DNA of 64,000 nt, from NCBI RefSeq assembly GCF_016591715.1, contig NZ_AP024109.1:2356001-2420000 (forward strand). Direction: 5' to 3'. The notes beneath the pieces were generated by a model, which worked only from the letters and a program-made list of their open reading frames with translations, ran no database searches and was not told the DNA's origin. Origin of the DNA: Mesorhizobium sp. J8. GTDB taxonomy: Bacteria; Pseudomonadota; Alphaproteobacteria; Rhizobiales; Rhizobiaceae. Shown here piece after piece: positions 1 through 64,000 of the stretch. Made by a program: the position numbers and the translations under genes. Positions within the stretch are counted from its first letter, which is position 1; every line of letters begins with the position of its first letter.

Positions 1-96
1 CTCGCCGAATATGAAGTGCCTGCCTATCCCGCTGACCGCCTGCCGCCGGAACTTGCCGCCATTCCAGCCGTTAAGCCGGGAAGCCGCAACATCTGA
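1..96 (+). CDS. 3' end of an upstream gene, product unknown (partial)
   Basis: The frame is open from the first base and ends at a TGA at 94-96. It gives the last 31 residues of a protein whose body lies left of the window. The tail is rich in proline and alanine and carries no motif I recognise. Codon use is GC-rich at third positions like its neighbours, which favours a real C-terminus. So short a piece could still be a chance open frame. Confidence 0.4.
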
Positions 97-171
97 ACCC
101 GCAATGTATGAAAGCAAGCAGTTGCGCGCGCCGCTTGTCTCTCTCTGGCCGCGGCCCGCTTCGGGGCAGCG

Positions 172-555
172 ATGATCGCCGGTATCGACCATTTCGTGCT
201 GACGGTCCGCTCGGTCGAGGCGACCTGCGACTTCTACGAGCGCGTGCTTGGCATGCGGCGGCTCGATGAACCGAACCGGCCAACCGCGCTTTTGTTCGGC
301 TCGCAGAAGATCAACCTGCACGAAATCGACCGCACTTTCGAGCCGAAGGCGAAGGCGCCGACGCCCGGTTCCGGCGATTTCTGCCTCGTTGCGGCGGTGC
401 CGCTTGCCGAGGTCCAGGCCAGCCTCGAAGCCAACGGCGTGGCGGTCGAAGTCGGTCCGGTCTTACGCACCGGCGCGCGCGGCCCGATGATGTCGGTCTA
501 TTTCCGCGATCCCGACGGCAATCTGGTCGAGGTCAGCGAGTACCGGCTCGACTGA
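172..555 (+). CDS. VOC family protein (glyoxalase/dioxygenase fold)
   Basis: This 127-residue protein has the single-unit vicinal oxygen chelate layout. It opens with IDHFVLTVRSVEATCDFYERVLGM, of which IDHF and the later E are typical metal-binding positions, and closes with FRDPDGNLVEVSEY, where the FxDPxGN turn and the following Glu are family hallmarks. Such proteins bind a divalent metal and act on small molecules such as thiol adducts; the substrate cannot be read from sequence. The length is normal for a one-module VOC protein that would dimerise. The ATG at 172 follows a GGGGCAG-like ribosome site. Its 3' end overlaps the convergent GNAT gene by 23 bases. Confidence 0.85.
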   Translation: MIAGIDHFVLTVRSVEATCDFYERVLGMRRLDEPNRPTALLFGSQKINLHEIDRTFEPKAKAPTPGSGDFCLVAAVPLAEVQASLEANGVAVEVGPVLRTGARGPMMSVYFRDPDGNLVEVSEYRLD

Positions 556-1063
556 GGTCGAGCCGCATGGCGCAGCGCCGGTCCAAAGCCATGCCGTGCT
601 CGGCCTCGTCGCCGAGCAGGCTGGCCAACCGTCCGTCGATCTCGGCGCCTTCCAGGATACGAAAGCCGAACTTGCGATAGAAGGGCGCATTCCAGGCGAC
701 GGCGCGAAACGTGGTCAGCGTCACCGCGGCCAGACCGCGGCGCCCGGCGTCCGCGACCGCCCGTTCGAGCAGGGCGCGGCCGATGCCCTGGCCCTGCCGG
801 TCGAGGCGCACGTCCAACTCCCAGACATGCAGCACATCGTCCTCGGTCCCGGCGCTCAGGAAGCCGACCGGCCGGTCCTTCCCATCCGCGGCAATCCAAC
901 ATGCGCCTGCGGCGATCAGCCCGCGGTGTCGCTCGACGCTGACATTGTCGCCGTCGGCGAGCCACGCCAGTTCCGGAATGGCGCGGAACGCCAGTCCGGC
1001 CGATTGCTCGATCGCCGGCAATGCCTCCGCGTCCTCGGCCCGCGCCGGTCGAATGGTGATCAT
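533..1063 (-). CDS. GNAT family N-acetyltransferase
   Basis: This 176-residue protein begins MITIRPARAEDAEALPAIE, the usual first strand and helix of GNAT enzymes. The acetyl-CoA pyrophosphate loop appears as RQGQGIGRALLE near residues 92-103, matching the Q/RxxGxG/A motif. A late NAPFYRKFGF segment is the standard motif B region. The family transfers acetyl from acetyl-CoA to amines on small molecules, peptides or proteins; the acceptor is unknown here. It is transcribed toward the VOC gene and its C-terminus overlaps that gene. The tail after the GNAT core is about 30 residues longer than the minimal fold. Confidence 0.85.
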   Translation of the reverse strand: MITIRPARAEDAEALPAIEQSAGLAFRAIPELAWLADGDNVSVERHRGLIAAGACWIAADGKDRPVGFLSAGTEDDVLHVWELDVRLDRQGQGIGRALLERAVADAGRRGLAAVTLTTFRAVAWNAPFYRKFGFRILEGAEIDGRLASLLGDEAEHGMALDRRCAMRLDLSRAGTR

Positions 1064-1149
1064 TTGCTCCGCATCTCGGTTGTTTCCTCAGTTTCGCCAG
1101 AATGACGGCCTTGTTACAGCCTGCGGCAGACCATCGCGGCGGCGTTTCG

Positions 1150-1178
1150 TTGTTACGCGGCCTGCCCGTCTCTATATC
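1150..1178 (+). promoter_or_regulatory. sigma-70-type promoter for the DUF2062-acpS genes
   Basis: TTGTTA at 1150-1155 and TATATC at 1173-1178 are separated by exactly 17 bases. The match to the housekeeping -35/-10 pattern is good for a high-GC genome. Transcription would start near 1185, about 90 bases before the chosen GTG start of the DUF2062 gene. This is a reading by eye with no supporting start-site data. Confidence 0.5.
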
Positions 1179-1275
1179 AAAGACTGTTGCCTTTCTGCGC
1201 CATGGAAGCGCAAGATATGTGTGGCGCGTCCCGGTGGGCAGGGGCAGCGCGTGTTGGACCGGGAACTGGAACAGA

Positions 1276-1863
1276 GTGCTTTTTCGACGCCGAGAGCCTG
1301 ATGGCCTCCTGGAGCGGGTGCGTACTTATCTATGGCCGCGCCGCTCGTTCTCGCGTTCCGTGCAGTATTTCTCCAAACGCATCCTGCGGCTGAAGGCGAC
1401 GCCGCATTCGGTCGCCGCCGGGGTCGCCGCGGGCGTTTTTGCCTCCTTCTTCCCGCTTGGCGTTCATTTCGTGGTTGCCGCGGTGCTTTGCTGGGTGATC
1501 GCCGGCAATCTGGTCGCGGCTGCGCTCGGCGCGGTGTTCTTCGGCAATCCGCTGACCTCCCCGCTTTTGTGGGGCGCCTCCTGGGAAACCGGCAAACTGA
1601 TCCTGCGTCAGCATCTGCCGAGGCACGGGCCGCCTGAGCATCTTGGCGAAATGATGCACAAGCTCTCCTTCGACAAGCTCTGGGCGCCTGTTCTGGAGCC
1701 AATGCTGATCGGTGCGGTGCTGCTTGGCTTGATCTTCGGACTGGTGTTCTACGGCATCACCCGCTGGGGCATGACCGCGTTTCGCGAGCAACGCCGGAAG
1801 CGCACGGCCGAGCGCGCCGAGAAGAAGGCGCGGCAGGGCGGGCGGGAAGTGCCGGCGGAATGA
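1276..1863 (+). CDS. DUF2062 domain membrane protein
   Basis: The protein of 195 residues has the DUF2062 layout. A basic N-terminal segment ([13 protein letters not shown]) is followed by a glycine- and alanine-rich hydrophobic core with the FFPLGVHF and FFGNPLTSP turns typical of the family, a second membrane segment near residues 145-170, and a charged Lys/Arg/Glu C-terminal tail. The function of DUF2062 proteins is not established. The frame is open from 1102, but I chose GTG at 1276 because it has a GGAAC/GGAA ribosome site and begins where homology-like sequence begins; a promoter candidate at 1150-1178 also lies inside the longer version. Its stop overlaps the acpS ATG by 4 bases, so the two are co-translated. 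Confidence 0.75.
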
Positions 1864-2273
1864 TCATCGGCATCGGCAGCGACCTGATCGACATCAGACG
1901 CATCGAAAAGTCGCTGGAGCGGCACGGCCAGCGCTTCGTCCAGCGCATCTACACCGAGGTCGAGCAGGCCAAGTCGGAAAAGCGTGCCGCCCGCGCGGCT
2001 TCCTATGCCAAGCGCTTCGCCGCCAAGGAGGCTTGCGCCAAGGCGCTAGGCACCGGCATGGCCGAAGGCGTGTTCTGGCGCGATATGGGCGTGGTCAACC
2101 TGCCGAGCGGCGCGCCGACCATGGCGCTGACCGGCGGCGCCGCGGCCAGGCTGGAGAAAATCCTGCCGAAAGGCCACCGCGCGCTGATCCATCTCACCAT
2201 CACCGACGATTTCCCGCTTGCTCAAGCCTTTGTGATCATCGAGGCAGTGCCCGCCGAACAAGCGCCACATTGA
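1860..2273 (+). CDS. acpS: holo-[acyl-carrier-protein] synthase AcpS
   Basis: AcpS moves the 4'-phosphopantetheine arm from coenzyme A onto apo-acyl carrier protein, switching on fatty acid synthesis. The 137-residue protein starts [16 protein letters not shown], with the Mg-binding Asp at residue 8, and carries the second family motif [14 protein letters not shown] with Glu near residue 57. Length is normal for the bacterial AcpS type. The ATG overlaps the stop of the DUF2062 gene (ATGA). The acpS-lepB-rnc-era order is conserved in rhizobia and supports the call. Confidence 0.95.
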
Positions 2274-2300
2274 TTCCATCTGACCACCAGCGGCATGACG

Positions 2301-2329
2301 TTGCCCAGCGCGCGCCAAGACTCTATACC
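2301..2329 (+). promoter_or_regulatory. sigma-70-type promoter upstream of lepB
   Basis: TTGCCC at 2301-2306 and TATACC at 2324-2329 are spaced by 17 bases and lie in the short gap between acpS and lepB. The predicted start is near 2336, giving a short leader before the lepB ATG at 2353. It could drive lepB-rnc-era independently of acpS. Confidence 0.45.
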
Positions 2330-2352
2330 AACATCGCACAATCGAGGACGAC

Positions 2353-3102
2353 ATGAGCGTGGCTGAAAAATCGCAGAAGAAATCCGGCGGGCTTGGTGAA
2401 ACCTTCTCCGTCATCATCCAGGCTCTGCTGCTCGCGCTCGTCATCCGCACGCTGCTTTTCCAGCCCTTCTCCATTCCGTCCGGCTCGATGCGGCCGACGC
2501 TGCTCGAAGGCGACTATCTCTTCGTCACCAAATGGGCCTATGGCTATTCGCGCTATTCGCTGCCTTTCGGTCCCGATCTCTTCTCGGGCCGCATTTGGGG
2601 CTCGGAGCCCAAGCGCGGCGACGTGGTGGTGTTCAAGTTCCCTCCGGATCCGTCAGTCGACTACATCAAGCGCGTCGTCGGTCTGCCCGGCGACAAGATC
2701 CAGATGAAGGACGGCCAGCTCTTCATCAATGACGTCGGCGTGCCGCGCGTGAAGACCGGTCAGATCGACAATCCCGACGTCACCGAGGAAAACCGGCCGA
2801 TCGACGTCTATCGCGAAACGCTACCCAACGGCGTCAGCTACGACACGCTCGACATCAATTCGGATTCGATCGGCGACAACACGCGCGAATTCGTCGTGCC
2901 GGCCGGGCACTATTTCATGATGGGCGACAATCGCGACAATTCCTCCGACAGCCGCTTCGCCGTCGGCTTTGTGCCGGCCGAGAACCTCGTCGGCCGCGCC
3001 AACCTCATCTTCTTCTCGATCGCCGGCAAGGCGAGTCCGCTGGAAATCTGGAAGTGGCCGTCGCTGATGCGCGCCGGGCGCCTGTTCCATTTCGTCCACT
3101 AG
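2353..3102 (+). CDS. lepB: signal peptidase I
   Basis: LepB removes signal peptides from exported proteins at the outer face of the inner membrane. The 249-residue protein has one N-terminal membrane segment (about residues 17-37), then the catalytic serine box IPSGSMRPTL with Ser45, the lysine box DYIKRVVGLPGDKI with general base Lys106, and the late GDNRDNSSDSR box at 191-201. All catalytic residues of the Ser-Lys family S26 are present. It sits 4 bases before rnc, the usual alphaproteobacterial arrangement. Confidence 0.97.
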   Translation: MSVAEKSQKKSGGLGETFSVIIQALLLALVIRTLLFQPFSIPSGSMRPTLLEGDYLFVTKWAYGYSRYSLPFGPDLFSGRIWGSEPKRGDVVVFKFPPDPSVDYIKRVVGLPGDKIQMKDGQLFINDVGVPRVKTGQIDNPDVTEENRPIDVYRETLPNGVSYDTLDINSDSIGDNTREFVVPAGHYFMMGDNRDNSSDSRFAVGFVPAENLVGRANLIFFSIAGKASPLEIWKWPSLMRAGRLFHFVH

Positions 3103-3106
3103 AGCG

Positions 3107-3823
3107 ATGGCGGCCAGCAAGCGTTTGACCGCCGATGCCCTGGCCGAAGCGCTTGTCGAGCGTACCGGCCATGCCTTCGCCGACCGCCAGCGCCTGCAGC
3201 GGGCGCTGACCCATGCCAGCGCACGTTCGACCCATGCCGGTGTCGACTACGAGCGCTTCGAATTCCTGGGTGACCGCGTTCTCGGCCTCGTCGTCGCAGA
3301 CATGCTGTTGGCCGCCTTTCCCGATGCCGCCGAGGGCGAGCTGTCGCTGCGCCTCAATGCGCTGGTCAATGCCGAGGCGCTGTCCCAGATCGCCGAGGAG
3401 ATCGGCCTCCCGGAGTTGATCCGCGCCGGCTCCGATGTGCGCAATCTCGACGGGCGCAAGCGCACCAATCTGCGCGCCGATGCGCTGGAGTCGCTGATTG
3501 CCGTGCTTTACCTGGACGGTGGCCTCGAAGCTGCCCGCGCCTTCATCCATCGCTACTGGCAGCCGCGCTCGCAGGCGATCGGCGCCGCGCGGCGCGACGC
3601 CAAGACCGAATTGCAGGAATGGGCGCACCAGGCAGCAGCAGGCGCCGTGCCGGCCTACCGCGTCGACGGCCGCGAGGGGCCGGACCACGATCCGCTCTTC
3701 ACCGTCAGTGTCAAGGTCGGCTCTTTCGCTCCCGCGACCGGCAGCGGCCGCTCCAAGCGCGAGGCCGAGCAGGCCGCCGCGGCTACTCTTTTGCTGCGCG
3801 AAGGCGTATGGAGCGCGGCATGA
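3107..3823 (+). CDS. rnc: ribonuclease III
   Basis: RNase III cleaves double-stranded RNA during rRNA maturation and mRNA or antisense RNA decay. The 238-residue protein has the N-terminal endonuclease domain with signature ERFEFLGDRVLG (about 49-60), the acidic metal-binding residues around it, and a C-terminal double-stranded-RNA-binding domain from about residue 163 ending in KREAEQAAAATLLL. ATG at 3107 directly follows lepB. Its stop overlaps the era start (ATGA), so translation is probably coupled. Confidence 0.97.
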   Translation: MAASKRLTADALAEALVERTGHAFADRQRLQRALTHASARSTHAGVDYERFEFLGDRVLGLVVADMLLAAFPDAAEGELSLRLNALVNAEALSQIAEEIGLPELIRAGSDVRNLDGRKRTNLRADALESLIAVLYLDGGLEAARAFIHRYWQPRSQAIGAARRDAKTELQEWAHQAAAGAVPAYRVDGREGPDHDPLFTVSVKVGSFAPATGSGRSKREAEQAAAATLLLREGVWSAA

Positions 3824-4740
3824 CAGAAATTGAAAACCCTGAAGCCCCGCCGACGCGCTCCGGTTTCGTCGCGCTGATCGGCGCGCCCAATGCCGGCAAG
3901 TCGACGCTGGTCAACCAGCTGGTCGGCGCCAAGGTGTCGATCGTCACCCATAAGGTGCAGACCACCCGCGCCATCGTGCGCGGCATCGCCACGCATGACA
4001 ACGCGCAGATCGTCTTCGTCGACACGCCAGGCATCTTCAAGCCGAAGCGGCGGCTGGACACCGCTATGGTGACCACCGCCTGGGGCGGCGCCAAGGATGC
4101 CGATGTCGTGGTGCTTCTGATCGACGCTGAGCGCGGCATCAAGGGCGACGCCGACGCCATCCTCGACCGGCTGAAGGACGTCAAGCAGCCGATGCTGCTC
4201 GTCCTCAACAAGGTCGACCGCGTCAAGCCGGAGACGCTTCTGGCTTTGGCCGCGACCGCGAACGAACGCGTGCCGTTCAAGCGTACCTTCATGGTCTCCG
4301 CGCTCACCGGCTCCGGGTGCAAGGACCTGCTCGATTATCTCGCCGAGACGTTGCCCGCCGGCCCCTGGTACTATCCGGAAGACCAGATCTCCGACCTGCC
4401 GATGCGGCAGCTCGCGGCCGAGATCACCCGCGAAAAACTTTATCTGCGGCTGCATCAGGAGCTTCCCTATTCCTCGCATATCGAGACCGAGAAATGGGAA
4501 GAGAAGAAGGACGGCTCGGTGCGCATCGAGCAGGTCATCTATGTCGAGCGCGACAGCCAGAAGAAGATCGTGCTCGGCCACAAGGGTGAGACGATCCGAG
4601 CCATCGGCCAGGCCGCGCGGACCGAGATCGCCGAAATCCTCGAACAGAAGGTGCATCTCTTCCTGTTCGTGAAGGTGCGCGAGAACTGGGGCGACGACCC
4701 CGAGCGCTACCGCGAGATGGGGCTGGAGTTTCCGGGGTAG
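3820..4740 (+). CDS. era: GTPase Era
   Basis: Era is an essential GTPase that binds the 3' end of 16S rRNA and helps assemble the 30S subunit. The 306-residue protein shows G1 GAPNAGKS (21-28), switch I residues QTTR, G3 DTPG (68-71), G4 NKVD (130-133) and a C-terminal KH RNA-binding domain with the HKGETIRAIG loop. I chose ATG 3820, overlapping the rnc stop by 4 bases; an in-frame ATG at 3808 would add four residues. In most rhizobia recO follows at once, but here a Rieske oxygenase gene intervenes. Confidence 0.96.
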   Translation: MTEIENPEAPPTRSGFVALIGAPNAGKSTLVNQLVGAKVSIVTHKVQTTRAIVRGIATHDNAQIVFVDTPGIFKPKRRLDTAMVTTAWGGAKDADVVVLLIDAERGIKGDADAILDRLKDVKQPMLLVLNKVDRVKPETLLALAATANERVPFKRTFMVSALTGSGCKDLLDYLAETLPAGPWYYPEDQISDLPMRQLAAEITREKLYLRLHQELPYSSHIETEKWEEKKDGSVRIEQVIYVERDSQKKIVLGHKGETIRAIGQAARTEIAEILEQKVHLFLFVKVRENWGDDPERYREMGLEFPG

Positions 4741-4941
4741 GCCGGGCAAGCCGCGCTCGTCCACGTTGTGGCCAATTGGACGAAGCGCAACGGTGCGGGC
4801 CGAAAGGCCGCCTAGCGCCAAGAGCTAGCCGCTGATGGGCCCAAGGTCTTGCACCCGGCTTACAGGCTGTGCGCAGGGGAGCCAATTCCCTTGCGATGTC
4901 GCCCCGCCTACGACAGGATTGCCGCAGCTGGAGATTACCCT

Positions 4942-6003
4942 ATGACGCAGGATAACTTGCGACCCGACCACCCGACATTCCACACTCCGCCCGTGCAATA
5001 CCTGAACCTGGACCCGTCGCTTTATGTCCGCGATGATATCTGGCAGCAGGAACGGTCCAACATCTTCGCGCGCACCTGGCAATTCATGGGGCCTGTCGCC
5101 TCGGTCGCGTCGTCCGGTCAATACCTTGCCATCGACATCGCCGGCACGCCGATCTTCGCCATCCGCGGCCGGGACGGGACCTTGCGCGGATTCAAGAACG
5201 TCTGCCGCCACCGGGGGGCGAAACTTCTGGCCGATGGCGCGGGCAAATGTGGGCTGATCGTTTGTCCCTATCACAAATGGTCCTTTGCCGACACCGGACG
5301 GCTGGTGCAGGCCCCGTGGTATGGCAAGGATCCCGCGATCATCGCCGAGGACTGGCCGCTGGAGACGGTGCAATTGTCCGAATGGCGCGGGCTGCTCTTC
5401 GCGGCACTCGACCCGAAGGAAAGTCTTCTGGATCAACTTGGCTCTCTGCCCGCCGAACTGGCGGACGAGCCGTTGGAGAGCTATGCCGCCACCGATCAGG
5501 CCACTGTCAGCTTTGCGGCGAACTGGAAAATCTACACCGACAATTTCGTCGAAGGCTACCACATCCCCGGCACGCATCCCTCGTTCTACGCTGCCATCGA
5601 CTTCGAAGCTTTCCAGACCACCGCCCATCCCGGTTATGTCCGGATGACCGCACCGCCAAAAGACGGTCTGTTCTATCGCGGCAAATGGCTTTGGATGTGG
5701 CCGAACTGGACGCTGTCGCTTTTCGATGGCGGCATGAACGTTAGCCGGATCAACCCGACCTCACCACATCACACAGACCAGCACTACTATTTCTTCTTTG
5801 CCGACACCTCTGCAGAAGCATCCGAGAGCAGGGCGAAATCCGTGCAAGGCACCCTGGCCGTGGTACGCGAGGACTACACTATCTGCGCCGATACGCACCG
5901 CAACTATGCCGCAGGGGCCTATAGCTCCGGCCCGCTTTCGGGGCGGCATGAGCGGGGCGTGCAGTATTTCCAAGAACGGGTCGCTGCGGCACTGGGACTG
6001 TGA
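4942..6003 (+). CDS. Rieske non-heme iron oxygenase, alpha subunit
   Basis: The 353-residue protein is the catalytic subunit type of ring-hydroxylating or quaternary-amine oxygenases. It carries a Rieske [2Fe-2S] site with C88-x-H90 and C108-x2-H111. Its mononuclear iron site is seen in NFVEGYHIPGTHP, with His207 and His212, and probably Asp311 in REDYTICADT. The overall pattern resembles choline/betaine monooxygenase-like members more than classical dioxygenases. No reductase or ferredoxin gene lies nearby, so electron donors must be encoded elsewhere. Start ATG 4942 was chosen over upstream frame extension because the family begins near here. It stands alone between era and recO with gaps of about 200 bases on both sides, which suggests an insertion; the substrate is unknown. 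Confidence 0.85.
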   Translation: MTQDNLRPDHPTFHTPPVQYLNLDPSLYVRDDIWQQERSNIFARTWQFMGPVASVASSGQYLAIDIAGTPIFAIRGRDGTLRGFKNVCRHRGAKLLADGAGKCGLIVCPYHKWSFADTGRLVQAPWYGKDPAIIAEDWPLETVQLSEWRGLLFAALDPKESLLDQLGSLPAELADEPLESYAATDQATVSFAANWKIYTDNFVEGYHIPGTHPSFYAAIDFEAFQTTAHPGYVRMTAPPKDGLFYRGKWLWMWPNWTLSLFDGGMNVSRINPTSPHHTDQHYYFFFADTSAEASESRAKSVQGTLAVVREDYTICADTHRNYAAGAYSSGPLSGRHERGVQYFQERVAAALGL

Positions 6004-6201
6004 CCACCACGGCGCCGAGCGCAGCCGAAGGAGTCAGCATTCCTGCTTGATCAAATTTTGCCTGAACGTCCGGTTGGAGACGCATTGCTGCCATTCGGGA
6101 GCGACCAATGAAGGTCTCCAACGAGCATCAAAGCCGACAATTGGCTGGCGGGCTGCTCGTGTCCTTGATTTCACCGCTCAACAGGTGAAAAGCTCAAGCC
6201 C

Positions 6202-6960
6202 ATGGAATGGCGCGACGAGGGAATCGTTCTCGGCACCCGCAAGCATGGCGAAACCAGCGCCATCCTCGAGGTGATGACGCGCGCGCATGGCCGCCATCTC
6301 GGCCTGGTGCGGGGCGGGCGCTCGCGCAAGCAGCAGCCGGTGCTGCAGCCCGGCAACCGGGTCGATCTTCTGTGGCGGGCGCGGCTCGACGAGCATCTCG
6401 GCGTCTTCCAGGCCGAGGCGATCGAGATGAATGCGGCGCGGCTCATGGACAGCGCGGTCGCCGTCTACGGCCTGCAGACCATGGCCGCGCATCTGAGACT
6501 CCTGCCCGAGCGCGACGCCCATGGCGGGCTTTACGAGGCGCTTGCCGTGATGATCTCTCATCTGGGCGATGCCGATGCCGCGGGCGAGCTGGTGGCGCGC
6601 TTCGAGCTGCTCATCCTCGATGAGCTGGGCTTCGGCCTCGACCTCAGCCAATGCGCGGCGACCGGCACCAGGCAGGATCTCGCCTATGTCTCGCCGAAAT
6701 CCGGACGCGCCGTGTCGCGCGAGGCCGGCGCGCCCTGGCACGACAAGATGCTGGCGCTGCCGGCCTTCCTCCAGCGCGGCTCCGGCTTGCGCGCCGACGC
6801 GGCAGCGCTGGAAGACGCGTTCCGGCTGAGCGGCTTCTTCTTCACCCGCCATGTCTATGAGCCGCGCGGCCTCGAGCCGCCCGACGCCCGCGCCGGCTTC
6901 CTCGCGGCGCTGCGTCGGCATCATGCCGCGGTGAAGGCGATTGTCGGCGAGGCAGGATAG
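6202..6960 (+). CDS. recO: DNA repair protein RecO
   Basis: RecO works with RecR to load RecA on SSB-coated single-stranded DNA in gap repair. The 252-residue protein opens [19 protein letters not shown], the standard start of the N-terminal OB fold, then has the helical middle with [20 protein letters not shown] and a C-terminal helical region. Length is typical. It belongs with acpS-lepB-rnc-era by synteny, although a Rieske gene separates it from era. It is convergent with the NUDIX gene, with only 13 bases between the ends. Confidence 0.95.
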
Positions 6961-6973
6961 AGAGGCAAGCGCC

Positions 6974-7438
6974 TTAATCCGCGCCGCGCCGCTCCAGGAG
7001 ATCATCGAGCATGGGGCGCTGGCCCTTGAGGATCTTGACGCCGGCTTCTGGCAGAGAAAACCAGCCGGCTTTGTCGATTTCGGGGAACTCCTTCATGCGT
7101 CCCGATTTCGGCGGCCACTCCATGGTGAACATATTGCTCCTGACGGCATTTGCATCGATATCCGCCTCGACGCTCCATGCAATGACGATCTTGCCGCCCG
7201 GCTGCTTGTACCTGCCGAGGGGGCGGAAATCGCCGTCGATGGCGATGCCGAGTTCCTCCTCGGCTTCCCGTTTGGCGGCTTCGAGCTCGTCCTCGGCGTC
7301 GCCGATCAATCCTTTCGGGATCGACCAGGCGCCTTCATCCTTTCTGGCCCAGAACGGCCCGCCGGGATGGACGAGCAGGAATTCGAACACACCGGCAATG
7401 CGCCGGTGTATGAGCAGCCCCGCACTTCGCTGCGGCAT
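6974..7438 (-). CDS. NUDIX hydrolase
   Basis: This 154-residue NUDIX protein hydrolyses a nucleoside diphosphate linked to another moiety. The Nudix box runs from GLIGDAEDELEAAKREAEEELGI, giving the GX5EX7REX2EEXG pattern with its metal-binding glutamates. The N-terminal segment GLLIHRRIAGVFEFLLVHPGGP is like diadenosine-polyphosphate and related housecleaning members (MutT/ApaH-independent types), but the substrate cannot be fixed. It is transcribed toward recO and divergently from the large DUF2339 gene. Confidence 0.88.
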   Translation of the reverse strand: MPQRSAGLLIHRRIAGVFEFLLVHPGGPFWARKDEGAWSIPKGLIGDAEDELEAAKREAEEELGIAIDGDFRPLGRYKQPGGKIVIAWSVEADIDANAVRSNMFTMEWPPKSGRMKEFPEIDKAGWFSLPEAGVKILKGQRPMLDDLLERRGAD

Positions 7439-7700
7439 CGGTCACCTCGCGACATTTTTCTTTGTTCGCGCGAGAATAGCACGAGTATTGCGCGGACGAG
7501 GTCACGCAATCTCGTCTGAATGCCGACAGCCTCGGCGGCACGCCATTGGATAACCGGGCAAGTTGCTGGCAATCGGCCGTGAAACATGCTCGATCTTGTT
7601 AGCCGGCCCGATTTGTTAGTCGCCAAGACGCTGATTTGCGCCAGTCGTCCCATTGCCGCATTTGTTGGCCACGACTGGTCTGGTTTTGAGGGAAACCGCC

Positions 7701-10490
7701 ATGTTTTTCAGCCTGATCGCCATTGCCGCCGTCATAGCGCTTTTCGTCATCGTGTCCCGACAGCAGAACCGCATCGCGCTGGTCGAGCGCGAGCTCGGCG
7801 TCCTGCGCGGCTTGGTGCAGGGTGCTTCGCTGTCCCCACACAAGCCAACGGACGCCGCGCAGAAAGGTCTTCCCGAGGAAGCAGCCGGGGCGCCTGCAGC
7901 GCCATTGGCTGATGGCACAGCTGTGGCCGAGGAGGCGACACCCGAGGTCGCCGAAAGCGAGACCTGGGCCGGGCCCTGGACGAAGGGCAAGGCTGCCCCT
8001 GCGCAATCCGCCGGGCCGATCGAACCGGCGCAACCGGCCACCGTGGCCGAGACACCCGCGGCAGGGTCGCCCGCGCCCGCCAAGGCGGCGGGCGAGACCG
8101 ATGTCGAGACGGCGCTGGGCACGCGCTGGGCGGTCTGGGTCGGCGGCATCGCGCTGGCGCTAGGCGGCCTGTTCCTGATCCGCTTCACCATCGAGGCCGG
8201 CGTCTTCGGCCCCGGCGTGCGCCTGACGATGGCCGGCATCCTCGGCCTGGCGCTGATTGCGGGCGCCGAATTCATCCGCCGCACCGGCTTCAAGGTGCCG
8301 GTGCAGGGCGCTGCCGGCGCCTATATCCCCTCGATCCTCACGGCGGCGGGCGCCTTCATCCTGTTCGGCACGGTCTACGCGGCGCACGGCATCTATGGCT
8401 TCATCGGTTCGGCGACGGCCTTTGTGCTGCTTGGCGTCATCGGCGTCGCGACCATTGGCGCTTCGCTGGTGCACGGCTTGGCGCTGGCCGGCATCGGTCT
8501 CGTCGGCGCGATGGTCACGCCGGCGCTGGTCGCCTCGCAGGCGCCCAATCCCTGGGCCTTGTTCGTCTATCTGGCGATCGTGCTTGCGGCCACCGCGGCA
8601 ACCGCCCGCATCCGCGACTGGAAGGCGCTGGTGGCCGCCGCGTTCGTCGGCACCGGCATCTGGACCATTCTCTACATGATCGACGCGCCGGACGTGAACC
8701 TGGCCGCCGTCCTGTTCATCAGCCTGGCGACGCTGGCCGTGCTTGCCTTCGTCTGGCTTGGGCTTTTCCTGCATACTGGCCGCGACGCTGCGGCGCGCGG
8801 CGTCGACTGGCCATCGATCGTGCCGGGCTTCTTCATCGCCCTGAGTGCGCTGGGCCTGTCCGTCGATCCGGCTTTTGCCAGCGCCGGCGATGCCTTGCAC
8901 GGCGCCGTCCTGCTGGTTGCGCTGGTCGCGGTGGCGCTCTACCGGCCGCGCGCGCTGCCGCTGGTCTTCGCCGCCGGCATCGCCACCGTGCTGATCTATC
9001 TCGGCATAATCCCGCCCGCCACGATCGGCGCCAATGCGCTCGATGTCGGGTTGGACGCCCAGCCCTTGGCGTCGTCCGACGCGCTGACCTTCCGCATCGG
9101 CGCCGCGCTTGGACTGATCTTCCTCGCCGCCGGCTTCTGGGCCGCGCGCCGCTTCGCCGCCACCGCGCCGCGGCGCGCGGCCTGCTGGGCGGCCTGGGGC
9201 GTCATTGCCCCGCTGGTGGTGCTGACCGCGCTGTGGCTCACCTTCGGCGATATCGATCGCGACCTCGGCTACGCGCTGCCCGCGCTGTTGCTGGTGCTGA
9301 CCTTTGGCGCTGGCGGCGAGTGGATCGCGCGCGCCGAGGAGCCGCCGTTGACTGGCGGCCCGGCCGTGTCCTTCGCGCTTGCCGGCGCCGGCGTCGCCGG
9401 CCTGCTGATGCTGCACATGGCCTTCGGCTCCGGCTGGACGACCGTGCTGCTTGGAGCCGCCGCGATCGTCCCGGTGCTGACCACGCGCCGGCGCTCCTAC
9501 CCCGTGCTTGGCTGGATCGCGGTGGGTGCGGCGGTCGCCGTGCTCGGCCGCGTCGCCTTCGACCCGACCATCGTCGGCGCGGCGTTTCTCTCCCGGACGC
9601 CGGTCTTCAACTGGCTGCTGCCCGGCTATGGCGTGCCGGCACTCGCCTTCGGCTTCGCCGCCTGGCAGCTCGCCCGCACCACCAACGGCCGGCCGCGCCT
9701 TGCCATGGAAGCGGCATCGGCGTTGTTCGCCCTGCTCACCATCGCCATGCTGGTGCGCCACGCCATGCATGGCGGCGTCATCGACACCGGCACGGTCACG
9801 CTCGCCGAACAGGCGATCTATACGCTGATCGCGCTTGGCGCCGGCGCCATCCTCGTCGCCATCGACATGCGCGCGCCGAGCTCGGTCCTGCGCTATGGCT
9901 CGATGGCCGCCGGCGTGGTCTCGGCAGGCTTGATCGCGGTTCAGCATTTCGTGGCGCTGAACCCGCTGCTGACGGACGAGTCGACCGGCACGATCCCGGT
10001 CTTCAACCTCTTGTTCCTCGCCTATCTGTTGCCGGCAGTAGCCGCCGGTGCGCTGGCCCTCTATGTCCGCGACAAGCGCCCGCGATGGTATTCGGCGATG
10101 CTGGCGCTGATCGCCGCGCTGCTTGCCTTCGCCTACGCCACGCTCTCGGTGCGCCGCCTGTTCAAGGGCGAGTTCATCGCCTTGTGGAGCGGGCTCGGGC
10201 AACTCGAGACTTACACTTACTCGGCGCTCTGGCTGGTCATCGGCGTGGCGCTGCTCACCGCCGGCGTCTGGTTGAAATCGCAGGTGCTGCGCATAGCGTC
10301 CGCGGTGCTGATCGCGGTCGCGGTCGTGAAAGTCTTCCTCTTCGACATGTCGGAGCTTGAAGGCGTGCTGCGCGCGCTCTCCTTCATCGGCCTCGGCGCC
10401 GTGCTGATCGGTATCGGCCTGTTCTACCAGCGGCTGCTGACGCGGGCGGCTAGGGGCAGGACCGAAAACTTGCCGGAAACAAGCGGATAG
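7701..10490 (+). CDS. DUF2339 large polytopic membrane protein
   Basis: The 929-residue protein has an N-terminal membrane anchor (MFFSLIAIAAVIALFVIV), a short coiled segment RQQNRIALVERELGVLRGL, an Ala/Pro/Glu-rich linker of about 90 residues, then ETALGTRWAVWVGGIALALGGLFLIRF, the conserved entry of DUF2339. More than twenty further hydrophobic segments follow to the C-terminus. The function of DUF2339 is unknown. I chose ATG 7701, preceded by GAGGGA, over the frame opening at 7653. The gene is single, divergent from the NUDIX gene and followed closely by the ECF sigma operon. Confidence 0.85.
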   Translation: MFFSLIAIAAVIALFVIVSRQQNRIALVERELGVLRGLVQGASLSPHKPTDAAQKGLPEEAAGAPAAPLADGTAVAEEATPEVAESETWAGPWTKGKAAPAQSAGPIEPAQPATVAETPAAGSPAPAKAAGETDVETALGTRWAVWVGGIALALGGLFLIRFTIEAGVFGPGVRLTMAGILGLALIAGAEFIRRTGFKVPVQGAAGAYIPSILTAAGAFILFGTVYAAHGIYGFIGSATAFVLLGVIGVATIGASLVHGLALAGIGLVGAMVTPALVASQAPNPWALFVYLAIVLAATAATARIRDWKALVAAAFVGTGIWTILYMIDAPDVNLAAVLFISLATLAVLAFVWLGLFLHTGRDAAARGVDWPSIVPGFFIALSALGLSVDPAFASAGDALHGAVLLVALVAVALYRPRALPLVFAAGIATVLIYLGIIPPATIGANALDVGLDAQPLASSDALTFRIGAALGLIFLAAGFWAARRFAATAPRRAACWAAWGVIAPLVVLTALWLTFGDIDRDLGYALPALLLVLTFGAGGEWIARAEEPPLTGGPAVSFALAGAGVAGLLMLHMAFGSGWTTVLLGAAAIVPVLTTRRRSYPVLGWIAVGAAVAVLGRVAFDPTIVGAAFLSRTPVFNWLLPGYGVPALAFGFAAWQLARTTNGRPRLAMEAASALFALLTIAMLVRHAMHGGVIDTGTVTLAEQAIYTLIALGAGAILVAIDMRAPSSVLRYGSMAAGVVSAGLIAVQHFVALNPLLTDESTGTIPVFNLLFLAYLLPAVAAGALALYVRDKRPRWYSAMLALIAALLAFAYATLSVRRLFKGEFIALWSGLGQLETYTYSALWLVIGVALLTAGVWLKSQVLRIASAVLIAVAVVKVFLFDMSELEGVLRALSFIGLGAVLIGIGLFYQRLLTRAARGRTENLPETSG

Positions 10491-10492
10491 CC

Positions 10493-10519
10493 GGGAATAA
10501 ACCGGCCCGCGCCAGCGTT
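10493..10519 (+). promoter_or_regulatory. candidate ECF-type promoter of the sigma/anti-sigma operon
   Basis: GGGAATAAACC at 10493-10503 is followed after 12 bases by CGTT at 10516-10519. The same 11-base string recurs at 37945 upstream of an exported-protein gene. ECF promoters commonly have a GGAA-type -35 and a CGT-type -10, and ECF genes are often autoregulated. The assignment is inference from position and recurrence. Confidence 0.45.
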
Positions 10520-10628
10520 ATTCACGTGCTTGGGTAATCGCAGCGGTTCGGCCGCTTCGCGCTGACTGCTTGCGCCGCGCCGGGAAGGCGCGTTCTATCG
10601 GGATGGAAAGCGACCTCGAAACAAGGTC

Positions 10629-11147
10629 ATGGACGACAAGAAGGCAGCGATCCTGAGCGAAATACCGCGGTTGCGGCGCTATGCGCGCTCGTTGCTGCGC
10701 GAGCGCGATTCCGCCGACGATCTCGTCCAGGATTGCCTGGAGCGGGCGCTTGTGCGGCTCGACAACTGGCAGACTGGAGAGAGCCCCCGGAGGTGGCTGT
10801 TTACGATCATGCATCACTTGTTCATCGACCAGATGCGCAAGGTCAACCGGCGCGGCGAGGCGGCGATGCTGCCTCTCGAAGCCGGAGAAGCCCAAGCCGC
10901 GCCCGCCGATCAGGTCGAGACCATCGCCTCGCGCGAGATCATGGATGCCCTGCAGGCGATCAGCCCCGATCGCCGCGCGGCATTGGTGATGGTCGCCATC
11001 GAGGGCTTTTCCTATGCCGAGGCCGCCAACATCCTTGGGGTGCCGGCCGGCACGCTGATGTCGCGCATCGCGCGTGGCCGCGAGGAATTGCGAGGATTGC
11101 TCGACGACACATCGCGCCGACGCTCGATAAGGATCGTCGAGAAATGA
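10629..11147 (+). CDS. ECF-type RNA polymerase sigma factor
   Basis: The 172-residue protein has only sigma regions 2 and 4, as expected of extracytoplasmic-function sigma factors. Region 2 includes RDSADDLVQDCLERAL (residues 27-42) and RRWLFTIMHHLFIDQMRK, the core-binding and -10 recognition helices. Region 4 (about 105-157) has AIEGFSYAEAANILGVPAGT, the helix-turn-helix that reads the -35. The stop overlaps the start of the next gene by 4 bases, and that gene encodes a one-pass membrane protein, the usual sigma/anti-sigma arrangement. The inducing signal is unknown. Confidence 0.93.
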   Translation: MDDKKAAILSEIPRLRRYARSLLRERDSADDLVQDCLERALVRLDNWQTGESPRRWLFTIMHHLFIDQMRKVNRRGEAAMLPLEAGEAQAAPADQVETIASREIMDALQAISPDRRAALVMVAIEGFSYAEAANILGVPAGTLMSRIARGREELRGLLDDTSRRRSIRIVEK

Positions 11148-11935
11148 CCCGCCGCGATTTCTCCGAACGCGATATCCATATGGCCCTCGACGGCGAACTG
11201 CCGGGCGAGGAGCGCATGGCCTATGACGCTTGGCTCGAGGCCAATCCCGAAATGAAGGCGAAATCCGCGCGCTACATTGCCGACCGCGCCGCCATGCGCG
11301 CCGCCTTCGCGGGCGTGATGGACGAGCCGGTGCCGGCGAGATTGCGGCAGGCGGTGTTTGGCGAGGTGCCCGTCAAGGCGCCGGCCTGGCGATCGCGCTG
11401 GTGGCTGTCGGCTGCCGCGGCCGTGATGCTCGCGGTCGGCGGGCTCGGCGGCTATGTCGCCGGAATCGACAGCATCGCCCGTGACGAAGGCGACGACCAG
11501 CTTGCCGAGCAGGCGATCGCAGCCCACGTCATCTACGCCGCGGAAAAGCGTCACGCCGTCGAGGTTCCGGCAAGCGACAAGGATCATCTCCAGACCTGGC
11601 TGTCGAACCGTGTCGGGTTGAAACTGGTGGCGCCCGATCTGGCGGCCGAGGGCTTCGATCTCGTCGGCGGCCGGCTGCTGCCGGCCGGTGACCAGGGGAA
11701 GGCGGCGATGCTGCTTTATGAGGACGCCAAGGGCGAGCGCATCTCGCTCTATGTCACCGCCGAATCGTCGGAGACATCCAAGGGCACCTACGCGGCCAAG
11801 GCCGGCGGACCGGAGGCTGTCTACTGGCTGGACAAGGGCTATGCCTGCGCGGTCGTCGGCTCGTTGCCGCCCGAGCGCCTGTCGGATGTCGCAAAGAGCG
11901 CCTATGGCCAGCTCGTGGCCGGCATATCGAGCTGA
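11144..11935 (+). CDS. transmembrane anti-sigma factor
   Basis: The 263-residue protein has an N-terminal cytoplasmic part beginning MTRRDFSERDIHMALDGELPG, like the sigma-binding domain of many rhizobial anti-sigma proteins, one membrane helix at about 87-108, and a periplasmic domain of about 150 residues. No HxxxCxxC zinc motif is present, so it is not of the ZAS subtype. Co-translation with the sigma gene (ATGA overlap) makes it the likely partner that holds the sigma inactive until an envelope signal is sensed. The IS630 element begins about 60 bases after its stop and leaves it intact. Confidence 0.85.
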   Translation: MTRRDFSERDIHMALDGELPGEERMAYDAWLEANPEMKAKSARYIADRAAMRAAFAGVMDEPVPARLRQAVFGEVPVKAPAWRSRWWLSAAAAVMLAVGGLGGYVAGIDSIARDEGDDQLAEQAIAAHVIYAAEKRHAVEVPASDKDHLQTWLSNRVGLKLVAPDLAAEGFDLVGGRLLPAGDQGKAAMLLYEDAKGERISLYVTAESSETSKGTYAAKAGGPEAVYWLDKGYACAVVGSLPPERLSDVAKSAYGQLVAGISS

Positions 11936-12054
11936 ATCGCCTGCGTTTTCGGCGGCCGGCAGTCCTTTGGACGGCAATTCTGTTCAAACGCTAGAGCGTT
12001 TCATAGCTTGATTGAATCGGAGGGGATTCCCGCTCGGCCTGATTTGTGATTCAA

Positions 12055-12082
12055 GATGCTGGCTGGATAGGAGGCCAGCATC
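12055..12082 (+). promoter_or_regulatory. hairpin presenting the transposase ribosome site
   Basis: GATGCTGGC (12055-12063) and GCCAGCATC (12074-12082) form a perfect 9-bp stem. The 10-base loop holds most of the AGGAGG ribosome site, and the ATG follows 2 bases after the stem. Such a structure could limit translation of the transposase; this is inference from sequence. Confidence 0.5.
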
Positions 12083-12084
12083 TG

Positions 12085-13032
12085 ATGGTTCGACCTCTTT
12101 CCGATGATTTACGCGAGCGGGTTGTTGCGGCGGTTTTGAGTGGCGAGAGCCGCCGGTCGGCCGCCAAGCGGTTCGGTATCGCAAATTCGACAGCCGTGAA
12201 ATTGTTGCAGCGTCATCAGGCAACCGGCTCGGTGGCGCCGGGCAAGATGGGTGGCCACCGTAAGCGGGTTCTGGAACCGCATCGAGCCTTCATCGTGGAG
12301 CGGATCAACCAGACCTCTGATCTGTCGCTACATCGGCTGAAGGACGAGTTGGCCGCGCGCGGGGTCAAGGTCTCGCACAATGCGGTGTGGCAGTTCCTGC
12401 GCCGCGAAGGGCTAAGCTTCAAAAAAACGCTGTTCGCCCTTGAGCAGGCACGTGCCGATATTGCCCGTCGGCGCCAGCGATGGCGATCCTGGCAGGCCGG
12501 CCTCGATCCCCAATGCCTGGTCTTCATCGATGAGACCTGGATCAAGACCAACATGGCTCCCCTGCGCGGCTGGGGGCCGAAGGGCAAGCGGCTGCGCGGC
12601 CTGGCTCCACATGGTCATTGGCGCACGCTGACTTTCCTCGGCGCGCTGCGCTGTGATCGGCTCGCGGCACCTTGCGTCTTCGACGGACCGATCAACGGTC
12701 AATGCTTCCGCGCCTATGTCGAGCAGCAGCTCATCACCGTGCTGAAGCCCGGCGACATCGTCATCATGGACAACCTGGGCAGCCATAAGTCGGCGGCCAT
12801 CAGGCAGATGATCAAAGCCGCTGGCGCCAGGCTCTGGTACCTGCCGCCCTACTCACCGGACCTCAATCCGATCGAGCAGGCCTTCGCCAAGATCAAGCAC
12901 TGGATGCGCCAGGCGCAGAAACGCACCGTCGAGGACACTTGGCGACACATCGGCCACCTCGTCGAAGCCATCGAGGCAGCCGAATGCAAGAACTACTTCG
13001 AAAACGCCGGATACGCTTCCGTCAAAACATGA
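12085..13032 (+). CDS. IS630-family DDE transposase
   Basis: The 315-residue transposase has an N-terminal helix-turn-helix (RPLSDDLRERVVAAVLSGES onward, with SAAKRFGIANSTAVKLL) that binds the element ends. The catalytic domain carries the acidic triad in FIDETWIK, IMDNLGSHKS and PDLNPIEQAFAKIK, giving D-D-E with the NPIE form usual for IS630. The frame is intact end to end, so the element may be active. ATG 12085 follows an AGGAGG site; the frame is open upstream to 12046 but that part is inside the terminal repeat region. Confidence 0.95.
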   Translation: MVRPLSDDLRERVVAAVLSGESRRSAAKRFGIANSTAVKLLQRHQATGSVAPGKMGGHRKRVLEPHRAFIVERINQTSDLSLHRLKDELAARGVKVSHNAVWQFLRREGLSFKKTLFALEQARADIARRRQRWRSWQAGLDPQCLVFIDETWIKTNMAPLRGWGPKGKRLRGLAPHGHWRTLTFLGALRCDRLAAPCVFDGPINGQCFRAYVEQQLITVLKPGDIVIMDNLGSHKSAAIRQMIKAAGARLWYLPPYSPDLNPIEQAFAKIKHWMRQAQKRTVEDTWRHIGHLVEAIEAAECKNYFENAGYASVKT

Positions 13033-13189
13033 AAGACTCTAGGCCCTCTGCTGTCGCCGCGGAAGCTGTCACAATTCGGCCCTAATCAAGGAGCGATAGC
13101 GCTTGATGGATACTGCCGCTTCGGCCAGTATTCGCGACGCATCCACCGGGGCCGTTTCTTAAACCCAATCGAGGTTCTCCCAAGCCCGC

Positions 13190-14287
13190 ATGCCTGCCGA
13201 GATCCGCAAGGCCCGCGCGTCAGACGTCGATGACCTCGCCGCCATCGAGAAGGCTGTTTTTCCGGGCGACAGGCTCTCGCGCCGTTCCTTCCGCCAGTTC
13301 ATCGAACGCGAAACCGCCGAGATGCTGGTGGCCGAGAATGAAGGCCGCGTCGCCGGTTATGCCGTGGTGCTGTTCCGCAAGGGAAGCGGCGTGGCGCGGC
13401 TCTATTCCATCGCCGTCGGTCCCTTCTTCGGCCGTCTCGGCATCGGCCGGCTTCTGCTGGCCGCCGCCGAGGAAGCGGCCTTCGAGCACGACCGGCTGTT
13501 GCTGCGCCTCGAAGTGCGCGAGGACAACCAGCGCGCTATCCGCATCTACGAAAAAGCCGGCTACCGGAAATTGGGCCGCGAGCCCGATTATTACGAGGAT
13601 GGCGCGACGGCGCTGCGCTATGAAAAGACGCTGCGCGGCGACACGCCGACCGCGACCAACGTGCCGTTCTACCAGCAGACCTGCGAGTTCACCTGCGGCC
13701 CGTGCTGTCTGATGATGGCGATGGCCAATTTCGACCGTGGCTTCGTGCCCGACCCGGTCATGGAAATCCGTCTGTGGCGCGAGGCCACCACGGTCTTCAT
13801 GATGTCGGGTCCCGGCGGTTGCGAGCCCTTCGGCCTGGCCGTCGCCGGCTATGAAAGCGGCCTTGCCGCCGAGATATTCGTCTCCTTCTACGGCGCGCTG
13901 TTCCTGCAATCGGTGAGGAGCGAGGACAAGCGCCGGGTGATGGAGCTTGCCCAGGTCGATTTTCGCCGCCGCGCCGAGCTTTACGGCATCCCTGTCAACT
14001 ACCGTCCGTTCGGCATCGGCGACATTCGGAACGCCTTGGCCGAGGGCAAGCTGGTGGTGGTGCTGATCAGCGGCTTCCTGATGTTCGGCAAGAAGGTGCC
14101 GCACTGGGTGCTGGCCATCGGCGACGATGGCGACCATATCCTGATCCACGACCCCTGGGTCGAGGATGAGAGGCAGGAAACGATCCTCGATGCCGCGAAC
14201 ATTCCGGTGCCCTACGACATCTTCATGAACATGGCGCAGTTCGGCCGCGACGGCTTGCGCGCGGCCATCACTCTGGGAAAACGCTGA
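13190..14287 (+). CDS. GNAT acetyltransferase fused to a C39-like cysteine peptidase
   Basis: The 365-residue protein joins two domains. Residues 1-150 are a GNAT (RimI-like) fold with SIAVGPFFGRLGIGRLLL as the acetyl-CoA loop and NQRAIRIYEKAGYRKLG as motif B. Residues 155-365 are a papain-like C39-type domain: YQQTCEFTCGPCC contains the oxyanion Gln and the likely nucleophile Cys169, with His305 (VPHWVLAIG) and Asp321 (IHDPW) completing a plausible triad. It ends 4 bases before a RimK-type ligase gene. Related fusions beside ATP-grasp ligases have been predicted to modify peptides. The natural target is unknown, and it may act on peptides rather than ribosomal proteins. Confidence 0.85.
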   Translation: MPAEIRKARASDVDDLAAIEKAVFPGDRLSRRSFRQFIERETAEMLVAENEGRVAGYAVVLFRKGSGVARLYSIAVGPFFGRLGIGRLLLAAAEEAAFEHDRLLLRLEVREDNQRAIRIYEKAGYRKLGREPDYYEDGATALRYEKTLRGDTPTATNVPFYQQTCEFTCGPCCLMMAMANFDRGFVPDPVMEIRLWREATTVFMMSGPGGCEPFGLAVAGYESGLAAEIFVSFYGALFLQSVRSEDKRRVMELAQVDFRRRAELYGIPVNYRPFGIGDIRNALAEGKLVVVLISGFLMFGKKVPHWVLAIGDDGDHILIHDPWVEDERQETILDAANIPVPYDIFMNMAQFGRDGLRAAITLGKR

Positions 14288-14291
14288 GACA

Positions 14292-15755
14292 ATGACCTGG
14301 GTTATCCTGACAGGCAGGCAGAACGACATCGATCAGGTGGCCACACCTCACAAGATCATCACCAACCGCGATTATCTCGCGCATCCGGCGCTGTTTCGCG
14401 GCCAGCGGCCGAAAGTGATCAACCTGTCGAACAATTATGGCTACCAGAGCCGCGGCTACTATGCCTCGCTGCTCGCCGGCTCGCGCGGCCACCGGGTGAT
14501 CCCGACGGTTGAGACGATGATCGACCTTTCGGAGCGCAAACTCTACGAGCACGCGCTGCCGGAGCTCGAGCTTGCCTTGAACAAATGTCGCAAGGATCTC
14601 GGCGGGGCGTTTCCGGCGAAGGTCGCGATCTTCTTCGGCATCGGACCGTCGAAAGTGTGGGACCGTTTCGCCAAGCTGTTGTTCGACTGGTTCCGCGCGC
14701 CGGCGCTCGAGGTCCATATTAAGGACAGCGCCGAATGGGCCTCGATCCGCAAGATCGGCTTCCTGCCGCTCGCCCGCATGACCGAGGATGAGGAAGAGTT
14801 CTTCCTGCAATGCCTGGACACCTACACCAATCGCGAGTGGCGCGACACCAAGGGCCGCACGCCGGCGCGCTATACGTTCGCGACGCTGGTCGACCCGCAT
14901 GAGGAATTGCCGCCGTCGGAAATCTCCTCGCTGCGCTATTGGGCAAGGATCGCCGAGAAGATGGGCGTGGAAGTCGAGCCGATCACCAGGAAGGACCTCG
15001 CCAAGCTCGCCAATTACGACGCGCTGTTCATCCGCGAGACCACGTCGATCTCCAACCACACTTATCGCTTCGCGCGCCGTGCTCAGCAGGAAGGCATGCC
15101 GGTGATCGACGATCCGCTGTCGATGATCCGCTGCACCAACAAGGTCTATCTCAACGAGCTGATGACCTACAACAAGGTGCCGGTGCCGCCGACGGTGATG
15201 ATCGCCGGCACGTCCGACTTCGAAGTGGCGGCGCAGACGCTGGGCTTCCCGCTGGTGCTGAAGATCCCGGATTCGTCCTTCTCGCGCGGCGTCAAGAAGT
15301 GCGAGAGCATGGCGGAGCTCACCAAGCTTGCGACCGAATGGCTGGAAGATTCCGATCTCCTGATCGCGCAGAAATTCATCCCGACCGAATATGATTGGCG
15401 CGTCGGCGTGCTCGGGGGACAGCCGCTGTTTGCCGTGCACTACCTGATGGCGAAGAAGCACTGGCAGATCGTCAACCACAAGTCCAGCGGCAAGCCCGAC
15501 CAGGGCGGCATCAAGACCTTCACGCTGAAGCAGACGCCGCCGCATGTCGTCGAAACGGCGGTGCGGGCGGCAAAATGCATCGGTGACGGGCTCTACGGCG
15601 TCGACCTCAAGGAAACCAAGGACGGCGTCTTCGTCATCGAGGTCAACGACAACCCCAACCTCGACCATGGCTGGGAGGATTCCGGCGAGAAGGACGAGCT
15701 CTGGGTGCGGCTGACGCAGTGGTTCTTGGAGCGCCTGGAGAGGCCGGAGAAGTAG
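14292..15755 (+). CDS. RimK-like ATP-grasp ligase with N-terminal RLAN domain
   Basis: The 487-residue protein has an N-terminal alpha/beta region of about 250 residues, consistent with the RimK-like ATP-grasp N-terminal (RLAN) domain, and a C-terminal ATP-grasp domain. The latter includes IRCTNKVYLNELM, PLVLKIPDSSFSRGV (ATP-binding lysine and Gly/Ser loop), EYDWRVGVLGG and the Mg-binding VFVIEVNDNPNLDHG. RimK-type enzymes add amino acids such as glutamate to peptide or protein ends using ATP. It is translated right after the GNAT-C39 gene, so the two products probably act on the same substrate. Only 4 bases separate the stop from an octamer repeat array. Confidence 0.88.
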   Translation: MTWVILTGRQNDIDQVATPHKIITNRDYLAHPALFRGQRPKVINLSNNYGYQSRGYYASLLAGSRGHRVIPTVETMIDLSERKLYEHALPELELALNKCRKDLGGAFPAKVAIFFGIGPSKVWDRFAKLLFDWFRAPALEVHIKDSAEWASIRKIGFLPLARMTEDEEEFFLQCLDTYTNREWRDTKGRTPARYTFATLVDPHEELPPSEISSLRYWARIAEKMGVEVEPITRKDLAKLANYDALFIRETTSISNHTYRFARRAQQEGMPVIDDPLSMIRCTNKVYLNELMTYNKVPVPPTVMIAGTSDFEVAAQTLGFPLVLKIPDSSFSRGVKKCESMAELTKLATEWLEDSDLLIAQKFIPTEYDWRVGVLGGQPLFAVHYLMAKKHWQIVNHKSSGKPDQGGIKTFTLKQTPPHVVETAVRAAKCIGDGLYGVDLKETKDGVFVIEVNDNPNLDHGWEDSGEKDELWVRLTQWFLERLERPEK

Positions 15756-15759
15756 AGGG

Positions 15760-15897
15760 GAACTGAGGAACTGAAGAACTGAAGAACTGAAGGGATTAGG
15801 AACTGATGGACTGATAACGCAAGGGTGGTTCCGCCAGACACTTCAATTCTTCAATTCTTCAGTTCTTCAGTTCTTCAGTCCTTCAATTCCCCAATTC
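15760..15897 (+). repeat. inverted arrays of an 8-bp repeat (GAACTGAA)
   Basis: Seven tandem octamers close to GAACTGAA run from 15760 to 15815. After a 26-base spacer, seven octamers of the reverse complement (TTCAGTTC/TTCAATTC) run from 15842 to 15897. The RNA could fold into a hairpin of roughly 50 bp. It lies just after the rimK-like stop and before the DUF3303 gene. An analogous array with a different octamer is at 53362-53465. Confidence 0.85.
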
Positions 15898-15923
15898 CCA
15901 ATCACTCAAACCGAGGGAAACGA

Positions 15924-16196
15924 ATGCTGTTCCTAGTGATCGAGGACTTTCACGGCGCGGACCGCAAGGAAATCTACCGCCGCTTTCGCGACAAGGGCCG
16001 GCTGAAGCCCGACGAGCTCGTCGTCCACCACTCCTGGATTGCGGCCGACATGAGCCGCTGCTTCCTGCTGGTGGAGGCCGACGACGTCACGATCCTGCAA
16101 CGCTGGGCCATCGAGTGGAACGACTTGGTCGAGTTCGAGATCGTTCCGGTGGCGACGAGCAAGGATATGGTCGCGGCTCTGGCGCCGCATCTGTGA
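15924..16196 (+). CDS. DUF3303 family small protein
   Basis: The 90-residue protein MLFLVIEDFHGADRKEIYRR fits DUF3303, a ferredoxin-like small fold with HHSWIAADMSRCFLLVEADD in the middle and WNDLVEFEIVPV near the end. The function is not established; structurally similar proteins act as small monooxygenase-like or dimeric barrel proteins. ATG 15924 follows GAGGGA at good spacing; upstream frame sequence lies in the octamer repeats and was excluded. Confidence 0.75.
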   Translation: MLFLVIEDFHGADRKEIYRRFRDKGRLKPDELVVHHSWIAADMSRCFLLVEADDVTILQRWAIEWNDLVEFEIVPVATSKDMVAALAPHL

Positions 16197-16230
16197 AAGC
16201 CCTCTCGGCGCGTAGCTTCCGGTCTCCTCG

Positions 16231-16623
16231 TCAAATGACCGCTATCGCGTCGACCTCTATCAGGTAGCCCGGGGACATGATTGCCACGCCGACGATCACA
16301 TTCGCCGGCTTGTGATCTCCAAACAACGAAATCTGCGCGTCCTCGATGATCGGAACGTGCTCATCGCGGTCGTAGTCGACGATGTAGACCGTGATCTTGC
16401 AGACTTGGTCAGGCCGGGCACCGGCAGCGCTGAGCGCCCTGCCGAGATTGGCGAATGCCAGGCGCACCTGCGCGGCAAAATCACCATGCCCGACGAGCTT
16501 GCCGCTTATGTCTTCCGGCTGCTGACCCGAGATGAACACCAGCTTGGATCCCGTCGCGACGACCACCTGCGTATACATCTCCGGAACCGGCAGATCCGCC
16601 GGATTGATGAGTTCGAGCGACAT
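16231..16623 (-). CDS. RidA family protein (reactive imine deaminase type)
   Basis: RidA-type proteins hydrolyse reactive enamine/imine intermediates made by pyridoxal-phosphate enzymes. The 130-residue sequence has VFISGQQPEDISGKLVG, QVRLAFANLGRALSAAG and the C-terminal IEVDAIAVI, the standard trimeric-barrel segments. The usual arginine that binds the substrate carboxylate (in the R-[NQ]-x-V context) is not obvious, so it may belong to a less well-defined Rid subgroup. ATG 16623 has the ribosome site AGGAG 7 bases upstream; the frame extends further but without such support. It lies downstream of a LysR gene on the same strand. Confidence 0.85.
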   Translation of the reverse strand: MSLELINPADLPVPEMYTQVVVATGSKLVFISGQQPEDISGKLVGHGDFAAQVRLAFANLGRALSAAGARPDQVCKITVYIVDYDRDEHVPIIEDAQISLFGDHKPANVIVGVAIMSPGYLIEVDAIAVI

Positions 16624-16706
16624 CAAAGATCTCCTGTTACTGCGTTTGACTGAAAGCAAGGCGGGCAACGACGGTAGTGAGGGCTCCGCCGCTGTGATTC
16701 CCTGAA

Positions 16707-17636
16707 TTAGTCCGTTGATGACTGGGTGCCGAGCGCCGGTGAGTTGACCGCGCGCACGCATTCCTCGACCAGCCATTCCCGGAACGCGCCCACGACATCG
16801 CGTCTTGCGCTGCGTTCGGGGATCGTCAGGCAATAGGGTTGGCGCAGTTCCAGGGATTGCGCGGCAGCAAGCACCAGTCTGCCATCCTCCAGCGCCCGGG
16901 CGCAATAGATGCCTTGCGCCAGCGCCACGCCCAGCCCCGAAATGGCGAGGTCGAGCGCCGCCCGCGATGAGTTGGCCGACAGGCCGCGCTGCGCGGTCCG
17001 GCCGGGCTCGATGCCGGCCGCCTCGAACCAGTTGCGCCAGGTTGGAAAGGAAGCGCCGGTCGGTCCCCAGTCGGTGTGGATCAGCGGCATGCCGACAAGG
17101 CCGTCGGATCCCGTCGCTCCGGCCAGCGTCGGCGCGCAGACGGGATAGACGGCGTCCCTGACGATCTCCTCGGTCGGATGTTCCCGATAGTGCGGACCGT
17201 AGGAGAGGCGGATGTCTATCAATTCATGATCGAACGGCACCGGATCGTCGTCGCCTCTCAGCGATATGTCGGCGGCGCCATGCGATGCGACGAAGCCGGC
17301 GAGCCGCTCCGAAAGCCAGCCCATCGCCATGGAAGGTGGCACCGAAATGACGAGCCTCGGCCGGAACGCGCCGCCGCCGACATCACGCGCGACGCTGCCG
17401 ATTTCCCGGAAGGCCATGCTGAGCCTCGGCAGCATCTCCACCCCGGCCTCGGTCAGCACCGCGCGCCGGTTGACCCGGTGGAACAGCTTTCGCCCCATCT
17501 GTTCCTCGACGGTGCGGATAAGCTGGCTGACGGCGGCAGGCGAAATCGACAGCTCCTCCGCCGCGGCGGCAAAGCTGCCCGTGCGCGCCGCCGCTTCGAA
17601 GGCCTGAAGTCCGCGCAAGGAGGGAAGAGCGACCAT
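16707..17636 (-). CDS. LysR-type regulator (GcvA-like)
   Basis: The 309-residue protein starts MVALPSLRGLQAFEAAARTG and has the winged helix-turn-helix SFAAAAEELSISPAAVSQLIRTVEEQMG followed by FHRVNRRAVLTEAG. The LRGLQAFEAAAR start and the effector-domain end are typical of GcvA-like members. The effector domain covers about residues 92-300. It is divergent from a fatty acid desaturase gene 84 bases away, and a perfect LTTR-type inverted repeat lies between them, so the desaturase is a likely target. The inducer is unknown. Confidence 0.92.
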   Translation of the reverse strand: MVALPSLRGLQAFEAAARTGSFAAAAEELSISPAAVSQLIRTVEEQMGRKLFHRVNRRAVLTEAGVEMLPRLSMAFREIGSVARDVGGGAFRPRLVISVPPSMAMGWLSERLAGFVASHGAADISLRGDDDPVPFDHELIDIRLSYGPHYREHPTEEIVRDAVYPVCAPTLAGATGSDGLVGMPLIHTDWGPTGASFPTWRNWFEAAGIEPGRTAQRGLSANSSRAALDLAISGLGVALAQGIYCARALEDGRLVLAAAQSLELRQPYCLTIPERSARRDVVGAFREWLVEECVRAVNSPALGTQSSTD

Positions 17637-17647
17637 GGCAATCCAAA

Positions 17648-17666
17648 AGATAAGCTTACCTTATCT
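17648..17666. promoter_or_regulatory. LTTR-type operator between lysR and the desaturase
   Basis: AGATAAG (17648-17654) and CTTATCT (17660-17666) form a perfect 7-bp inverted repeat with a 5-base spacer. It contains T-N11-A (T at 17651, A at 17663), the classical LysR recognition pattern. It starts 11 bases upstream of the lysR ATG, suited to autorepression and divergent control. Confidence 0.65.
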
Positions 17667-17720
17667 GTTTCGCAGAAATCCTCGTTTTTCGAAAGGTTTC
17701 TTTCTGGGTACCATGGCTGC

Positions 17721-18638
17721 ATGAACGCAATCGATCATCACGAAACCGTAGACCATCGCCAGGTGATAGCCTCGCTGACCAACGAGGAGCGCGGCCGGCT
17801 GACCGGTAAATCCGATGGGCCGGGCCTTCTCCAGTTCGCGCTCCATCTCGGCGCGATCGTCGTCCTTGGTGCGCTGATCGCGGCACGAGTGCCGTTCTGG
17901 CCGGTCCTGATGCTGCCGCAGGGCGTCCTGATCGTCTTCCTGTTCACCTTGCTGCACGAGACCGTGCACAGGACGGCGTTCGAAACACAGTGGCTGAACG
18001 ATGCGATTGCGCGCTTCTGCAGCCTCATGATCGCGCTGCCGGCCGACTGGTTCCGCTACTTCCACTTCGCCCATCACCGCTTCACCCAGGATCCCGAAAA
18101 CGATCCGGAACTCGCCTTCCCAAAGCCCGAGACGATGCGGCAATATATCGTCCACGTCTCCGGCCTGCCGGTATGGTGGGGCCATTTCAAGACGCTCTAC
18201 TCCAATGCAATGGGGCGCTGCCGCGACAGTTACGTGCCGCCGAAGGGTCTGCCGAAAGTGAAGGCCGAGGCGCGGGCGATGATCGCCTTCTATGTCGTCC
18301 TGCTGGCGCTCGCGGTCTGGTTCAAGGCGTCGGTGCTGCTCACTGTCTGGATCGTGCCGGCGCTGCTCGGCCAGCCGTTCCTGAGGCTTTATCTGCTGGC
18401 CGAGCACGGCCGCTGTCCCTTCGTCGCCAACATGCTGGAGAACACCCGCACGACGCTGACCAACTGGTTCGTGCGCAAGCTCGCCTGGAATATGCCTTAT
18501 CATGCCGAGCACCACGCTTATCCCGGCGTGCCGTTCCACCGGCTGCCTGAATTCCACCGGCTGATCGAGCGGCATCTCAAAGTGATCGAGCCCGGCTATG
18601 TGAGCTTCCACGAGAAATATGTCGGGGCGCTACGCTGA
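17721..18638 (+). CDS. fatty acid desaturase family membrane protein
   Basis: The 305-residue integral membrane protein has the three histidine boxes of a di-iron desaturase/hydroxylase: HETVH (residues about 83-87), HFAHH near 115, and HAEHHAYPG near 260. Four membrane segments separate them in the usual pattern. The family inserts double bonds or hydroxyls into acyl chains or carotenoid/sphingoid-like lipids; the substrate is not evident. ATG 17721 follows the divergent control region shared with the LysR gene, which suggests regulated expression. It converges with the GGDEF-EAL gene 12 bases away. Confidence 0.88.
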   Translation: MNAIDHHETVDHRQVIASLTNEERGRLTGKSDGPGLLQFALHLGAIVVLGALIAARVPFWPVLMLPQGVLIVFLFTLLHETVHRTAFETQWLNDAIARFCSLMIALPADWFRYFHFAHHRFTQDPENDPELAFPKPETMRQYIVHVSGLPVWWGHFKTLYSNAMGRCRDSYVPPKGLPKVKAEARAMIAFYVVLLALAVWFKASVLLTVWIVPALLGQPFLRLYLLAEHGRCPFVANMLENTRTTLTNWFVRKLAWNMPYHAEHHAYPGVPFHRLPEFHRLIERHLKVIEPGYVSFHEKYVGALR

Positions 18639-18650
18639 CGGAGCGCCTGC

Positions 18651-20798
18651 TCAGCCCGACTGGCGCTGCAGCGCCTGCGAATGCAGCAGCCGGCCGATGT
18701 CGGACGCCTTGCTCGGCACGCCGATCAGGTAGCCTTGCGCCTCGCCGCAACCGGCCTTGCGCAGCATGTCGAGCTGCGCTTCGGTCTCGACGCCCTCCGC
18801 GGTGACGGTGATGCCGAGCTCGGCGCCGAGGCCGATCACCGTGCGCACGATCGCTGCCGTGTCTCGCCTGTCGAGGTCGCGGATGAAGGAACGGTCGATC
18901 TTGATCTTGTCGACGGGGAAGCGCCGGAGGTAGCCGAGCGAAGAATAGCCGGTGCCGAAATCGTCGAGCGCGATGCGCACGCCAAGGCCGCGCAATTGGC
19001 TCAGCGTCTTCAGCACCGCGTCGCTTTCGTCCATCATCACCGTTTCGGTGATTTCGAGCTCCAGGCGGTTGGCGGGCAGCCCGGAAAAGGCGAGCGCCGA
19101 GATCACGCTGCGGGCGAAGCCGCCGCTTTTGATCTGCGCGGCCGAGACATTGACGGCCATGCGCATGTCACGAGGCCAATTGGCGGCGACGTTGCACGCC
19201 TTGCGCAGCGCCCAGTCGCCGAGTTGCACGATCAATCCGGTCTCCTCGGCGGCGGGGATGAAGTTTTCCGGCGATACCAGGCCGCGCGACGGCGAGCGCC
19301 AGCGCATCAGGGCTTCCGCGCCGACGATTTTGCCGGAGCCGATGTCGAGGATCGGTTGGAAATCCAGCTCGAATTCGCGCTTGGAAAGTGCTGCTTCGAG
19401 ATCGGCCTCGAGCGCCCGGCGCTCCCGCATCAGCGCATCCATGCCCGGCTCGAAGAAGCGATAGACGTTGCGGCCTTCGCTCTTGCCCCGGTAGAGCGCC
19501 ATGTCGGCATTGGTCAGCAGCGTGTCGGCGTCGCGTCCGTCGCCAGGATAGACCGCGATGCCGAGGCTCACGCCCACATGCATTTCGCGCCCCTTGTCGC
19601 GATAGGGCTTGCCGACGATCTCGACGATGCGCTTGGCGAGCTTTTCGGCGTCGGCGGCGCTCTTGATGCCCGATTGGATGATGGCGAACTCGTCGCCGCC
19701 GAAGCGCGCCACCACGTCCTTGCTGCCGCGCACTGCATGCTGCAGCCGCTTGGCGACGCATTTCAGCAGCCAGTCTCCGGCCGGGTGGCCGAACGTGTCG
19801 TTGACGGCCTTGAAGCGGTCGAGGTCGAGCGAGAGGATCGCCAAGGGCTTGGCATTGGCCTCGCCAAGCGCCTGATCCAGCTTTTCGCGAAACATCGAGC
19901 GGTTGGGCAGATTGGTCAGCGTGTCGTGATGCGCAAGATGCGTCATGCGCTCTTCGACACGGCGCCGTTCGGTCACGTCCTCGAAGGTGGCAACCCAGCC
20001 GCCGCCGGCGAGCGGACGGCGCGAGACAAACAGCGTGCGGCCATCGACGAGTTCGCGATAGCTCGAGCGCGACTGGCCAGCCTCCAGGGCCGCCTTCGTC
20101 TTCCCCACCTCGATGTCGACTTCGACGGGCATGAAGATGCCGAGAGCAACGAGTTTCGCCAGCATCTGACCGTGCGTCATGCCGAGCGGGAAATCCGCGG
20201 CCTTCGCGTTGCACAGCTCGAGGAAGCGCTGGTTGCGCACGATCAGACGGCCCTCGGCGCTGTACATCAGCAGGCCTTGCGACATGTTGGCCAAGGCAGC
20301 GTCGAAGCGGCGGTATTGCTCTTTCAGTTCGGCTTCAGCGCGCCGCTGCTCCGTCACATCCTCGTAGATTGACACCCAGCCGCCGACGGCGATCGGCCGG
20401 TGCGAAATGACGATGATGCGTCCGTCCGACAGGATTTCCTCATAGGTCGAAGGCTTGGCGCCGTCGATATAGGGCTTGCGGATGGCATAAAGCTCGCCGG
20501 CGCTCTGCGAAGCGATGCCGATGTCGACGCTGTGCTGCAGGATGTCGAAGAAGGGAATGCCTGGCTTCACCACTTTGGCGTCCAGGCGGAAGATGTCGAT
20601 GTAGTTGCGGTTGCAGATAATCATCCGCTCGTCAGCGTCGAACATGCACAGCCCATGCGACATGTTCTCGACAGCCGCCGCGAAGCGCTCGTTCTGGGCC
20701 CGTAATTCTTCCGCGATCCGCCGTGCCGGACCAATAGCGGCCGTTCTTCGCTTGCCGGCGGTGGAGGCCGTCTTGACATGAGCGCCGGGCATGAGCAC
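18651..20798 (-). CDS. PAS-PAS-GGDEF-EAL cyclic-di-GMP enzyme
   Basis: The 715-residue protein has two PAS-like sensor domains with the repeated phrases NMSHGLCMFDADERMIICNR and NMSQGLLMYSAEGRLIVRNQ (about 40-150 and 165-275), a GGDEF domain with intact ARFGGDEFAI, and an EAL domain with GAEALMRW, DDFGTGYSS and AEGVET. Both catalytic motifs look intact, so it could make and break cyclic-di-GMP. The inhibitory RxxD site before GGDEF is altered to RGSKD, one residue too long. No signal peptide or membrane helix is seen, so the sensor part is cytoplasmic (heme, flavin or ligand unknown). Confidence 0.93.
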   Translation of the reverse strand: MLMPGAHVKTASTAGKRRTAAIGPARRIAEELRAQNERFAAAVENMSHGLCMFDADERMIICNRNYIDIFRLDAKVVKPGIPFFDILQHSVDIGIASQSAGELYAIRKPYIDGAKPSTYEEILSDGRIIVISHRPIAVGGWVSIYEDVTEQRRAEAELKEQYRRFDAALANMSQGLLMYSAEGRLIVRNQRFLELCNAKAADFPLGMTHGQMLAKLVALGIFMPVEVDIEVGKTKAALEAGQSRSSYRELVDGRTLFVSRRPLAGGGWVATFEDVTERRRVEERMTHLAHHDTLTNLPNRSMFREKLDQALGEANAKPLAILSLDLDRFKAVNDTFGHPAGDWLLKCVAKRLQHAVRGSKDVVARFGGDEFAIIQSGIKSAADAEKLAKRIVEIVGKPYRDKGREMHVGVSLGIAVYPGDGRDADTLLTNADMALYRGKSEGRNVYRFFEPGMDALMRERRALEADLEAALSKREFELDFQPILDIGSGKIVGAEALMRWRSPSRGLVSPENFIPAAEETGLIVQLGDWALRKACNVAANWPRDMRMAVNVSAAQIKSGGFARSVISALAFSGLPANRLELEITETVMMDESDAVLKTLSQLRGLGVRIALDDFGTGYSSLGYLRRFPVDKIKIDRSFIRDLDRRDTAAIVRTVIGLGAELGITVTAEGVETEAQLDMLRKAGCGEAQGYLIGVPSKASDIGRLLHSQALQRQSG

Positions 20799-20855
20799 GC
20801 CTTCGGACCGTGACCGAACGCAATACTGTCCCGGTAGCCGGTTAATTTAGCGTTC

Positions 20856-21494
20856 TTATGGGACTGAATTTACCACAAGTGAAGACTGGCGCTTGGCCTC
20901 CAGCGCCTTGAACCGCTTCAGAAAAGCCGTTTGCGCCCAGGTCACGGATTTTGGCGTGAAGTCGAAGCGGTCGGCGGAGAAGCCGCGCGGCCGGCCGAAG
21001 TATTCGGTCGCCTCCGCCGTCGAGAAGCCGGCCAGCAGCGTCGCCTCGTAATAGGCGGCGATCTGGTCGGCGCGCTTGATGTCCTTGCGCAGGGCCGCAT
21101 TAAGCTCCGCCGGCAGAGAGAAACGCAGATGGATGGCGCGTTGCAGGCGCAATTCGCAGTCCTTGTAGGAGCCGCCCATCACCGATTTGAACGGGGAGAT
21201 CATGTCGCCGATGACATATTCGGGTGCATCGTGCAGCAGTGCCGCGAGCCGCGCCTCGGCCGTGGCCTCGGGCGCCAATTCGCCGTAAAGCGCTTCGACC
21301 AGCAGCGAATGCTGCGCGACGGAGAAGGCGTGATCGCCGCGGGTCTGGCCGTTCCAGCGCGCCACGCGGGCAAGGCCGTGCGCGATGTCGGCAATCTCGA
21401 TGTCGAGCGGCGAAGGGTCGAGCAGGTCGAGCCGCCGCCCCGAAAGCATGCGTTGCCAGGCGCGCGGCGGCGCCCCGGCGCGATCGGCCGCCAT
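20856..21494 (-). CDS. HD domain hydrolase (YfbR-like)
   Basis: The 212-residue protein contains a metal-dependent HD phosphohydrolase core: RGDHAFSVAQHSLLVEAL supplies the first His, LLHDAPEYVIGDMISPFK gives the HD pair and the conserved Glu, and DIKRADQIAAYYEA gives the final Asp. The HDAPE arrangement is like YfbR-type 5'-deoxynucleotidases, which trim dNMPs, but substrate is inferred. Its ATG shares a base with the ygfZ stop, so it is cotranscribed with ygfZ. Confidence 0.85.
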   Translation of the reverse strand: MAADRAGAPPRAWQRMLSGRRLDLLDPSPLDIEIADIAHGLARVARWNGQTRGDHAFSVAQHSLLVEALYGELAPEATAEARLAALLHDAPEYVIGDMISPFKSVMGGSYKDCELRLQRAIHLRFSLPAELNAALRKDIKRADQIAAYYEATLLAGFSTAEATEYFGRPRGFSADRFDFTPKSVTWAQTAFLKRFKALEAKRQSSLVVNSVP

Positions 21495-22357
21495 CAGGCC
21501 TCCTCCGCGCTGACCGCTTCCTGCGGGAAGGAGAATTTCGCCCAGGCGGGTATGGCTAGTGTCACAGGAACGTCGCCGGCCATGATGGTTTCACCGGCAT
21601 CGACTGCCGTCTTGACGCGGTCGATGCGGGCGATCGCAAGACCGGTTCGGCCGCTGACAGTTCCGAGCACGCCTACCGGCCGGCCGGCAACGGTGATCTC
21701 GATACCGGTCGCGGGCAGGGGGCTATCGGCCGACGCAATCAGGACACGGCGCCGCGCGGTGCCGCGATGCTGCATGCGTGAGACCACTTCCTGGCCGATA
21801 TAGCAGCCCTTCTTGAAGCCGACGCCGCCGGTCTCGTCGAGCAGCACGTCATGTGGGAAGGCGTCGCCAAGCTGGTAGTCGGAGCCGCTTTCTGCAATGC
21901 CGTAGCCAATGCGCATGTTCAGCCAGCCATTCGGGTCGCCACCGTCCCGCGCCTCGCCGCCATAAATGCGCCTAACCGCGATATCTTGGAACCGCGTGTC
22001 GACAAGCGCGCTTGAATCGGAAAGTGAGGCGGTTGAATCATCACCCCACGCGACAGTGACAAGCACCTGATCCTGCTTAGCAATCTCGGCCTTCGCCCTT
22101 AGCCGGTAAAGCATCAGCCGGCGCACGAAATCGTCGACGATCTCGGCCCGGCATTCCAACTGGAAGCCGCTGTCGCCGGCGCGCGAGATCAGGAAATCGA
22201 ACAGGATCTTGCCCTGGGGCGAAAGCAGCGCACCGGGCTTTGCCTCGCCGGGCTTCAGCGTATCGAGGTCGGTCGTGAGGATGTTCTGCAGGAAGTGCTC
22301 GGCATCGGGGCCTGACACGGAAACGAGCGCGCGGTCTTTGATGCGGGCAAATGGCAT
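21494..22357 (-). CDS. ygfZ: folate-binding protein YgfZ (iron-sulfur cluster repair)
   Basis: YgfZ is a GcvT-like tetrahydrofolate-binding protein that helps maintain certain Fe-S enzymes. The 287-residue product shows the diagnostic KGCYIGQEVVSR motif, with the family Cys, near residue 195, and the N-terminal VSVSGPDAEHFLQNILTTDL typical of the family. I chose ATG 22357 because homology-like sequence begins at MPFARIKDRAL; an ATG at 22396 would add 13 residues. It is divergent from pyrC, 84 bases away, and translationally linked to the HD hydrolase. Confidence 0.92.
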   Translation of the reverse strand: MPFARIKDRALVSVSGPDAEHFLQNILTTDLDTLKPGEAKPGALLSPQGKILFDFLISRAGDSGFQLECRAEIVDDFVRRLMLYRLRAKAEIAKQDQVLVTVAWGDDSTASLSDSSALVDTRFQDIAVRRIYGGEARDGGDPNGWLNMRIGYGIAESGSDYQLGDAFPHDVLLDETGGVGFKKGCYIGQEVVSRMQHRGTARRRVLIASADSPLPATGIEITVAGRPVGVLGTVSGRTGLAIARIDRVKTAVDAGETIMAGDVPVTLAIPAWAKFSFPQEAVSAEEA

Positions 22358-22441
22358 GAGCGTAAATCGGCCTGATCTTGCAAAACGTTTGGCCATTACG
22401 TAAGCCGGCCACACTCCCCCCGCAAGAGATTGGACCTGTCC

Positions 22442-23773
22442 ATGGCAACCACCTTCGACCTCATCCTGACAGGCGGCACCGTGGTCAACCATGACGGCGA
22501 GGGTCGGCGCGACGTCGGCGTGAAGGGCGGACGCATCGCACGGATCGGCGATCTCAGCCAGGCTTCGGCCGGCGAAACCATCGACTGCACCGGCCTGCAC
22601 ATCCTGCCGGGCGTCGTCGACAGCCAGGTGCATTTCCGCGAGCCGGGGCTGGAGCACAAGGAGGACCTGGAGACGGGTTCTCGCGCGGCGGTACTGGGCG
22701 GCGTCACCGCCGTTTTCGAGATGCCGAACACCAATCCTTTGACCACCAGCGAGGCCGCGCTTGCCGACAAGGTGCGGCGAGCCACGAACCGCATGCATTG
22801 CGACTTCGCCTTCTGGGTCGGCGGCACGCGCGACAATGCTCGCGATGTCGGCGAACTGGAACGGTTGCCGGGAGCGGCCGGCATCAAAGTGTTCATGGGC
22901 TCGTCCACCGGCGACCTTCTGGTTGAGGACAACGAAGGCGTCGCGTCGATCCTGCGCAACACCCGCCGCCGCTCCGCCTTCCACTCCGAGGACGAATTCC
23001 GCCTGCGCGAACGTCTCGGCGAGCGTGTCGAAGGCGATCCGTCGTCGCATCCCGTCTGGCGCGACGAGGTCGCGGCGCTGCGCTGCACGGAGCGCCTGGT
23101 GCGCATCGCCAGGCAGACGCGTGCGCGCATCCATGTGCTGCACATCTCGACGGCCGAGGAGATCGTCTTCCTCGAACAGCACAAGGACGTCGCGACTTGT
23201 GAGGCCACGCCGCATCATCTGACGCTGACGGCGGACGACTATGCCAGGCTTGGCACGCTGCTCCAGATGAACCCGCCGGTCCGCGCCGCCCGCCACCGCG
23301 ACGGCGTCTGGCATGGCATTGGGCAAGGAATCGTCGATGTTCTTGGTTCCGACCATGCGCCGCACACGCTGGCCGAGAAGGCGAAGACCTATCCGGCCTC
23401 GCCGTCCGGCATGACGGGCGTTCAGACGCTGGTGCCGATCATGCTCGACCATGTGAATGCCGGGCGGCTCACCCTGCAGCGCTTCGTCGACCTTTCCAGC
23501 CACGGTCCGCAGCGCATCTTCGGCATGGCCAGGAAAGGCCGCATCGCCGCCGGCTACGATGCTGACTTCACGGTCGTCGACCTGAAGCGGCGCGAGACCA
23601 TCACCAACGCCCAGGCCGGTTCCAAGGCCGGCTGGACGCCCTATGACGGCAAGCAAGTGACGGGCTGGCCGGTCGGCACCATCGTGCGCGGCGCGCGCGT
23701 CATGTGGGAAGGCGAGATCGTGACGCCGGGCCAGGGCAGGGCAGTCGAGTTTTCCGAGGCGCCGCCGGTTTAA
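22442..23773 (+). CDS. pyrC: dihydroorotase
   Basis: Dihydroorotase closes carbamoyl-aspartate to dihydroorotate in pyrimidine synthesis. The 443-residue amidohydrolase has the family start VDSQVHFREPG, the HSEDEF and HVLHIST metal-ligand segments, EATPHHL and the catalytic LGSDHAPH with Asp. In the first motif Gln replaces the first His of the usual HxH pair; I recall other annotated dihydroorotases with QVHFREPG, so activity is still likely. GIKVFMGSSTG supplies the position of the bridging lysine. ATG 22442 is chosen; a TTG 12 bases upstream is possible. Confidence 0.88.
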   Translation: MATTFDLILTGGTVVNHDGEGRRDVGVKGGRIARIGDLSQASAGETIDCTGLHILPGVVDSQVHFREPGLEHKEDLETGSRAAVLGGVTAVFEMPNTNPLTTSEAALADKVRRATNRMHCDFAFWVGGTRDNARDVGELERLPGAAGIKVFMGSSTGDLLVEDNEGVASILRNTRRRSAFHSEDEFRLRERLGERVEGDPSSHPVWRDEVAALRCTERLVRIARQTRARIHVLHISTAEEIVFLEQHKDVATCEATPHHLTLTADDYARLGTLLQMNPPVRAARHRDGVWHGIGQGIVDVLGSDHAPHTLAEKAKTYPASPSGMTGVQTLVPIMLDHVNAGRLTLQRFVDLSSHGPQRIFGMARKGRIAAGYDADFTVVDLKRRETITNAQAGSKAGWTPYDGKQVTGWPVGTIVRGARVMWEGEIVTPGQGRAVEFSEAPPV

Positions 23774-23778
23774 AGCGC

Positions 23779-24570
23779 TCAATCCCCGGCGACGAAGAAC
23801 AGCCACTGTCCCGTCGGCGTGATGCCGACGCGGTAGAAGATGTAGGCGCCGAACTGCTTCATGTCGTCATAGTCGCTGGCCGTGACCAGCTTGAACAATT
23901 CGACGCGCTGCCTGGGATCGAGCTTGTCGAGCGGCAGCGCGAAGAAATACGGCCAGACATAGAGCTCCTGCGGCGTGCCGGTGTCGACATGCACATAGCC
24001 GGCCGAAAGCACCTCTTCCAGGATGGCGAGGATCTCCTGGCCGTCGCCGTCGCCCGAGAGGCCCTTGAGGAAGGTGACAGGGTCGCCGTCGATGTCGCCC
24101 AGCGACAGTTGCGTCATGGAATCGCCCTTGCCGATCAGCGGCCTCAGCTTCTCGATGTCGCCGCTTTTGCAGGCCTCGATGATCAGCCCATGCATGCGCT
24201 TGACCGGTTCGGGAAGCGTGTTGAGGTCGTAGACGACCGCGGGCGGCGGTGCGTCCGGATCGGCGCGCGGGCTGGTGATGCCGCCATTGGCCGGCGGCGT
24301 TTCCGGTTCCTGCTTGTCCGTGTCGTCGGCCGGCTGGCCGCCGTCCACGGGTTTGGTGCCGGGCGCCTCCGGCACCGGCACGGTGGCGCCGGGTGTGGCG
24401 CTGTCGCTATTGGCGGGCGGGACGACCGGGGAGGGCAGGTCCTCGCGCTGGATCTCGCTCAGCGCGTAGGAAGGCGTGCTGGCGAGGCAGAGCGGCAGCG
24501 CCAGGCAGGAAGCGGCGATCAGGATGCTGAGGGCCTGCCCGCGCGGCCGGCCTGACATCGAAAATCTCAC
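23779..24570 (-). CDS. secreted hypothetical protein with proline-rich linker
   Basis: I do not recognise a named family. The 263-residue product has a signal peptide (hydrophobic run ALSILIAASCLALPLCLAS, cleavage probably after SYALS), a Pro/Ala/Thr linker of about 80 residues, and a folded C-terminal domain of about 140 residues with MHGLIIEACKSGDIEKLRPLIGKG and a final GQWLFFVAGD. I chose GTG 24570 because GGAGAGG lies just upstream; ATG at 24585 would include that site in the coding region. It converges with pyrC with 5 bases between ends. An envelope role is likely. Confidence 0.7.
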   Translation of the reverse strand: MRFSMSGRPRGQALSILIAASCLALPLCLASTPSYALSEIQREDLPSPVVPPANSDSATPGATVPVPEAPGTKPVDGGQPADDTDKQEPETPPANGGITSPRADPDAPPPAVVYDLNTLPEPVKRMHGLIIEACKSGDIEKLRPLIGKGDSMTQLSLGDIDGDPVTFLKGLSGDGDGQEILAILEEVLSAGYVHVDTGTPQELYVWPYFFALPLDKLDPRQRVELFKLVTASDYDDMKQFGAYIFYRVGITPTGQWLFFVAGD

Positions 24571-24699
24571 CGCATGCCTCTCCATTGTTATCCGGCCTGA
24601 TCCGAGCAGCGCTCTGAGCAATCAAGAGCACGGGCATGATGCCCAAACGGCGCGCGCCCGTCAAAAGTCACTCTCAAAAAGTCGCTATCGAAAAGGGAG

Positions 24700-24752
24700 C
24701 TAGAGCAATTCCAGGAAAAGTGTGAGCGGTTTTCCGCCCGGAATTGCGTAAA
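24700..24752. repeat. short palindromic intergenic repeat, copy 1 (rhizobial RIME-like)
   Basis: GCAATTCC (24705-24712) and GGAATTGC (24740-24747) are inverted around a core AGGAAAAGTGTGAGCGG. A diverged copy lies at 28194-28239. I recall repeats of this form scattered in rhizobial genomes; the exact family name should be checked. Confidence 0.7.
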
Positions 24753-24763
24753 AACAAGGAGAT

Positions 24764-24802
24764 AGAGCATTTCGCCGTTTCCGTGAAACGGTGAAATGCT
24801 CT
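24764..24802. repeat. long hairpin next to the IS481 insertion site
   Basis: Two 18-base arms starting AGAGCATTTC and ending GAAATGCTCT pair with a single G-T mismatch around the loop CGT. The hairpin runs into the CTAG that was duplicated by the IS481 element. It could be part of the preceding repeat or the 3' end signal of the small gene that used to end here. Confidence 0.65.
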
Positions 24803-25766
24803 AGGTGTTCAGTCCCGAGGTCAAGTGGACGGGATTGAGCCGGAACCTTTCTGGCTGTTTGGCCCATGCCGCACAGATGGCTTCGTAAGGTGTAAGGCCG
24901 TGAAGGGTCTTTAGCCGCCTGGCGAAGTTGTATCCGTTGAGGAAGGCAGCAAGGTGATTTTCAAGTTGTCGGTGGGTCTCGTAGTGATATCGCCGGACAG
25001 TTGCCTCTTTTAGCGTTCGGTTCATCCGTTCGACCTGACCGTTGGTCCATGGATGGTTGGGTTTGGTGAGACGGTGCTGGATGCCATGCCTCCAGCAGGT
25101 CCGGTCGAAGGGATGGCCGCGCCAACGCGCGGTAGGGCCATTCCGGTTCTTGGGCAGGTCGGCGAACTGGATGCCATTGTCGGTGAGCACGGTGTGGATT
25201 TTGTAGGGGACGGCTTCGACCAATTCGTCGAGGAAAGCTCTTGCAGTGACTGTGGTCGCCTTCTGCATCAGCCGAGCGAAAGCGAACTTCGAGGTCCGAT
25301 CCACTGCCACGAATAGGTAGAGCTTACCCTCTTCGGTTCGAACCTCGGCGATGTCGATGTGGAAATAGCCGATCGGGTAGCGCTTGAAGGGCTGTTTGGC
25401 CGGCCTGTCGCCGGCGACCTCGGGTAGGCGGCTGATCCCGTGGCGCTGAAAGCAACGATGCAAGGACGACCGCGTCAGGTGCGGGATTGTCGCTTGCAGC
25501 GCATAGAGACAGTCATCCAGAGGCAGCAGCGTATGCTTGCGGAAGGCGACGATCATCGCCTCCTCCTGAGCCGTCAGAACGGTGGAGCGTACAATCTTCG
25601 GACCCATCGGCGCATCATGGACGAAGGCCCGCTTTCGCCACTTGGCGACAGTCTTCTGATTTAGACCGTGCTGCGCTGCGAGTTCTTTGAGCGGAGCCTC
25701 CGATCGCTGTATCGCTGCTCGGATGGCGTGCGTGGTCGTGGCGCTGCCGTGGAGTATCTGTCCCAT
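24801..25766 (-). CDS. IS481-family DDE transposase
   Basis: The 321-residue transposase has an N-terminal helix-turn-helix (LKELAAQHGLNQKTVAKWRK) and an rve integrase core with YFHIDIAEV, LTDNGIQF and NGQVERMNRTLKEA, the DDE residues. The reading frame is intact. The TAG stop at 24801-24803 lies outside the element, in the duplicated target CTAG, so the transposase is terminated by the target site itself. The C-terminal sequence HLTSGLNT is encoded by the terminal repeat. Confidence 0.95.
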   Translation of the reverse strand: MGQILHGSATTTHAIRAAIQRSEAPLKELAAQHGLNQKTVAKWRKRAFVHDAPMGPKIVRSTVLTAQEEAMIVAFRKHTLLPLDDCLYALQATIPHLTRSSLHRCFQRHGISRLPEVAGDRPAKQPFKRYPIGYFHIDIAEVRTEEGKLYLFVAVDRTSKFAFARLMQKATTVTARAFLDELVEAVPYKIHTVLTDNGIQFADLPKNRNGPTARWRGHPFDRTCWRHGIQHRLTKPNHPWTNGQVERMNRTLKEATVRRYHYETHRQLENHLAAFLNGYNFARRLKTLHGLTPYEAICAAWAKQPERFRLNPVHLTSGLNT

Positions 25767-25826
25767 AGCTCATCCCTGAATGAAGGATCAGCTTGACTGA
25801 TTCCCCCACACTCCGGGACTAGACAC
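24805..25826 (-). mobile_element. complete IS481-family insertion sequence with CTAG duplication
   Basis: The element is 1,022 bp. Its ends are GTGTTCAGTCCCGAGGT on the left and, reverse complemented, GTGTCTAGTCCCGGAGT on the right, agreeing at 13 of 17 positions. CTAG occurs directly outside both ends (24801-24804 and 25827-25830), a 4-bp target duplication as known for IS481-type elements that target CTAG. One intact transposase is inside. Removing the element restores a plausible junction between the hairpin at 24764-24802 and the stop of the small gene to the right. Confidence 0.88.
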
Positions 25827-26084
25827 CTAGTGCTTCAGCCGTTCCGGCTCGAACGCGCCGGCGATCACTTTCTCGCGCATGCGGTCGAGCAGCGCCAGCG
25901 CCGAGGTCTCGCCATTGGCGCGCAGCATCTCGCCGAAAGCCGTCTCCAGTGCTGCCTCGGCGATGATTTCCGGTTCGATGCCAGCCGACAGGCCTTCCGC
26001 CCAAGCTTCGCTGTGGCTCTCCACGGCGGTCAGGCGCTTTTCTTCCCTGACCAACGCGTCGATGTCGCTGACACCATGTTCCAT
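25827..26084 (-). CDS. small hypothetical cytoplasmic protein
   Basis: The 85-residue acidic, helical protein has no motif I recognise and no signal peptide. I chose ATG 26084 because AAGGTGG stands 8 bases upstream; a GTG at 26096 or TTG at 26105 would add a few residues. Its TAG stop is formed by the CTAG target duplicated by the IS481 element, so the element inserted exactly at the gene's stop codon and left the protein intact but cut off its native 3' region. Confidence 0.6.
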   Translation of the reverse strand: MEHGVSDIDALVREEKRLTAVESHSEAWAEGLSAGIEPEIIAEAALETAFGEMLRANGETSALALLDRMREKVIAGAFEPERLKH

Positions 26085-26439
26085 TGCGATGTCCACCTTC
26101 TGCAAGCGGCGATCCGACCGATGGATCCGGCTTGGTCTGCCAGTTCGTCCGCAGCCTCACTTAAGTCTTTGTAAATGCGACATTTTTGCGGTCGAAATCT
26201 ACATTGTCGGCGAGACTGCCCTCAATCGATGCCGAGCTTAGCCGATTAGACCGGCTTGCGGCATCAAAACCTTCAGTTTGAGTTAATTCCGCAATTGCAC
26301 GCTAACGTTTCATTAACACTGTTGCGCAAGCGCAACACATGATTGCACCAGACCGGGACAGGAGACAATAAGGCACCTCACATTGACGCCGATTGCGGCA
26401 AAAAATCTGCGTAAAACCTCGCCGCTGGCCGAGCCGGGC
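26085..26439. other. 355-base gap, AT-richer region without a gene
   Basis: No convincing coding frame is present. The stretch from about 26160 to 26350 is richer in A and T than its surroundings and probably holds the promoter of the small leftward gene. I could not fix -35 and -10 boxes with confidence. The end of the TIGR02301 gene borders it on the right. Confidence 0.5.
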
Positions 26440-26817
26440 TCAATTCCCGTAGCGGGAGGCGATGTCGCGCGACAGCGTCTCGCCTTCCTTCATGTAGCGG
26501 GCAATGGCCTCGGTCGCCGAAGGCGTGCATTGCGTATAGATGCCGCTGAAGGAGCGATAGCCGCGGTTGAACGAGGCAATGAAGCGGGCGCGCCGGTCGG
26601 GATCGGGATTTTCCGACTCGAGCAGCTTTTCCATCTGGACCCGCCACTGGTCGCCCTTCTCGCCGCAGAGATTGCGCAGGAAATGCAGCGATCCGAGCAC
26701 TTCGGCCAGCCGCATCAGCCCGGGCTCGAAAGGCGCCTCGGCGGCGCGCGCCGGAAGTGGCGCCGCAACGATGCTGACAGCGAGGCATGCGGCGAGAAAA
26801 GCGGAGGCGCGGGTCAT
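26440..26817 (-). CDS. TIGR02301 family exported protein
   Basis: The 125-residue protein has a signal peptide (ASAFLAACLAVSIVAAPLPARA) and a mature helical domain with MRLAEVLGSLHFLRNLCGE, the FIASFNRGYRSFSGIYTQC segment and two to three cysteines, matching the alphaproteobacterial TIGR02301 family of unknown function. I chose ATG 26817, with AAGG just upstream, because it places the signal peptide at the N-terminus. It lies downstream of a NUDIX gene on the same strand. Confidence 0.8.
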   Translation of the reverse strand: MTRASAFLAACLAVSIVAAPLPARAAEAPFEPGLMRLAEVLGSLHFLRNLCGEKGDQWRVQMEKLLESENPDPDRRARFIASFNRGYRSFSGIYTQCTPSATEAIARYMKEGETLSRDIASRYGN

Positions 26818-26888
26818 CAAAGCCTTGCGATGAAAGGGCAGGGCTTTGTGGCGAAACATTTTGGCGTCCGCAAGGCCGTTCTGGACGC

Positions 26889-27314
26889 TCACCGCCTCGC
26901 GCCTTGCGACGGTCCGAGCAACTCCTCGGCGACCGAGAACACGTCGCCGGCAAGCGGCATCCCCGCCATCTCCGCCAGCGTGTAGAATGCCGCGGTCTCG
27001 GCGTCGTCGTTTGCCACGGGCTCGCCGCCTGCATAGGCGGCGCCGAACACTGTCAGCAGATAATCGACCGCGTGGTTTTCCGCCTGGCCGTCGATATGGA
27101 TGTCGCGCAAGGGGCGATAGTCCGTCGCCTCGAGCCCGGTTTCTTCCAGCAATTCGCGCGCCGCCGCCTCAGCCAGCGTCTCGCCCGGCTCGACCTTGCC
27201 GCCGGGATAGGCATAGAGCCCTTGCGATGGCGCCCGCGCACGCTTGACCAGAAGCACGGTGCCGTCGCGCACCACGGCGACGGAAACGGCCGGTATGATC
27301 TTGCGCTGTTCCAT
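26889..27314 (-). CDS. NUDIX hydrolase (MutT/ADP-ribose pyrophosphatase type)
   Basis: The 141-residue protein has the complete Nudix box [25 protein letters not shown] near residues 38-62, preceded by [17 protein letters not shown], typical of NUDIX enzymes that clean up oxidised or toxic nucleotides or cleave ADP-ribose-like compounds. The substrate is not defined. It is divergent from the SRAP gene and upstream of the TIGR02301 gene. Confidence 0.92.
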
Positions 27315-27431
27315 GCGTGCCGGTCTTTCTGCAGCCTTTTGTGGACCGATTGGGCGAATCCAGCTTTAGCCGTTGCGGCGCGGCGGTTCCATCGCCACTT
27401 TCATGGCCCGTCAATTGATGAGCCCAGATCC

Positions 27432-28193
27432 ATGTGCGGACGCTTTGCCCTGACCGCCACGCCGGACCAGACCGCAGCCTTTCTCGGCGTTGCCGAACTC
27501 GAGGAATTTCCGGCGCGCTACAACATCGCGCCGACGCAGCCGGTGCTGATGGCGCTTGCCGGCCCGGCGCGGGAACCCGGCTCGAATCTGCCCGACCGCC
27601 AGGCGATGCTGGTGCGCTGGGGCCTGATTCCGGCCTGGGTCGAGGACACCAAAGCGTTTCCGCTGCTCATCAACGCCCGCGCCGAAGGCGTGTTGCAGAA
27701 AGCCTCCTTCAAGACCGCCATGCGCCACCGCCGCGCTCTTGTGCCGGCATCGGGCTTCTACGAGTGGCGGCAGTCGGGCTCGGCCAAGGGTCAGCCCTAC
27801 TGGATCCGCCCGCGGCGCGGCGGCGTGGTCGCCTTCGCCGGTCTGATCGAGACTTACTCCGAGCCTGGCGGTTCCGAGATGGACACCGGCGCGATCATCA
27901 CCACCGAGGCCAATGCCGGCATTGCCCATATCCACGATCGTATGCCGGTGGTCATCGAGGAACGCGACTTCGCCCGCTGGCTCGATTGCCGTACGCAGGA
28001 GCCGCGCCACGTGCTCGATCTGCTGAAGCCTGCGGAGCCCGATTTCTTCGAGGCGATACCGGTTTCCGACCTTGTCAACAAGGTCGCCAACACAGGGCCG
28101 GAGATCCAGGAGCGCGGCATCGTTTCGCTTCAGGCCGAAAAGCCCAAGCGCCAGAAGCCTGGCGCGGACGAAAACCAGATGAGCCTGTTTTAA
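27432..28193 (+). CDS. SRAP domain abasic-site protein (HMCES/YedK family)
   Basis: SRAP proteins form a stable thiazolidine crosslink between Cys2 and abasic sites in single-stranded DNA, protecting them during replication. The 253-residue product starts MCGRFALT, with the catalytic Cys2, and shows RYNIAPTQ, INARAEG, ASGFYEW with the catalytic Glu, and HIHDRMPVV with the active-site His. The start is fixed by the need for Cys at position 2. The stop is immediately followed by a palindromic intergenic repeat. Confidence 0.93.
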   Translation: MCGRFALTATPDQTAAFLGVAELEEFPARYNIAPTQPVLMALAGPAREPGSNLPDRQAMLVRWGLIPAWVEDTKAFPLLINARAEGVLQKASFKTAMRHRRALVPASGFYEWRQSGSAKGQPYWIRPRRGGVVAFAGLIETYSEPGGSEMDTGAIITTEANAGIAHIHDRMPVVIEERDFARWLDCRTQEPRHVLDLLKPAEPDFFEAIPVSDLVNKVANTGPEIQERGIVSLQAEKPKRQKPGADENQMSLF

Positions 28194-28239
28194 AGCATTC
28201 CAGGAAAAGTGTGGGGCGGCTTTCCGTTCGGGATTGCGT
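28194..28239. repeat. short palindromic intergenic repeat, copy 2 (RIME-like)
   Basis: AGCATTCCAGGAAAAGTGTG to GGGATTGCGTC matches the repeat at 24700-24752 with several substitutions. It begins at the base after the SRAP stop codon and may act as its transcript end signal. The arms are less perfectly complementary than in copy 1. Confidence 0.6.
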
Positions 28240-28358
28240 CGAACCGTCCAACAGAAGGCTGCCTCGAAAGGCTGCTTTGGGGCCTTCATCTCCAGGGCGC
28301 CCTTGGCGCCCTCATCGCCAGCGTCCCCGTCGTCGGGGACCGTGGCGGTCTTGCCTTT

Positions 28359-28514
28359 TCAGGCAGCGCGCGGCGAGACGATCTTCTGCGCGGGCTTCTT
28401 CTTCTTCGCGGTATGGAGAAGGGCGGCGACGATGGCCGCCGGGCCGATCGCGCGGTAGTGGCTGGCGAGGGCCGGCTGCGTTTGTCGGTTCTGTTCCTGC
28501 TTGCTGCGAGCCAT
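28359..28514 (-). CDS. small basic hypothetical protein
   Basis: A 51-residue frame starts MARSKQEQNRQTQPALASHY, continues with a short hydrophobic helix (IGPAAIVAALLHT) and ends in a Lys-rich tail. AGGGAAGAG stands a few bases upstream of ATG 28514. I recall similar short rhizobial proteins with an IGxxAVAAA segment, without known function. Evidence is codon use, ribosome site and that resemblance only. Confidence 0.5.
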   Translation of the reverse strand: MARSKQEQNRQTQPALASHYRAIGPAAIVAALLHTAKKKKPAQKIVSPRAA

Positions 28515-28906
28515 GATTCTCTTCCCTGGTAACAGTTTCGTGTTCAGCGTTTGGCGGCCGATTCCGACCAAATCGTGACATCTGGCGGTCTAGCCGGCGA
28601 ATGTTTCATCACTGTGCCGACATGTTTAATAAAATGTTTCGGCCTGTTTTTACCTGTGACCCAACGACATCTTTCCTAAGGCGAGCGACTTGACGGCAAC
28701 ACCTGCCGGCGCGATAAAGCCGCCCATGAAAACGTCTTTCGCCATTTGTGGCATTTGCATTATTGGCTAGCCTCGCGCTGGTCCGGACGTTTTCGCTCAT
28801 CTTTCCCCAGATCGGAAAAAACGCCCCGGCCAGCAGGCTGGAGCCTGATTTGCGTCTTGCGCGCGGACCTGGTTCCAGTGAACCCAAACCAAGGAACCGG
28901 GACCGC
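28515..28906. other. 392-base gap between the small protein gene and cysS
   Basis: I see no convincing gene. It holds the upstream regions of the leftward small gene and of cysS, including a promoter candidate at 28690-28718. The part from 28600 to 28670 is AT-richer than its surroundings. Confidence 0.5.
28690..28718 (+). promoter_or_regulatory. sigma-70-type promoter for cysS
   Basis: TTGACG at 28690-28695 and GATAAA at 28713-28718 are separated by 17 bases. The -35 is near consensus, the -10 is weaker. It would give a leader of about 180 bases before the cysS ATG; I see no riboswitch or T-box in it. Confidence 0.4.
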
Positions 28907-30358
28907 ATGTCTGACGCATCGAAGGGCCTCAGCCTCTACAATACGCTGACGCGGACGAAGGAGCGTTTCGTTCCGATCGATCCGCGCAATGTGCGCATGT
29001 ATGTCTGCGGTCCGACCGTCTATGACTTTGCCCATATCGGCAATGCCAGGCCGGCGATCGTCTTCGACGTGCTTTTCCGCCTGTTGCGGCATCTCTACGG
29101 CGAAAGCCACGTCACGTATGTGCGCAACATCACGGATGTCGACGACAAGATAAACGCCAGGGCGCTGCGCGATTTTGGCGATGAGATCGCGGCCGGGAAG
29201 CTCTCGCTCAACGATGCCATCCGCAAGGTCACCGAAAAGACCGCCGACCAATACCACAAAGATGTCGCGGCACTTGGCTGCCTGCAGCCGACCTACGAGC
29301 CGCGCGCCACCGAGTTCGTCGCGCCCCGTGTCGACGGCAAGGCCGACATGCTGTCGCTGATTGCGCAGCTCATCGAGCGCGGCCACGCCTATGTCGCCGG
29401 CGGCGAGGTGCTGTTCGACACCGCCTCGATGCCGGACTATGGCGAGCTCTCCAAGCGCAATCTCGACGAACAACAGGCCGGGGCGCGCATCGCCGTCGAC
29501 GCGCACAAGAAGAACCCCGGCGATTTCGTGCTGTGGAAACTGTCGAGCCCCGAAGAGCCCGGCTGGGAGAGCCCGTGGGGCAGGGGTCGCCCCGGCTGGC
29601 ACATCGAATGCTCGGCCATGTCGGCCGCCTATCTGGGCGAGGTCTTCGACATCCATGGCGGCGGGCTGGACCTGATTTTCCCGCACCACGAGAACGAGAT
29701 CGCCCAGTCGCGCTGCGCCCACGGCACCAAGGTCATGGCCAATGTGTGGATGCACAACGGCTTCCTGCAGGTCGAGGGACAGAAGATGTCGAAGAGCCTC
29801 GGCAATTTCTATTCGATCCACGAGTTGCTGGAGACCGAGACCTTTGGCGGTAGGAAATGGCCCGGCGAGGTGCTCAGGCTGGCGATGCTGATGACGCACT
29901 ACCGCGAGCCGATCGACTTTTCCGTGCGCAAGCTGGAGGAGGCGGAAAACACGCTCCGCAAATGGAAGCGCGCCGCCGATCTTGCGCCTGCGGCGGCACA
30001 AGAATTGCCGGGCGAGGTGGTGGAAGCGCTATCCGACGATCTCGCCACCTATACCGCCTTCCAGCGGCTGACGCAACTCGCCGGAGAGGCGGTCGAGCTT
30101 GGCGGCGATGCCGGCAATGGCGCTGCCGCTTCGCTGAAGGCAGCGCTGGCCTTCCTCGGCTTCGATACGGGCGCGGCCAAGGTGGACGAGGCGGCGGTGG
30201 CCAAGGCAATCGCGGATCGTCTGGCGCTGATCGCGGCCAAGAACTGGGCCGAGGCGGATCGCATCCGCGACGAGCTTCTGGCGCAGGGCGTGCAACTGAA
30301 GGACGGCAAGGATCCCGCGACGGGCGAGCGCGTGACGACCTGGGAGATCAAAAGGTGA
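28907..30358 (+). CDS. cysS: cysteinyl-tRNA synthetase
   Basis: CysS charges tRNA-Cys. The 483-residue class I synthetase has the HIGH-type motif AHIGNARP preceded by the zinc-ligand Cys in [11 protein letters not shown], further zinc ligands in [10 protein letters not shown] and [11 protein letters not shown], and the KMSKS loop QKMSKSLGN. The C-terminal helical domain is normal in length. ATG 28907 follows AAGGAACCGG; the frame is open upstream but unsupported. Confidence 0.97.
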
Positions 30359-30394
30359 GGGTCGATGCCAGCGAGACAGGACTAGAGAGGACGA

Positions 30395-30566
30395 CGCGAG
30401 GCGCCCCCCTCTGGCCTGCCGGCCATCTCCCCCTCTTGGGGGGAGATCGGACGTCGCGTCGGCTTTCGCGAATCACCGACGTTGAAGGCCGGGCGCCGTC
30501 GCCGAAGCTGCTAATCTCCCCCCTAGAGGGGGAGATGTCCGGCAGGACAGAGGGGGGCGCCTCGCG
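30395..30566. repeat. 172-bp palindromic repeat with 41-bp arms (MITE-like)
   Basis: The left arm (30395-30435) starting CGCGAGGCGCCCCCCTCTG and the right arm ending CAGAGGGGGGCGCCTCGCG at 30566 are inverted copies with two mismatches over about 41 bases. Smaller inverted pairs such as ATCTCCCCC/GGGGGAGAT sit inside. It lies between cysS and the DUF559 gene and its last base directly precedes the GTG start of that gene. Confidence 0.85.
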
Positions 30567-30965
30567 GTGACCCATCATCTTGTGTCCGCCACCAACCGCA
30601 GCAATGCGCGCAAGATGCGCAAGGCAATGACCGACGCCGAACTGAAGTTATGGAACGAGATCCGCGCGCATAGGCTTATGGGCCTGTCATTTCGACGCCA
30701 AATGCCCATCGCGGGCTACATAGTTGACTTCGCTTGTCCCGCCAGGAAGCTGATTGTTGAACTGGATGGCTCTCAGCATGCTTCGCCCGAGGTTGCTGCG
30801 GCTGATGCGGTGCGTGACGCAAAGCTCGAAGCTCTAGGCTGGACCATCCTGCGCTTCTGGAACGACGACGTGATCCGCGATATCGACAATGTCTGCCAGC
30901 ATATCGTCATCGTGGCCGGCCTGGCGGATGCGCCCGCGCCACAAACGGAGGAGCTCGTCCCGTGA
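30567..30965 (+). CDS. DUF559 protein (Vsr/restriction-endonuclease-like fold)
   Basis: The 132-residue protein matches DUF559: ARKMRKAMTDAELKLWNEIRAHRL, FRRQMPIAGYIVDFACPARKLIVELDGSQH and ILRFWNDDVI. The VDF...IVELDGSQH part gives D and ExD-like acidic positions of the PD-(D/E)XK nuclease fold, so DNA binding or cleavage is likely, though no activity is established. The GTG at 30567 sits directly after the palindromic repeat, which supplies the GAGGGGGG ribosome site; ATG at 30615 is an alternative. Its stop overlaps the next gene by 4 bases. Confidence 0.82.
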   Translation: MTHHLVSATNRSNARKMRKAMTDAELKLWNEIRAHRLMGLSFRRQMPIAGYIVDFACPARKLIVELDGSQHASPEVAAADAVRDAKLEALGWTILRFWNDDVIRDIDNVCQHIVIVAGLADAPAPQTEELVP

Positions 30966-31348
30966 TCGATCATCTCGGCATAAATGTAACCGACTTCGAG
31001 ACATCCAAAACGTTCTACGACAAGGCGATGGCGCCGCTGGGGGCATCGCTGCTCTACATGGTGCCCGAGCAATATACCGGCGGCGCCAAGGTCGGCGGCT
31101 ATGGTCGCGACCGGCCGGTGTTCTGGCTGAGCGACAGCACGGACAAGCCGAAATCCACCCAGCACATCGCCTTCACCGCGCGCAGCCGAGCCGAGGTCGA
31201 CGCGTTCCATGCGGCAGCGCTCGCAGCCGGCGGCAAGGACAATGGCGCGCCGGGCCTGCGCCCGCATTATCATCCGAACTACTACGGCGCCTTCGTCTTC
31301 GATCCCAACGGCAACAATGTCGAGGCGGTCTGCCATGACCCAGAGTGA
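30962..31348 (+). CDS. VOC family protein
   Basis: The 128-residue protein begins MIDHLGINVTDFETSKTFYDKAM and ends FVFDPNGNNVEAVCHDPE, the entry and exit motifs of a glyoxalase-fold VOC module. Metal-binding His3 or His4 and the Glu of NNVEAV are present. GTG 30962 overlaps the DUF559 stop (GTGA), so the two are co-translated. It is different from the VOC gene at 172; a detoxifying role beside the GFA proteins is plausible but inferred. Confidence 0.88.
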   Translation: MIDHLGINVTDFETSKTFYDKAMAPLGASLLYMVPEQYTGGAKVGGYGRDRPVFWLSDSTDKPKSTQHIAFTARSRAEVDAFHAAALAAGGKDNGAPGLRPHYHPNYYGAFVFDPNGNNVEAVCHDPE

Positions 31349-31381
31349 GCCCCTGAAGCAGCCTATGATCGGGAGCGTGTC

Positions 31382-31869
31382 ATGAGCCTCGACAACAGGC
31401 CAATCTACACCGGCGGCTGCCAGTGCGGCGCCGTGCGCTTCCGCGTCGAGGGCGCGCTGGGCGACGCCTCGGTCTGCCATTGCCGCATGTGCCAGAAGGC
31501 GAGCGGCAATTTCTATCTGCCGCTGGTTTCGGTGCGCGGCGCCACGCTCGACTGGACGCGCGGCGAGCCGAAGCGCTTCCGTTCGTCCAACGCCGCCTGG
31601 CGCGGCTTCTGCGCCGAATGCGGCACGCCGCTGACCTTCGAGGCGCCCGACGGTATCGCGCTGGCGATCGCCGCCTTCGACGACCCGACCGGCATCGCGC
31701 CCACCATCCAATGGGGTGTGGAGGCGAAGCTTCCCTATGTCGATGGCATTCCGAAACTGCCGTCAGAGGAGACGATGGAAGATGTCTCGTCGGCGCCGTA
31801 TCTCGCCGAGCTCGTCTCCTATCAGCATCCCGATCACGACACCGATCAATGGCCGCCGGAGGAAAGACC

Positions 31870-31873
<4 letters not shown>
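31382..31873 (+). CDS. GFA family zinc protein, first copy
   Basis: GFA (glutathione-dependent formaldehyde-activating, CENP-V-like) proteins have zinc sites made from cysteines. In this 163-residue product they are GGCQCGAVRF, CHCRMCQKASG and CAECGTPLTF. Family activity as S-hydroxymethylglutathione synthase is debated, so the reaction is uncertain. The stop overlaps the next gene's start (ATGA); that gene encodes a paralogue, so the pair probably arose by tandem duplication. Confidence 0.9.
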
Positions 31874-33308
<1,435 letters not shown>

Positions 33309-33320
33309 TAATGCACGTTC

Positions 33321-33342
33321 GCGCTCCACAGTGAAGGAGCGC
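33321..33342 (+). terminator. weak hairpin between pip and cimA
   Basis: GCGCTCC and GGAGCGC form a 7-bp stem with an 8-base loop. No clear T tract follows, so it may be a weak terminator or only an RNA structure in the cimA leader. Confidence 0.3.
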
Positions 33343-33361
33343 GGCATTTCGAGCTACTGCC

Positions 33362-34978
33362 ATGACAAAGCAACGCCTCTACCTCTTCGACACCACCCTT
33401 CGCGATGGCCAGCAGACGCCGGGCATCGACTTTTCCGTCGAGGACAAGATCGCGATCGCGAAGCTGCTCGATGAGTTCGGCATCGATTATGTCGAGGGCG
33501 GGTATCCGGGCGCCAACCCGACCGACACCGTCTTCTTCCAGAAGAAGCGGACGGAGAGCGCGAAATTCGTCGCCTTCGGGATGACCAAGCGGGCGGGAGT
33601 CTCGGCTTCCAACGACCCCGGGCTGGCGGCGCTCGCGCAGTCGAAATCCGACGCCATCTGCTTCGTCGCCAAGAGCTGGGACTATCATGTCCGCGTCGCG
33701 CTCGGCTGCACCAATAAGGAGAATCTGGAGTCGATCAAGACCTCGGTCGAGACGGCCGTCGCTGCCGGCAAGGAGGCGATGGTCGACTGCGAGCATTTCT
33801 TCGACGGGTTCAAGGCCAATCCGGCCTACGCGCTGGCTTGCGCCAAAATCGCCTATGAAGCCGGCGCGCGCTGGGTGGTGCTGTGCGACACCAATGGCGG
33901 CACGCAGCCTTCGGAAGTGCGCGAAATCGTCGGCAAGGTCATCGCCGCCGGTATCCCTGGCGACCATCTCGGCATCCACGCCCATGACGACACCGGCCAG
34001 GCGGTGGCCAATTCTCTGGCCGCCGTTGAGGCTGGCGTGCGCCAGATCCAGGGCACGCTGAACGGCATCGGCGAGCGCTGCGGCAACGCCAACCTCATCA
34101 CCATCATCCCGACGCTAGCGCTGAAGCCGGCCTTCGCTGATCGCTTCGAAACCGGCATTTCTGCCGAGGATCTGACCGGAATATCCAGGCTTTCCCGCGC
34201 CTTCGACGAATTGCTCAACCGCGCGCCGGAAGCGCAGGCGCCCTATGTCGGCTCCTCCGCCTTCGCCACCAAGGCCGGCATCCATGCCTCGGCTTTAGCC
34301 AAGGAGCCGGCGACGTATGAGCATGTGCCGCCGGAAGCCGTCGGCAACCGCCGCCGCGTCATGGTATCCGACCAGGGCGGCAAGGCCAATTTCCTCGCCG
34401 AGCTGAAACGGCGCGGCATCGAGGTGCCGAAGGACGATCACCGGCTCGACTCCCTGATCGCCGTCGTCAAGGAGCGCGAGGCCGAGGGCTACGCCTATGA
34501 AGGAGCCGACGCGTCCTTCGAGCTGCTTGCCCGCAAGACGCTGCACGGACTGCCGGAGTTTTTCAACGTCACCTCCTTCCGCTGCATGGTCGAGCGCCGC
34601 TTCGACGCCAACGGAAATCTCAAGACGGTGTCCGAAGCGATCGTGAAGGTCGAGGTCGACGGCGAGGAGAAGATGTCGGTGGCCGAAGGTCACGGCCCGG
34701 TCAACGCGCTCGACATCGCGCTGCGCAAGGACTTGGGCAAATACCAGAGCGAGATCGTCGATCTCGAGCTCGCCGACTTCAAGGTGCGTATCCTTAATGG
34801 CGGCACCGAGGCCATCACCCGCGTTCTGGTCGAATCGCACGATTCCACCGGCGCCCGCTGGTGGACGGTCGGCGTGTCGGAGAACATCATCGACGCCTCC
34901 TTCCAGGCGCTGATGGATTCGATCGTCTACAAATTGATGAAGAACCGCGAAATGGCGGGGCTGGTGGCGGCGGAGTAG
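33362..34978 (+). CDS. cimA: (R)-citramalate synthase
   Basis: CimA condenses pyruvate with acetyl-CoA to citramalate, a threonine-independent route to isoleucine. The 538-residue protein has the HMGL-like TIM barrel with DTTLRDGQQTPG (10-21), the metal ligands HAHDD near residue 205 and NGIGERCGNANL, and a C-terminal LeuA-type regulatory domain from about residue 405. The DGQQ form of the first motif and the length separate it from 2-isopropylmalate and homocitrate synthases. Feedback inhibition by isoleucine is known for the family; the sequence alone does not confirm it. Confidence 0.9.
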   Translation: MTKQRLYLFDTTLRDGQQTPGIDFSVEDKIAIAKLLDEFGIDYVEGGYPGANPTDTVFFQKKRTESAKFVAFGMTKRAGVSASNDPGLAALAQSKSDAICFVAKSWDYHVRVALGCTNKENLESIKTSVETAVAAGKEAMVDCEHFFDGFKANPAYALACAKIAYEAGARWVVLCDTNGGTQPSEVREIVGKVIAAGIPGDHLGIHAHDDTGQAVANSLAAVEAGVRQIQGTLNGIGERCGNANLITIIPTLALKPAFADRFETGISAEDLTGISRLSRAFDELLNRAPEAQAPYVGSSAFATKAGIHASALAKEPATYEHVPPEAVGNRRRVMVSDQGGKANFLAELKRRGIEVPKDDHRLDSLIAVVKEREAEGYAYEGADASFELLARKTLHGLPEFFNVTSFRCMVERRFDANGNLKTVSEAIVKVEVDGEEKMSVAEGHGPVNALDIALRKDLGKYQSEIVDLELADFKVRILNGGTEAITRVLVESHDSTGARWWTVGVSENIIDASFQALMDSIVYKLMKNREMAGLVAAE

Positions 34979-34989
34979 GGCTCCTTCCC

Positions 34990-35011
34990 TCGCCCCGCAA
35001 AGCGGGGGCGA
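34990..35011 (+). terminator. GC hairpin after cimA
   Basis: TCGCCCCGC and GCGGGGGCGA pair around AAA with one bulged G. No T tract follows. The same CCTCGCCCCGCAAAG core recurs at 39979, so it is more likely a REP-type repeat that may double as a transcript end. Confidence 0.35.
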
Positions 35012-35108
35012 AAGAAACAGTGCCCCCTTGAACCATCACCAAAAGTCCGTTGATCCATCATAATTTTGTGATGGTCTTGGGCGGTCCGCTGGGCCATAGC
35101 GTTGGGCC

Positions 35109-36035
35109 ATGGTCACCGCTACAGCCGATCTCGATCAAGACGCCAAGGGCCGCCGTGGCTTCCTTCTGGCGCTTGGCGCCTATTTCCTCTGGGGGCTCCT
35201 GCCCTTCTACATGAAGGCGGTTGCGCATCTGCCGCTTGCCGAGGTGATCGCCAACCGCGTCGTCTGGTCGGTGCCGATCGCGGCGGCGGTGCTCATCTGG
35301 GCCGGCCGCACCGCCGACTTCAAGGCGGCGATCCGCTCGCCCAAGAGCCTTGCCATGGCCGCGCTGACGGCGATTCTGATCTCGATCAACTGGGGCATCT
35401 ATGTCTGGGCTATCGCGGTCGGCCGCACCGTCGAGACGGCGCTCGGCTATTACATCAATCCGCTGGTGGTCATCGTCGTCGGGGCGGTGCTGCTCGGCGA
35501 GCGGCTCGACCGATTGCAGATCGTCGCGGTGGCGCTGGCGGCGATCGCCGTGACGGTGCTCACCGTCGAGGCCGGCAAGCTGCCCTGGGTGTCGCTGGCG
35601 CTCGCCTTTTCCTTCGCTGCCTACGGCTTCTTCCGCAAGACGCTGCCGATCGGCCCGAGCCAGGGTTTCCTCCTCGAGGTCCTGCTGCTGTCGGTGCCGG
35701 CGCTCTGCTATATCGTCTACCTGGTCGCCACCGGCCAGGACCATTTCATATCCAGCACCGGTTCCGACACCGCGCTGCTGATCGGCTGCGGCCCGATCAC
35801 CGCGGTGCCGCTGCTGCTGTTTGCCTTCGGCGCCAGGCTGCTGCGCCTGTCCACCATCGGCATCATGCAATATATCGCGCCGACCATGGTGTTCCTGATC
35901 GCCGTGCTCGTCTTCGACGAACCGTTCGGCACGACGCAGGCGATCGCCTTCGCGCTGATCTGGACGGCGCTGGCAATGTACAGCTGGTCGATGTTTCGTG
36001 GCCGAGAGGTTCGCCCGGCACCCGCAACAAGATAG
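35109..36035 (+). CDS. rarD: EamA family transporter RarD
   Basis: The 308-residue protein has ten predicted membrane helices in two EamA repeats and the RarD hallmarks GAYFLWGLLPFYMKA near the N-terminus, NWGIYVWAI and GYYINPLV in the middle, and LQYIAP-like IMQYIAPTMVFL near the end. RarD is a drug/metabolite-transporter family member first linked to chloramphenicol resistance; the natural substrate is unknown. ATG 35109 gives the usual length. It lies alone between cimA and a glutathione transferase gene. Confidence 0.92.
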   Translation: MVTATADLDQDAKGRRGFLLALGAYFLWGLLPFYMKAVAHLPLAEVIANRVVWSVPIAAAVLIWAGRTADFKAAIRSPKSLAMAALTAILISINWGIYVWAIAVGRTVETALGYYINPLVVIVVGAVLLGERLDRLQIVAVALAAIAVTVLTVEAGKLPWVSLALAFSFAAYGFFRKTLPIGPSQGFLLEVLLLSVPALCYIVYLVATGQDHFISSTGSDTALLIGCGPITAVPLLLFAFGARLLRLSTIGIMQYIAPTMVFLIAVLVFDEPFGTTQAIAFALIWTALAMYSWSMFRGREVRPAPATR

Positions 36036-36091
36036 GCGGGTGGGCAGCGGGTTTCCGTCTGAGCTTGCATTGAGCAGGGAAGGGGCGTCTG

Positions 36092-36778
36092 ATGTACGTT
36101 CTGCATATCGGCAACAAGAACTATTCGTCCTGGTCGCTGCGGCCATGGCTGCTGATGCGCGCCCTCGACATTCCCTTCGAGGAGCGGCTGACACCATTCC
36201 CGAGCGGACCGAGTTTCGACCTCTACCGGCAATTCTCGCCAAATGGACGCGTGCCCTGCCTGGTCGATGACGGCTGGGCGGTCTGGGATTCGCTATCGAT
36301 CGTCGAATACCTTGCCGAACGCCACAAGGGCGTCTGGCCGGCTGACGCCAGGGCGCGCGCCTGGGCGCGTTCTGCCGTTGCCGAGATGCATTCGAGCTTC
36401 ACCGCGATGCGTAACGACTGCCCGATGAACTGCGGCGTCCGCGTCGCACCATTACCGATGTCCGACGCGCTGAAGCACGACATCTTCCGCATGGGAGATC
36501 TATGGAACGATGGCCTTGCGCGTTTCGGCGGACCTTTCCTGGCCGGCGACCGCTTCGGCGCGGTCGATGCCTTCTTCGCTCCCATCGCATTCAGAGCGCA
36601 GTCCTATGGTTTGACTTTCGAAGGTGAAGCGGGCGCCTATCCGCGGCGTCTGCTCGACTTGCCGGCAATGCGCGAATGGTACGCGGCCGGACTTGCCGAG
36701 ACCTGGCGCGAACCCGGCCACGAAGCCGAAGTCCGGGCAGCGGGCACGATCGTCGAGGATCTGCGGGCAAACGCGTAG
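36092..36778 (+). CDS. glutathione S-transferase family protein
   Basis: The 228-residue protein has an N-terminal thioredoxin fold with IGNKNYSSWSLRPWLLMRA, where the Ser/Tyr cluster holds the likely thiol-activating residue, the cis-proline GRVPCLVDD and the DSLSIVEYLAE glutathione-contact turn. The C-terminal helical domain includes FLAGDRFGAVDAFFAP. The SSWSLRPW start resembles a group sometimes related to maleylacetoacetate isomerase-like or YfcF-type enzymes. The reaction is probably glutathione conjugation or reduction; substrate unknown. Converges with the CorA gene. Confidence 0.88.
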   Translation: MYVLHIGNKNYSSWSLRPWLLMRALDIPFEERLTPFPSGPSFDLYRQFSPNGRVPCLVDDGWAVWDSLSIVEYLAERHKGVWPADARARAWARSAVAEMHSSFTAMRNDCPMNCGVRVAPLPMSDALKHDIFRMGDLWNDGLARFGGPFLAGDRFGAVDAFFAPIAFRAQSYGLTFEGEAGAYPRRLLDLPAMREWYAAGLAETWREPGHEAEVRAAGTIVEDLRANA

Positions 36779-36789
36779 GCCCGATTGCC

Positions 36790-37785
36790 TCAGACGCGCC
36801 CCAGCCGCCGCACGACCATATAAACGATCGCCGCGATGACGACCGAGATCATCGTCACCACCCAAAAGCCGTGCGGCGTGTCGACCAGCGGCAATCCGCC
36901 GACATTCATGCCGAACAGGCCGGAGATGATGGTCATCGGCAACAGCACCGCCGTCATGACGGAAAGGATATAGAGCAGCTGATTCGATTGTTCGGTGAGC
37001 TTCGCCATCAGCTCGTCCTGCAATAGGCGCGTGCGCGCCTGCAACTGCTCGCCGTCGTGATGCAGCGTGTGTGCCCGGTGCGAGAGACGTGTCGCCATGT
37101 CGTTGATCGGGTCGGGAAGCTCATTGCGATGCGAATGGTCCAGGTGGCGGAAGAGGTTGGTGAGCGTCGCCATCTGCCGGTGGATGAGCACCAGCTGCCG
37201 TCGCGCGTCGACCAGCGCCTGGCGCTCATTGTGCCATGCATCGCAAACGATGCGGTCCTCGATGCCGTCGAGCGTGTCGCCCATCTTGTCGAGCTCGGCC
37301 GCCATGCCGTCGAGCGACTGGCCCATCACCGCCTCGATCAGCTCGGCCGGCGTGCGGAATTTGCGCGTGCCGCTCTCCACCAGCTTGCGGATCTTGTCGA
37401 CCGATTCCAGCGGCTGCTTGCGGGCGCCGACCAGCATCCGGTCGTTGAAGGCGAACCGGAAATGGGTAAGCCCGCGCGCCTCGGCGAAATCGTGCCTGAG
37501 GTCGGGCAGGTCGCCATAGAGGAAGTCGTCCTCGAAATCGATCTGGCAGCCATGGCTGGGCGACAGGAAGGCGTCGCGCACCGGCGCCGGCAGGGCCTGG
37601 TCGGCGCCGATCTCCTGGCGGGCGCGCATGTCGGTGATCTGGTAGCTGCGCCAGCTCCAATGCGCCTCGGCGGGATCCTTGGTGCGGGAACCGTCGGCCT
37701 TGAAATGATAGATGAAGAACAGCCCATGCTCGTCCGGCAGATAGGGCGAGAGATCGGTGCCTTCGGCGGGGAGGGCGATGTTCAT
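36790..37785 (-). CDS. CorA family metal ion transporter (ZntB-like)
   Basis: The 331-residue protein has a long cytoplasmic domain, a helical region with DGIEDRIVCDAW and DARRQLVLIHRQMATLTNLF, and two C-terminal membrane helices with the signature GMN at 292-294 (SGLFGMNVGGLP). It forms a pentameric channel-like transporter in this family. Start MNIALPAEG at 37785 is preferred over an upstream ATG 48 bases away. Whether it carries Mg, Zn or Co cannot be told; the N-terminal layout is closer to ZntB than to classical CorA. Confidence 0.88.
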   Translation of the reverse strand: MNIALPAEGTDLSPYLPDEHGLFFIYHFKADGSRTKDPAEAHWSWRSYQITDMRARQEIGADQALPAPVRDAFLSPSHGCQIDFEDDFLYGDLPDLRHDFAEARGLTHFRFAFNDRMLVGARKQPLESVDKIRKLVESGTRKFRTPAELIEAVMGQSLDGMAAELDKMGDTLDGIEDRIVCDAWHNERQALVDARRQLVLIHRQMATLTNLFRHLDHSHRNELPDPINDMATRLSHRAHTLHHDGEQLQARTRLLQDELMAKLTEQSNQLLYILSVMTAVLLPMTIISGLFGMNVGGLPLVDTPHGFWVVTMISVVIAAIVYMVVRRLGRV

Positions 37786-37944
37786 GGCGGCTTCGCCGGG
37801 TCTTGATGCGGTCGGGGTCGCGGGGGCGGCCAAGCCCTGTTTCTAGCATGCGCCAGCCGTGTGGGTGTGACAGTTCGATGACGGCTGGCGCCCGCGGTCT
37901 CAGGTTCCTGATTTCATGCGTCTCAAAAAATTCTTCCGCGGCCC

Positions 37945-37971
37945 GGGAATAAACCCCGGGCCTTCCGGGTC
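37945..37971 (+). promoter_or_regulatory. candidate ECF-type promoter of the exported-protein group
   Basis: GGGAATAAACC at 37945-37955 is identical to the string upstream of the ECF sigma operon at 10493. At the same offset a GGTC (37968-37971) stands where the sigma operon has CGTT. The string is also inside a CCCGGG...CCCGGG hairpin, so an unrelated repeat is possible. Confidence 0.4.
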
Positions 37972-38032
37972 TTGGCTGTAGCGAGGCCATCCTCCCACGG
38001 CACGCGTCAACCAACCCGGAAGGGCTACGCAT

Positions 38033-38254
38033 ATGTACAGAACCGTCTTTACCGCTCTCACCATCCTTCTTGTCACCGGCAGCGCCTTCGCCGGCAGCGA
38101 GCGCTTCCCGTGGGCGAATGGCGGCCAGCAGGCCGTCGCCATCGACGCCACCACCACCGCTTCCATCATGAAGCTGGACATGGACCGCCATGACATGAAG
38201 CCGGTGGCCAAGATCGCTGCGGAAGAGCCCGGCCAGGGCATCTGGGGTCGCTGA
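38033..38254 (+). CDS. small secreted protein (DUF680-like)
   Basis: The 73-residue protein has a clear signal peptide (MYRTVFTALTILLVTGSAFA with cleavage after AFA) and a mature part of about 53 residues without cysteines. The GSAFAGS start of the mature part and a later TTASIMK segment resemble DUF680, a family of short exported proteins found mainly in Mesorhizobium. The function is unknown. AAGGG precedes ATG 38033 at usable distance. A terminator at 38413-38446 and an ECF-like promoter upstream suggest its own transcript. Confidence 0.75.
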   Translation: MYRTVFTALTILLVTGSAFAGSERFPWANGGQQAVAIDATTTASIMKLDMDRHDMKPVAKIAAEEPGQGIWGR

Positions 38255-38412
38255 GCAGGCGGAACCGAAAGGTTCTCGTCCAGGAGGTCAGCAGTTGAAG
38301 GCTTCGGTTCCGGCAGGGATGGCACGCCCTCGCCGTAACCAGGCCAGAGACGCTGATCTCCTCGGCGCCAGCCGGCCTTCAGTCGGATCGGCCGGCTCCG
38401 GCTTCCGCAGCC

Positions 38413-38446
38413 GGCGGAGGGCAGCACCGGGCCCTCCGCCATTTTC
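38413..38446 (+). terminator. intrinsic terminator after the small secreted protein gene
   Basis: GGCGGAGGGC (38413-38422) and GCCCTCCGCC (38431-38440) form a perfect 10-bp stem with an 8-base loop, followed by ATTTTCT. This is the best terminator-like structure in the region and would separate the small protein gene from the metallo-hydrolase gene, or partly attenuate read-through. Confidence 0.7.
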
Positions 38447-38498
38447 TGTCGCATCGCCTGAACTGCAGCCACTCACAGCCATGAAGAGGAGATTTCTG

Positions 38499-39470
38499 AT
38501 GTTCAACATGACACGCCGCATGGTGCTCGGATCCGCCGCCGCCGCTGCCGCCTTCGGCATCGCCGGCAAGCTGGAATTCGCGCCCGCGGCTTACGCCGAA
38601 ACCCCGGTCGAGCCGCTGGTCGGTTTCTATAAATACAAGGTCGGCTCGCTCGAGGTCACCGCCGTCTATGACGGCATCTGGCGCAAGCCCCATGACCCGG
38701 CCTTCATCAAGGACGTGTCGGTCGAGGAGACCAAGGCGGCACTCGCCAAGGCGGGGCTGACCACCGAGTTCATGCCGATCCCGCTCACCGTCGTGGTACT
38801 CAAGATGAACGGTCGCACCATCATGATGGACGCCGGTTCTGGCGTCGGCCAGTGGCAGGCCAATGCCACGCACCTGCCGGCCAACATGAAGGCCGCCGGC
38901 ATCGACTACAAGGCGATCGACACCATCATGATCTCGCATTTCCATCCGGACCATGTCTGGGGCCTGATGGAGAAGGGCACCAACGCGCCGGTGTTCCCGA
39001 ATGCCGAGCTCATCGTCAACGCCACCGAGTACAATTGGTGGACGGACCCGAGCCGCCTCGCCAAGCTGCCCGAGGGCCGCAAGCCGGCGGGCAAGCGCAT
39101 CGCCGAGAACTTCCCGAAATGGAAGAACTGGAGGCTGGTCGACGACGGTGCGGAAGTGGTGCCCGGCATCCGCCTCATGGCGGCGCCCGGCCACACGCCT
39201 GGACATTCCGTCTACCATGTCGATGCCGGCTCGGAGCAGTTCCTCGTCTCAGCCGACACCATGTACGTCCCGGCGCTGCTCGCCCCGCATCCCGAATGGC
39301 AGGGCAGCTACGACCAGGACGGTCCGATGGCGATCGCCACGCGCCACCGGATCATCGACCAGGTGATCGCCGACAATGTCCGCATCTGCGGTTCGCACTT
39401 CCCGTTTCCCGGCACAGGCAGCTTCGTCAAGGACGGCAACGCCTACGCCTTCACCCCAACCCAGATCTGA
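38499..39470 (+). CDS. exported MBL-fold metallo-hydrolase
   Basis: The 323-residue protein has a twin-arginine signal (TRRMVLGSAAAAAAFG, cleavage near AYA) and a metallo-beta-lactamase fold with the zinc motif HFHPDH (147-152), AAPGHTPGHS with the next His, the Asp in VSADTMY and a late GSHFPFPG. Export by the Tat route suggests folding with metal in the cytoplasm. The reaction is unknown; the family includes lactonases and thiolester hydrolases. I chose ATG 38499, which has AGAGGAG 7 bases upstream. It is followed after 37 bases by an exported TPR gene. Confidence 0.88.
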   Translation: MFNMTRRMVLGSAAAAAAFGIAGKLEFAPAAYAETPVEPLVGFYKYKVGSLEVTAVYDGIWRKPHDPAFIKDVSVEETKAALAKAGLTTEFMPIPLTVVVLKMNGRTIMMDAGSGVGQWQANATHLPANMKAAGIDYKAIDTIMISHFHPDHVWGLMEKGTNAPVFPNAELIVNATEYNWWTDPSRLAKLPEGRKPAGKRIAENFPKWKNWRLVDDGAEVVPGIRLMAAPGHTPGHSVYHVDAGSEQFLVSADTMYVPALLAPHPEWQGSYDQDGPMAIATRHRIIDQVIADNVRICGSHFPFPGTGSFVKDGNAYAFTPTQI

Positions 39471-39507
39471 TCTCGAATCGGATCTTAAACAGAAAGCGAC
39501 AACTCAA

Positions 39508-39969
39508 ATGAAACACGCACTTTTCGCGGTGCTCGGCGCCATTGCGGTCTTGACCGCGGCCCCGATCGCCATCGCCGTTCCGGCCTATGCCGTGGACGAC
39601 ATCGAAGGCGCCGACGCGCCGGACCTGACGGCCGTCAAGGCCAAGATCGAGGCCAAGGACTACAAGGGCGCGCTGGCCGACCTGCGCGACCTCGCGCAGG
39701 ACACCCAGCAGGCCGACGTCTACAATCTGCTCGGCTTCACGCTGCGCAAGACCGGCGACTACCAGACTTCGCTCACATACTACACCAAGGCGCTGGAACT
39801 GCAGCCCGACCACAAGGCCGCGCATGAATATCTGGGCGAGCTCTATGTCGAGACCGGCGACATGGCCAAGGCCAACGAGCAGTTGGCCTCGCTGCAAAAA
39901 CTCTGCCCGTCGGGCTGCGAGCAGCTTTCCGACCTCAAGCAAGCCATCGACACCAAGGTGACGAAGTAG
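39508..39969 (+). CDS. exported TPR-repeat protein
   Basis: The 153-residue protein has a signal peptide (residues 1-28, ending AVPAYA) and a mature domain with two to three tetratricopeptide repeats, seen in ADVYNLLGFTLRKTGDYQTS and AHEYLGELYVETGDMAKANE. Two cysteines near the end (LCPSGCEQL) could form a disulfide. TPR domains mediate protein contacts, so it may partner the metallo-hydrolase encoded just upstream in the same transcript. The specific role is unknown. Confidence 0.85.
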   Translation: MKHALFAVLGAIAVLTAAPIAIAVPAYAVDDIEGADAPDLTAVKAKIEAKDYKGALADLRDLAQDTQQADVYNLLGFTLRKTGDYQTSLTYYTKALELQPDHKAAHEYLGELYVETGDMAKANEQLASLQKLCPSGCEQLSDLKQAIDTKVTK

Positions 39970-40071
39970 CACCGCCCGTTTCCTCGCCCCGCAAAGTGGG
40001 GAAAGGGTGGCCGCGAAGCGGCCGGAGAGGGGGCCCGGCGCTGACCTTGCCCCCCACAAGTAACGGCTTTT

Positions 40072-40141
40072 GGGCGCCACGGCGGTAGCGCCCGAAAACC
40101 GGAGCCGGCGTTCCTCTCCCTCGCGCCGGCTCCGACCTTTC
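40072..40141 (+). terminator. two hairpins between the TPR and doxX genes
   Basis: GGGCGC/GCGCCC (40072-40094) is followed by a perfect 11-bp stem CGGAGCCGGCG/CGCCGGCTCCG (40101-40135) and then ACCTTTC. The second is a plausible transcript end for the 38.5-40 kb pair. Upstream, 39979-40035 holds further short GC repeats of REP type. Confidence 0.5.
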
Positions 40142-40227
40142 AACATCGAGCAGCTGCGAGCGCGCGTCCATCGGCGTGGCGCCCCCGCTCATTCCAGGAC
40201 GCGCGTTTCCAAAGATTGGAGCCGACG

Positions 40228-40710
40228 ATGACACCGACCGAACTAGCCGAAAAGCTTCACGCCAGGGACGTGGTCCTGCTTGCGGGCCGCCTGCTTCTGT
40301 CCCTGATCTTCGTACACGAAGGATTGGAATTGGCGACCCATTTCGAAGGCGCTCAGAAGGCGATGGCGGCGCTCGGCGTCGGCACGCCGCTGCTTTTGGC
40401 CACCATCGCGCTGCAGCTTGGCGCCGGTCTTTCGGTCGCGCTCGGCATCCTCGCGCGGCTGGGCGCGATCGGGCTCGGCCTGTTCTGCCTGATGACGGCA
40501 AGCCTCTTCCACACCAATTTCGCCAGCCAGAACGAATTGCTGCATTTCGAGAAAGACCTCGCGATTGCCGGCGGCATGTTCATCCTCGCGCTCGCCGGTT
40601 CCGGCAGGCTGTCGGTGGACAGGGTGCTGGTCGGCCTCGTCAAGGACACCAAGATCGATCCGCCCATCGAGCAGCATCTGTCGGTGGGGGAGACGAGCCT
40701 GCCGGTTTGA
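40228..40710 (+). CDS. DoxX family membrane protein
   Basis: The 160-residue protein has four membrane helices (about 20-36, 58-75, 80-98 and 112-128) with the DoxX start AGRLLLSLIFVHEGLELA and the FHTNFAS-type loop. DoxX proteins are linked to thiosulfate:quinone oxidoreduction in archaea and to redox stress in bacteria; the role here is not established. ATG 40228 has TTGGAG upstream. It is followed by a GntR regulator gene with a dyad between them. Confidence 0.82.
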   Translation: MTPTELAEKLHARDVVLLAGRLLLSLIFVHEGLELATHFEGAQKAMAALGVGTPLLLATIALQLGAGLSVALGILARLGAIGLGLFCLMTASLFHTNFASQNELLHFEKDLAIAGGMFILALAGSGRLSVDRVLVGLVKDTKIDPPIEQHLSVGETSLPV

Positions 40711-40768
40711 GGCGAAGTCCGCCTTCACAACGCGCCCGTGATCCGGCCATCGGAGCGTCATGGACCCA

Positions 40769-40793
40769 ATTATCTGACAAATCGGATGATAAT
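40769..40793. promoter_or_regulatory. candidate operator upstream of the GntR gene
   Basis: ATTATC and GATAAT flank a 13-base centre (40769-40793), an imperfect dyad about 65 bases before the gntR start. FadR-type GntR proteins bind short palindromes near their own promoter, so autoregulation is plausible. Confidence 0.35.
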
Positions 40794-40857
40794 GGACAGG
40801 CTCTGCTTGGTGCGGTAACACCGACCGGTTGTTGGCAAACCAAAATGGGCCGGACAA

Positions 40858-41574
40858 GTGGCAGGCAACCAGACCTCGTCGGTGACGGACGAGATTACCA
40901 ACAGTCTCGGTCGTGAGATTCTCGGCGGGCTGTTTCCGCCCGGCGCGACCTTGCTTGGCGAGGAAGAGATTTGCGCCCGTTTCGGCGCCAGCCGCAGCGC
41001 CGCCCGCGAAGCGGTGAAGATCCTGTGGGCCAAGGGCCTGCTGCTCACCCGCCCGCGGCGCGGTTCGCGCATCCGGCCGCTGAAGGACTGGAATTTCCTG
41101 GACCCAGCGGTGCTGGGCTGGCTGCGCGCCAGCGCGACACCGCGCCAATTCATCATCGAGCTTCTGGAAGTGCGGTTGGGCTTCGAATGCGAGGCCGCGG
41201 CACTTGCCGCGGGCCGCAACGATCCAGACGAGATCGCCGCCATTCGCGAGGCCTTCGAGGCGATGCGCGCGGCATCCTTGGGCCAAGGCGATCCGGTGTC
41301 GTCGGATGCGGCTTTCCATGAAGCGGTGCTTGCCGCCACCGGCAACCGCTTCTTCCTGCCGCTCTCGGCGCTGATCCACACCGCGCTGCAATACAGCGTG
41401 CCGACCACCAACGCGCTGTTCGGTCACCCGGTCGGCGACCTCGACGCGCATGGCGAGGTGCTCAAGGCCATCGAGGCCGGCGATGCCGACAGGGCGCGCA
41501 AGGCCATGCACGACATGCTGAGCGAGGTGCTCGCCCGGGTGCGCGGCGCCGTCGAGCTGACAGGCGCCGCTTGA
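40858..41574 (+). CDS. GntR-family regulator (FadR/FCD subfamily)
   Basis: The 238-residue protein has an N-terminal winged helix (LGREILGGLFPPGATLLGEEEICARFGASRSAAREAVKILWAKG) and a C-terminal FCD domain with ELLEVRLGFECEAAALAA and the metal-ligand positions DAAFHEAVLAATGN and DAHGEVLKAIEAGD. FCD regulators sense carboxylic acids or sugar acids. The start is GTG 40858; no other in-frame start has better support. The regulated genes are unclear: the convergent oxygenase and the upstream doxX are the nearest. Confidence 0.9.
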   Translation: MAGNQTSSVTDEITNSLGREILGGLFPPGATLLGEEEICARFGASRSAAREAVKILWAKGLLLTRPRRGSRIRPLKDWNFLDPAVLGWLRASATPRQFIIELLEVRLGFECEAAALAAGRNDPDEIAAIREAFEAMRAASLGQGDPVSSDAAFHEAVLAATGNRFFLPLSALIHTALQYSVPTTNALFGHPVGDLDAHGEVLKAIEAGDADRARKAMHDMLSEVLARVRGAVELTGAA

Positions 41575-41625
41575 GCCAGTCAGGCAGGCGCGCCGTCACC
41601 AACCGGTGCCCGGCAGCATTGGCGC

Positions 41626-42654
41626 TCAGGCCGCCGCTGGCCGTCTCGGCTTTCGCAGGTTCTTGACGCCGGCCATCTCGACGAAATTGGTCGCCGACTC
41701 CCAGAGATAGTCGCCATAGAGGAAGGGCGCGAAGTCGCTGGCGCCCTTGATCGGCAGCGGCGCGATCTCGGCGTCGACGCGCGGCTCGTAGAAGAAGGGG
41801 ATGGAGTAGCGCGCCGTCTTCGGCGCGATCACGCGGTGGCGTGTCGCCTGCACCACGCCGCCTGTCCAGCGCTCCAGCAACTGCCCGAAATTCACCGCCA
41901 GCGTGCCGTCGGCGGGCGGCACGTCGATCCATTCGCCGGCATGGTTCCTGGCCTGCAGGCCTTCGACGCCGTCCTGCGCCAACAGTGTCACGAAGCCTGA
42001 ATCGGCATGCTCGCGGCCGATCACCAGCCGTCGCTCGCCCTTGTGCATGACCGAATATTCGGGCTTCGACAGGTCGACCGCGCCGTCCTCGGTGCGCAGC
42101 GGATAGCGGATCAGCCTGAGCGTCGAGATGCCGCCCTGGAAATGGCCGTCGAAAATGTCGTCCTCGAGCCCGAGGCTGCGCGCGATCGAGGCCATCAGCG
42201 CCGCGCCGACCTTTTCCATCGAGCGATAGTAATGCGCTGCCGCCGCCTTCCATCCCGGAACATCGCTTTCGGCCGGCAGCGGCGTGCGCTCCAGCAGCGG
42301 ATCGTCGGCTGCGAATTCGGCGTCGGCATGGGCGATGTCCGGCCCCATGTCGATGCCTTCCTTGTAAGATATGGCGGTCGGCTGCAGCGGGAACCAGCCG
42401 CGATAATAGTTCGATTTCGACGGGTCGAAATTCCAGCGCAGCAGCTTCTCTTTCTCCGCGTCCGGCAGCTCGAAGATCTTCAGGAGCTCGCCGCGCCGCT
42501 GGCGCGTCAGAAGCTCCGCGCCCGGAAAACCGCGCACGGTCATGAAACCGATGCCGGAGGCAGCAGCGAAGATCTGGCGGTCGGCTTCGTCGCGGGCAGG
42601 CGAGGGCGGGCCGAACAGCGGCGCGATGTCGATGGCGGGAATGGTCTCGCTCAT
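41626..42654 (-). CDS. isopenicillin N synthase-like Fe(II) dioxygenase
   Basis: The 342-residue protein belongs to the 2-oxoglutarate/Fe(II) oxygenase family with the DIOX_N start IPAIDIAPLF and GFMTVRGFP. Iron ligands are His216-x-Asp218 (REHADSG) and His273 (TRHRV), and R282-x-S284 fits the co-substrate motif. SGFVTLLAQDGVEGLQ is typical of the group. Plant and bacterial members hydroxylate small molecules; the bacterial substrate is unknown. I chose ATG 42654; the frame extends upstream without support. Confidence 0.88.
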   Translation of the reverse strand: MSETIPAIDIAPLFGPPSPARDEADRQIFAAASGIGFMTVRGFPGAELLTRQRRGELLKIFELPDAEKEKLLRWNFDPSKSNYYRGWFPLQPTAISYKEGIDMGPDIAHADAEFAADDPLLERTPLPAESDVPGWKAAAAHYYRSMEKVGAALMASIARSLGLEDDIFDGHFQGGISTLRLIRYPLRTEDGAVDLSKPEYSVMHKGERRLVIGREHADSGFVTLLAQDGVEGLQARNHAGEWIDVPPADGTLAVNFGQLLERWTGGVVQATRHRVIAPKTARYSIPFFYEPRVDAEIAPLPIKGASDFAPFLYGDYLWESATNFVEMAGVKNLRKPRRPAAA

Positions 42655-43282
42655 CTCATGAGTCCTTGCAAGGGGTGCGAACCGGCATACCGCACTCAAA
42701 GCCATCGACAAGGGCGAGGCAAGACGCAAAGCCATGCGGACCTGCGCCTGGCCTATGATCGTGGGGGACGTGTCCTACACTGCCGTGGAGATTGCTTGCA
42801 CCAGAGCAGAAAGGCGTCCCTGCGCCGTTGTTCGGGGCGATACTCTTGCGGAGGCTCAGCTCGCATGTTGAAACCTGCTGGCGCTAGTTCCAGCCCGGCC
42901 TCGGCACGTCGCCGCGTTCACATCTTTGCGAGCGGAAATTATGCCGGCCCCCGTCTATTGCGGCACTCAATCGGTGTTGCGCAGCCGCACCCGGCAAACC
43001 GTTGCATGCTGTCGACATGTCCTCGTAAGGCCTTGTCGCCACTTGTATAAAGCCGGCGATCTCCTCCAATTCACCGCACGAATTGGCAGCGGAATCGTGC
43101 CGGGCGTTTCTCGTTATTTGAAACAGTAACAAGACCTAACCCATTAAATTCATTACAGGAATTTAATGTATACCGGAATTGCGCGCAAAAATTTGCCTGC
43201 CTATGCTGCGGCCAAATCCCGCCCGGGCGACGGCTTTGGCACGCCGGTGCGGTGAGCTGGCAAAGCTGCAGGCGCCTCCCTG
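42655..43282. other. 628-base gap upstream of the RND operon
   Basis: Short frames exist on both strands but none has a ribosome site, motif or codon pattern that convinces me. The last 180 bases are AT-rich compared with the rest and carry a perfect inverted repeat at 43142-43168, so the segment probably holds the regulatory region of the efflux operon. Confidence 0.55.
43142..43168. promoter_or_regulatory. candidate operator of the efflux operon
   Basis: CATTAAATTC and GAATTTAATG form a perfect 10-bp inverted repeat with a 7-base spacer. It lies about 115 bases before the first gene of the RND operon in an AT-rich stretch, a typical place for a repressor site. No regulator gene is adjacent. 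Confidence 0.5.
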
Positions 43283-44833
43283 ATGCGGCTCGAAGGACAG
43301 GTGACAGAAGTGGACGACGAAGTCGTCAGTCGGCGCAAGCGCCGCAACGTGCCAGCGCCCCCCAGCGAGCCCCTGACCGAGGTCCGGCCGGTGGCCGTGC
43401 GCCGGTCGCGGCGCGGCTGGATCGTTGCGCTGCTCCTCGTTCTGACGGCGGCCGGCGTCGCGTTCTGGCTGCATCCCGTTCAGGTCCGGCAGGAAGCCGG
43501 CCACCGTGGCGGCGGCCGTTTCCGTGGCGGTGGCGATCTCGCGCAGCCGGTTGCCGTGGCGCCGGTGACGAAGGCCGATATCCCGATCGTGCTCGAGGCG
43601 CTGGGCACGGTCACGCCGCTTTCGGCCGTCACCGTGCGCGCGCAGGTCAGCGGCCAGATCACGCAGATCGCCTTCACCGAGGGCCAGAACGTCAAGAAGG
43701 GTGACTTCCTCGCCCAGATCGACGACCGCACGCTGACCGCCTCGCTGCATCAGTGGCAGGGCCAGCTCGAGCACGACCAGGCGCTGCTTGCCGATGCCAA
43801 GCTCGACCTCGACCGCGACCTGAAGCTCACCTCCAACGCCATCACCCAGCAGGCGGTCGACCTGCAGCGCGCCACCGTTCAATCCGACGAGGGGACCGTA
43901 GTGTCCGACCAGGCGCAGATCGAGGCCGTGCAGGTCAACATCGCCAACAGCCATATCACCGCGCCCGCCGACGGCCGCATCGGCCTTCGCCTCGTCGACC
44001 AGGGTAACTATGTGACGCCGGGCGACAGCACTGGCATTGCGGTGATCGCCGAGATGCAGCCGATCTCGGTGCTGTTCTCGCTGCCCGAGGACAGCCTGGC
44101 GCAAGTGCTGGAGCAGACGCATGGCAATACCGGGCTCAAGGCCACTCTGTTCGACCGCAACGACACCAAGCAGATCGCCGAAGGCACGCTGCAGACGATC
44201 GACAATCAGATCGATCCGACCACCGGCACGGTGAAGCTGCGCGCCGTTTTTCCCAACGCCGACGGCGCGCTCTATCCCAACCAGTTCGTCAACGTGCATC
44301 TGCTTGTACGCACGCTGACCGGCGTCAGCGTGCTGCCCAATGCGGCCATCCAGCACGGCGCGCCGGGCACCTTCGTTTATCAGCTAAACGACGACAGCAC
44401 CGTTTCCGTGAAGACCGTTACGCTCGGGCCAGGCAACGCCACCGTCACGCAATTGCTCTCCGGTCTGGCGCCCGGCGCCAAGGTCGTGGTCGACGGCGTC
44501 GACCGGCTGAAGGACGGCGCCAAGGTCACCGTGCCCGACAATAGCGCCGCGCCGGCCGTCGGCGCCACGACTTCGCAGCCGCAAGCCGGCTCGGGCAGCG
44601 CGGCCGGCGGAGCTCCGCCCGTCGCTGCCGGCAACACCGCAACCACCAATTCCGGCGGCGCTCCCGCAGCCTCCAACGGCCAAGGCAACGGTTCGGCAGG
44701 CGAGGGCCCGGGTGCATCGGGCGACACGTCAGGCCAAAAGCATCACCGCCGCCACGACGGCAATGGCCGCCGCCGCAACGGCAATGCAGGCGCTGCAGGC
44801 GATGGCGGCGGCGGCTCCGGCGAAGGCCAATGA
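43283..44833 (+). CDS. mdtA: RND efflux periplasmic adaptor (MdtA-like)
   Basis: The 516-residue membrane fusion protein has a single N-terminal membrane helix (about 45-62), the lipoyl half-motifs [26 protein letters not shown] and [20 protein letters not shown], the alpha-hairpin between them and a beta-barrel domain. It bridges inner-membrane pump and outer-membrane channel. The C-terminal tail of about 90 residues is rich in Gly, Ala, Asn and His and is unusually long. A GTG at 43310 is an alternative start with a good AGGACAGG site. Its stop overlaps the next gene by 4 bases. Confidence 0.92.
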
Positions 44834-47800
44834 ACACGCCCGGCGGTCTCGTTTCCGGCTGGCTGAACCCGTCACGGCCGTTCATCCTGCGGCCGGTGGC
44901 GACCACCCTGATCATGGCCACCATCTTGATCGTCGGCATGATCGCCTATCTGTTCCTGCCGCTCTCGGCCCTGCCGGAGGTCGACTACCCGACGATCCAG
45001 GTGCAGACCTTCTATCCCGGCGCCAGCCCCGAGGTGATGACGACCTCGGTCACGGCGCCGCTGGAACGCCAGTTCGGCCAGATGCCAGGGCTGGAGCAGA
45101 TGTCGTCCGGCTCCTCCGCCGGCGCCTCGGTGATCACGTTGCGCTTCAGCCTCGACCTCAGCCTCGACATCGCCGAGCAGGAGGTGCAGGCGGCGATCAA
45201 CGCATCGGGCAATCTCCTGCCGGCCGACCTGCCGGCACCGCCGATCTACGCCAAGGTCAATCCCGCCGACGCGCCGATCCTGATCTTGGCAATCACCTCT
45301 GGCACGCTGCCGCTGACGCAGGTCGAGAACTATGCCGAGACGCGGCTGGCGCAGAAGATCTCGCAGCTTCCCGGCGTCGGCCTCGTCTCGATCAGTGGCG
45401 GCGAGCGGCCGGCCGTGCGCGTGCAGGTCAAGCTCAAGGCGCTCGCCGCCATGGGCCTCAACATCGACGACCTGCGCACCACCATCGGCACGCTCAACGT
45501 CAACACGCCGAAGGGCAGCTTCGACGGGCCGGCGCGCTCCTACACCATCAACGCCAACGACCAAGTCGCCGATCCTAAGACCTATGCCGACATGGTCATC
45601 GCCTATCGCAACGGCGCGCCGGTGCGGTTGGGCGAGGTGGCCGACATCGTCGAAGGGCCTGAAAATTCGAGGCTGGGCGCCTGGGAGAACCGCACGCCGG
45701 CGATCATCCTCAACATCCAGCGCCAGCCGGGCGCCAACGTCATCCGCGTCGTCGACGGCGTGAAGGCGTTGCTGCCGCAGTTGCGCGCCGGCCTGCCGGC
45801 AGCGCTTAGCGTCGAGCCGCTGACCGACCGCACCACCACTATCCGCGCCTCGGTCGACGACGTCGAGTTCGAGCTGGCGATGGCGGCGCTTCTCGTCGTG
45901 CTCGTCACCTTCCTGTTCCTGCGCAACATCCCGGCGACGATCATCCCGAGCCTTTCGGTGCCGCTGTCCCTGGTCGGCACCTTCGCGGTCATGTATCTGT
46001 GGGGCTTCAGCCTCGACAATCTGTCCTTGATGGCGCTGACGATCGCTTCCGGCTTCGTCATCGACGACGCCATCGTCATGATCGAGAACATTTCGCGCTT
46101 CATCGAGCATGGCGACGACCCGGTAACCGCCGCGCTCGAAGGCTCGGCCCAGATCGGCTTCACCATCATCTCGCTCACCGTCTCGCTGATCGCGGTGCTG
46201 ATCCCGCTTCTGTTCATGGGCGACGTCGTCGGCCGCCTGTTCCACGAATTCGCCATCACCTTGGCCATCGCCATCGTCATCTCGGCCATCGTCTCGCTGA
46301 CGCTGGTGCCGATGCTGTGCGCCAGGCTTTTGAAGCCGCCGGCCGAGCGCAGACCGGGGGCGCTGGCGCGCTGGAGCGAAGGCGCGTTCGATGCGGTTGC
46401 GAACGGCTATGCCGCGGCGCTGCGTTGGGTGCTCGACCGCCAGGCGCTGACATTGCTGGTGGCGGTCGCGACGCTGGCGCTCACCATCTATCTCTACGAC
46501 GTCATCCCCAAGGGTTTCTTCCCGGTACAGGACACCGGCGCCATCTCCGCCATCACTCAAGCCGCAGGCTCGGCCTCCTATGCCGACATGGCGGCGCACC
46601 AGCAGGCGCTGGCCGATGCGATCCTCAAGGACCCCGATGTCGCCAGCCTGTCGTCCTTCATCGGCGTCGACGGCCAGAACATGACCGCCAACAGCGGCCA
46701 TATGCTGATCAACCTGAAGCCGCGCGACGAGCGCAAGGATGACGCCAGCGCTATCATTCGGCGGCTGGCGCGGGAGACTGCCGGCGTCACCGGGATCTCG
46801 CTGCACATGCAGCCGGTGCAGGACCTGACGGTCGATTCCACGATCAGCGCTTCGCAATACCAATATGTGCTGCAGGATTCCGATCCGGTCGAGCTCGCCG
46901 CATGGACGGCCAAGCTCACCGACAGGCTCTCGGCGCTGCCCGAGCTTGCCGACGTCGCGAGCGACAGCCAGCAGAGCGGGCTTGCCGTCGACGTCACCAT
47001 CGACCGCTCCACCGCCGCGCGTTTCGGCATCACGCCGGCAACCGTCGACAACGCGCTTTACGACGCCTTCGGCCAGCGCATCATCTCGACCATCTTCACC
47101 CAGTCGAACGAATATCGCGTCATCCTCGAAGCCGATCCGTCGGTCGGCCAGGCGCCGGCTTCGCTCGGCTCGATCTATCTGCCGTCCTCGGGTTCCGGCC
47201 AGGTGCCGCTGTCGGCTATAGCCAGCATCAATGTCCGCCAGGCGCCGTTGCTGGTGAACCACCTGGCGCAATTCCCGGCAGCGACCATTTCCTTCAACCT
47301 CGCCCCTGGCGTCTCGCTCGGCGACGCCACCGCGGCCATCACCGCCGCCGAGAAGGACATGCAGCCGCCCGCCGGCCTGACCACCGGCTTCCAGGGTGCC
47401 GCGCTTGCGCTGCAGAGCTCGCTCTCCAACGAATTGCTTCTGGTCCTGGCGGCCGTCGCCACCGTCTATGTCGTGCTGGGCGTGCTCTATGAGAGCTTCA
47501 TCCACCCGCTGACCATCCTCTCGACCCTGCCTTCGGCCACCGTCGGCGCGCTGGTCGCGCTGATGCTCGCCGGCCATGACCTCGACGTCATCGGCATCAT
47601 CGGCATCGTGCTGCTCGTCGGCATCGTCAAGAAGAACGCCATCATGATGATCGACTTCGCGCTGCAGGCCGAGCGCCTGCAGGGGCTGGGTCCGCGCGAG
47701 GCGATCTACGAGGCGTGCCTGCTGAGGCTGCGCCCGATCCTGATGACGACGTTCGCCGCACTATTCGGTGCGCTGCCGCTGCTGGTCGGCGGCCTGGCCG

Positions 47801-47964
47801 GCTCCGAGCTGCACCAGCCGCTCGGCATCACCATCGTCGGCGGGCTGATCGTCAGCCAGGTGCTGACGCTGTTCACCACGCCGGTCATCTACCTTGCCTT
47901 CGACCGGCTGACGCGGCGCGGCGCCGGCGTCGCCGAAGCTTCCACCGGCGGGTCCGCGCCGTGA
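44830..47964 (+). CDS. mdtB: RND multidrug efflux inner-membrane pump (MdtB-like)
   Basis: The 1,044-residue pump has the twelve-helix RND architecture with two large periplasmic loops. The conserved start [25 protein letters not shown], the fourth-helix [15 protein letters not shown] with the proton-relay aspartates, and [18 protein letters not shown] are typical of the hydrophobe/amphiphile efflux family. Two different pump genes in tandem point to the MdtABC (MuxABC) type, where a heterotrimer forms. It is co-translated with both neighbours. No outer-membrane TolC gene follows. Confidence 0.92.
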
Positions 47965-50900
47965 ACCTCTCGGCGCCGTTCATCGCGCGTCCCGTCGCCA
48001 CCACGCTGCTCGCGATCGGTCTGGCCGCGGCAGGGCTTATCGCCTATTTCAACCTGCCCGTGGCGCCGCTGCCCAAGGTCGATTTCCCCACCATCTCGGT
48101 CCAGGCCTCGATGGCGGGCGCCAGCCCCGACACGATGGCGACCGATGTCGCGGCACCGCTGGAGCGCCATCTCGGCCAGATCGCCGGCGTCTCCGAGATG
48201 ACCTCGCGCTCGGGCACCGGCTCGACCAATGTCGTGTTGCAATTCGACCTCGACCGCGACATCAACGGCGCGGCGCGTGATGTCCAGGCGGCGATCAACG
48301 CCGCGCGCGCCGACCTGCCGTCGGACCTGCGCAGCAACCCGACCTATCGCAAATACAATCCCGCCGACTCGCCGGTGATGATCCTGGCGCTGACCTCGCG
48401 CACGCTCACCCCCGGCCAGCTCTACGACGCGGCCGCGACCGTGCTGCAGCAACGCCTGTCGCAGGTCGAGGGCATCGGCAATGTCGACCTCGGTGGCTCC
48501 TCGCTGCCGGCCGTGCGCGTCGAGCTCAATCCCGGCGCGCTGTTCCACTACGGCATCGGCCTGGAGGATGTGCGCGCGGCCCTTGCCTCGGCCAACGCCC
48601 GCAGCCCGAAAGGCTTCGAGGAAGACGGTGCGCTGCGCTACCAGCTCTACACCAACGACCAGGCGAGCCACGCCGCCGACTTCCGCGATCTGGTCATCGC
48701 CTGGCGCAACAATGCGGCGGTCAGGCTGCGCGACATCGCCGATGTCGAGGATTCCGTCGAGGACGTGCGCAATCTCGGCCTCGCCAATGGCGAGCCGGCG
48801 GTGCTCCTGGTGCTCTACCGCGAGCCCAACGCCAACATCATCGACACCGTCGACCGCGTGCGCGCTTTGATCCCGACGCTGCAGGCCTCGGTGCCGGCCG
48901 ATGCGCGGCTCAGCATCGCGACCGACGGCTCGACCACCATCCGCGGCTCGTTGCACGACACCGAGCTGACTTTGGTGCTGGCGGTGCTGCTCGTCATCCT
49001 CGTCGTGTTCTGCTTCCTGCGCGACTGGCGCGCGGCATTGATCCCGAGCGTCGCGCTGGTCGTCTCGATCCTCGGCACTTTCGGGGCGATGTACCTGCTC
49101 GGCTTCACGCTCGACAATCTGTCGCTGATGGCGCTCACCATCGCCACCGGCTTCGTCGTCGACGATGCCATCGTGGTCTTGGAAAACATCACGCGCCATA
49201 TCGAGGACGGCATGCCGCGCGGCAGGGCAGCACTCGTCGGCGCCAGGGAAGTCGGCTTCACAGTGCTCTCGATGAGCGCCTCGCTGGTCGCCGTCTTCCT
49301 GCCGATTCTCCTGATGGGCGGCATACTCGGCCGCCTGTTCCAGGAATTCGCCCTCACCTTGTCGCTGTCGATCGCGATTTCGCTGGTGCTGTCGCTGACG
49401 GTGACGCCGATGATGTGCGCGCATTTCCTTCGCCCGGGCGCGAACCCCTCGGCGAGGCGCTCGTTCCTCGCGCGCTTCGGCGAGGGCGTCTTCGAGCGCG
49501 TCCGCGCCTTCTATGGCCGTTCGCTTGCCTGGTCGCTCGACAATGCGGAAATCATGCTGGTGGTGCTTTTCGCGGCCATCGTCTTCAACGTCTACCTCTA
49601 CACGGTGGTGCCGAAGGGCTTCTTTCCGCAGCAGGACACCGGCGAGCTGATGGGCGGCCTGCGCGCCGACCAGGCCATTTCCTTCCAGCTGATGCGGCAG
49701 AAATTCGAGCAGCTGGAAGCGATCCTCAAGAGCGATCCGGCGGTCGAGAACGTGGTCGGCTATATTGGCGGCCGGCAGACCAATTCCGGCTTCGTTCAGG
49801 TCGCGCTGAAGCCGAAGGGCGAGCGCGCGCCGCTGCAGGTCGTGTTGACGCGGCTGCGCGCGCAGCTCGGGCAATTGCCGGGCGCGCAGCTCTTCCTCAA
49901 TCCGCGCCAGGAGATCAGGGTCGGCGGCCGCCAGAGCCTCGCGACCTATCAATACACGCTGCAGGCCGACACGACTGCCGATCTCGACCAATGGACACCG
50001 AAGCTGGTCGATCTGCTGAAGCAGGCGCCGGAACTCACCGACGTCAATTCCGACCGCGACGAGGCTGGGCTCGAAACCAACATCACGGTCGACCGCGCGA
50101 GCGCGGCGCGCCTCGGCCTGACCCCTGCCAGCATCGACGCCACCCTCTACGACGCCTTCGGCCAGCGCCAGGTGTCGACCATCTTCAACGCCCGCAACCA
50201 GTACCATGTCGTCATGGAGGTGGCGCCGCGCTATCTGCAGGATCCGAGCGCGCTGAACGGCATCTATGTCAGCACCTCGGGGGCAGCGGCCAGCGGCACG
50301 CAGCAGACCAACGCGCTGGCCGGCAGCCTGACGGGTTCGCTGCGGAACCAGGCGACCAACGCCATTGCCGTCACCGGCCATGGCAGCGCCTCCAGCGGCG
50401 CGGCGGTCAGCACCGCGGCCGAAAAAATGGTGCCCTTGGCTGCCTTCAGCACCTACGGCCCGGCGACCATGCCGCTCTCGGTCAGTCACCAGGGCCATTT
50501 CGTCGCCACGACGATCTCCTTCAATCTCGCCGATGGCGCGACGCTCGGCGACGCTTCCGCCGCGATCGATCGCGCCATGGCCGAGCTCAAGATGCCGGTC
50601 TCGATCCACGGTTCGCTGGCCGGCACGGCGCTCGCCTTCCGTGCCAATCTGCTCAACGAATTGCTTCTGATCGCCGCCGCCTTAGCCACGATCTATGTCG
50701 TGCTCGGCGTGCTCTACGAAAGCTACGTGCACCCGATCACGATCCTGTCGACGCTGCCCTCGGCGGGCATCGGCGCGCTCTTGGCGCTCATCGTCACCGG
50801 AATGGAGTTCGATGTGATCTCGCTGATCGGCATCATCCTTTTGATCGGCATCGTCAAGAAGAACGCCATCATGATGATCGACATGGCCTTGCAGGCAGAG

Positions 50901-51179
50901 CGGCTGGAAGGGCTCTCGTCCCGCGCGGCCATCCACAAGGCGAGCGTCCAGCGCTTCCGGCCGATCATGATGACGACTTTCGCCGCGCTGCTCGGCGCGC
51001 TGCCGCTGGCGCTCGAGACCGGCACCGGCGCGGAACTGCGCCAGCCGCTCGGCGCGGCGATCGTCGGTGGCCTCATCGTCTCGCAGCTCCTGACGCTCTA
51101 CACCACGCCGGTCGTCTATCTCTATCTCGACCGGCTCAGCGCCCGCAGCCCGTCGCCCCGGCTCGCTCCGGCGGGGTAA
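47961..51179 (+). CDS. mdtC: RND multidrug efflux inner-membrane pump (MdtC-like)
   Basis: The 1,072-residue second pump has the same RND plan: [47 protein letters not shown] with the proton-relay pair, and [21 protein letters not shown] roughly 45-residue Ser/Ala/Gly-rich insertion near residues 775-820 ([12 protein letters not shown] onward) is longer than usual. GTG 47961 overlaps the mdtB stop; upstream frame is inside mdtB. Together the three genes encode an adaptor and a heteromeric pump. Confidence 0.92.
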
Positions 51180-51185
51180 TCCCGC

Positions 51186-51956
51186 TCACGCGCCGGTAAT
51201 ACGCCGGTGCACACGCTCCAGGCTTTCCGCGAAGGCCTCGAACGTTCCCCGCTCGGTCAACTCGCGCAACACCTGCTCGTTGATGCCGCCGCGCGTCGCA
51301 TAGTCCTGCGCAAGATGCATGAAATCTTCGTCCGGCGCCGTGTCAGGCGCATTGGCCAGCGCCTTGAAGATGCTGGTGATGTAGTCGCGGGCCTTGTCGT
51401 CCGGAACGCCTTGGCCGCGCGTCCAGGCGTGGATCGTGTCGAGATATTTGAAATAGCTGGCATAGGTCGCGGTGACGACGCTGAGCGCGTCGAACTCGGC
51501 CTCGTCCTCGACCTCGATCACCCCGCCCAACCTGCCGAAGAAGGCCGCCACGACCGGGTCCGGCGGACAGATGAGCGTCGCGCCCTGCAGGCGCGCGATC
51601 ATCGGCATCGGCAGCGCCTTGCCGACATGCGCCGCCGGCGCCACGAGGCCGGCGATCTCCTCGCGCGAGATCGTCGCGATCAGGCTGACGACGTGATGGT
51701 CCTTGCGGAACCGCAGCTCCTTCAGCACCTCGCGCGCGATCTGCGGCCGTACCGCCAGCATCACCGTGTCGCACTGGTCGAGCACGGCCTGGTTGTCGGC
51801 GGCAATGCGCACATCCGCGAAGCGCTGGGCAAGCGCCGCGGCGATCGCCTCGTTGCGCGGCGAGACCACCACCGGTGTCGTCTCGCCCGGCAGTGATTTC
51901 AGCCCGGTGACGATGGCCGAACTCAGCGCGCCTGTGCCGACAAAGCCAAGTTTCAT
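51186..51956 (-). CDS. ProC-like pyrroline-5-carboxylate reductase family protein
   Basis: The 256-residue protein begins MKLGFVGTGALSSAIVTGL, a Rossmann NAD(P) site (GxGxxxxAxxxG), followed by the ProC-type segments LAVRPQIAREVLKEL and GKALPMPMI. The C-terminal dimer domain includes ARDYITSIFKALA and YATRGGINEQVL, similar to the ProC TPGG-type motif but altered. It may be ProC itself or a paralogue with another imine substrate. The start at 51956 matches the family N-terminus. Converges with mdtC. Confidence 0.82.
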   Translation of the reverse strand: MKLGFVGTGALSSAIVTGLKSLPGETTPVVVSPRNEAIAAALAQRFADVRIAADNQAVLDQCDTVMLAVRPQIAREVLKELRFRKDHHVVSLIATISREEIAGLVAPAAHVGKALPMPMIARLQGATLICPPDPVVAAFFGRLGGVIEVEDEAEFDALSVVTATYASYFKYLDTIHAWTRGQGVPDDKARDYITSIFKALANAPDTAPDEDFMHLAQDYATRGGINEQVLRELTERGTFEAFAESLERVHRRITGA

Positions 51957-52091
51957 GGAAGTGTTCGCCCTGCTTCGGATTGCCATCGACAATAGCGACG
52001 GCTTCTTCTTCGGCAAGAGGAGCGGGGCTGCGATTACGGCCCCGAGGCGATGAGGCTGCCGGGCGGGGCGACAGCCTCGCTTGAAGCCTGC

Positions 52092-52382
52092 TCAGCGCTT
52101 CGGCCCGAACCCCGGGTAAGGGTTGAGCGGCACGATCGCCGCGACGTCCATCATGCCGGCTTCGATCAGCGGCAGCGTGGCGAGGTGGGCGCGCACTTCG
52201 GCGTCGTCGGCCGCCTCGAACATGATGCCGGTGCCCGGAACGTCGCCGCGGTTCCAGATCTGGCGCACCGCGCCTTGCACGTAGAGCGTCTTGCGCTGTT
52301 CGGACTCTGGCGGGAGCAGCGGCGCGAAATCGGCGTCGCTGAACTTGTTGGTATTGCGGGTGAGCAGGGCAAAGAACTGCAT
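52092..52382 (-). CDS. small muconolactone isomerase/YciI-like protein
   Basis: The 96-residue protein MQFFALLTRNTNKFSDADF has a ferredoxin-like dimeric barrel pattern, with YVQGAVRQIWNRGDVPGTGIMFEAADDAEVRAHLATLPLIEAG resembling the middle of muconolactone isomerase-like or YciI-like families. No catalytic residue is certain. AAGGAG lies 9 bases before ATG 52382. It is divergent from a LysR gene 112 bases away, so it is the likely regulated target. Confidence 0.7.
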   Translation of the reverse strand: MQFFALLTRNTNKFSDADFAPLLPPESEQRKTLYVQGAVRQIWNRGDVPGTGIMFEAADDAEVRAHLATLPLIEAGMMDVAAIVPLNPYPGFGPKR

Positions 52383-52409
52383 GGCGGTCTCCTTCTGGCC
52401 GGTTGATGC

Positions 52410-52423
52410 CGCGAGATATCGCG
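52410..52423. promoter_or_regulatory. candidate operator between the small isomerase gene and lysR
   Basis: CGCGA and TCGCG form a perfect 5-bp inverted repeat around GATA in the 112-base divergent gap. It does not match the T-N11-A pattern at its centre, so binding by the LysR protein is uncertain. Confidence 0.3.
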
Positions 52424-52494
52424 CCGGCTGGTCAGACTGTCCAAGACTGATTAGGTTAAAGTTAGGACCTTTGCGGACTGAGATAGGAGCGAAG

Positions 52495-53379
52495 ATGCTC
52501 GACCTGCGCCAGATCAGATATTTCGTCGCCGTCGCCGAGGCCGGCAATGTCGGCCGCGCCGCCGAGCAGTTGCACATTTCGCAATCGCCCTTGAGCCGGC
52601 AGATCATCCAACTGGAGGAGCAACTCGGCGTCGCGCTGTTCGAGCGCGCGAAGCAGCGCGTCCACCTCAATGCCGAGGGCAGGGCCTTCCTTGCCGAAGC
52701 GCGGGCGCTGCTTGCCAATGCGGCGCGGCTGGAAGAACTCGGCCGGAACCTCGCCAGCGGCGCCGCCGGCAGCCTGGCCATCGGCTATGTCGAGGGCGCG
52801 GTCCATTCCGGGCTTGTGGCCGCGATGCTGAAGGATTTCCGCCGCGCGCGGCCGGATTTCCATCTGCAGTTGCGTAGCCGGCGGACGGCGGCGCAGTTCG
52901 AGGACTTGAAACAGCGCGTGCTCGATCTCGGTTTCGTCTATTCGCCCGCGCCCAAGGGCGATCCCGATCTTGAAAGCATGCCGGTGCGGCGCGAGCCGTT
53001 GGTGCTGGCGATGCCCGAGGGCGACCGGCTCGCCGACGTCTCGGACATCGTGCCCGGCCAGCTCGACGGCCGCGTCTGGATCACCGTCGTGCGCCAGCCC
53101 GGCGACACCAACCGCGCGCAATTCCTGGCGGCCTGCCTCGAATCCGGCTTCATGCCCGACATTGCCTATGAGACGAACGACCCGTTGACCTCGCTTGGCC
53201 TGGTCAGCGCCGGCCTCGGCCTCGCCACGGTCCAGGAAAGCCTTGGAAGCGCGGCACCGCCCGGGGTGATCTTCCGCGACCTCCCCTGGTTCAAGCGCAG
53301 CGTGTCGATCCATCTGGCGTGGCGCAGAAACGATCGGCGGGCGGTGATTGGGGATTTGAGGAGGGCAGTAGGGCAGTAG
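52495..53379 (+). CDS. LysR-type transcriptional regulator (aromatic-type)
   Basis: The 294-residue protein starts MLDLRQIRYFVAVAEAGNVG and has the helix-turn-helix AAEQLHISQSPLSRQIIQLEEQLGVALFERAKQRVHL. The RQIRYFVAVAE start and QSPLSRQI are typical of the BenM/CatM/CbbR-like group that senses aromatic or organic acid intermediates. The effector domain follows from about residue 90. The last three residues and the TAG stop are encoded inside an 8-bp tandem repeat array, so the original C-terminus may have differed. Confidence 0.92.
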   Translation: MLDLRQIRYFVAVAEAGNVGRAAEQLHISQSPLSRQIIQLEEQLGVALFERAKQRVHLNAEGRAFLAEARALLANAARLEELGRNLASGAAGSLAIGYVEGAVHSGLVAAMLKDFRRARPDFHLQLRSRRTAAQFEDLKQRVLDLGFVYSPAPKGDPDLESMPVRREPLVLAMPEGDRLADVSDIVPGQLDGRVWITVVRQPGDTNRAQFLAACLESGFMPDIAYETNDPLTSLGLVSAGLGLATVQESLGSAAPPGVIFRDLPWFKRSVSIHLAWRRNDRRAVIGDLRRAVGQ

Positions 53380-53465
53380 GGCAGTAGGGCAGTAGGGCAG
53401 TAGGGCAGCGGTTCTGAGCACCATCCTTGGCATTCAAACATACTGCCTTACTGCCCTACTCCCTT
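53362..53465. repeat. inverted arrays of an 8-bp repeat (AGGGCAGT)
   Basis: Six octamers of AGGGCAGT/C run from 53362 to 53409; after 32 bases three octamers of the reverse complement (ACTGCCTT, ACTGCCCT, ACTCCCTT) run from 53442 to 53465. The array starts inside the last codons of the LysR gene and ends 4 bases before the stop of the convergent LOG gene. The layout equals that at 15760-15897 with another octamer. Confidence 0.85.
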
Positions 53466-53469
53466 AAAC

Positions 53470-54081
53470 CTACATCTTGTCTATCACCGACTGGACGCCT
53501 TCCGTCGGCGCATCGACCGACGAGCCCGCGACCATGATGGCGGCGACGATCGCTTCCGGGTCGTCGACCACCAGCGGCTTGACCCTATGCGCGGTGTGGA
53601 TGAAGCCTTCCTCGGACATATGCTCGATCAGCGCCAGCATCGGGTCCCAGAAACCCTTGACGTTGGCGAACACGATCGGCTTGCGGTGATGGCCGAGCTG
53701 CGCCCACGTCATGATCTCGACGATCTCCTCCACCGTGCCGATGCCGCCGGGCAGCGCCACAAAGGCGTCGGATTTCTCGAACATGCTGTGCTTGCGCTCG
53801 TGCATGTTGTCGGTGATCAGCAATTCATCGAGCTTGTCGAGGGCGGTCTCGGTCGCTTCCCTGTTGATCAGGAAGCGCGGGATGATGCCGGTGACCTTGC
53901 CGCCGGCCTTGAGCGCGCCATCGGCGACGGCGCCCATGATGCCCTTGGTGCCGCCGCCATAGATCAGGCGCAACCCGGATTTGGCAAGCGAGCGGCCAAG
54001 CGTATGGCCAGCCTTGATATAGGCCTCGTCGCGGCCCGGAGACGAGCCGCAATAGACGCAGACGGATCGAATCGTGTTCAT
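53470..54081 (-). CDS. LOG family nucleotide 5'-monophosphate phosphoribohydrolase
   Basis: LOG proteins split cytokinin riboside monophosphates or other purine nucleotides into base and ribose phosphate. The 203-residue product has MNTIRSVCVYCGSSPG, the Rossmann-like YGGGTKGIMG, the catalytic MHERKHSMFEKSDAF and the signature PGGIGTVEEIVE. Bacterial LOGs may serve nucleotide salvage rather than hormone production; in a rhizobial setting cytokinin release is possible but only inferred. Confidence 0.9.
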   Translation of the reverse strand: MNTIRSVCVYCGSSPGRDEAYIKAGHTLGRSLAKSGLRLIYGGGTKGIMGAVADGALKAGGKVTGIIPRFLINREATETALDKLDELLITDNMHERKHSMFEKSDAFVALPGGIGTVEEIVEIMTWAQLGHHRKPIVFANVKGFWDPMLALIEHMSEEGFIHTAHRVKPLVVDDPEAIVAAIMVAGSSVDAPTEGVQSVIDKM

Positions 54082-54116
54082 GGCGATGATTGGTGATGGG
54101 GACGGTTGGCCGGGTC

Positions 54117-54140
54117 AAGCCCGCGAGCGGGCTTTTTCTT
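54117..54140 (+). terminator. terminator-like hairpin in the LOG/LysM divergent gap
   Basis: AAGCCCGC and GCGGGCTT are perfectly inverted around GA and are followed by TTTCTT on the + strand. The T tract points rightward, although the gene on the left runs leftward. It could attenuate transcription entering the LysM gene or end an antisense or small RNA. Confidence 0.55.
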
Positions 54141-54201
54141 GTGAGCATGGAGAAAACACGCTAGACCGGGCGTTAGGTGGCTAAGGGGGCAACACGGAAT
54201 T

Positions 54202-55767
54202 ATGGCTATCAATCCTTCAAAGGCGTTTTTGTTCGCGACGGGCGGCGTTGTCGCCATCGCGGCGGTCGCCTACGGGTCGGGCGCGCTCGATCCTTACATC
54301 AACGACCAGAAGCCGGCGCAGGTCGCGGCGCTGCCGCAGGGCGATGCGAAACCGGCCGGATCCTCAAGCACGAGCACGGAGGCGCGCGTGCCTCAGGCTC
54401 CTTCAAACACGATGGCGCCGGCCAACACCATGGCACCCGCCAATAAGATGGCGCCGGCCGACAACGCCATGGCGCCGGCCAACACGATGGCATCCGCCAA
54501 CAACGCGACGGCCCCGGCCGCGACGACGCCCGCTCAGGCGCCCGCCGCCGCCGGGGGACCGACGCTGCCGACCTTTGATGTCGTGCGCGTCGAAGGCAAC
54601 GGCTCGATCGTCGTCGCCGGCAGCGCCGCGCCCAACGCCAAGGTCGAGATCCTGAATGGCGGCACCGTGCTCGGCTCGACCGATTCCGGGCCCGACGGCG
54701 CCTTCGCCATCGTGCTGGACGATCCGCTGAAGCCGGGCGACTATACGATCACGCTGCGCCAGACGGTCGGCGGCATTGCCGTCGCCTCGGCCCAGACCGC
54801 CGTCGTCTCGGTGCCGCAGAGCCCGACGGGCCAGGTGCTGGCCATGGTCGAGGAGCCGGGCAAGGCCTCGCAGTTGATCACCGTGCCGCAGGCCGAGACC
54901 AAGCCGGCGGCCCCGGCCGCGAGCGATCAGGCCGCTGCGCCCGCGGCCCAGGCTCCGACTGCGACCGCGCCGGCGCCGGCCGCGCCGGCCGCAGCCGGCA
55001 CGGCGACCGCCGCCACCGATCAGGCCGCTGCTCCAGCAACCGCGCCGGCCGCTGCGGCGGAGCCCAAGATCGCCGTCGAAGCGGTTGAGATCGACGGCAG
55101 CAAGATCTTCGTCGCCGGCACGGCCGATCCGGGCCGCAAGGTGCGTGCCTATGCCGATGCCATCCTGCTCGGCGACGCCAAGACCTCGCCCGACGGGCAT
55201 TTCCTGATCGAAGCGACGCGCGACATTCCGGTTGGCAGCTACACCATCCATGTCGACGGGCTGGACGATGACGGCGTCAAGGTCGTCGCCCGCGCCGCCG
55301 TGCCGTTCGAGCGCGAGCCCGGCGAGTCGATCGCCGCCGTCGCCCCGAATGAAACAAAGACCGGCGAGGCCAAGCCGGCGGAGACCAAGCCAGCACAGGT
55401 GCAGGGCGCCGGGTCCCTGGCCACGCAAGCCAAGCCGGGCGAGGCGGCCAAGCCTGCCGAGGCCCCTGCAAAGATCGCCGAGGCGACGCCTTCGACCGAC
55501 GTGGCCGAGACGGTCGCGCCGAAGCTCGAACATGCCGATGGCTCCGTCATCATCCGTCGCAACGACACGCTCTGGCGCATCTCGCGGAGGGTCTACGGCC
55601 ATGGCGTGCGCTATTCGACCATCTACCTCGCCAACAAGGACCAGATCCGCGATCCCGACCGCATCTGGCCGGGCCAGGTGTTCAAGGTGCCGTCCAAGTC
55701 GAAGGAAGGCGAGGACGCCGACATGAAGGCCATGGGCGAGCAGATGACCACGCCGAAGACGGAGTAG
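54202..55767 (+). CDS. LysM domain envelope protein with bacterial Ig-like domains
   Basis: The 521-residue protein has an N-terminal membrane anchor (FLFATGGVVAIAAVAYGSGAL), a repetitive linker with near-copies of NTMAPA (about residues 69-100), two similar beta-rich domains near 120-205 and 290-370 (VEGNGSIVVAGSAAPNAKVEIL and VEIDGSKIFVAGTADPGRKVRAY), Ala/Pro-rich linkers and a C-terminal LysM domain (about 455-505) with RRNDTLWRISRRVYGHG and IWPGQVFKVP. LysM binds peptidoglycan, so the protein probably tethers membrane to cell wall. Similar proteins are common in Rhizobiales; the exact role is not known. Confidence 0.85.
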   Translation: MAINPSKAFLFATGGVVAIAAVAYGSGALDPYINDQKPAQVAALPQGDAKPAGSSSTSTEARVPQAPSNTMAPANTMAPANKMAPADNAMAPANTMASANNATAPAATTPAQAPAAAGGPTLPTFDVVRVEGNGSIVVAGSAAPNAKVEILNGGTVLGSTDSGPDGAFAIVLDDPLKPGDYTITLRQTVGGIAVASAQTAVVSVPQSPTGQVLAMVEEPGKASQLITVPQAETKPAAPAASDQAAAPAAQAPTATAPAPAAPAAAGTATAATDQAAAPATAPAAAAEPKIAVEAVEIDGSKIFVAGTADPGRKVRAYADAILLGDAKTSPDGHFLIEATRDIPVGSYTIHVDGLDDDGVKVVARAAVPFEREPGESIAAVAPNETKTGEAKPAETKPAQVQGAGSLATQAKPGEAAKPAEAPAKIAEATPSTDVAETVAPKLEHADGSVIIRRNDTLWRISRRVYGHGVRYSTIYLANKDQIRDPDRIWPGQVFKVPSKSKEGEDADMKAMGEQMTTPKTE

Positions 55768-55771
55768 CGAT

Positions 55772-55831
55772 TTCGTCATCCTAGGGCGGAGCTAGGAGCG
55801 AAGCGACACGCGCAGACCCTAGGATGACGAA
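55772..55831. repeat. 60-bp palindromic repeat (REP-like) after the LysM gene
   Basis: TTCGTCATCCTAGGG (55772-55786) and CCCTAGGATGACGAA (55817-55831) form a perfect 15-bp stem. A GCGAAGCGACACGCGCAGA core lies in the loop. I recall very similar elements in rhizobial intergenic regions. It may serve as the LysM gene's transcript end. Confidence 0.8.
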
Positions 55832-55913
55832 CGCGAATGGCGGGTGCCTCGCCCCAAACTCCCCATCCGCCTAGCTTGCCCCATGCCCGTCCATCGTCTA
55901 TCGGCGATGGACG

Positions 55914-56243
55914 ATGACCGAATCCTCCGAAATCCGCTGCAGCGACAGCCACGCCATGGCGCTCCGCCTGGCGGCGCTTTCGCATCCGGCGCGCATCGAG
56001 ATCTTGAAGCGGTTGTCGGTCAGCTCCTGCTGTTCGTGCCGCGAGGTGGTTGATCATCTCGACCTCGCCCAGTCGACCGTTTCGCAACATCTGAAGGTGC
56101 TCGTCGAGGCGGGGCTGGTCCGTTTCGAGGCCAACCGCCAGCGCTCGCGCTACGCTGTCGACCACGCCGCGCTTGCGGGCGTCTCGGCCTCGCTCACCCA
56201 ACTCGTCAACTCCTGCTGCCCCCCACCCAAAAGGCAAGACTAG
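55914..56243 (+). CDS. ArsR-family metalloregulator
   Basis: The 109-residue winged-helix protein has MALRLAALSHPARIEILKRL and the recognition helix DLAQSTVSQHLKVLVEAGLV. Cys39, Cys40 and Cys42 lie at the position of the ELCVCDL metal site of ArsR, and Cys101-Cys102 form a second thiol pair at the C-terminus, so As(III), Sb(III) or another thiophilic metal is a likely ligand. Its stop TAG shares a base with the GTG start of an Atm1-type exporter, so the two are co-regulated. Confidence 0.88.
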   Translation: MTESSEIRCSDSHAMALRLAALSHPARIEILKRLSVSSCCSCREVVDHLDLAQSTVSQHLKVLVEAGLVRFEANRQRSRYAVDHAALAGVSASLTQLVNSCCPPPKRQD

Positions 56244-58126
56244 TGGCCGAAAAAACCGTATCCGCCGAAGCCGGCACCCTTGCCACGCTGCGCAACCTCT
56301 GGCCCTATATGTGGCCGGCCGAGCGTGCCGATCTCCGGGCCCGCGTCACCTGGGCGACGCTGCTCCTTGTCGTTGCCAAGGTCACTCTGGTCGCCGGCCC
56401 CTATTTCTTCAAATGGGCGACCGATGCGCTGGCCCACGCCTCCAAGACGCCGCCGCCGCTGCCGGCCTTCCTGCTGGCGCCGGTTATGCTGGTCATCGCC
56501 TACAACGTGCTACGGCTGGTCCAGCTCGGCTTCAACCAGCTGCGCGACGCGCTGTTTGCCCGCGTCGGGCAATATGCGGTGCGCCAGCTCGCCTACCGCA
56601 CCTTCGTCCATATGCATGAGTTGTCGCTGCGCTTCCATCTCGAACGCCGCACCGGCGGTCTGTCGCGCATTATCGAGCGCGGCACCAAAGGCATCGAGAC
56701 GATCGTGCGCTTCATCATGCTGAACACGGCGCCGACCATCCTCGAATTCGCGCTGACGGCCGGCATCTTCGCCTTCACCTATGGCTGGAAATATGTCGCG
56801 GTGGTCGCCGTCACCGTCTGGCTCTATGTCTGGTTCACCGTCAAGGCCAGCGATTGGCGCATCTCGATCCGCCGCGACATGAACGACAGCGACACCGACG
56901 CCAACACCAAGGCAATCGATTCGCTGCTCAACTTCGAGACGGTCAAATATTTCACCAACGAGCGCATGGAGGCCGAGCGCTTCGACCGCTCGATGGCGCG
57001 CTACGAGATCGCCGCGACGAGGACCTGGACCTCGCTCGGCTGGCTGAATTTCGGCCAGGGCCTGATCTTCGGCCTGGGCACGGTCATCGTCATGTGCATG
57101 TCGGCGCTGGAGGTGCAGGCCGGCACGCAGAGCGTCGGCGACTTCGTCTTCATCAACGCCATGCTGATCCAGCTTTCGGTGCCGCTCAACTTCATTGGCT
57201 TCATCTACCGCGAAATAAGGCAAGGCCTGACCGATATCGAGCACATGTTCGACCTGCTCGACGTGCCTCAGGAGATCGTCGACAAGCCGGATGCGAAGCC
57301 TTTGAAGGTCGGCCCCGGCAAGGTCGAGTTCCGGGACGTGCATTTCTCCTACGACCCGAACCGCAAGATCCTGAAAGGTGTCTCCTTCGAGGTGCCGGCG
57401 GGCAAGACGGTGGCGATCGTCGGCCCGTCGGGCGCCGGCAAGTCGACCATTTCCAGGCTTCTGTTCCGCTTCTACGACGTGCAGCGCGGCCAGGTGCTGA
57501 TCGACGGCCAGGATATCCGCGACGTAACGCAGGAGAGCCTGCGGGCCGTGCTCGGCATGGTGCCGCAGGACACCGTGCTCTTCAACGACACCATCGCGTA
57601 CAACATCCGCTACGGCCGCATCGGCGCCAGCGAGGAGGAGGTGCGCAAGGCGGCCGAGCTCGCGCAGATCGGTCCCTTCATCGACAAGCTGCCGGAAGGC
57701 TACCGCTCGATGGTCGGCGAGCGCGGGCTGAAGCTGTCGGGCGGCGAGAAGCAGCGCGTGGCGATCGCCCGCACCATCCTCAAGGCGCCGCCTATCCTGA
57801 TGCTCGACGAGGCCACCTCGGCGCTGGACACCCAGACCGAGCAGGAGATCCAGGCCGCGCTCGACCTCGTCAGCAAGGGCCGCACCACCATCGTCATCGC
57901 CCACCGTCTGTCGACGGTGATCTCGGCCGATGAGATCATCGTCTTGAAGGACGGTCAGATCGCCGAACGCGGCACGCATGCCGCGCTACTCGCCAAGCAC
58001 GGCCTCTACGCCTCGATGTGGGACCGCCAGCGCGAGGCGACCGAAGCCGAGGAGCGCCTGCGCATCGCCCGCGAGAGCGACGAGTTGGGGGTGATTGTGA
58101 GGAGAAGGACGTCGGAGGTGAGCTAG
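56243..58126 (+). CDS. Atm1/HMT-type ABC exporter (fused permease and ATPase)
   Basis: The 627-residue half-transporter has an ABC exporter membrane domain with six helices (about 35-325), with SDWRISIRRDMNDSDTDANTKAIDSLLNFETVKYF typical of Atm1/HMT1-like proteins, and a nucleotide-binding domain with Walker A GPSGAGKST (394-402), signature LSGGEKQ (498-504) and Walker B ILMLDE (518-523). Bacterial Atm1 types export glutathione-bound metals or sulfur compounds. Coupling to a Cys-rich ArsR gene supports metal export. Translation starts at GTG overlapping the arsR stop by one base. Confidence 0.92.
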   Translation: MAEKTVSAEAGTLATLRNLWPYMWPAERADLRARVTWATLLLVVAKVTLVAGPYFFKWATDALAHASKTPPPLPAFLLAPVMLVIAYNVLRLVQLGFNQLRDALFARVGQYAVRQLAYRTFVHMHELSLRFHLERRTGGLSRIIERGTKGIETIVRFIMLNTAPTILEFALTAGIFAFTYGWKYVAVVAVTVWLYVWFTVKASDWRISIRRDMNDSDTDANTKAIDSLLNFETVKYFTNERMEAERFDRSMARYEIAATRTWTSLGWLNFGQGLIFGLGTVIVMCMSALEVQAGTQSVGDFVFINAMLIQLSVPLNFIGFIYREIRQGLTDIEHMFDLLDVPQEIVDKPDAKPLKVGPGKVEFRDVHFSYDPNRKILKGVSFEVPAGKTVAIVGPSGAGKSTISRLLFRFYDVQRGQVLIDGQDIRDVTQESLRAVLGMVPQDTVLFNDTIAYNIRYGRIGASEEEVRKAAELAQIGPFIDKLPEGYRSMVGERGLKLSGGEKQRVAIARTILKAPPILMLDEATSALDTQTEQEIQAALDLVSKGRTTIVIAHRLSTVISADEIIVLKDGQIAERGTHAALLAKHGLYASMWDRQREATEAEERLRIARESDELGVIVRRRTSEVS

Positions 58127-58128
58127 CG

Positions 58129-58324
58129 CCTTCCCTTCTCCCCTTGTGGGAGAAGGTGGCCTCGCGAAGCGAGGTCGGATGAGGGGTGTTGGAAGGATCA
58201 CTCCGAGGCAAGACTAAGCGCTTGAAGCATTTATTCCTTTCTCGTCCCATTCCTTCCAACACCCCTCATCCGTCTCGGCGCTGACGCGCCGATCCACCTT
58301 CTCCCACACGAGGAGAAGCGAAGG
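58129..58324. repeat. about 196-bp nested palindrome (MITE-like)
   Basis: The left arm (from 58129) and the right arm (to 58324) share GTGGGAGAAGGTGG and CGGATGAGGGGTGTTGGAAGG in inverted order. Each arm also holds a small hairpin of its own (CCTCGC/GCGAGG on the left, CGGCGC/GCGCCG on the right), and these differ between arms. No protein is encoded. It begins 3 bases after the exporter's stop codon and may act as its terminator. Confidence 0.8.
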
Positions 58325-58418
58325 TGAAAATTCCCGCTTGACCTCAACTTAGCTTGAGCTTGCAAACCGTCTCCGAGCCACCTGCCAGGCAAACCTTCCA
58401 AATCGGAGACAGATCGAA

Positions 58419-58760
58419 ATGAGCACTCAAAACCACCGCACCGGCAGCGTGTTCCGGGTCGACAAGTTCGTCGTGCCCGCGCAAGCGCGCGACGAAATCC
58501 TCAGCAAGGCGAGGATGACGCATGAATTGCTGCGCCGGCAGGAAGGCTTCGTGCAGGATTTCCTGCTCGAGCAGTTCTCCGGGCCGGGCGAGTTCAACAT
58601 CGTCACCGTCGTCGAATGGGAAAGCCAGGAGGCCATCGACAAGGTGGTGCCGATCGTCAAGGCCGCGCATGAGCGCATCGCCTTCAGCGCCCAGGAAACC
58701 ATCGCGCGCCTCGGTGTCAAAGCCGACATCGCCAACTACCAGCGCGTGCCGGAGGTGTAG
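58419..58760 (+). CDS. antibiotic biosynthesis monooxygenase (ABM) domain protein
   Basis: The 113-residue protein has the ABM/dimeric alpha-beta barrel pattern: VFRVDKFVVPAQARDEILSKA, LLRRQEGFVQDFLLEQ, FNIVTVVEWESQEAIDKV and a helix AHERIAFSAQE. The family includes cofactor-free monooxygenases and heme-degrading enzymes, but many members have unknown function. ATG 58419 follows GGAGA. A strong terminator lies directly after it, so it is monocistronic. Confidence 0.82.
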   Translation: MSTQNHRTGSVFRVDKFVVPAQARDEILSKARMTHELLRRQEGFVQDFLLEQFSGPGEFNIVTVVEWESQEAIDKVVPIVKAAHERIAFSAQETIARLGVKADIANYQRVPEV

Positions 58761-58776
58761 GAGGTTATCCGAGCAC

Positions 58777-58813
58777 AGCGGCGCCCAGCCGATGGGCGCC
58801 GCTCATCCTTATT
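58777..58813 (+). terminator. intrinsic terminator after the ABM gene
   Basis: AGCGGCGCCCA (58777-58787) and TGGGCGCCGCT (58793-58803) form a perfect 11-bp stem with a 5-base loop, followed by CATCCTTATTC. This is among the clearest terminators of the window. Confidence 0.75.
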
Positions 58814-58908
58814 CAATAGATCCGCCAAAGGGCTTTTATCTCCAACGGCTACTGATATTGTCTCGACAGAAATAGTCATCCATTTATTTTGGGCTACGGA
58901 AAATCTCG

Positions 58909-60162
58909 ATGTTCGGGTTCTTCTCGCGCAAATCCAAAGAAACATCCGAGAAGAAATCACAAGCCGAGGATAAGCGAGGCGGCCTCCTCGTACCTCTGGT
59001 TGTCGTGCCTCGTTCAAAGATCGAACCGGCCGACGAAGAGCCATTTCATCTTGTCTTCGCAGTCATGCAATTCGTCGTGACGATGGTTTCCAAAGGACTC
59101 TATCGCTATCCGGAGATCAACCCTAAGGCGTTGCAGGTCTTTCATGCGGATCAGTACTCCTTGGAGGTGAAGAACGGCGGCCATAGCCAGTTCATCCACA
59201 ATGCAGGCGGCGAAATCGACACTATGATTGCCAACGCCAGAGCCGGACTCAGCGCGTGTGGGGCAAAAGGGCAGCTGGTAACTTTGGAAAAGATGTCAGC
59301 CTGGATTGCCAAGCATCCTGACGAAGCAGCGAAACAAACGGGCTTTGAGGGTGGTCGCGACGATTTCCTGGATACACTTGATGATGCATTCTACGAAGCC
59401 GAGGACGCGATGCCGATGGAGGATTTGCTCGCGCGTTGGATCGCTTCTTGGCCCGATCTGCAAATTGTCGATGATGACGATTACAATGCTGCCATTGACC
59501 GACTGGTGCTGGCAAACCCCCAGCGCGAAGGCAGGCTTCTTCACGAGTCCGTTAGCAAACTGGTGCGTCAGATGTTGAGCCAGCGCGAAGTCGGTGCCGG
59601 CCTCGCCTGCGCAACGATATCGCCATCGGAGATCAAACTGGGGTTCGGCATGGCGAGGATGCTGGACGTCGAAGGCGAAAAGCAAATGGTCTTACAGCTG
59701 CGTACCGATGCCAACGAGCTCCGGCTATGCGCCCCAACAAAGACACACGTCGCGGTTTATGAGTACATCCCCGCTGAAGATCCTCCAGTAATCCGGCCGG
59801 CTGAGAACCTATTGGGAGCTAATGCACCGAGTGTCGGGGCACTGCTTGGACGTGCGGAACAGTCGGAGATTGAGACAGTGATCCAACTGTCTGAGCAAAA
59901 TCATGCTCCTGTCGCTGTCGACCTTCTGCTACGCAAGGCTGGCTTTGACCCGCTAGGTGCCATCGTTTCAGCTAACTCGGTGGCGCAAACCGCGGAGGGG
60001 CCAGTTGTGAATTGGATGGTGCTGGCGTCTGACCGGACCTTCCTGTCCCTGTCTTCGCCAAATGGCAGTGTGCTCTTGTGTGGCGAGGATTATGAAAAGC
60101 TCGCCGAGGCTACGATGCCTGAACTCGGCGCGCACTTTGATCGCTCCGCTGCCGCCCGGTAA
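58909..60162 (+). CDS. DMP19/DUF4375-domain protein
   Basis: The 417-residue protein has a basic Lys/Ser-rich start and then a segment (about residues 48-160) that fits the DUF4375/DMP19 family: LVFAVMQFVVTMVSKGLYRYPEIN, ALQVFHADQYSLEVKNGGHSQFIHNAGGE. The rest (about 160-417) is of unknown fold. DMP19 of Neisseria was described as a DNA-mimic protein, but the acidic surface there is not evident here. Third-position GC is lower than in neighbours, suggesting acquisition from elsewhere. No signal peptide or membrane helix. Confidence 0.7.
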   Translation: MFGFFSRKSKETSEKKSQAEDKRGGLLVPLVVVPRSKIEPADEEPFHLVFAVMQFVVTMVSKGLYRYPEINPKALQVFHADQYSLEVKNGGHSQFIHNAGGEIDTMIANARAGLSACGAKGQLVTLEKMSAWIAKHPDEAAKQTGFEGGRDDFLDTLDDAFYEAEDAMPMEDLLARWIASWPDLQIVDDDDYNAAIDRLVLANPQREGRLLHESVSKLVRQMLSQREVGAGLACATISPSEIKLGFGMARMLDVEGEKQMVLQLRTDANELRLCAPTKTHVAVYEYIPAEDPPVIRPAENLLGANAPSVGALLGRAEQSEIETVIQLSEQNHAPVAVDLLLRKAGFDPLGAIVSANSVAQTAEGPVVNWMVLASDRTFLSLSSPNGSVLLCGEDYEKLAEATMPELGAHFDRSAAAR

Positions 60163-60200
60163 TTACCTGCCCGCGTTCGCAGTATCCGTGCCCCGCCTAT

Positions 60201-60232
60201 CCTCCCCATTGTTGCGTTGCGGGGAGGGGGGC
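60201..60232 (+). terminator. GC hairpin between the DMP19-like gene and psd
   Basis: CCTCCCC and GGGGAGG form a 7-bp stem with a 13-base loop, followed by GGGGGCTTTCC. The T tract is short and offset, so terminator function is uncertain. Confidence 0.3.
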
Positions 60233-60279
60233 TTTCCGCTATTGAGGCGCAACCTGAAACAGGGACCGCCCCCAGCCCT

Positions 60280-60978
60280 ATGACGCTTCTCGACTCGGTC
60301 AAGAATACGTTCGTTCCGATCCATCGCGAAGGCTATCCCTTCATTGCCGCCTTCGCCGCGGCAACGCTGTTTCTCGGCTATTTCTCCTCGGTCCTGTTCT
60401 GGATCGGGCTGATCCTCACCGCCTGGTGCGTCTATTTCTACCGCGATCCCGAGCGCGTCACGCCGGTCGACGACCGGCTGGTGGTGAGCCCGGCCGACGG
60501 CGTGATCTCGGCGGTCGGACCCGCCGTGCCGCCGAGCGAGCTTGGCCTGGGCCCGGGCGAGATGACCCGCATCTCGGTGTTCATGAACGTGTTTTCCTGC
60601 CACATCAATCGCGCGCCGGTGCGCGGCCGGATCACGCGCATCGAGCACAAGCCCGGCAAGTTCCTCAATGCCGAGCTCGACAAGGCAAGCGCGGAGAACG
60701 AGCGCAACGGCCTTGTCATCGACAGCCCGAACGGAACGATCGCCGCCGTCCAGATCGCCGGCCTTGTGGCGCGCCGCATCGTCTGCTGGGCAGAGGCCGG
60801 CGGCACGATCGCCATCGGCGAGCGTTTCGGCCTCATTCGCTTCGGCTCGCGCGTCGATGTCTTCCTGCCGTCGAATGCCGTGCCGCGCGTCGCGGTCGGC
60901 CAGACGGCGGTCGGCGGCGAGACCGTGCTTGCCGAATTCGGCGGCACGGCGGTCACGCCCCTGGTCAGGATTTCCTGA
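60280..60978 (+). CDS. psd: phosphatidylserine decarboxylase (short, archaeal-type)
   Basis: Psd makes phosphatidylethanolamine. The 232-residue protein is the short type common in rhizobia, with an N-terminal hydrophobic segment (about 19-48), [38 protein letters not shown] and the self-cleavage site [10 protein letters not shown], where cleavage at the Gly-Ser bond yields the pyruvoyl cofactor. I chose ATG 60280; the frame opens at 60217 within the hairpin region. pssA follows after 3 bases, forming one operon. Confidence 0.95.
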
Positions 60979-60981
60979 GCG

Positions 60982-61797
60982 TTGGGCGCGCCGTTCAAGA
61001 AATTCGAGGCCCATGCCAGCGGTGGTCCGCGCATCCGCGAGATCCCGATGCGCATGGTGCTGCCCAACCTGGTCACGGTGCTTGCCATCTGCGCCGGGCT
61101 TTCGGGCATCCGCTTCGCCTTCGAGAACCGCTTCGAGATCGCGGTGGTCATGGTGTTGCTCGCTGCCTTCCTCGATGGCATCGACGGGCGGCTGGCGCGC
61201 ATGCTGAAGGCCACCTCAAAATTCGGCGCGCAGATGGATTCGCTGGCCGACATCGTCAATTTCGGCGTCGCGCCGGCCCTGGTGCTCTATGCCTTCCTGC
61301 TCGACCGCGCCGGCTCGCCGGGCTGGATCGCCGCACTTCTCTTCACCATCGCCTGCGGCATGCGGCTTGCCCGTTTCAATGTGCTGGCCGACGATACGGA
61401 CCAGCCCGCGTGGCAGAGCGAATATTTCGTCGGCGTGCCGGCCCCGGCGGGCGCGGTGCTGGTCATGCTGCCGCTCTATCTCTATTTCCTGCGCCTCGGG
61501 CTGGAACCGACCCGCCTGGCTGCCTTCATCGCCACCGGTTTCACCGTGCTCATCGCCTTCCTTCTGGTCAGCCGCCTCCCGGTCTATTCGGGCAAAAGCG
61601 TCAAGGTGCCGGGCGACAGGGTGCTGCCGGTCATCCTCGGCGTGGTGCTCTATATCCTCTTGCTGATGACCTATCCCTGGTACACGCTGACCGCTTCGGT
61701 CGCGGGATACTTGCTGTTCCTGCCGTTTTCGGTGCGCGCTTATTCGAAGCGGGCCATGCGCGAAGGCGAGAAGGTGCCGCCTTCGGATATCGGGTAG
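60982..61797 (+). CDS. pssA: CDP-diacylglycerol-serine O-phosphatidyltransferase
   Basis: PssA makes phosphatidylserine from CDP-diacylglycerol and serine. The 271-residue membrane protein carries the CDP-alcohol phosphotransferase motif in LDGIDGRLARMLKATSKFGAQMDSLAD, matching DGx2ARx8Gx3Dx3D, and about seven further hydrophobic segments. The start is a TTG at 60982, supported by AGGA upstream and spacing after psd; an ATG 22 codons later (MRMVLPNL) would omit a basic segment. It converges with the Aas-like gene. Confidence 0.93.
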   Translation: MGAPFKKFEAHASGGPRIREIPMRMVLPNLVTVLAICAGLSGIRFAFENRFEIAVVMVLLAAFLDGIDGRLARMLKATSKFGAQMDSLADIVNFGVAPALVLYAFLLDRAGSPGWIAALLFTIACGMRLARFNVLADDTDQPAWQSEYFVGVPAPAGAVLVMLPLYLYFLRLGLEPTRLAAFIATGFTVLIAFLLVSRLPVYSGKSVKVPGDRVLPVILGVVLYILLLMTYPWYTLTASVAGYLLFLPFSVRAYSKRAMREGEKVPPSDIG

Positions 61798-61802
61798 CGC
61801 GC

Positions 61803-63992
61803 CTACGCCGCCGCGCTCAATCCCAACCTGTCGATCGCCAGCTTGCGCGCCGAGATGTAATCCGTCTTGCCGGAGCCCAGCACCGGGATTTCTTCCACCT
61901 TGATGATGTCGTTTGGCACCATCAGCTCGGCAGCGCCCGCCTTCTTGCCGAACTGGCGCAGTTCCTCGGCACTGGCGTCGTCGGCGGTGGTGACCAGAAC
62001 GATGCGCTCGCCGCGCCGCTTGTCGGGCACCGCCACCGCCGCGTGGCGCTCTTCCGGCCATAGCGACTGCACCAGCATCTCGACGGCGCCCAGCGACACC
62101 ATCTCGCCGGCGATCTTGGCGAAGCGTTTTGCCCGGCCGCGGATGGTGATGAAGCCCTCGCGGTCGATCGAGACGATGTCGCCGGTGTCGTGCCAGCCTT
62201 CCAGCGGCTGCAATTCGCCGGGACGGTCGGCGCTCATGTAGCCCATCATCATGTTCGGCCCGTCGAGCCACAGCCGGCCGCCCTCGGCGATGCCTTCGAC
62301 CGGCTCCAGCTTCATGCGGATCGCCGGCAGCGGCCGTCCGACCGTGCCGTCGCGGCCGTGGATGGCGGTGTTCACCGCCACGACCGGCGCGGCCTCGGTC
62401 AGGCCGAAACCTTCGACGATCGAGGCCTGGAAGCGGTCACGGTAAGTGCGCCGCGTCTCCGGCTTGACCGCTTCGGCGCCGGCCACGACGAAGCGCAGGC
62501 TGGAGAAGTCGCCGTCCTTGGCGGTGCGGGCATAGTTGGCGAGGAATGTGTCGGTGCCGAACATCACCGTCGGCTTCACCTTGCGGGCGATCTCGGGGAT
62601 GATCTTGTAGTGCAGCGGCGAGGGGTAGAGGAACAGCTTTATCCCCAGCACCAGCGGCAGGATGGTACCGCCGGTCAGCCCAAAGGAGTGGAACGCCGGC
62701 AGCACGTTGAGCAGGGTGTCGACCGGCGAGACGGAGACGCGCGCCTCGGCCTGCATGACATTGGCGAGCAGGTTGCGGTTCGACAGCACCACCGCCTTTG
62801 GCGTGCCTTCCGAGCCGGAGGTGAACAGGATGACGGCTGGCTTTGACGCTTGCTGCCGCTGCAAAGGCAAGCGCCACAACAGTGCGGCCGCGACCTTGTC
62901 CAGGGTCGTCACGCTGGCGCGCACGTCTTCCAGCCACAGCATCTTGGCGCCACCCGCCTCGACCGCGGCGACGATGTCGTCGATGCCGGCCTTTTCGATG
63001 AAGGCACGCGACGAGATCACGGTGCGGATCACGGCGGTGCGGATCGCCGCGGTCACGCTCGCCGGGCCGGCGGTGTAGTTGATCATCGCCGCCACGCGCC
63101 CCGCCGAGATCAGGCCGACGAAGGTGAGCACCACGCCATTGGCGTTGGGCAACAGCACGCCGACCGCTTCGCCGGGCGCCGTCGCCGCCTCGAAATGGCG
63201 GCCGAGCACGCGCGCGCCGATGAACAGCTTGCGATAGCTGAGCGAACCGGAGATCACGTCCTCGATGATCGGACGCGAAGGGCCGATGCGATCGGCGGCG
63301 TCGCGCATGGCGAGGAACAGCCCGCGGTCGAGGTTGGCGCCGTAGAGCCGCGCCTCGGCGAAACGGTCGAACAGCGCGTTGGTGTTCGAGGCCATGTCGG
63401 GATTGCGCGCCACCAACTCGGCGATGGTCATCGGCTCCAGCACGCTCACCGAAAGCCGCGGGAACCAGTGGCGCGGCGCCTTCTCTTCCGGCGTCAGCGA
63501 CACCGGCAGGTCGCGCGTGCCGGCGACGAAGATCGGCACGATGCGGGCATCCGCCTGCATGGCGATGCGGGTGATGGCGCGAAACAGCCGGAAGGATTTG
63601 ACGTCCGGCTCGACATTGTCGGGCAGGTAGACGGCGAGCCGTCCCTTGCCCTTCAGCACGCGCACCAGCCGGCGGCTGACGAAGACATGCTCGGCGTTGA
63701 AGGCGATGGTGCGCGCAAGCTCGCGCCATGGTTCGAGCCAGGGCGAGCGCGCCGAGGCCCCGTCCAGTATATGCAGCGTGTCGTCGGGCAGCAGCGACAG
63801 CATCAGCGCCGGCTCGATGCGCGACTGGTGCCAGACCACATAGATCACCGGGGTCTTGGCGCTGCGGGCAATGCGGATGCGGTTGTCTGCGATGCGGTAG
63901 GCGAGCTTGAACGGTACATAGAGCAGCGCCTGGGTGAAGCGCAGGTCGAGCCGGAACCTTTCGATCACCGCAATCAGCAGCCAGGCGAACAT
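61803..63992 (-). CDS. two-domain Aas-type acyltransferase/acyl-ACP synthetase
   Basis: The product of 729 residues matches the layout of Aas (719 in E. coli): a PlsC-like lysophospholipid acyltransferase domain (about 1-210) followed by an AMP-binding acyl-ACP synthetase domain with FTSGSEGTPKAVVLSNRN, GFGLTEAAPVVA, and WHDTGDIVSID. It would re-acylate lysophospholipids. The acyltransferase motif reads HQSRIEP, with Glu where HX4D has Asp. The ATG at 63992 is 8 bases from the window edge and the frame is open to the edge, so a longer N-terminus cannot be excluded. Confidence 0.85.
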   Translation of the reverse strand: MFAWLLIAVIERFRLDLRFTQALLYVPFKLAYRIADNRIRIARSAKTPVIYVVWHQSRIEPALMLSLLPDDTLHILDGASARSPWLEPWRELARTIAFNAEHVFVSRRLVRVLKGKGRLAVYLPDNVEPDVKSFRLFRAITRIAMQADARIVPIFVAGTRDLPVSLTPEEKAPRHWFPRLSVSVLEPMTIAELVARNPDMASNTNALFDRFAEARLYGANLDRGLFLAMRDAADRIGPSRPIIEDVISGSLSYRKLFIGARVLGRHFEAATAPGEAVGVLLPNANGVVLTFVGLISAGRVAAMINYTAGPASVTAAIRTAVIRTVISSRAFIEKAGIDDIVAAVEAGGAKMLWLEDVRASVTTLDKVAAALLWRLPLQRQQASKPAVILFTSGSEGTPKAVVLSNRNLLANVMQAEARVSVSPVDTLLNVLPAFHSFGLTGGTILPLVLGIKLFLYPSPLHYKIIPEIARKVKPTVMFGTDTFLANYARTAKDGDFSSLRFVVAGAEAVKPETRRTYRDRFQASIVEGFGLTEAAPVVAVNTAIHGRDGTVGRPLPAIRMKLEPVEGIAEGGRLWLDGPNMMMGYMSADRPGELQPLEGWHDTGDIVSIDREGFITIRGRAKRFAKIAGEMVSLGAVEMLVQSLWPEERHAAVAVPDKRRGERIVLVTTADDASAEELRQFGKKAGAAELMVPNDIIKVEEIPVLGSGKTDYISARKLAIDRLGLSAAA

Positions 63993-64000
63993 AAGGCCCG

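Follow-up and report, generated by a model that had tools for sequence, protein, structure and literature searches.

A putative RLAN ligase–acetyltransferase module with an optional DUF3335 peptidase in Mesorhizobium sp. J8 and other Pseudomonadota

In NAGGN synthesis, a GNAT acetyltransferase and an ATP-grasp ligase act together, a peptidase gene lies in the operon, and the N-acetylated dipeptide is amidated by AsnO, as outlined in an excerpt of the source (PMC8070244). In the mammalian NAAG pathway, a RimK-like ATP-grasp enzyme attaches glutamate to an N-acetylated amino acid (excerpt of PMC3872778). RimB is an aspartic protease that removes the glutamates added by RimK to RpsF, and in the excerpted text this ligase and protease are genetically tied (PMC12239564). 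A fusion of DUF3335 with a GNAT domain has been mentioned in print as a possible peptide ligase or acetylase, in a passage citing Iyer et al. 2009 (excerpt of PMC10318531). For the pair of an RLAN ligase and a GNAT-DUF3335 protein analyzed here, neither a functional study nor a described product was found in the open-licence literature, in agreement with the first-pass annotation of this DNA, which knew of no demonstrated substrate. Iyer et al. 2009 reportedly describe the pairing with RLAN among their predicted amidoligase-peptidase systems. Compared with these systems, the optional peptidase and the near-invariant GNAT described below are added points; neither these nor the GNAT-RLAN fusions turned up in open-licence papers.

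The pair lies in a 64,000-nucleotide stretch of DNA (here called the window) from Mesorhizobium sp. J8, whose genome is a single contig of 6.69 Mb. Two genes, assigned by Pfam, make up the pair:

13190-14287, plus strand: gene A, encoding a GNAT–DUF3335 fusion of 365 aa
14292-15755, plus strand: gene B, encoding an RLAN–RimK-type ATP-grasp protein of 487 aa

As noted before, the genes are four bases apart, the stop codon of gene A ending at 14287 and the ATG of gene B starting at 14292. In the gene A product, residues 29-125 matched Acetyltransf_1 (66.7 bits; Pfam cut-off, 20.7) within a RimI/Ard1-like GNAT part of residues ∼1-150, and residues 158-362 matched DUF3335 (PF11814, "Peptidase_C39 like family") with 252.8 bits, over the Pfam cut-off of 25. 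The first-pass annotation had called this protein a GNAT–C39 fusion. The fusion of a GNAT to a peptidase stood, but the C39 assignment did not: the true C39 leader peptidase model PF03412 scored 15.8 bits (below the Pfam cut-off of 22) and PF13529 scored 21.3 bits (below 24). Judged by these profiles, the domain is properly named DUF3335 rather than C39. In the gene B product, RLAN (PF14401) covered residues 26-172 with 132.1 bits (over the Pfam cut-off of 25), and the RimK ATP-grasp model covered residues 283-459 (37.5 bits; cut-off, 21), inside a RimK/LysX-type ligase part of about residues 194-484. The RLAN protein is 99% identical to its counterpart in Mesorhizobium sp. ORS3359. In fold searches, the closest solved relatives were RimK, LysX, and ArgX for the ligase and RimI/Ard1 for the GNAT. 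Matches to the gene B model (pTM 0.63) fell on the ATP-grasp part (residues 191-487), with the RLAN domain left without a fold assignment, and the search with gene A barely covered the DUF3335 part. The usual membrane-segment threshold in a 19-residue hydropathy scan is 1.6; the gene B product peaked at 0.94 and the gene A product at 1.79 (from residue 282), part of the latter stretch being a strand in the predicted structure. Both gene products are probably cytoplasmic.

The putative peptidase triad is encoded by three codons of gene A, counted from the gene start at 13190:

13694..13696, plus strand: TGC, the Cys169 nucleophile
14102..14104, plus strand: CAC, the catalytic His305
14150..14152, plus strand: GAC, Asp321

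In an alignment of 88 GNAT-DUF3335 proteins from RLAN genomes, many of which are close relatives, Cys169, His305, and Gln163 were each present in 88/88, and the position of Asp321 was occupied by Asp in 83 and by Glu in 5. The triad named in the first-pass annotation was hence found to be present and widely kept. Papain has a Gln six residues before its catalytic Cys, and Gln163 is spaced alike from Cys169. In the GNAT part, Glu108 was present in all 88 proteins and Tyr120 was mostly kept; these two residues correspond to the base and acid of RimI. Four DUF3335 proteins outside the RLAN pairing kept the peptidase residues and had lost Glu108. In gene B, K284, K324, D438, E450, and N452 were invariant in 41/41 RLAN proteins, as was an HWQI motif at residues 390-393. 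D438, E450, and N452 align with D248, E260, and N262 of the solved RimK 5zct, presumably its Mg ligands; the catalytic roles of all five gene B residues are likewise assumed. An intact Mg site, claimed earlier, was thereby borne out. By its fold, ATP-binding Lys, and Mg ligands, the gene B product is predicted to be an ATP-grasp carboxylate-amine ligase, and on this reading both genes carry intact catalytic residues. The ligase shares its fold and Mg-site residues with RimK and LysX/ArgX, and LysX (3vpd) has the HW of the HWQI motif; it differs in its extra N-terminal RLAN domain and in missing the cut-off of the RimK family (TIGR00768; 86.6 bits against 143.4, NCBIfam).

Gene A shares the GNAT fold and the conserved residues E108 and Y120 with RimI/Ard1, but it falls under the RimI cut-off (TIGR01575; 81.4 bits against 86.4, NCBIfam) and GNATs of its kind are either fused to DUF3335 or linked to RLAN. 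This cut-off alone is a weak test, because another RimI-like gene of the host genome, beside a TsaD/TsaB-family gene, scored 83.2 bits and misses it too. The presence of that gene speaks against gene A being the housekeeping RimI. Identity with the NAGGN synthetase Ngg was rejected: gene A scored 21.7 bits against TIGR03103 (cut-off, 569; NCBIfam), and no ngg exceeded the cut-off in the host genome. Ngg, which works with AsnO and an M42 peptidase, is alike in combining GNAT and ATP-grasp, in their order in fused forms, and in having a peptidase gene in the operon. It differs in that the window pair has an RLAN domain and a RimK/LysX-like ATP-grasp; for the Ngg of one genome (G006), the next-best NCBIfam match was cyanophycin synthetase, unlike the ligase of the window. 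Across genomes, ngg was present in 9/72 RLAN genomes and in 9 of 80 RLAN-negative genomes (taken from 326), indicating neither co-occurrence nor exclusion. In G006 itself (L011, 1496-12506), GNAT-DUF3335, DUF2817, and DUF155 genes come downstream of a complete NAGGN trio in the same orientation. A few other ORFs are interspersed, one of them separating the trio from this downstream cluster; the arrangement was seen in this single genome. The RimK-RimB pair resembles the module in joining an ATP-grasp ligase genetically to a protease; RimB, however, is aspartic and the excerpted text mentions no acetyltransferase in the operon, whereas DUF3335 is papain-like and GNAT-fused (PMC12239564).

Among 398 Pseudomonadota genomes, RLAN was detected in 72, DUF3335 in 58, and both in 57. 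Nearly all DUF3335 genomes (57/58) hence also had RLAN, with a Fisher p of about 1e-53, a value that overstates the linkage because related genomes are not independent. The starts of the two matches lay no more than 3,510 bases apart in 55/57 genomes, the exceptions being G006 and G193. In 34 of these 55, both genes shared a strand, the peptidase gene leading in 29 and RLAN in 5; in the others they were divergent (18) or convergent (3). That closeness was kept through four rearranged orders is good evidence for joint function, and the pairing of RLAN with GNAT-DUF3335 is not due to chance. A family-level sample covered 180 genomes, of which 54 gave a match and 30 were read as short loci; RLAN adjoined GNAT-DUF3335 in 28 of these 30 loci, which include the window and three genomes counted before (G051, G055, and G331); none was seen in L155 and L159. 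ORFs in the surveyed loci were called by a custom script rather than a trained gene finder. The functional linkage proposed in the first-pass annotation was supported, with conservation in many genomes: the triad and Mg ligands are kept, and the adjacency is not unique to this genome.

The earlier proposal had treated the peptidase as an equal member of the system, which was not supported. DUF3335 had no match at E 0.001 in 15 of the 72 RLAN genomes. The GNAT was far more constant. From 60 genome stretches picked to span genera, 55 held RLAN and gave, together with the window, 56 of 75 RLAN copies; a RimI/Ard1-like GNAT of the same family was near RLAN in 55 of these 56 loci, within 500 bases in 54 and at 1.4 kb in L055. 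The sole GNAT-less locus (L027, genome G193) belongs to a genome with GNAT-DUF3335 on another contig. Among 80 named loci (the best 80 of 585, leaning to Alphaproteobacteria), 49 had GNAT-DUF3335, 28 a lone GNAT, and two (L113 and L114) a weaker GNAT directly upstream, which scored under the 100-bit line applied to these loci and was confirmed by Pfam. The remaining locus, L063, is cut by a contig end, so that a GNAT was present in 79/80, within 500 bases of RLAN in 78 of the 79 and at 1.4 kb in L139. GNAT and RLAN were even joined in one chain in 36 of the best 120 of 1988 homologues of a Thalassospira-type protein; among the matches listed, such fusions come from Cohaesibacter, for example, and from MAGs assigned to Rhodothermales and Bacteroidetes by their labels.

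Explaining where DUF3335 occurs on a tree of 54 RLAN proteins took 12 changes, of which well-supported branches force 11, and less strict trees needed 13 (12 forced; 55 rows) and 16 (13 forced; 135 rows); the thinning of the 54- and 55-row trees to one row per 70%-identity group and peptidase state favors changes, because both states of mixed groups were kept. The 54-row tree counts L113 and L114 and omits five "GNAT alone" rows (L010, L015, L020, L060, and L061) whose genomes hold GNAT-DUF3335 elsewhere and which were kept in the 135-row and 55-row trees. With shuffled labels, the 54-row tree needed about 15 changes, so the peptidase trait follows the RLAN tree weakly, and some changes may reflect gene replacement or transfer, not loss. 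Because GNAT and ligase persist without DUF3335 in many lineages, the peptidase is not part of the core. Hyphomonas and Chelativorans are examples of taxa with a peptidase-free locus. These comparisons indicated that the conserved core is a RimI/Ard1-like GNAT and an RLAN ligase, with the DUF3335 peptidase as an optional member.

Several features surround the pair in the window:

10629-11935: ECF-type sigma factor gene with an overlapping ORF (11144-11935), preceding the pair
about 11993-13038: IS630-family element (transposase ORF, 12046-13032)
15757-15900: long hairpin made up of 8-base repeats (GAACTGAA-like), immediately following the ligase gene

The ORF at 11144-11935 had no Pfam match at E 0.001 and is a possible anti-sigma factor; its family and that of the sigma factor both precede the pair in most other Mesorhizobium-type loci examined. 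The IS630 element is flanked on one side by the ORF following the sigma factor and on the other by gene A. Since it is absent from this place in the relatives L051, L062, and L064, its insertion may have changed the upstream region of the operon. The hairpin (fold, -72 kcal/mol; z, -7.3) has similar repeats after RLAN in the same three relatives.

A precursor peptide or conserved small gene near the pair, raised in the first-pass annotation, was not recovered: by BLASTP, no short ORF within 1.5 kb had matches in two or more other RLAN groups, a search that left a few dozen low-complexity queries uncovered and that a fast-evolving peptide could escape. The DUF3303 protein following the pair, earlier considered a candidate partner by position, had relatives in 18 of 141 stretches (the window, 60 genus-spanning ones, and 80 named ones). 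All 18 belong to a single RLAN group, which is of Mesorhizobium type, and DUF3303 was rejected as a partner. With no recurrent small gene and DUF3303 confined to Mesorhizobium-type loci, the precursor-peptide idea loses support. Maturation in the manner of RiPPs, in which the peptidase would remove the leader of a ribosomal precursor, could still draw on a fast-evolving or unlinked precursor; the peptidase, however, is often absent and the leader peptidase family PF03412 stays below its cut-off, making this a very improbable account.

After GNATs, the commonest neighbor was, by reading, a short-chain dehydrogenase (6/54 RLAN groups, best 25 clusters listed). DUF2817 occurred at most 8 kb from RLAN or DUF3335 in 15 of 50 genomes with strong matches (62 matches; 35 genomes with weak matches alone were dropped). 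DUF155 (RMND1 family) did so in 14/38 DUF155 genomes; both neighbors cluster in a few families. An M14-type carboxypeptidase identity for DUF2817 was considered and set aside; comparison with solved structures brought up no relevant match. DUF2817 genes lie beside the module in L012 (11379-14315), L013, L016, and L023, and DUF155 genes in L012 and L016. L041 (5136-15394), from the genus of the window, holds two DUF3335 paralogues, their GNAT parts degenerate or missing, on either side of an oligopeptide-type ABC transporter and an AstE/AspA-type deacylase gene; one further close relative, in pieces, showed no deacylase in its 3.4-kb stretch. Genes for ribosomal proteins L21 and L27 and for Obg adjoin the pair in 9 to 10 loci (L005, L135, and L138 among them) of three RLAN groups, mostly GNAT-only loci.

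The module might alternatively serve detoxification, with acetylation of a peptide-like compound followed by cleavage by the peptidase. Resistance acetyltransferases are among the lower-ranking fold matches of the GNAT, and paralogous DUF3335 genes stand beside an oligopeptide-type transporter, but the near-invariant ligase would be left without a role and no defence model was matched (PADLOC only); we regard this as improbable. A defence system was rejected on the same PADLOC result.

Such ATP-grasp ligases attach an amino acid to a carboxylate, and RimI/Ard1-type GNATs acetylate alpha-amines. Combined, these activities would yield either a peptide capped at its N-terminus or a protein carrying terminal modifications, and peptide tagging, as first proposed, stays one of two readings. 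RimK tails ribosomal protein S6, and RimI acetylates S18. By analogy, the main rival has the RLAN ligase adding a tail to a protein C-terminus and the GNAT acetylating an N-terminus, with DUF3335, where present, removing the tail. RimK, LysX, and ArgX, the closest solved relatives, all use a protein acceptor, and RimI/Ard1 is also close; RimI/Ard1-type GNATs usually target protein N-termini and RimK a protein C-terminus, a pattern that suits protein modification no less than a small-peptide product. Profile search of the host genome gave no RimK that passed the family cut-off, and RimK-RimB offers a known ligase-protease pair (excerpt of PMC12239564). The DUF155/RMND1 neighbors (14 genomes) and the ribosomal-protein neighbors (about 9 loci, three RLAN groups) hint at translation. 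However, the host genome has its other RimI-like gene next to the TsaD/TsaB-family gene, no gene for an acceptor protein recurs widely around the module, and the ribosomal neighbors are limited to three RLAN groups. Terminal modification of a protein is a rival to be reckoned with, if on balance unlikely.

Our preferred reading, to which we assign a tentative probability of a little over 0.4, is that the pair makes a short N-acetylated peptide, working like the NAGGN synthetase without belonging to it, and that the peptidase serves turnover. The RLAN ligase would activate a carboxylate with ATP and join an amino acid to it, and the GNAT would cap the alpha-amine with acetyl. The product would resemble N-acetylglutaminylglutamine (NAGG, from which NAGGN is made) or mammalian NAAG, and the papain-like DUF3335 domain would be an optional add-on hydrolyzing or trimming it. 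We infer the order of these steps, the identity of the amino acids, a small-molecule product, its cytoplasmic place, and the direction of the peptidase reaction. The mammalian NAAG pathway (NAA acetyltransferase, RIMKLA/RIMKLB, and ASPA) is alike in chemistry, as an analogy. Several points count against the small-peptide reading: NAGGN genes are without association to RLAN, the adjacency in G006 concerns one genome and the deacylase link one locus, and the hydropathy peak of the gene A product could mark a membrane segment.

The module occurs in 72 of the 398 sampled Pseudomonadota genomes, with no description of its product found in the open-licence literature. As a minimal unit, the GNAT-ligase pair would offer a clean two-gene or one-gene, peptidase-free system for finding that product. 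A bolder and more doubtful proposal is that the module is a widespread N-acetyl-peptide synthase, sometimes one polypeptide, making a capped peptide metabolite not known from bacteria, whose turnover would fall interchangeably to DUF3335, DUF2817, and related hydrolases. If true, such a synthase would be a bacterial counterpart of the NAAG cycle.
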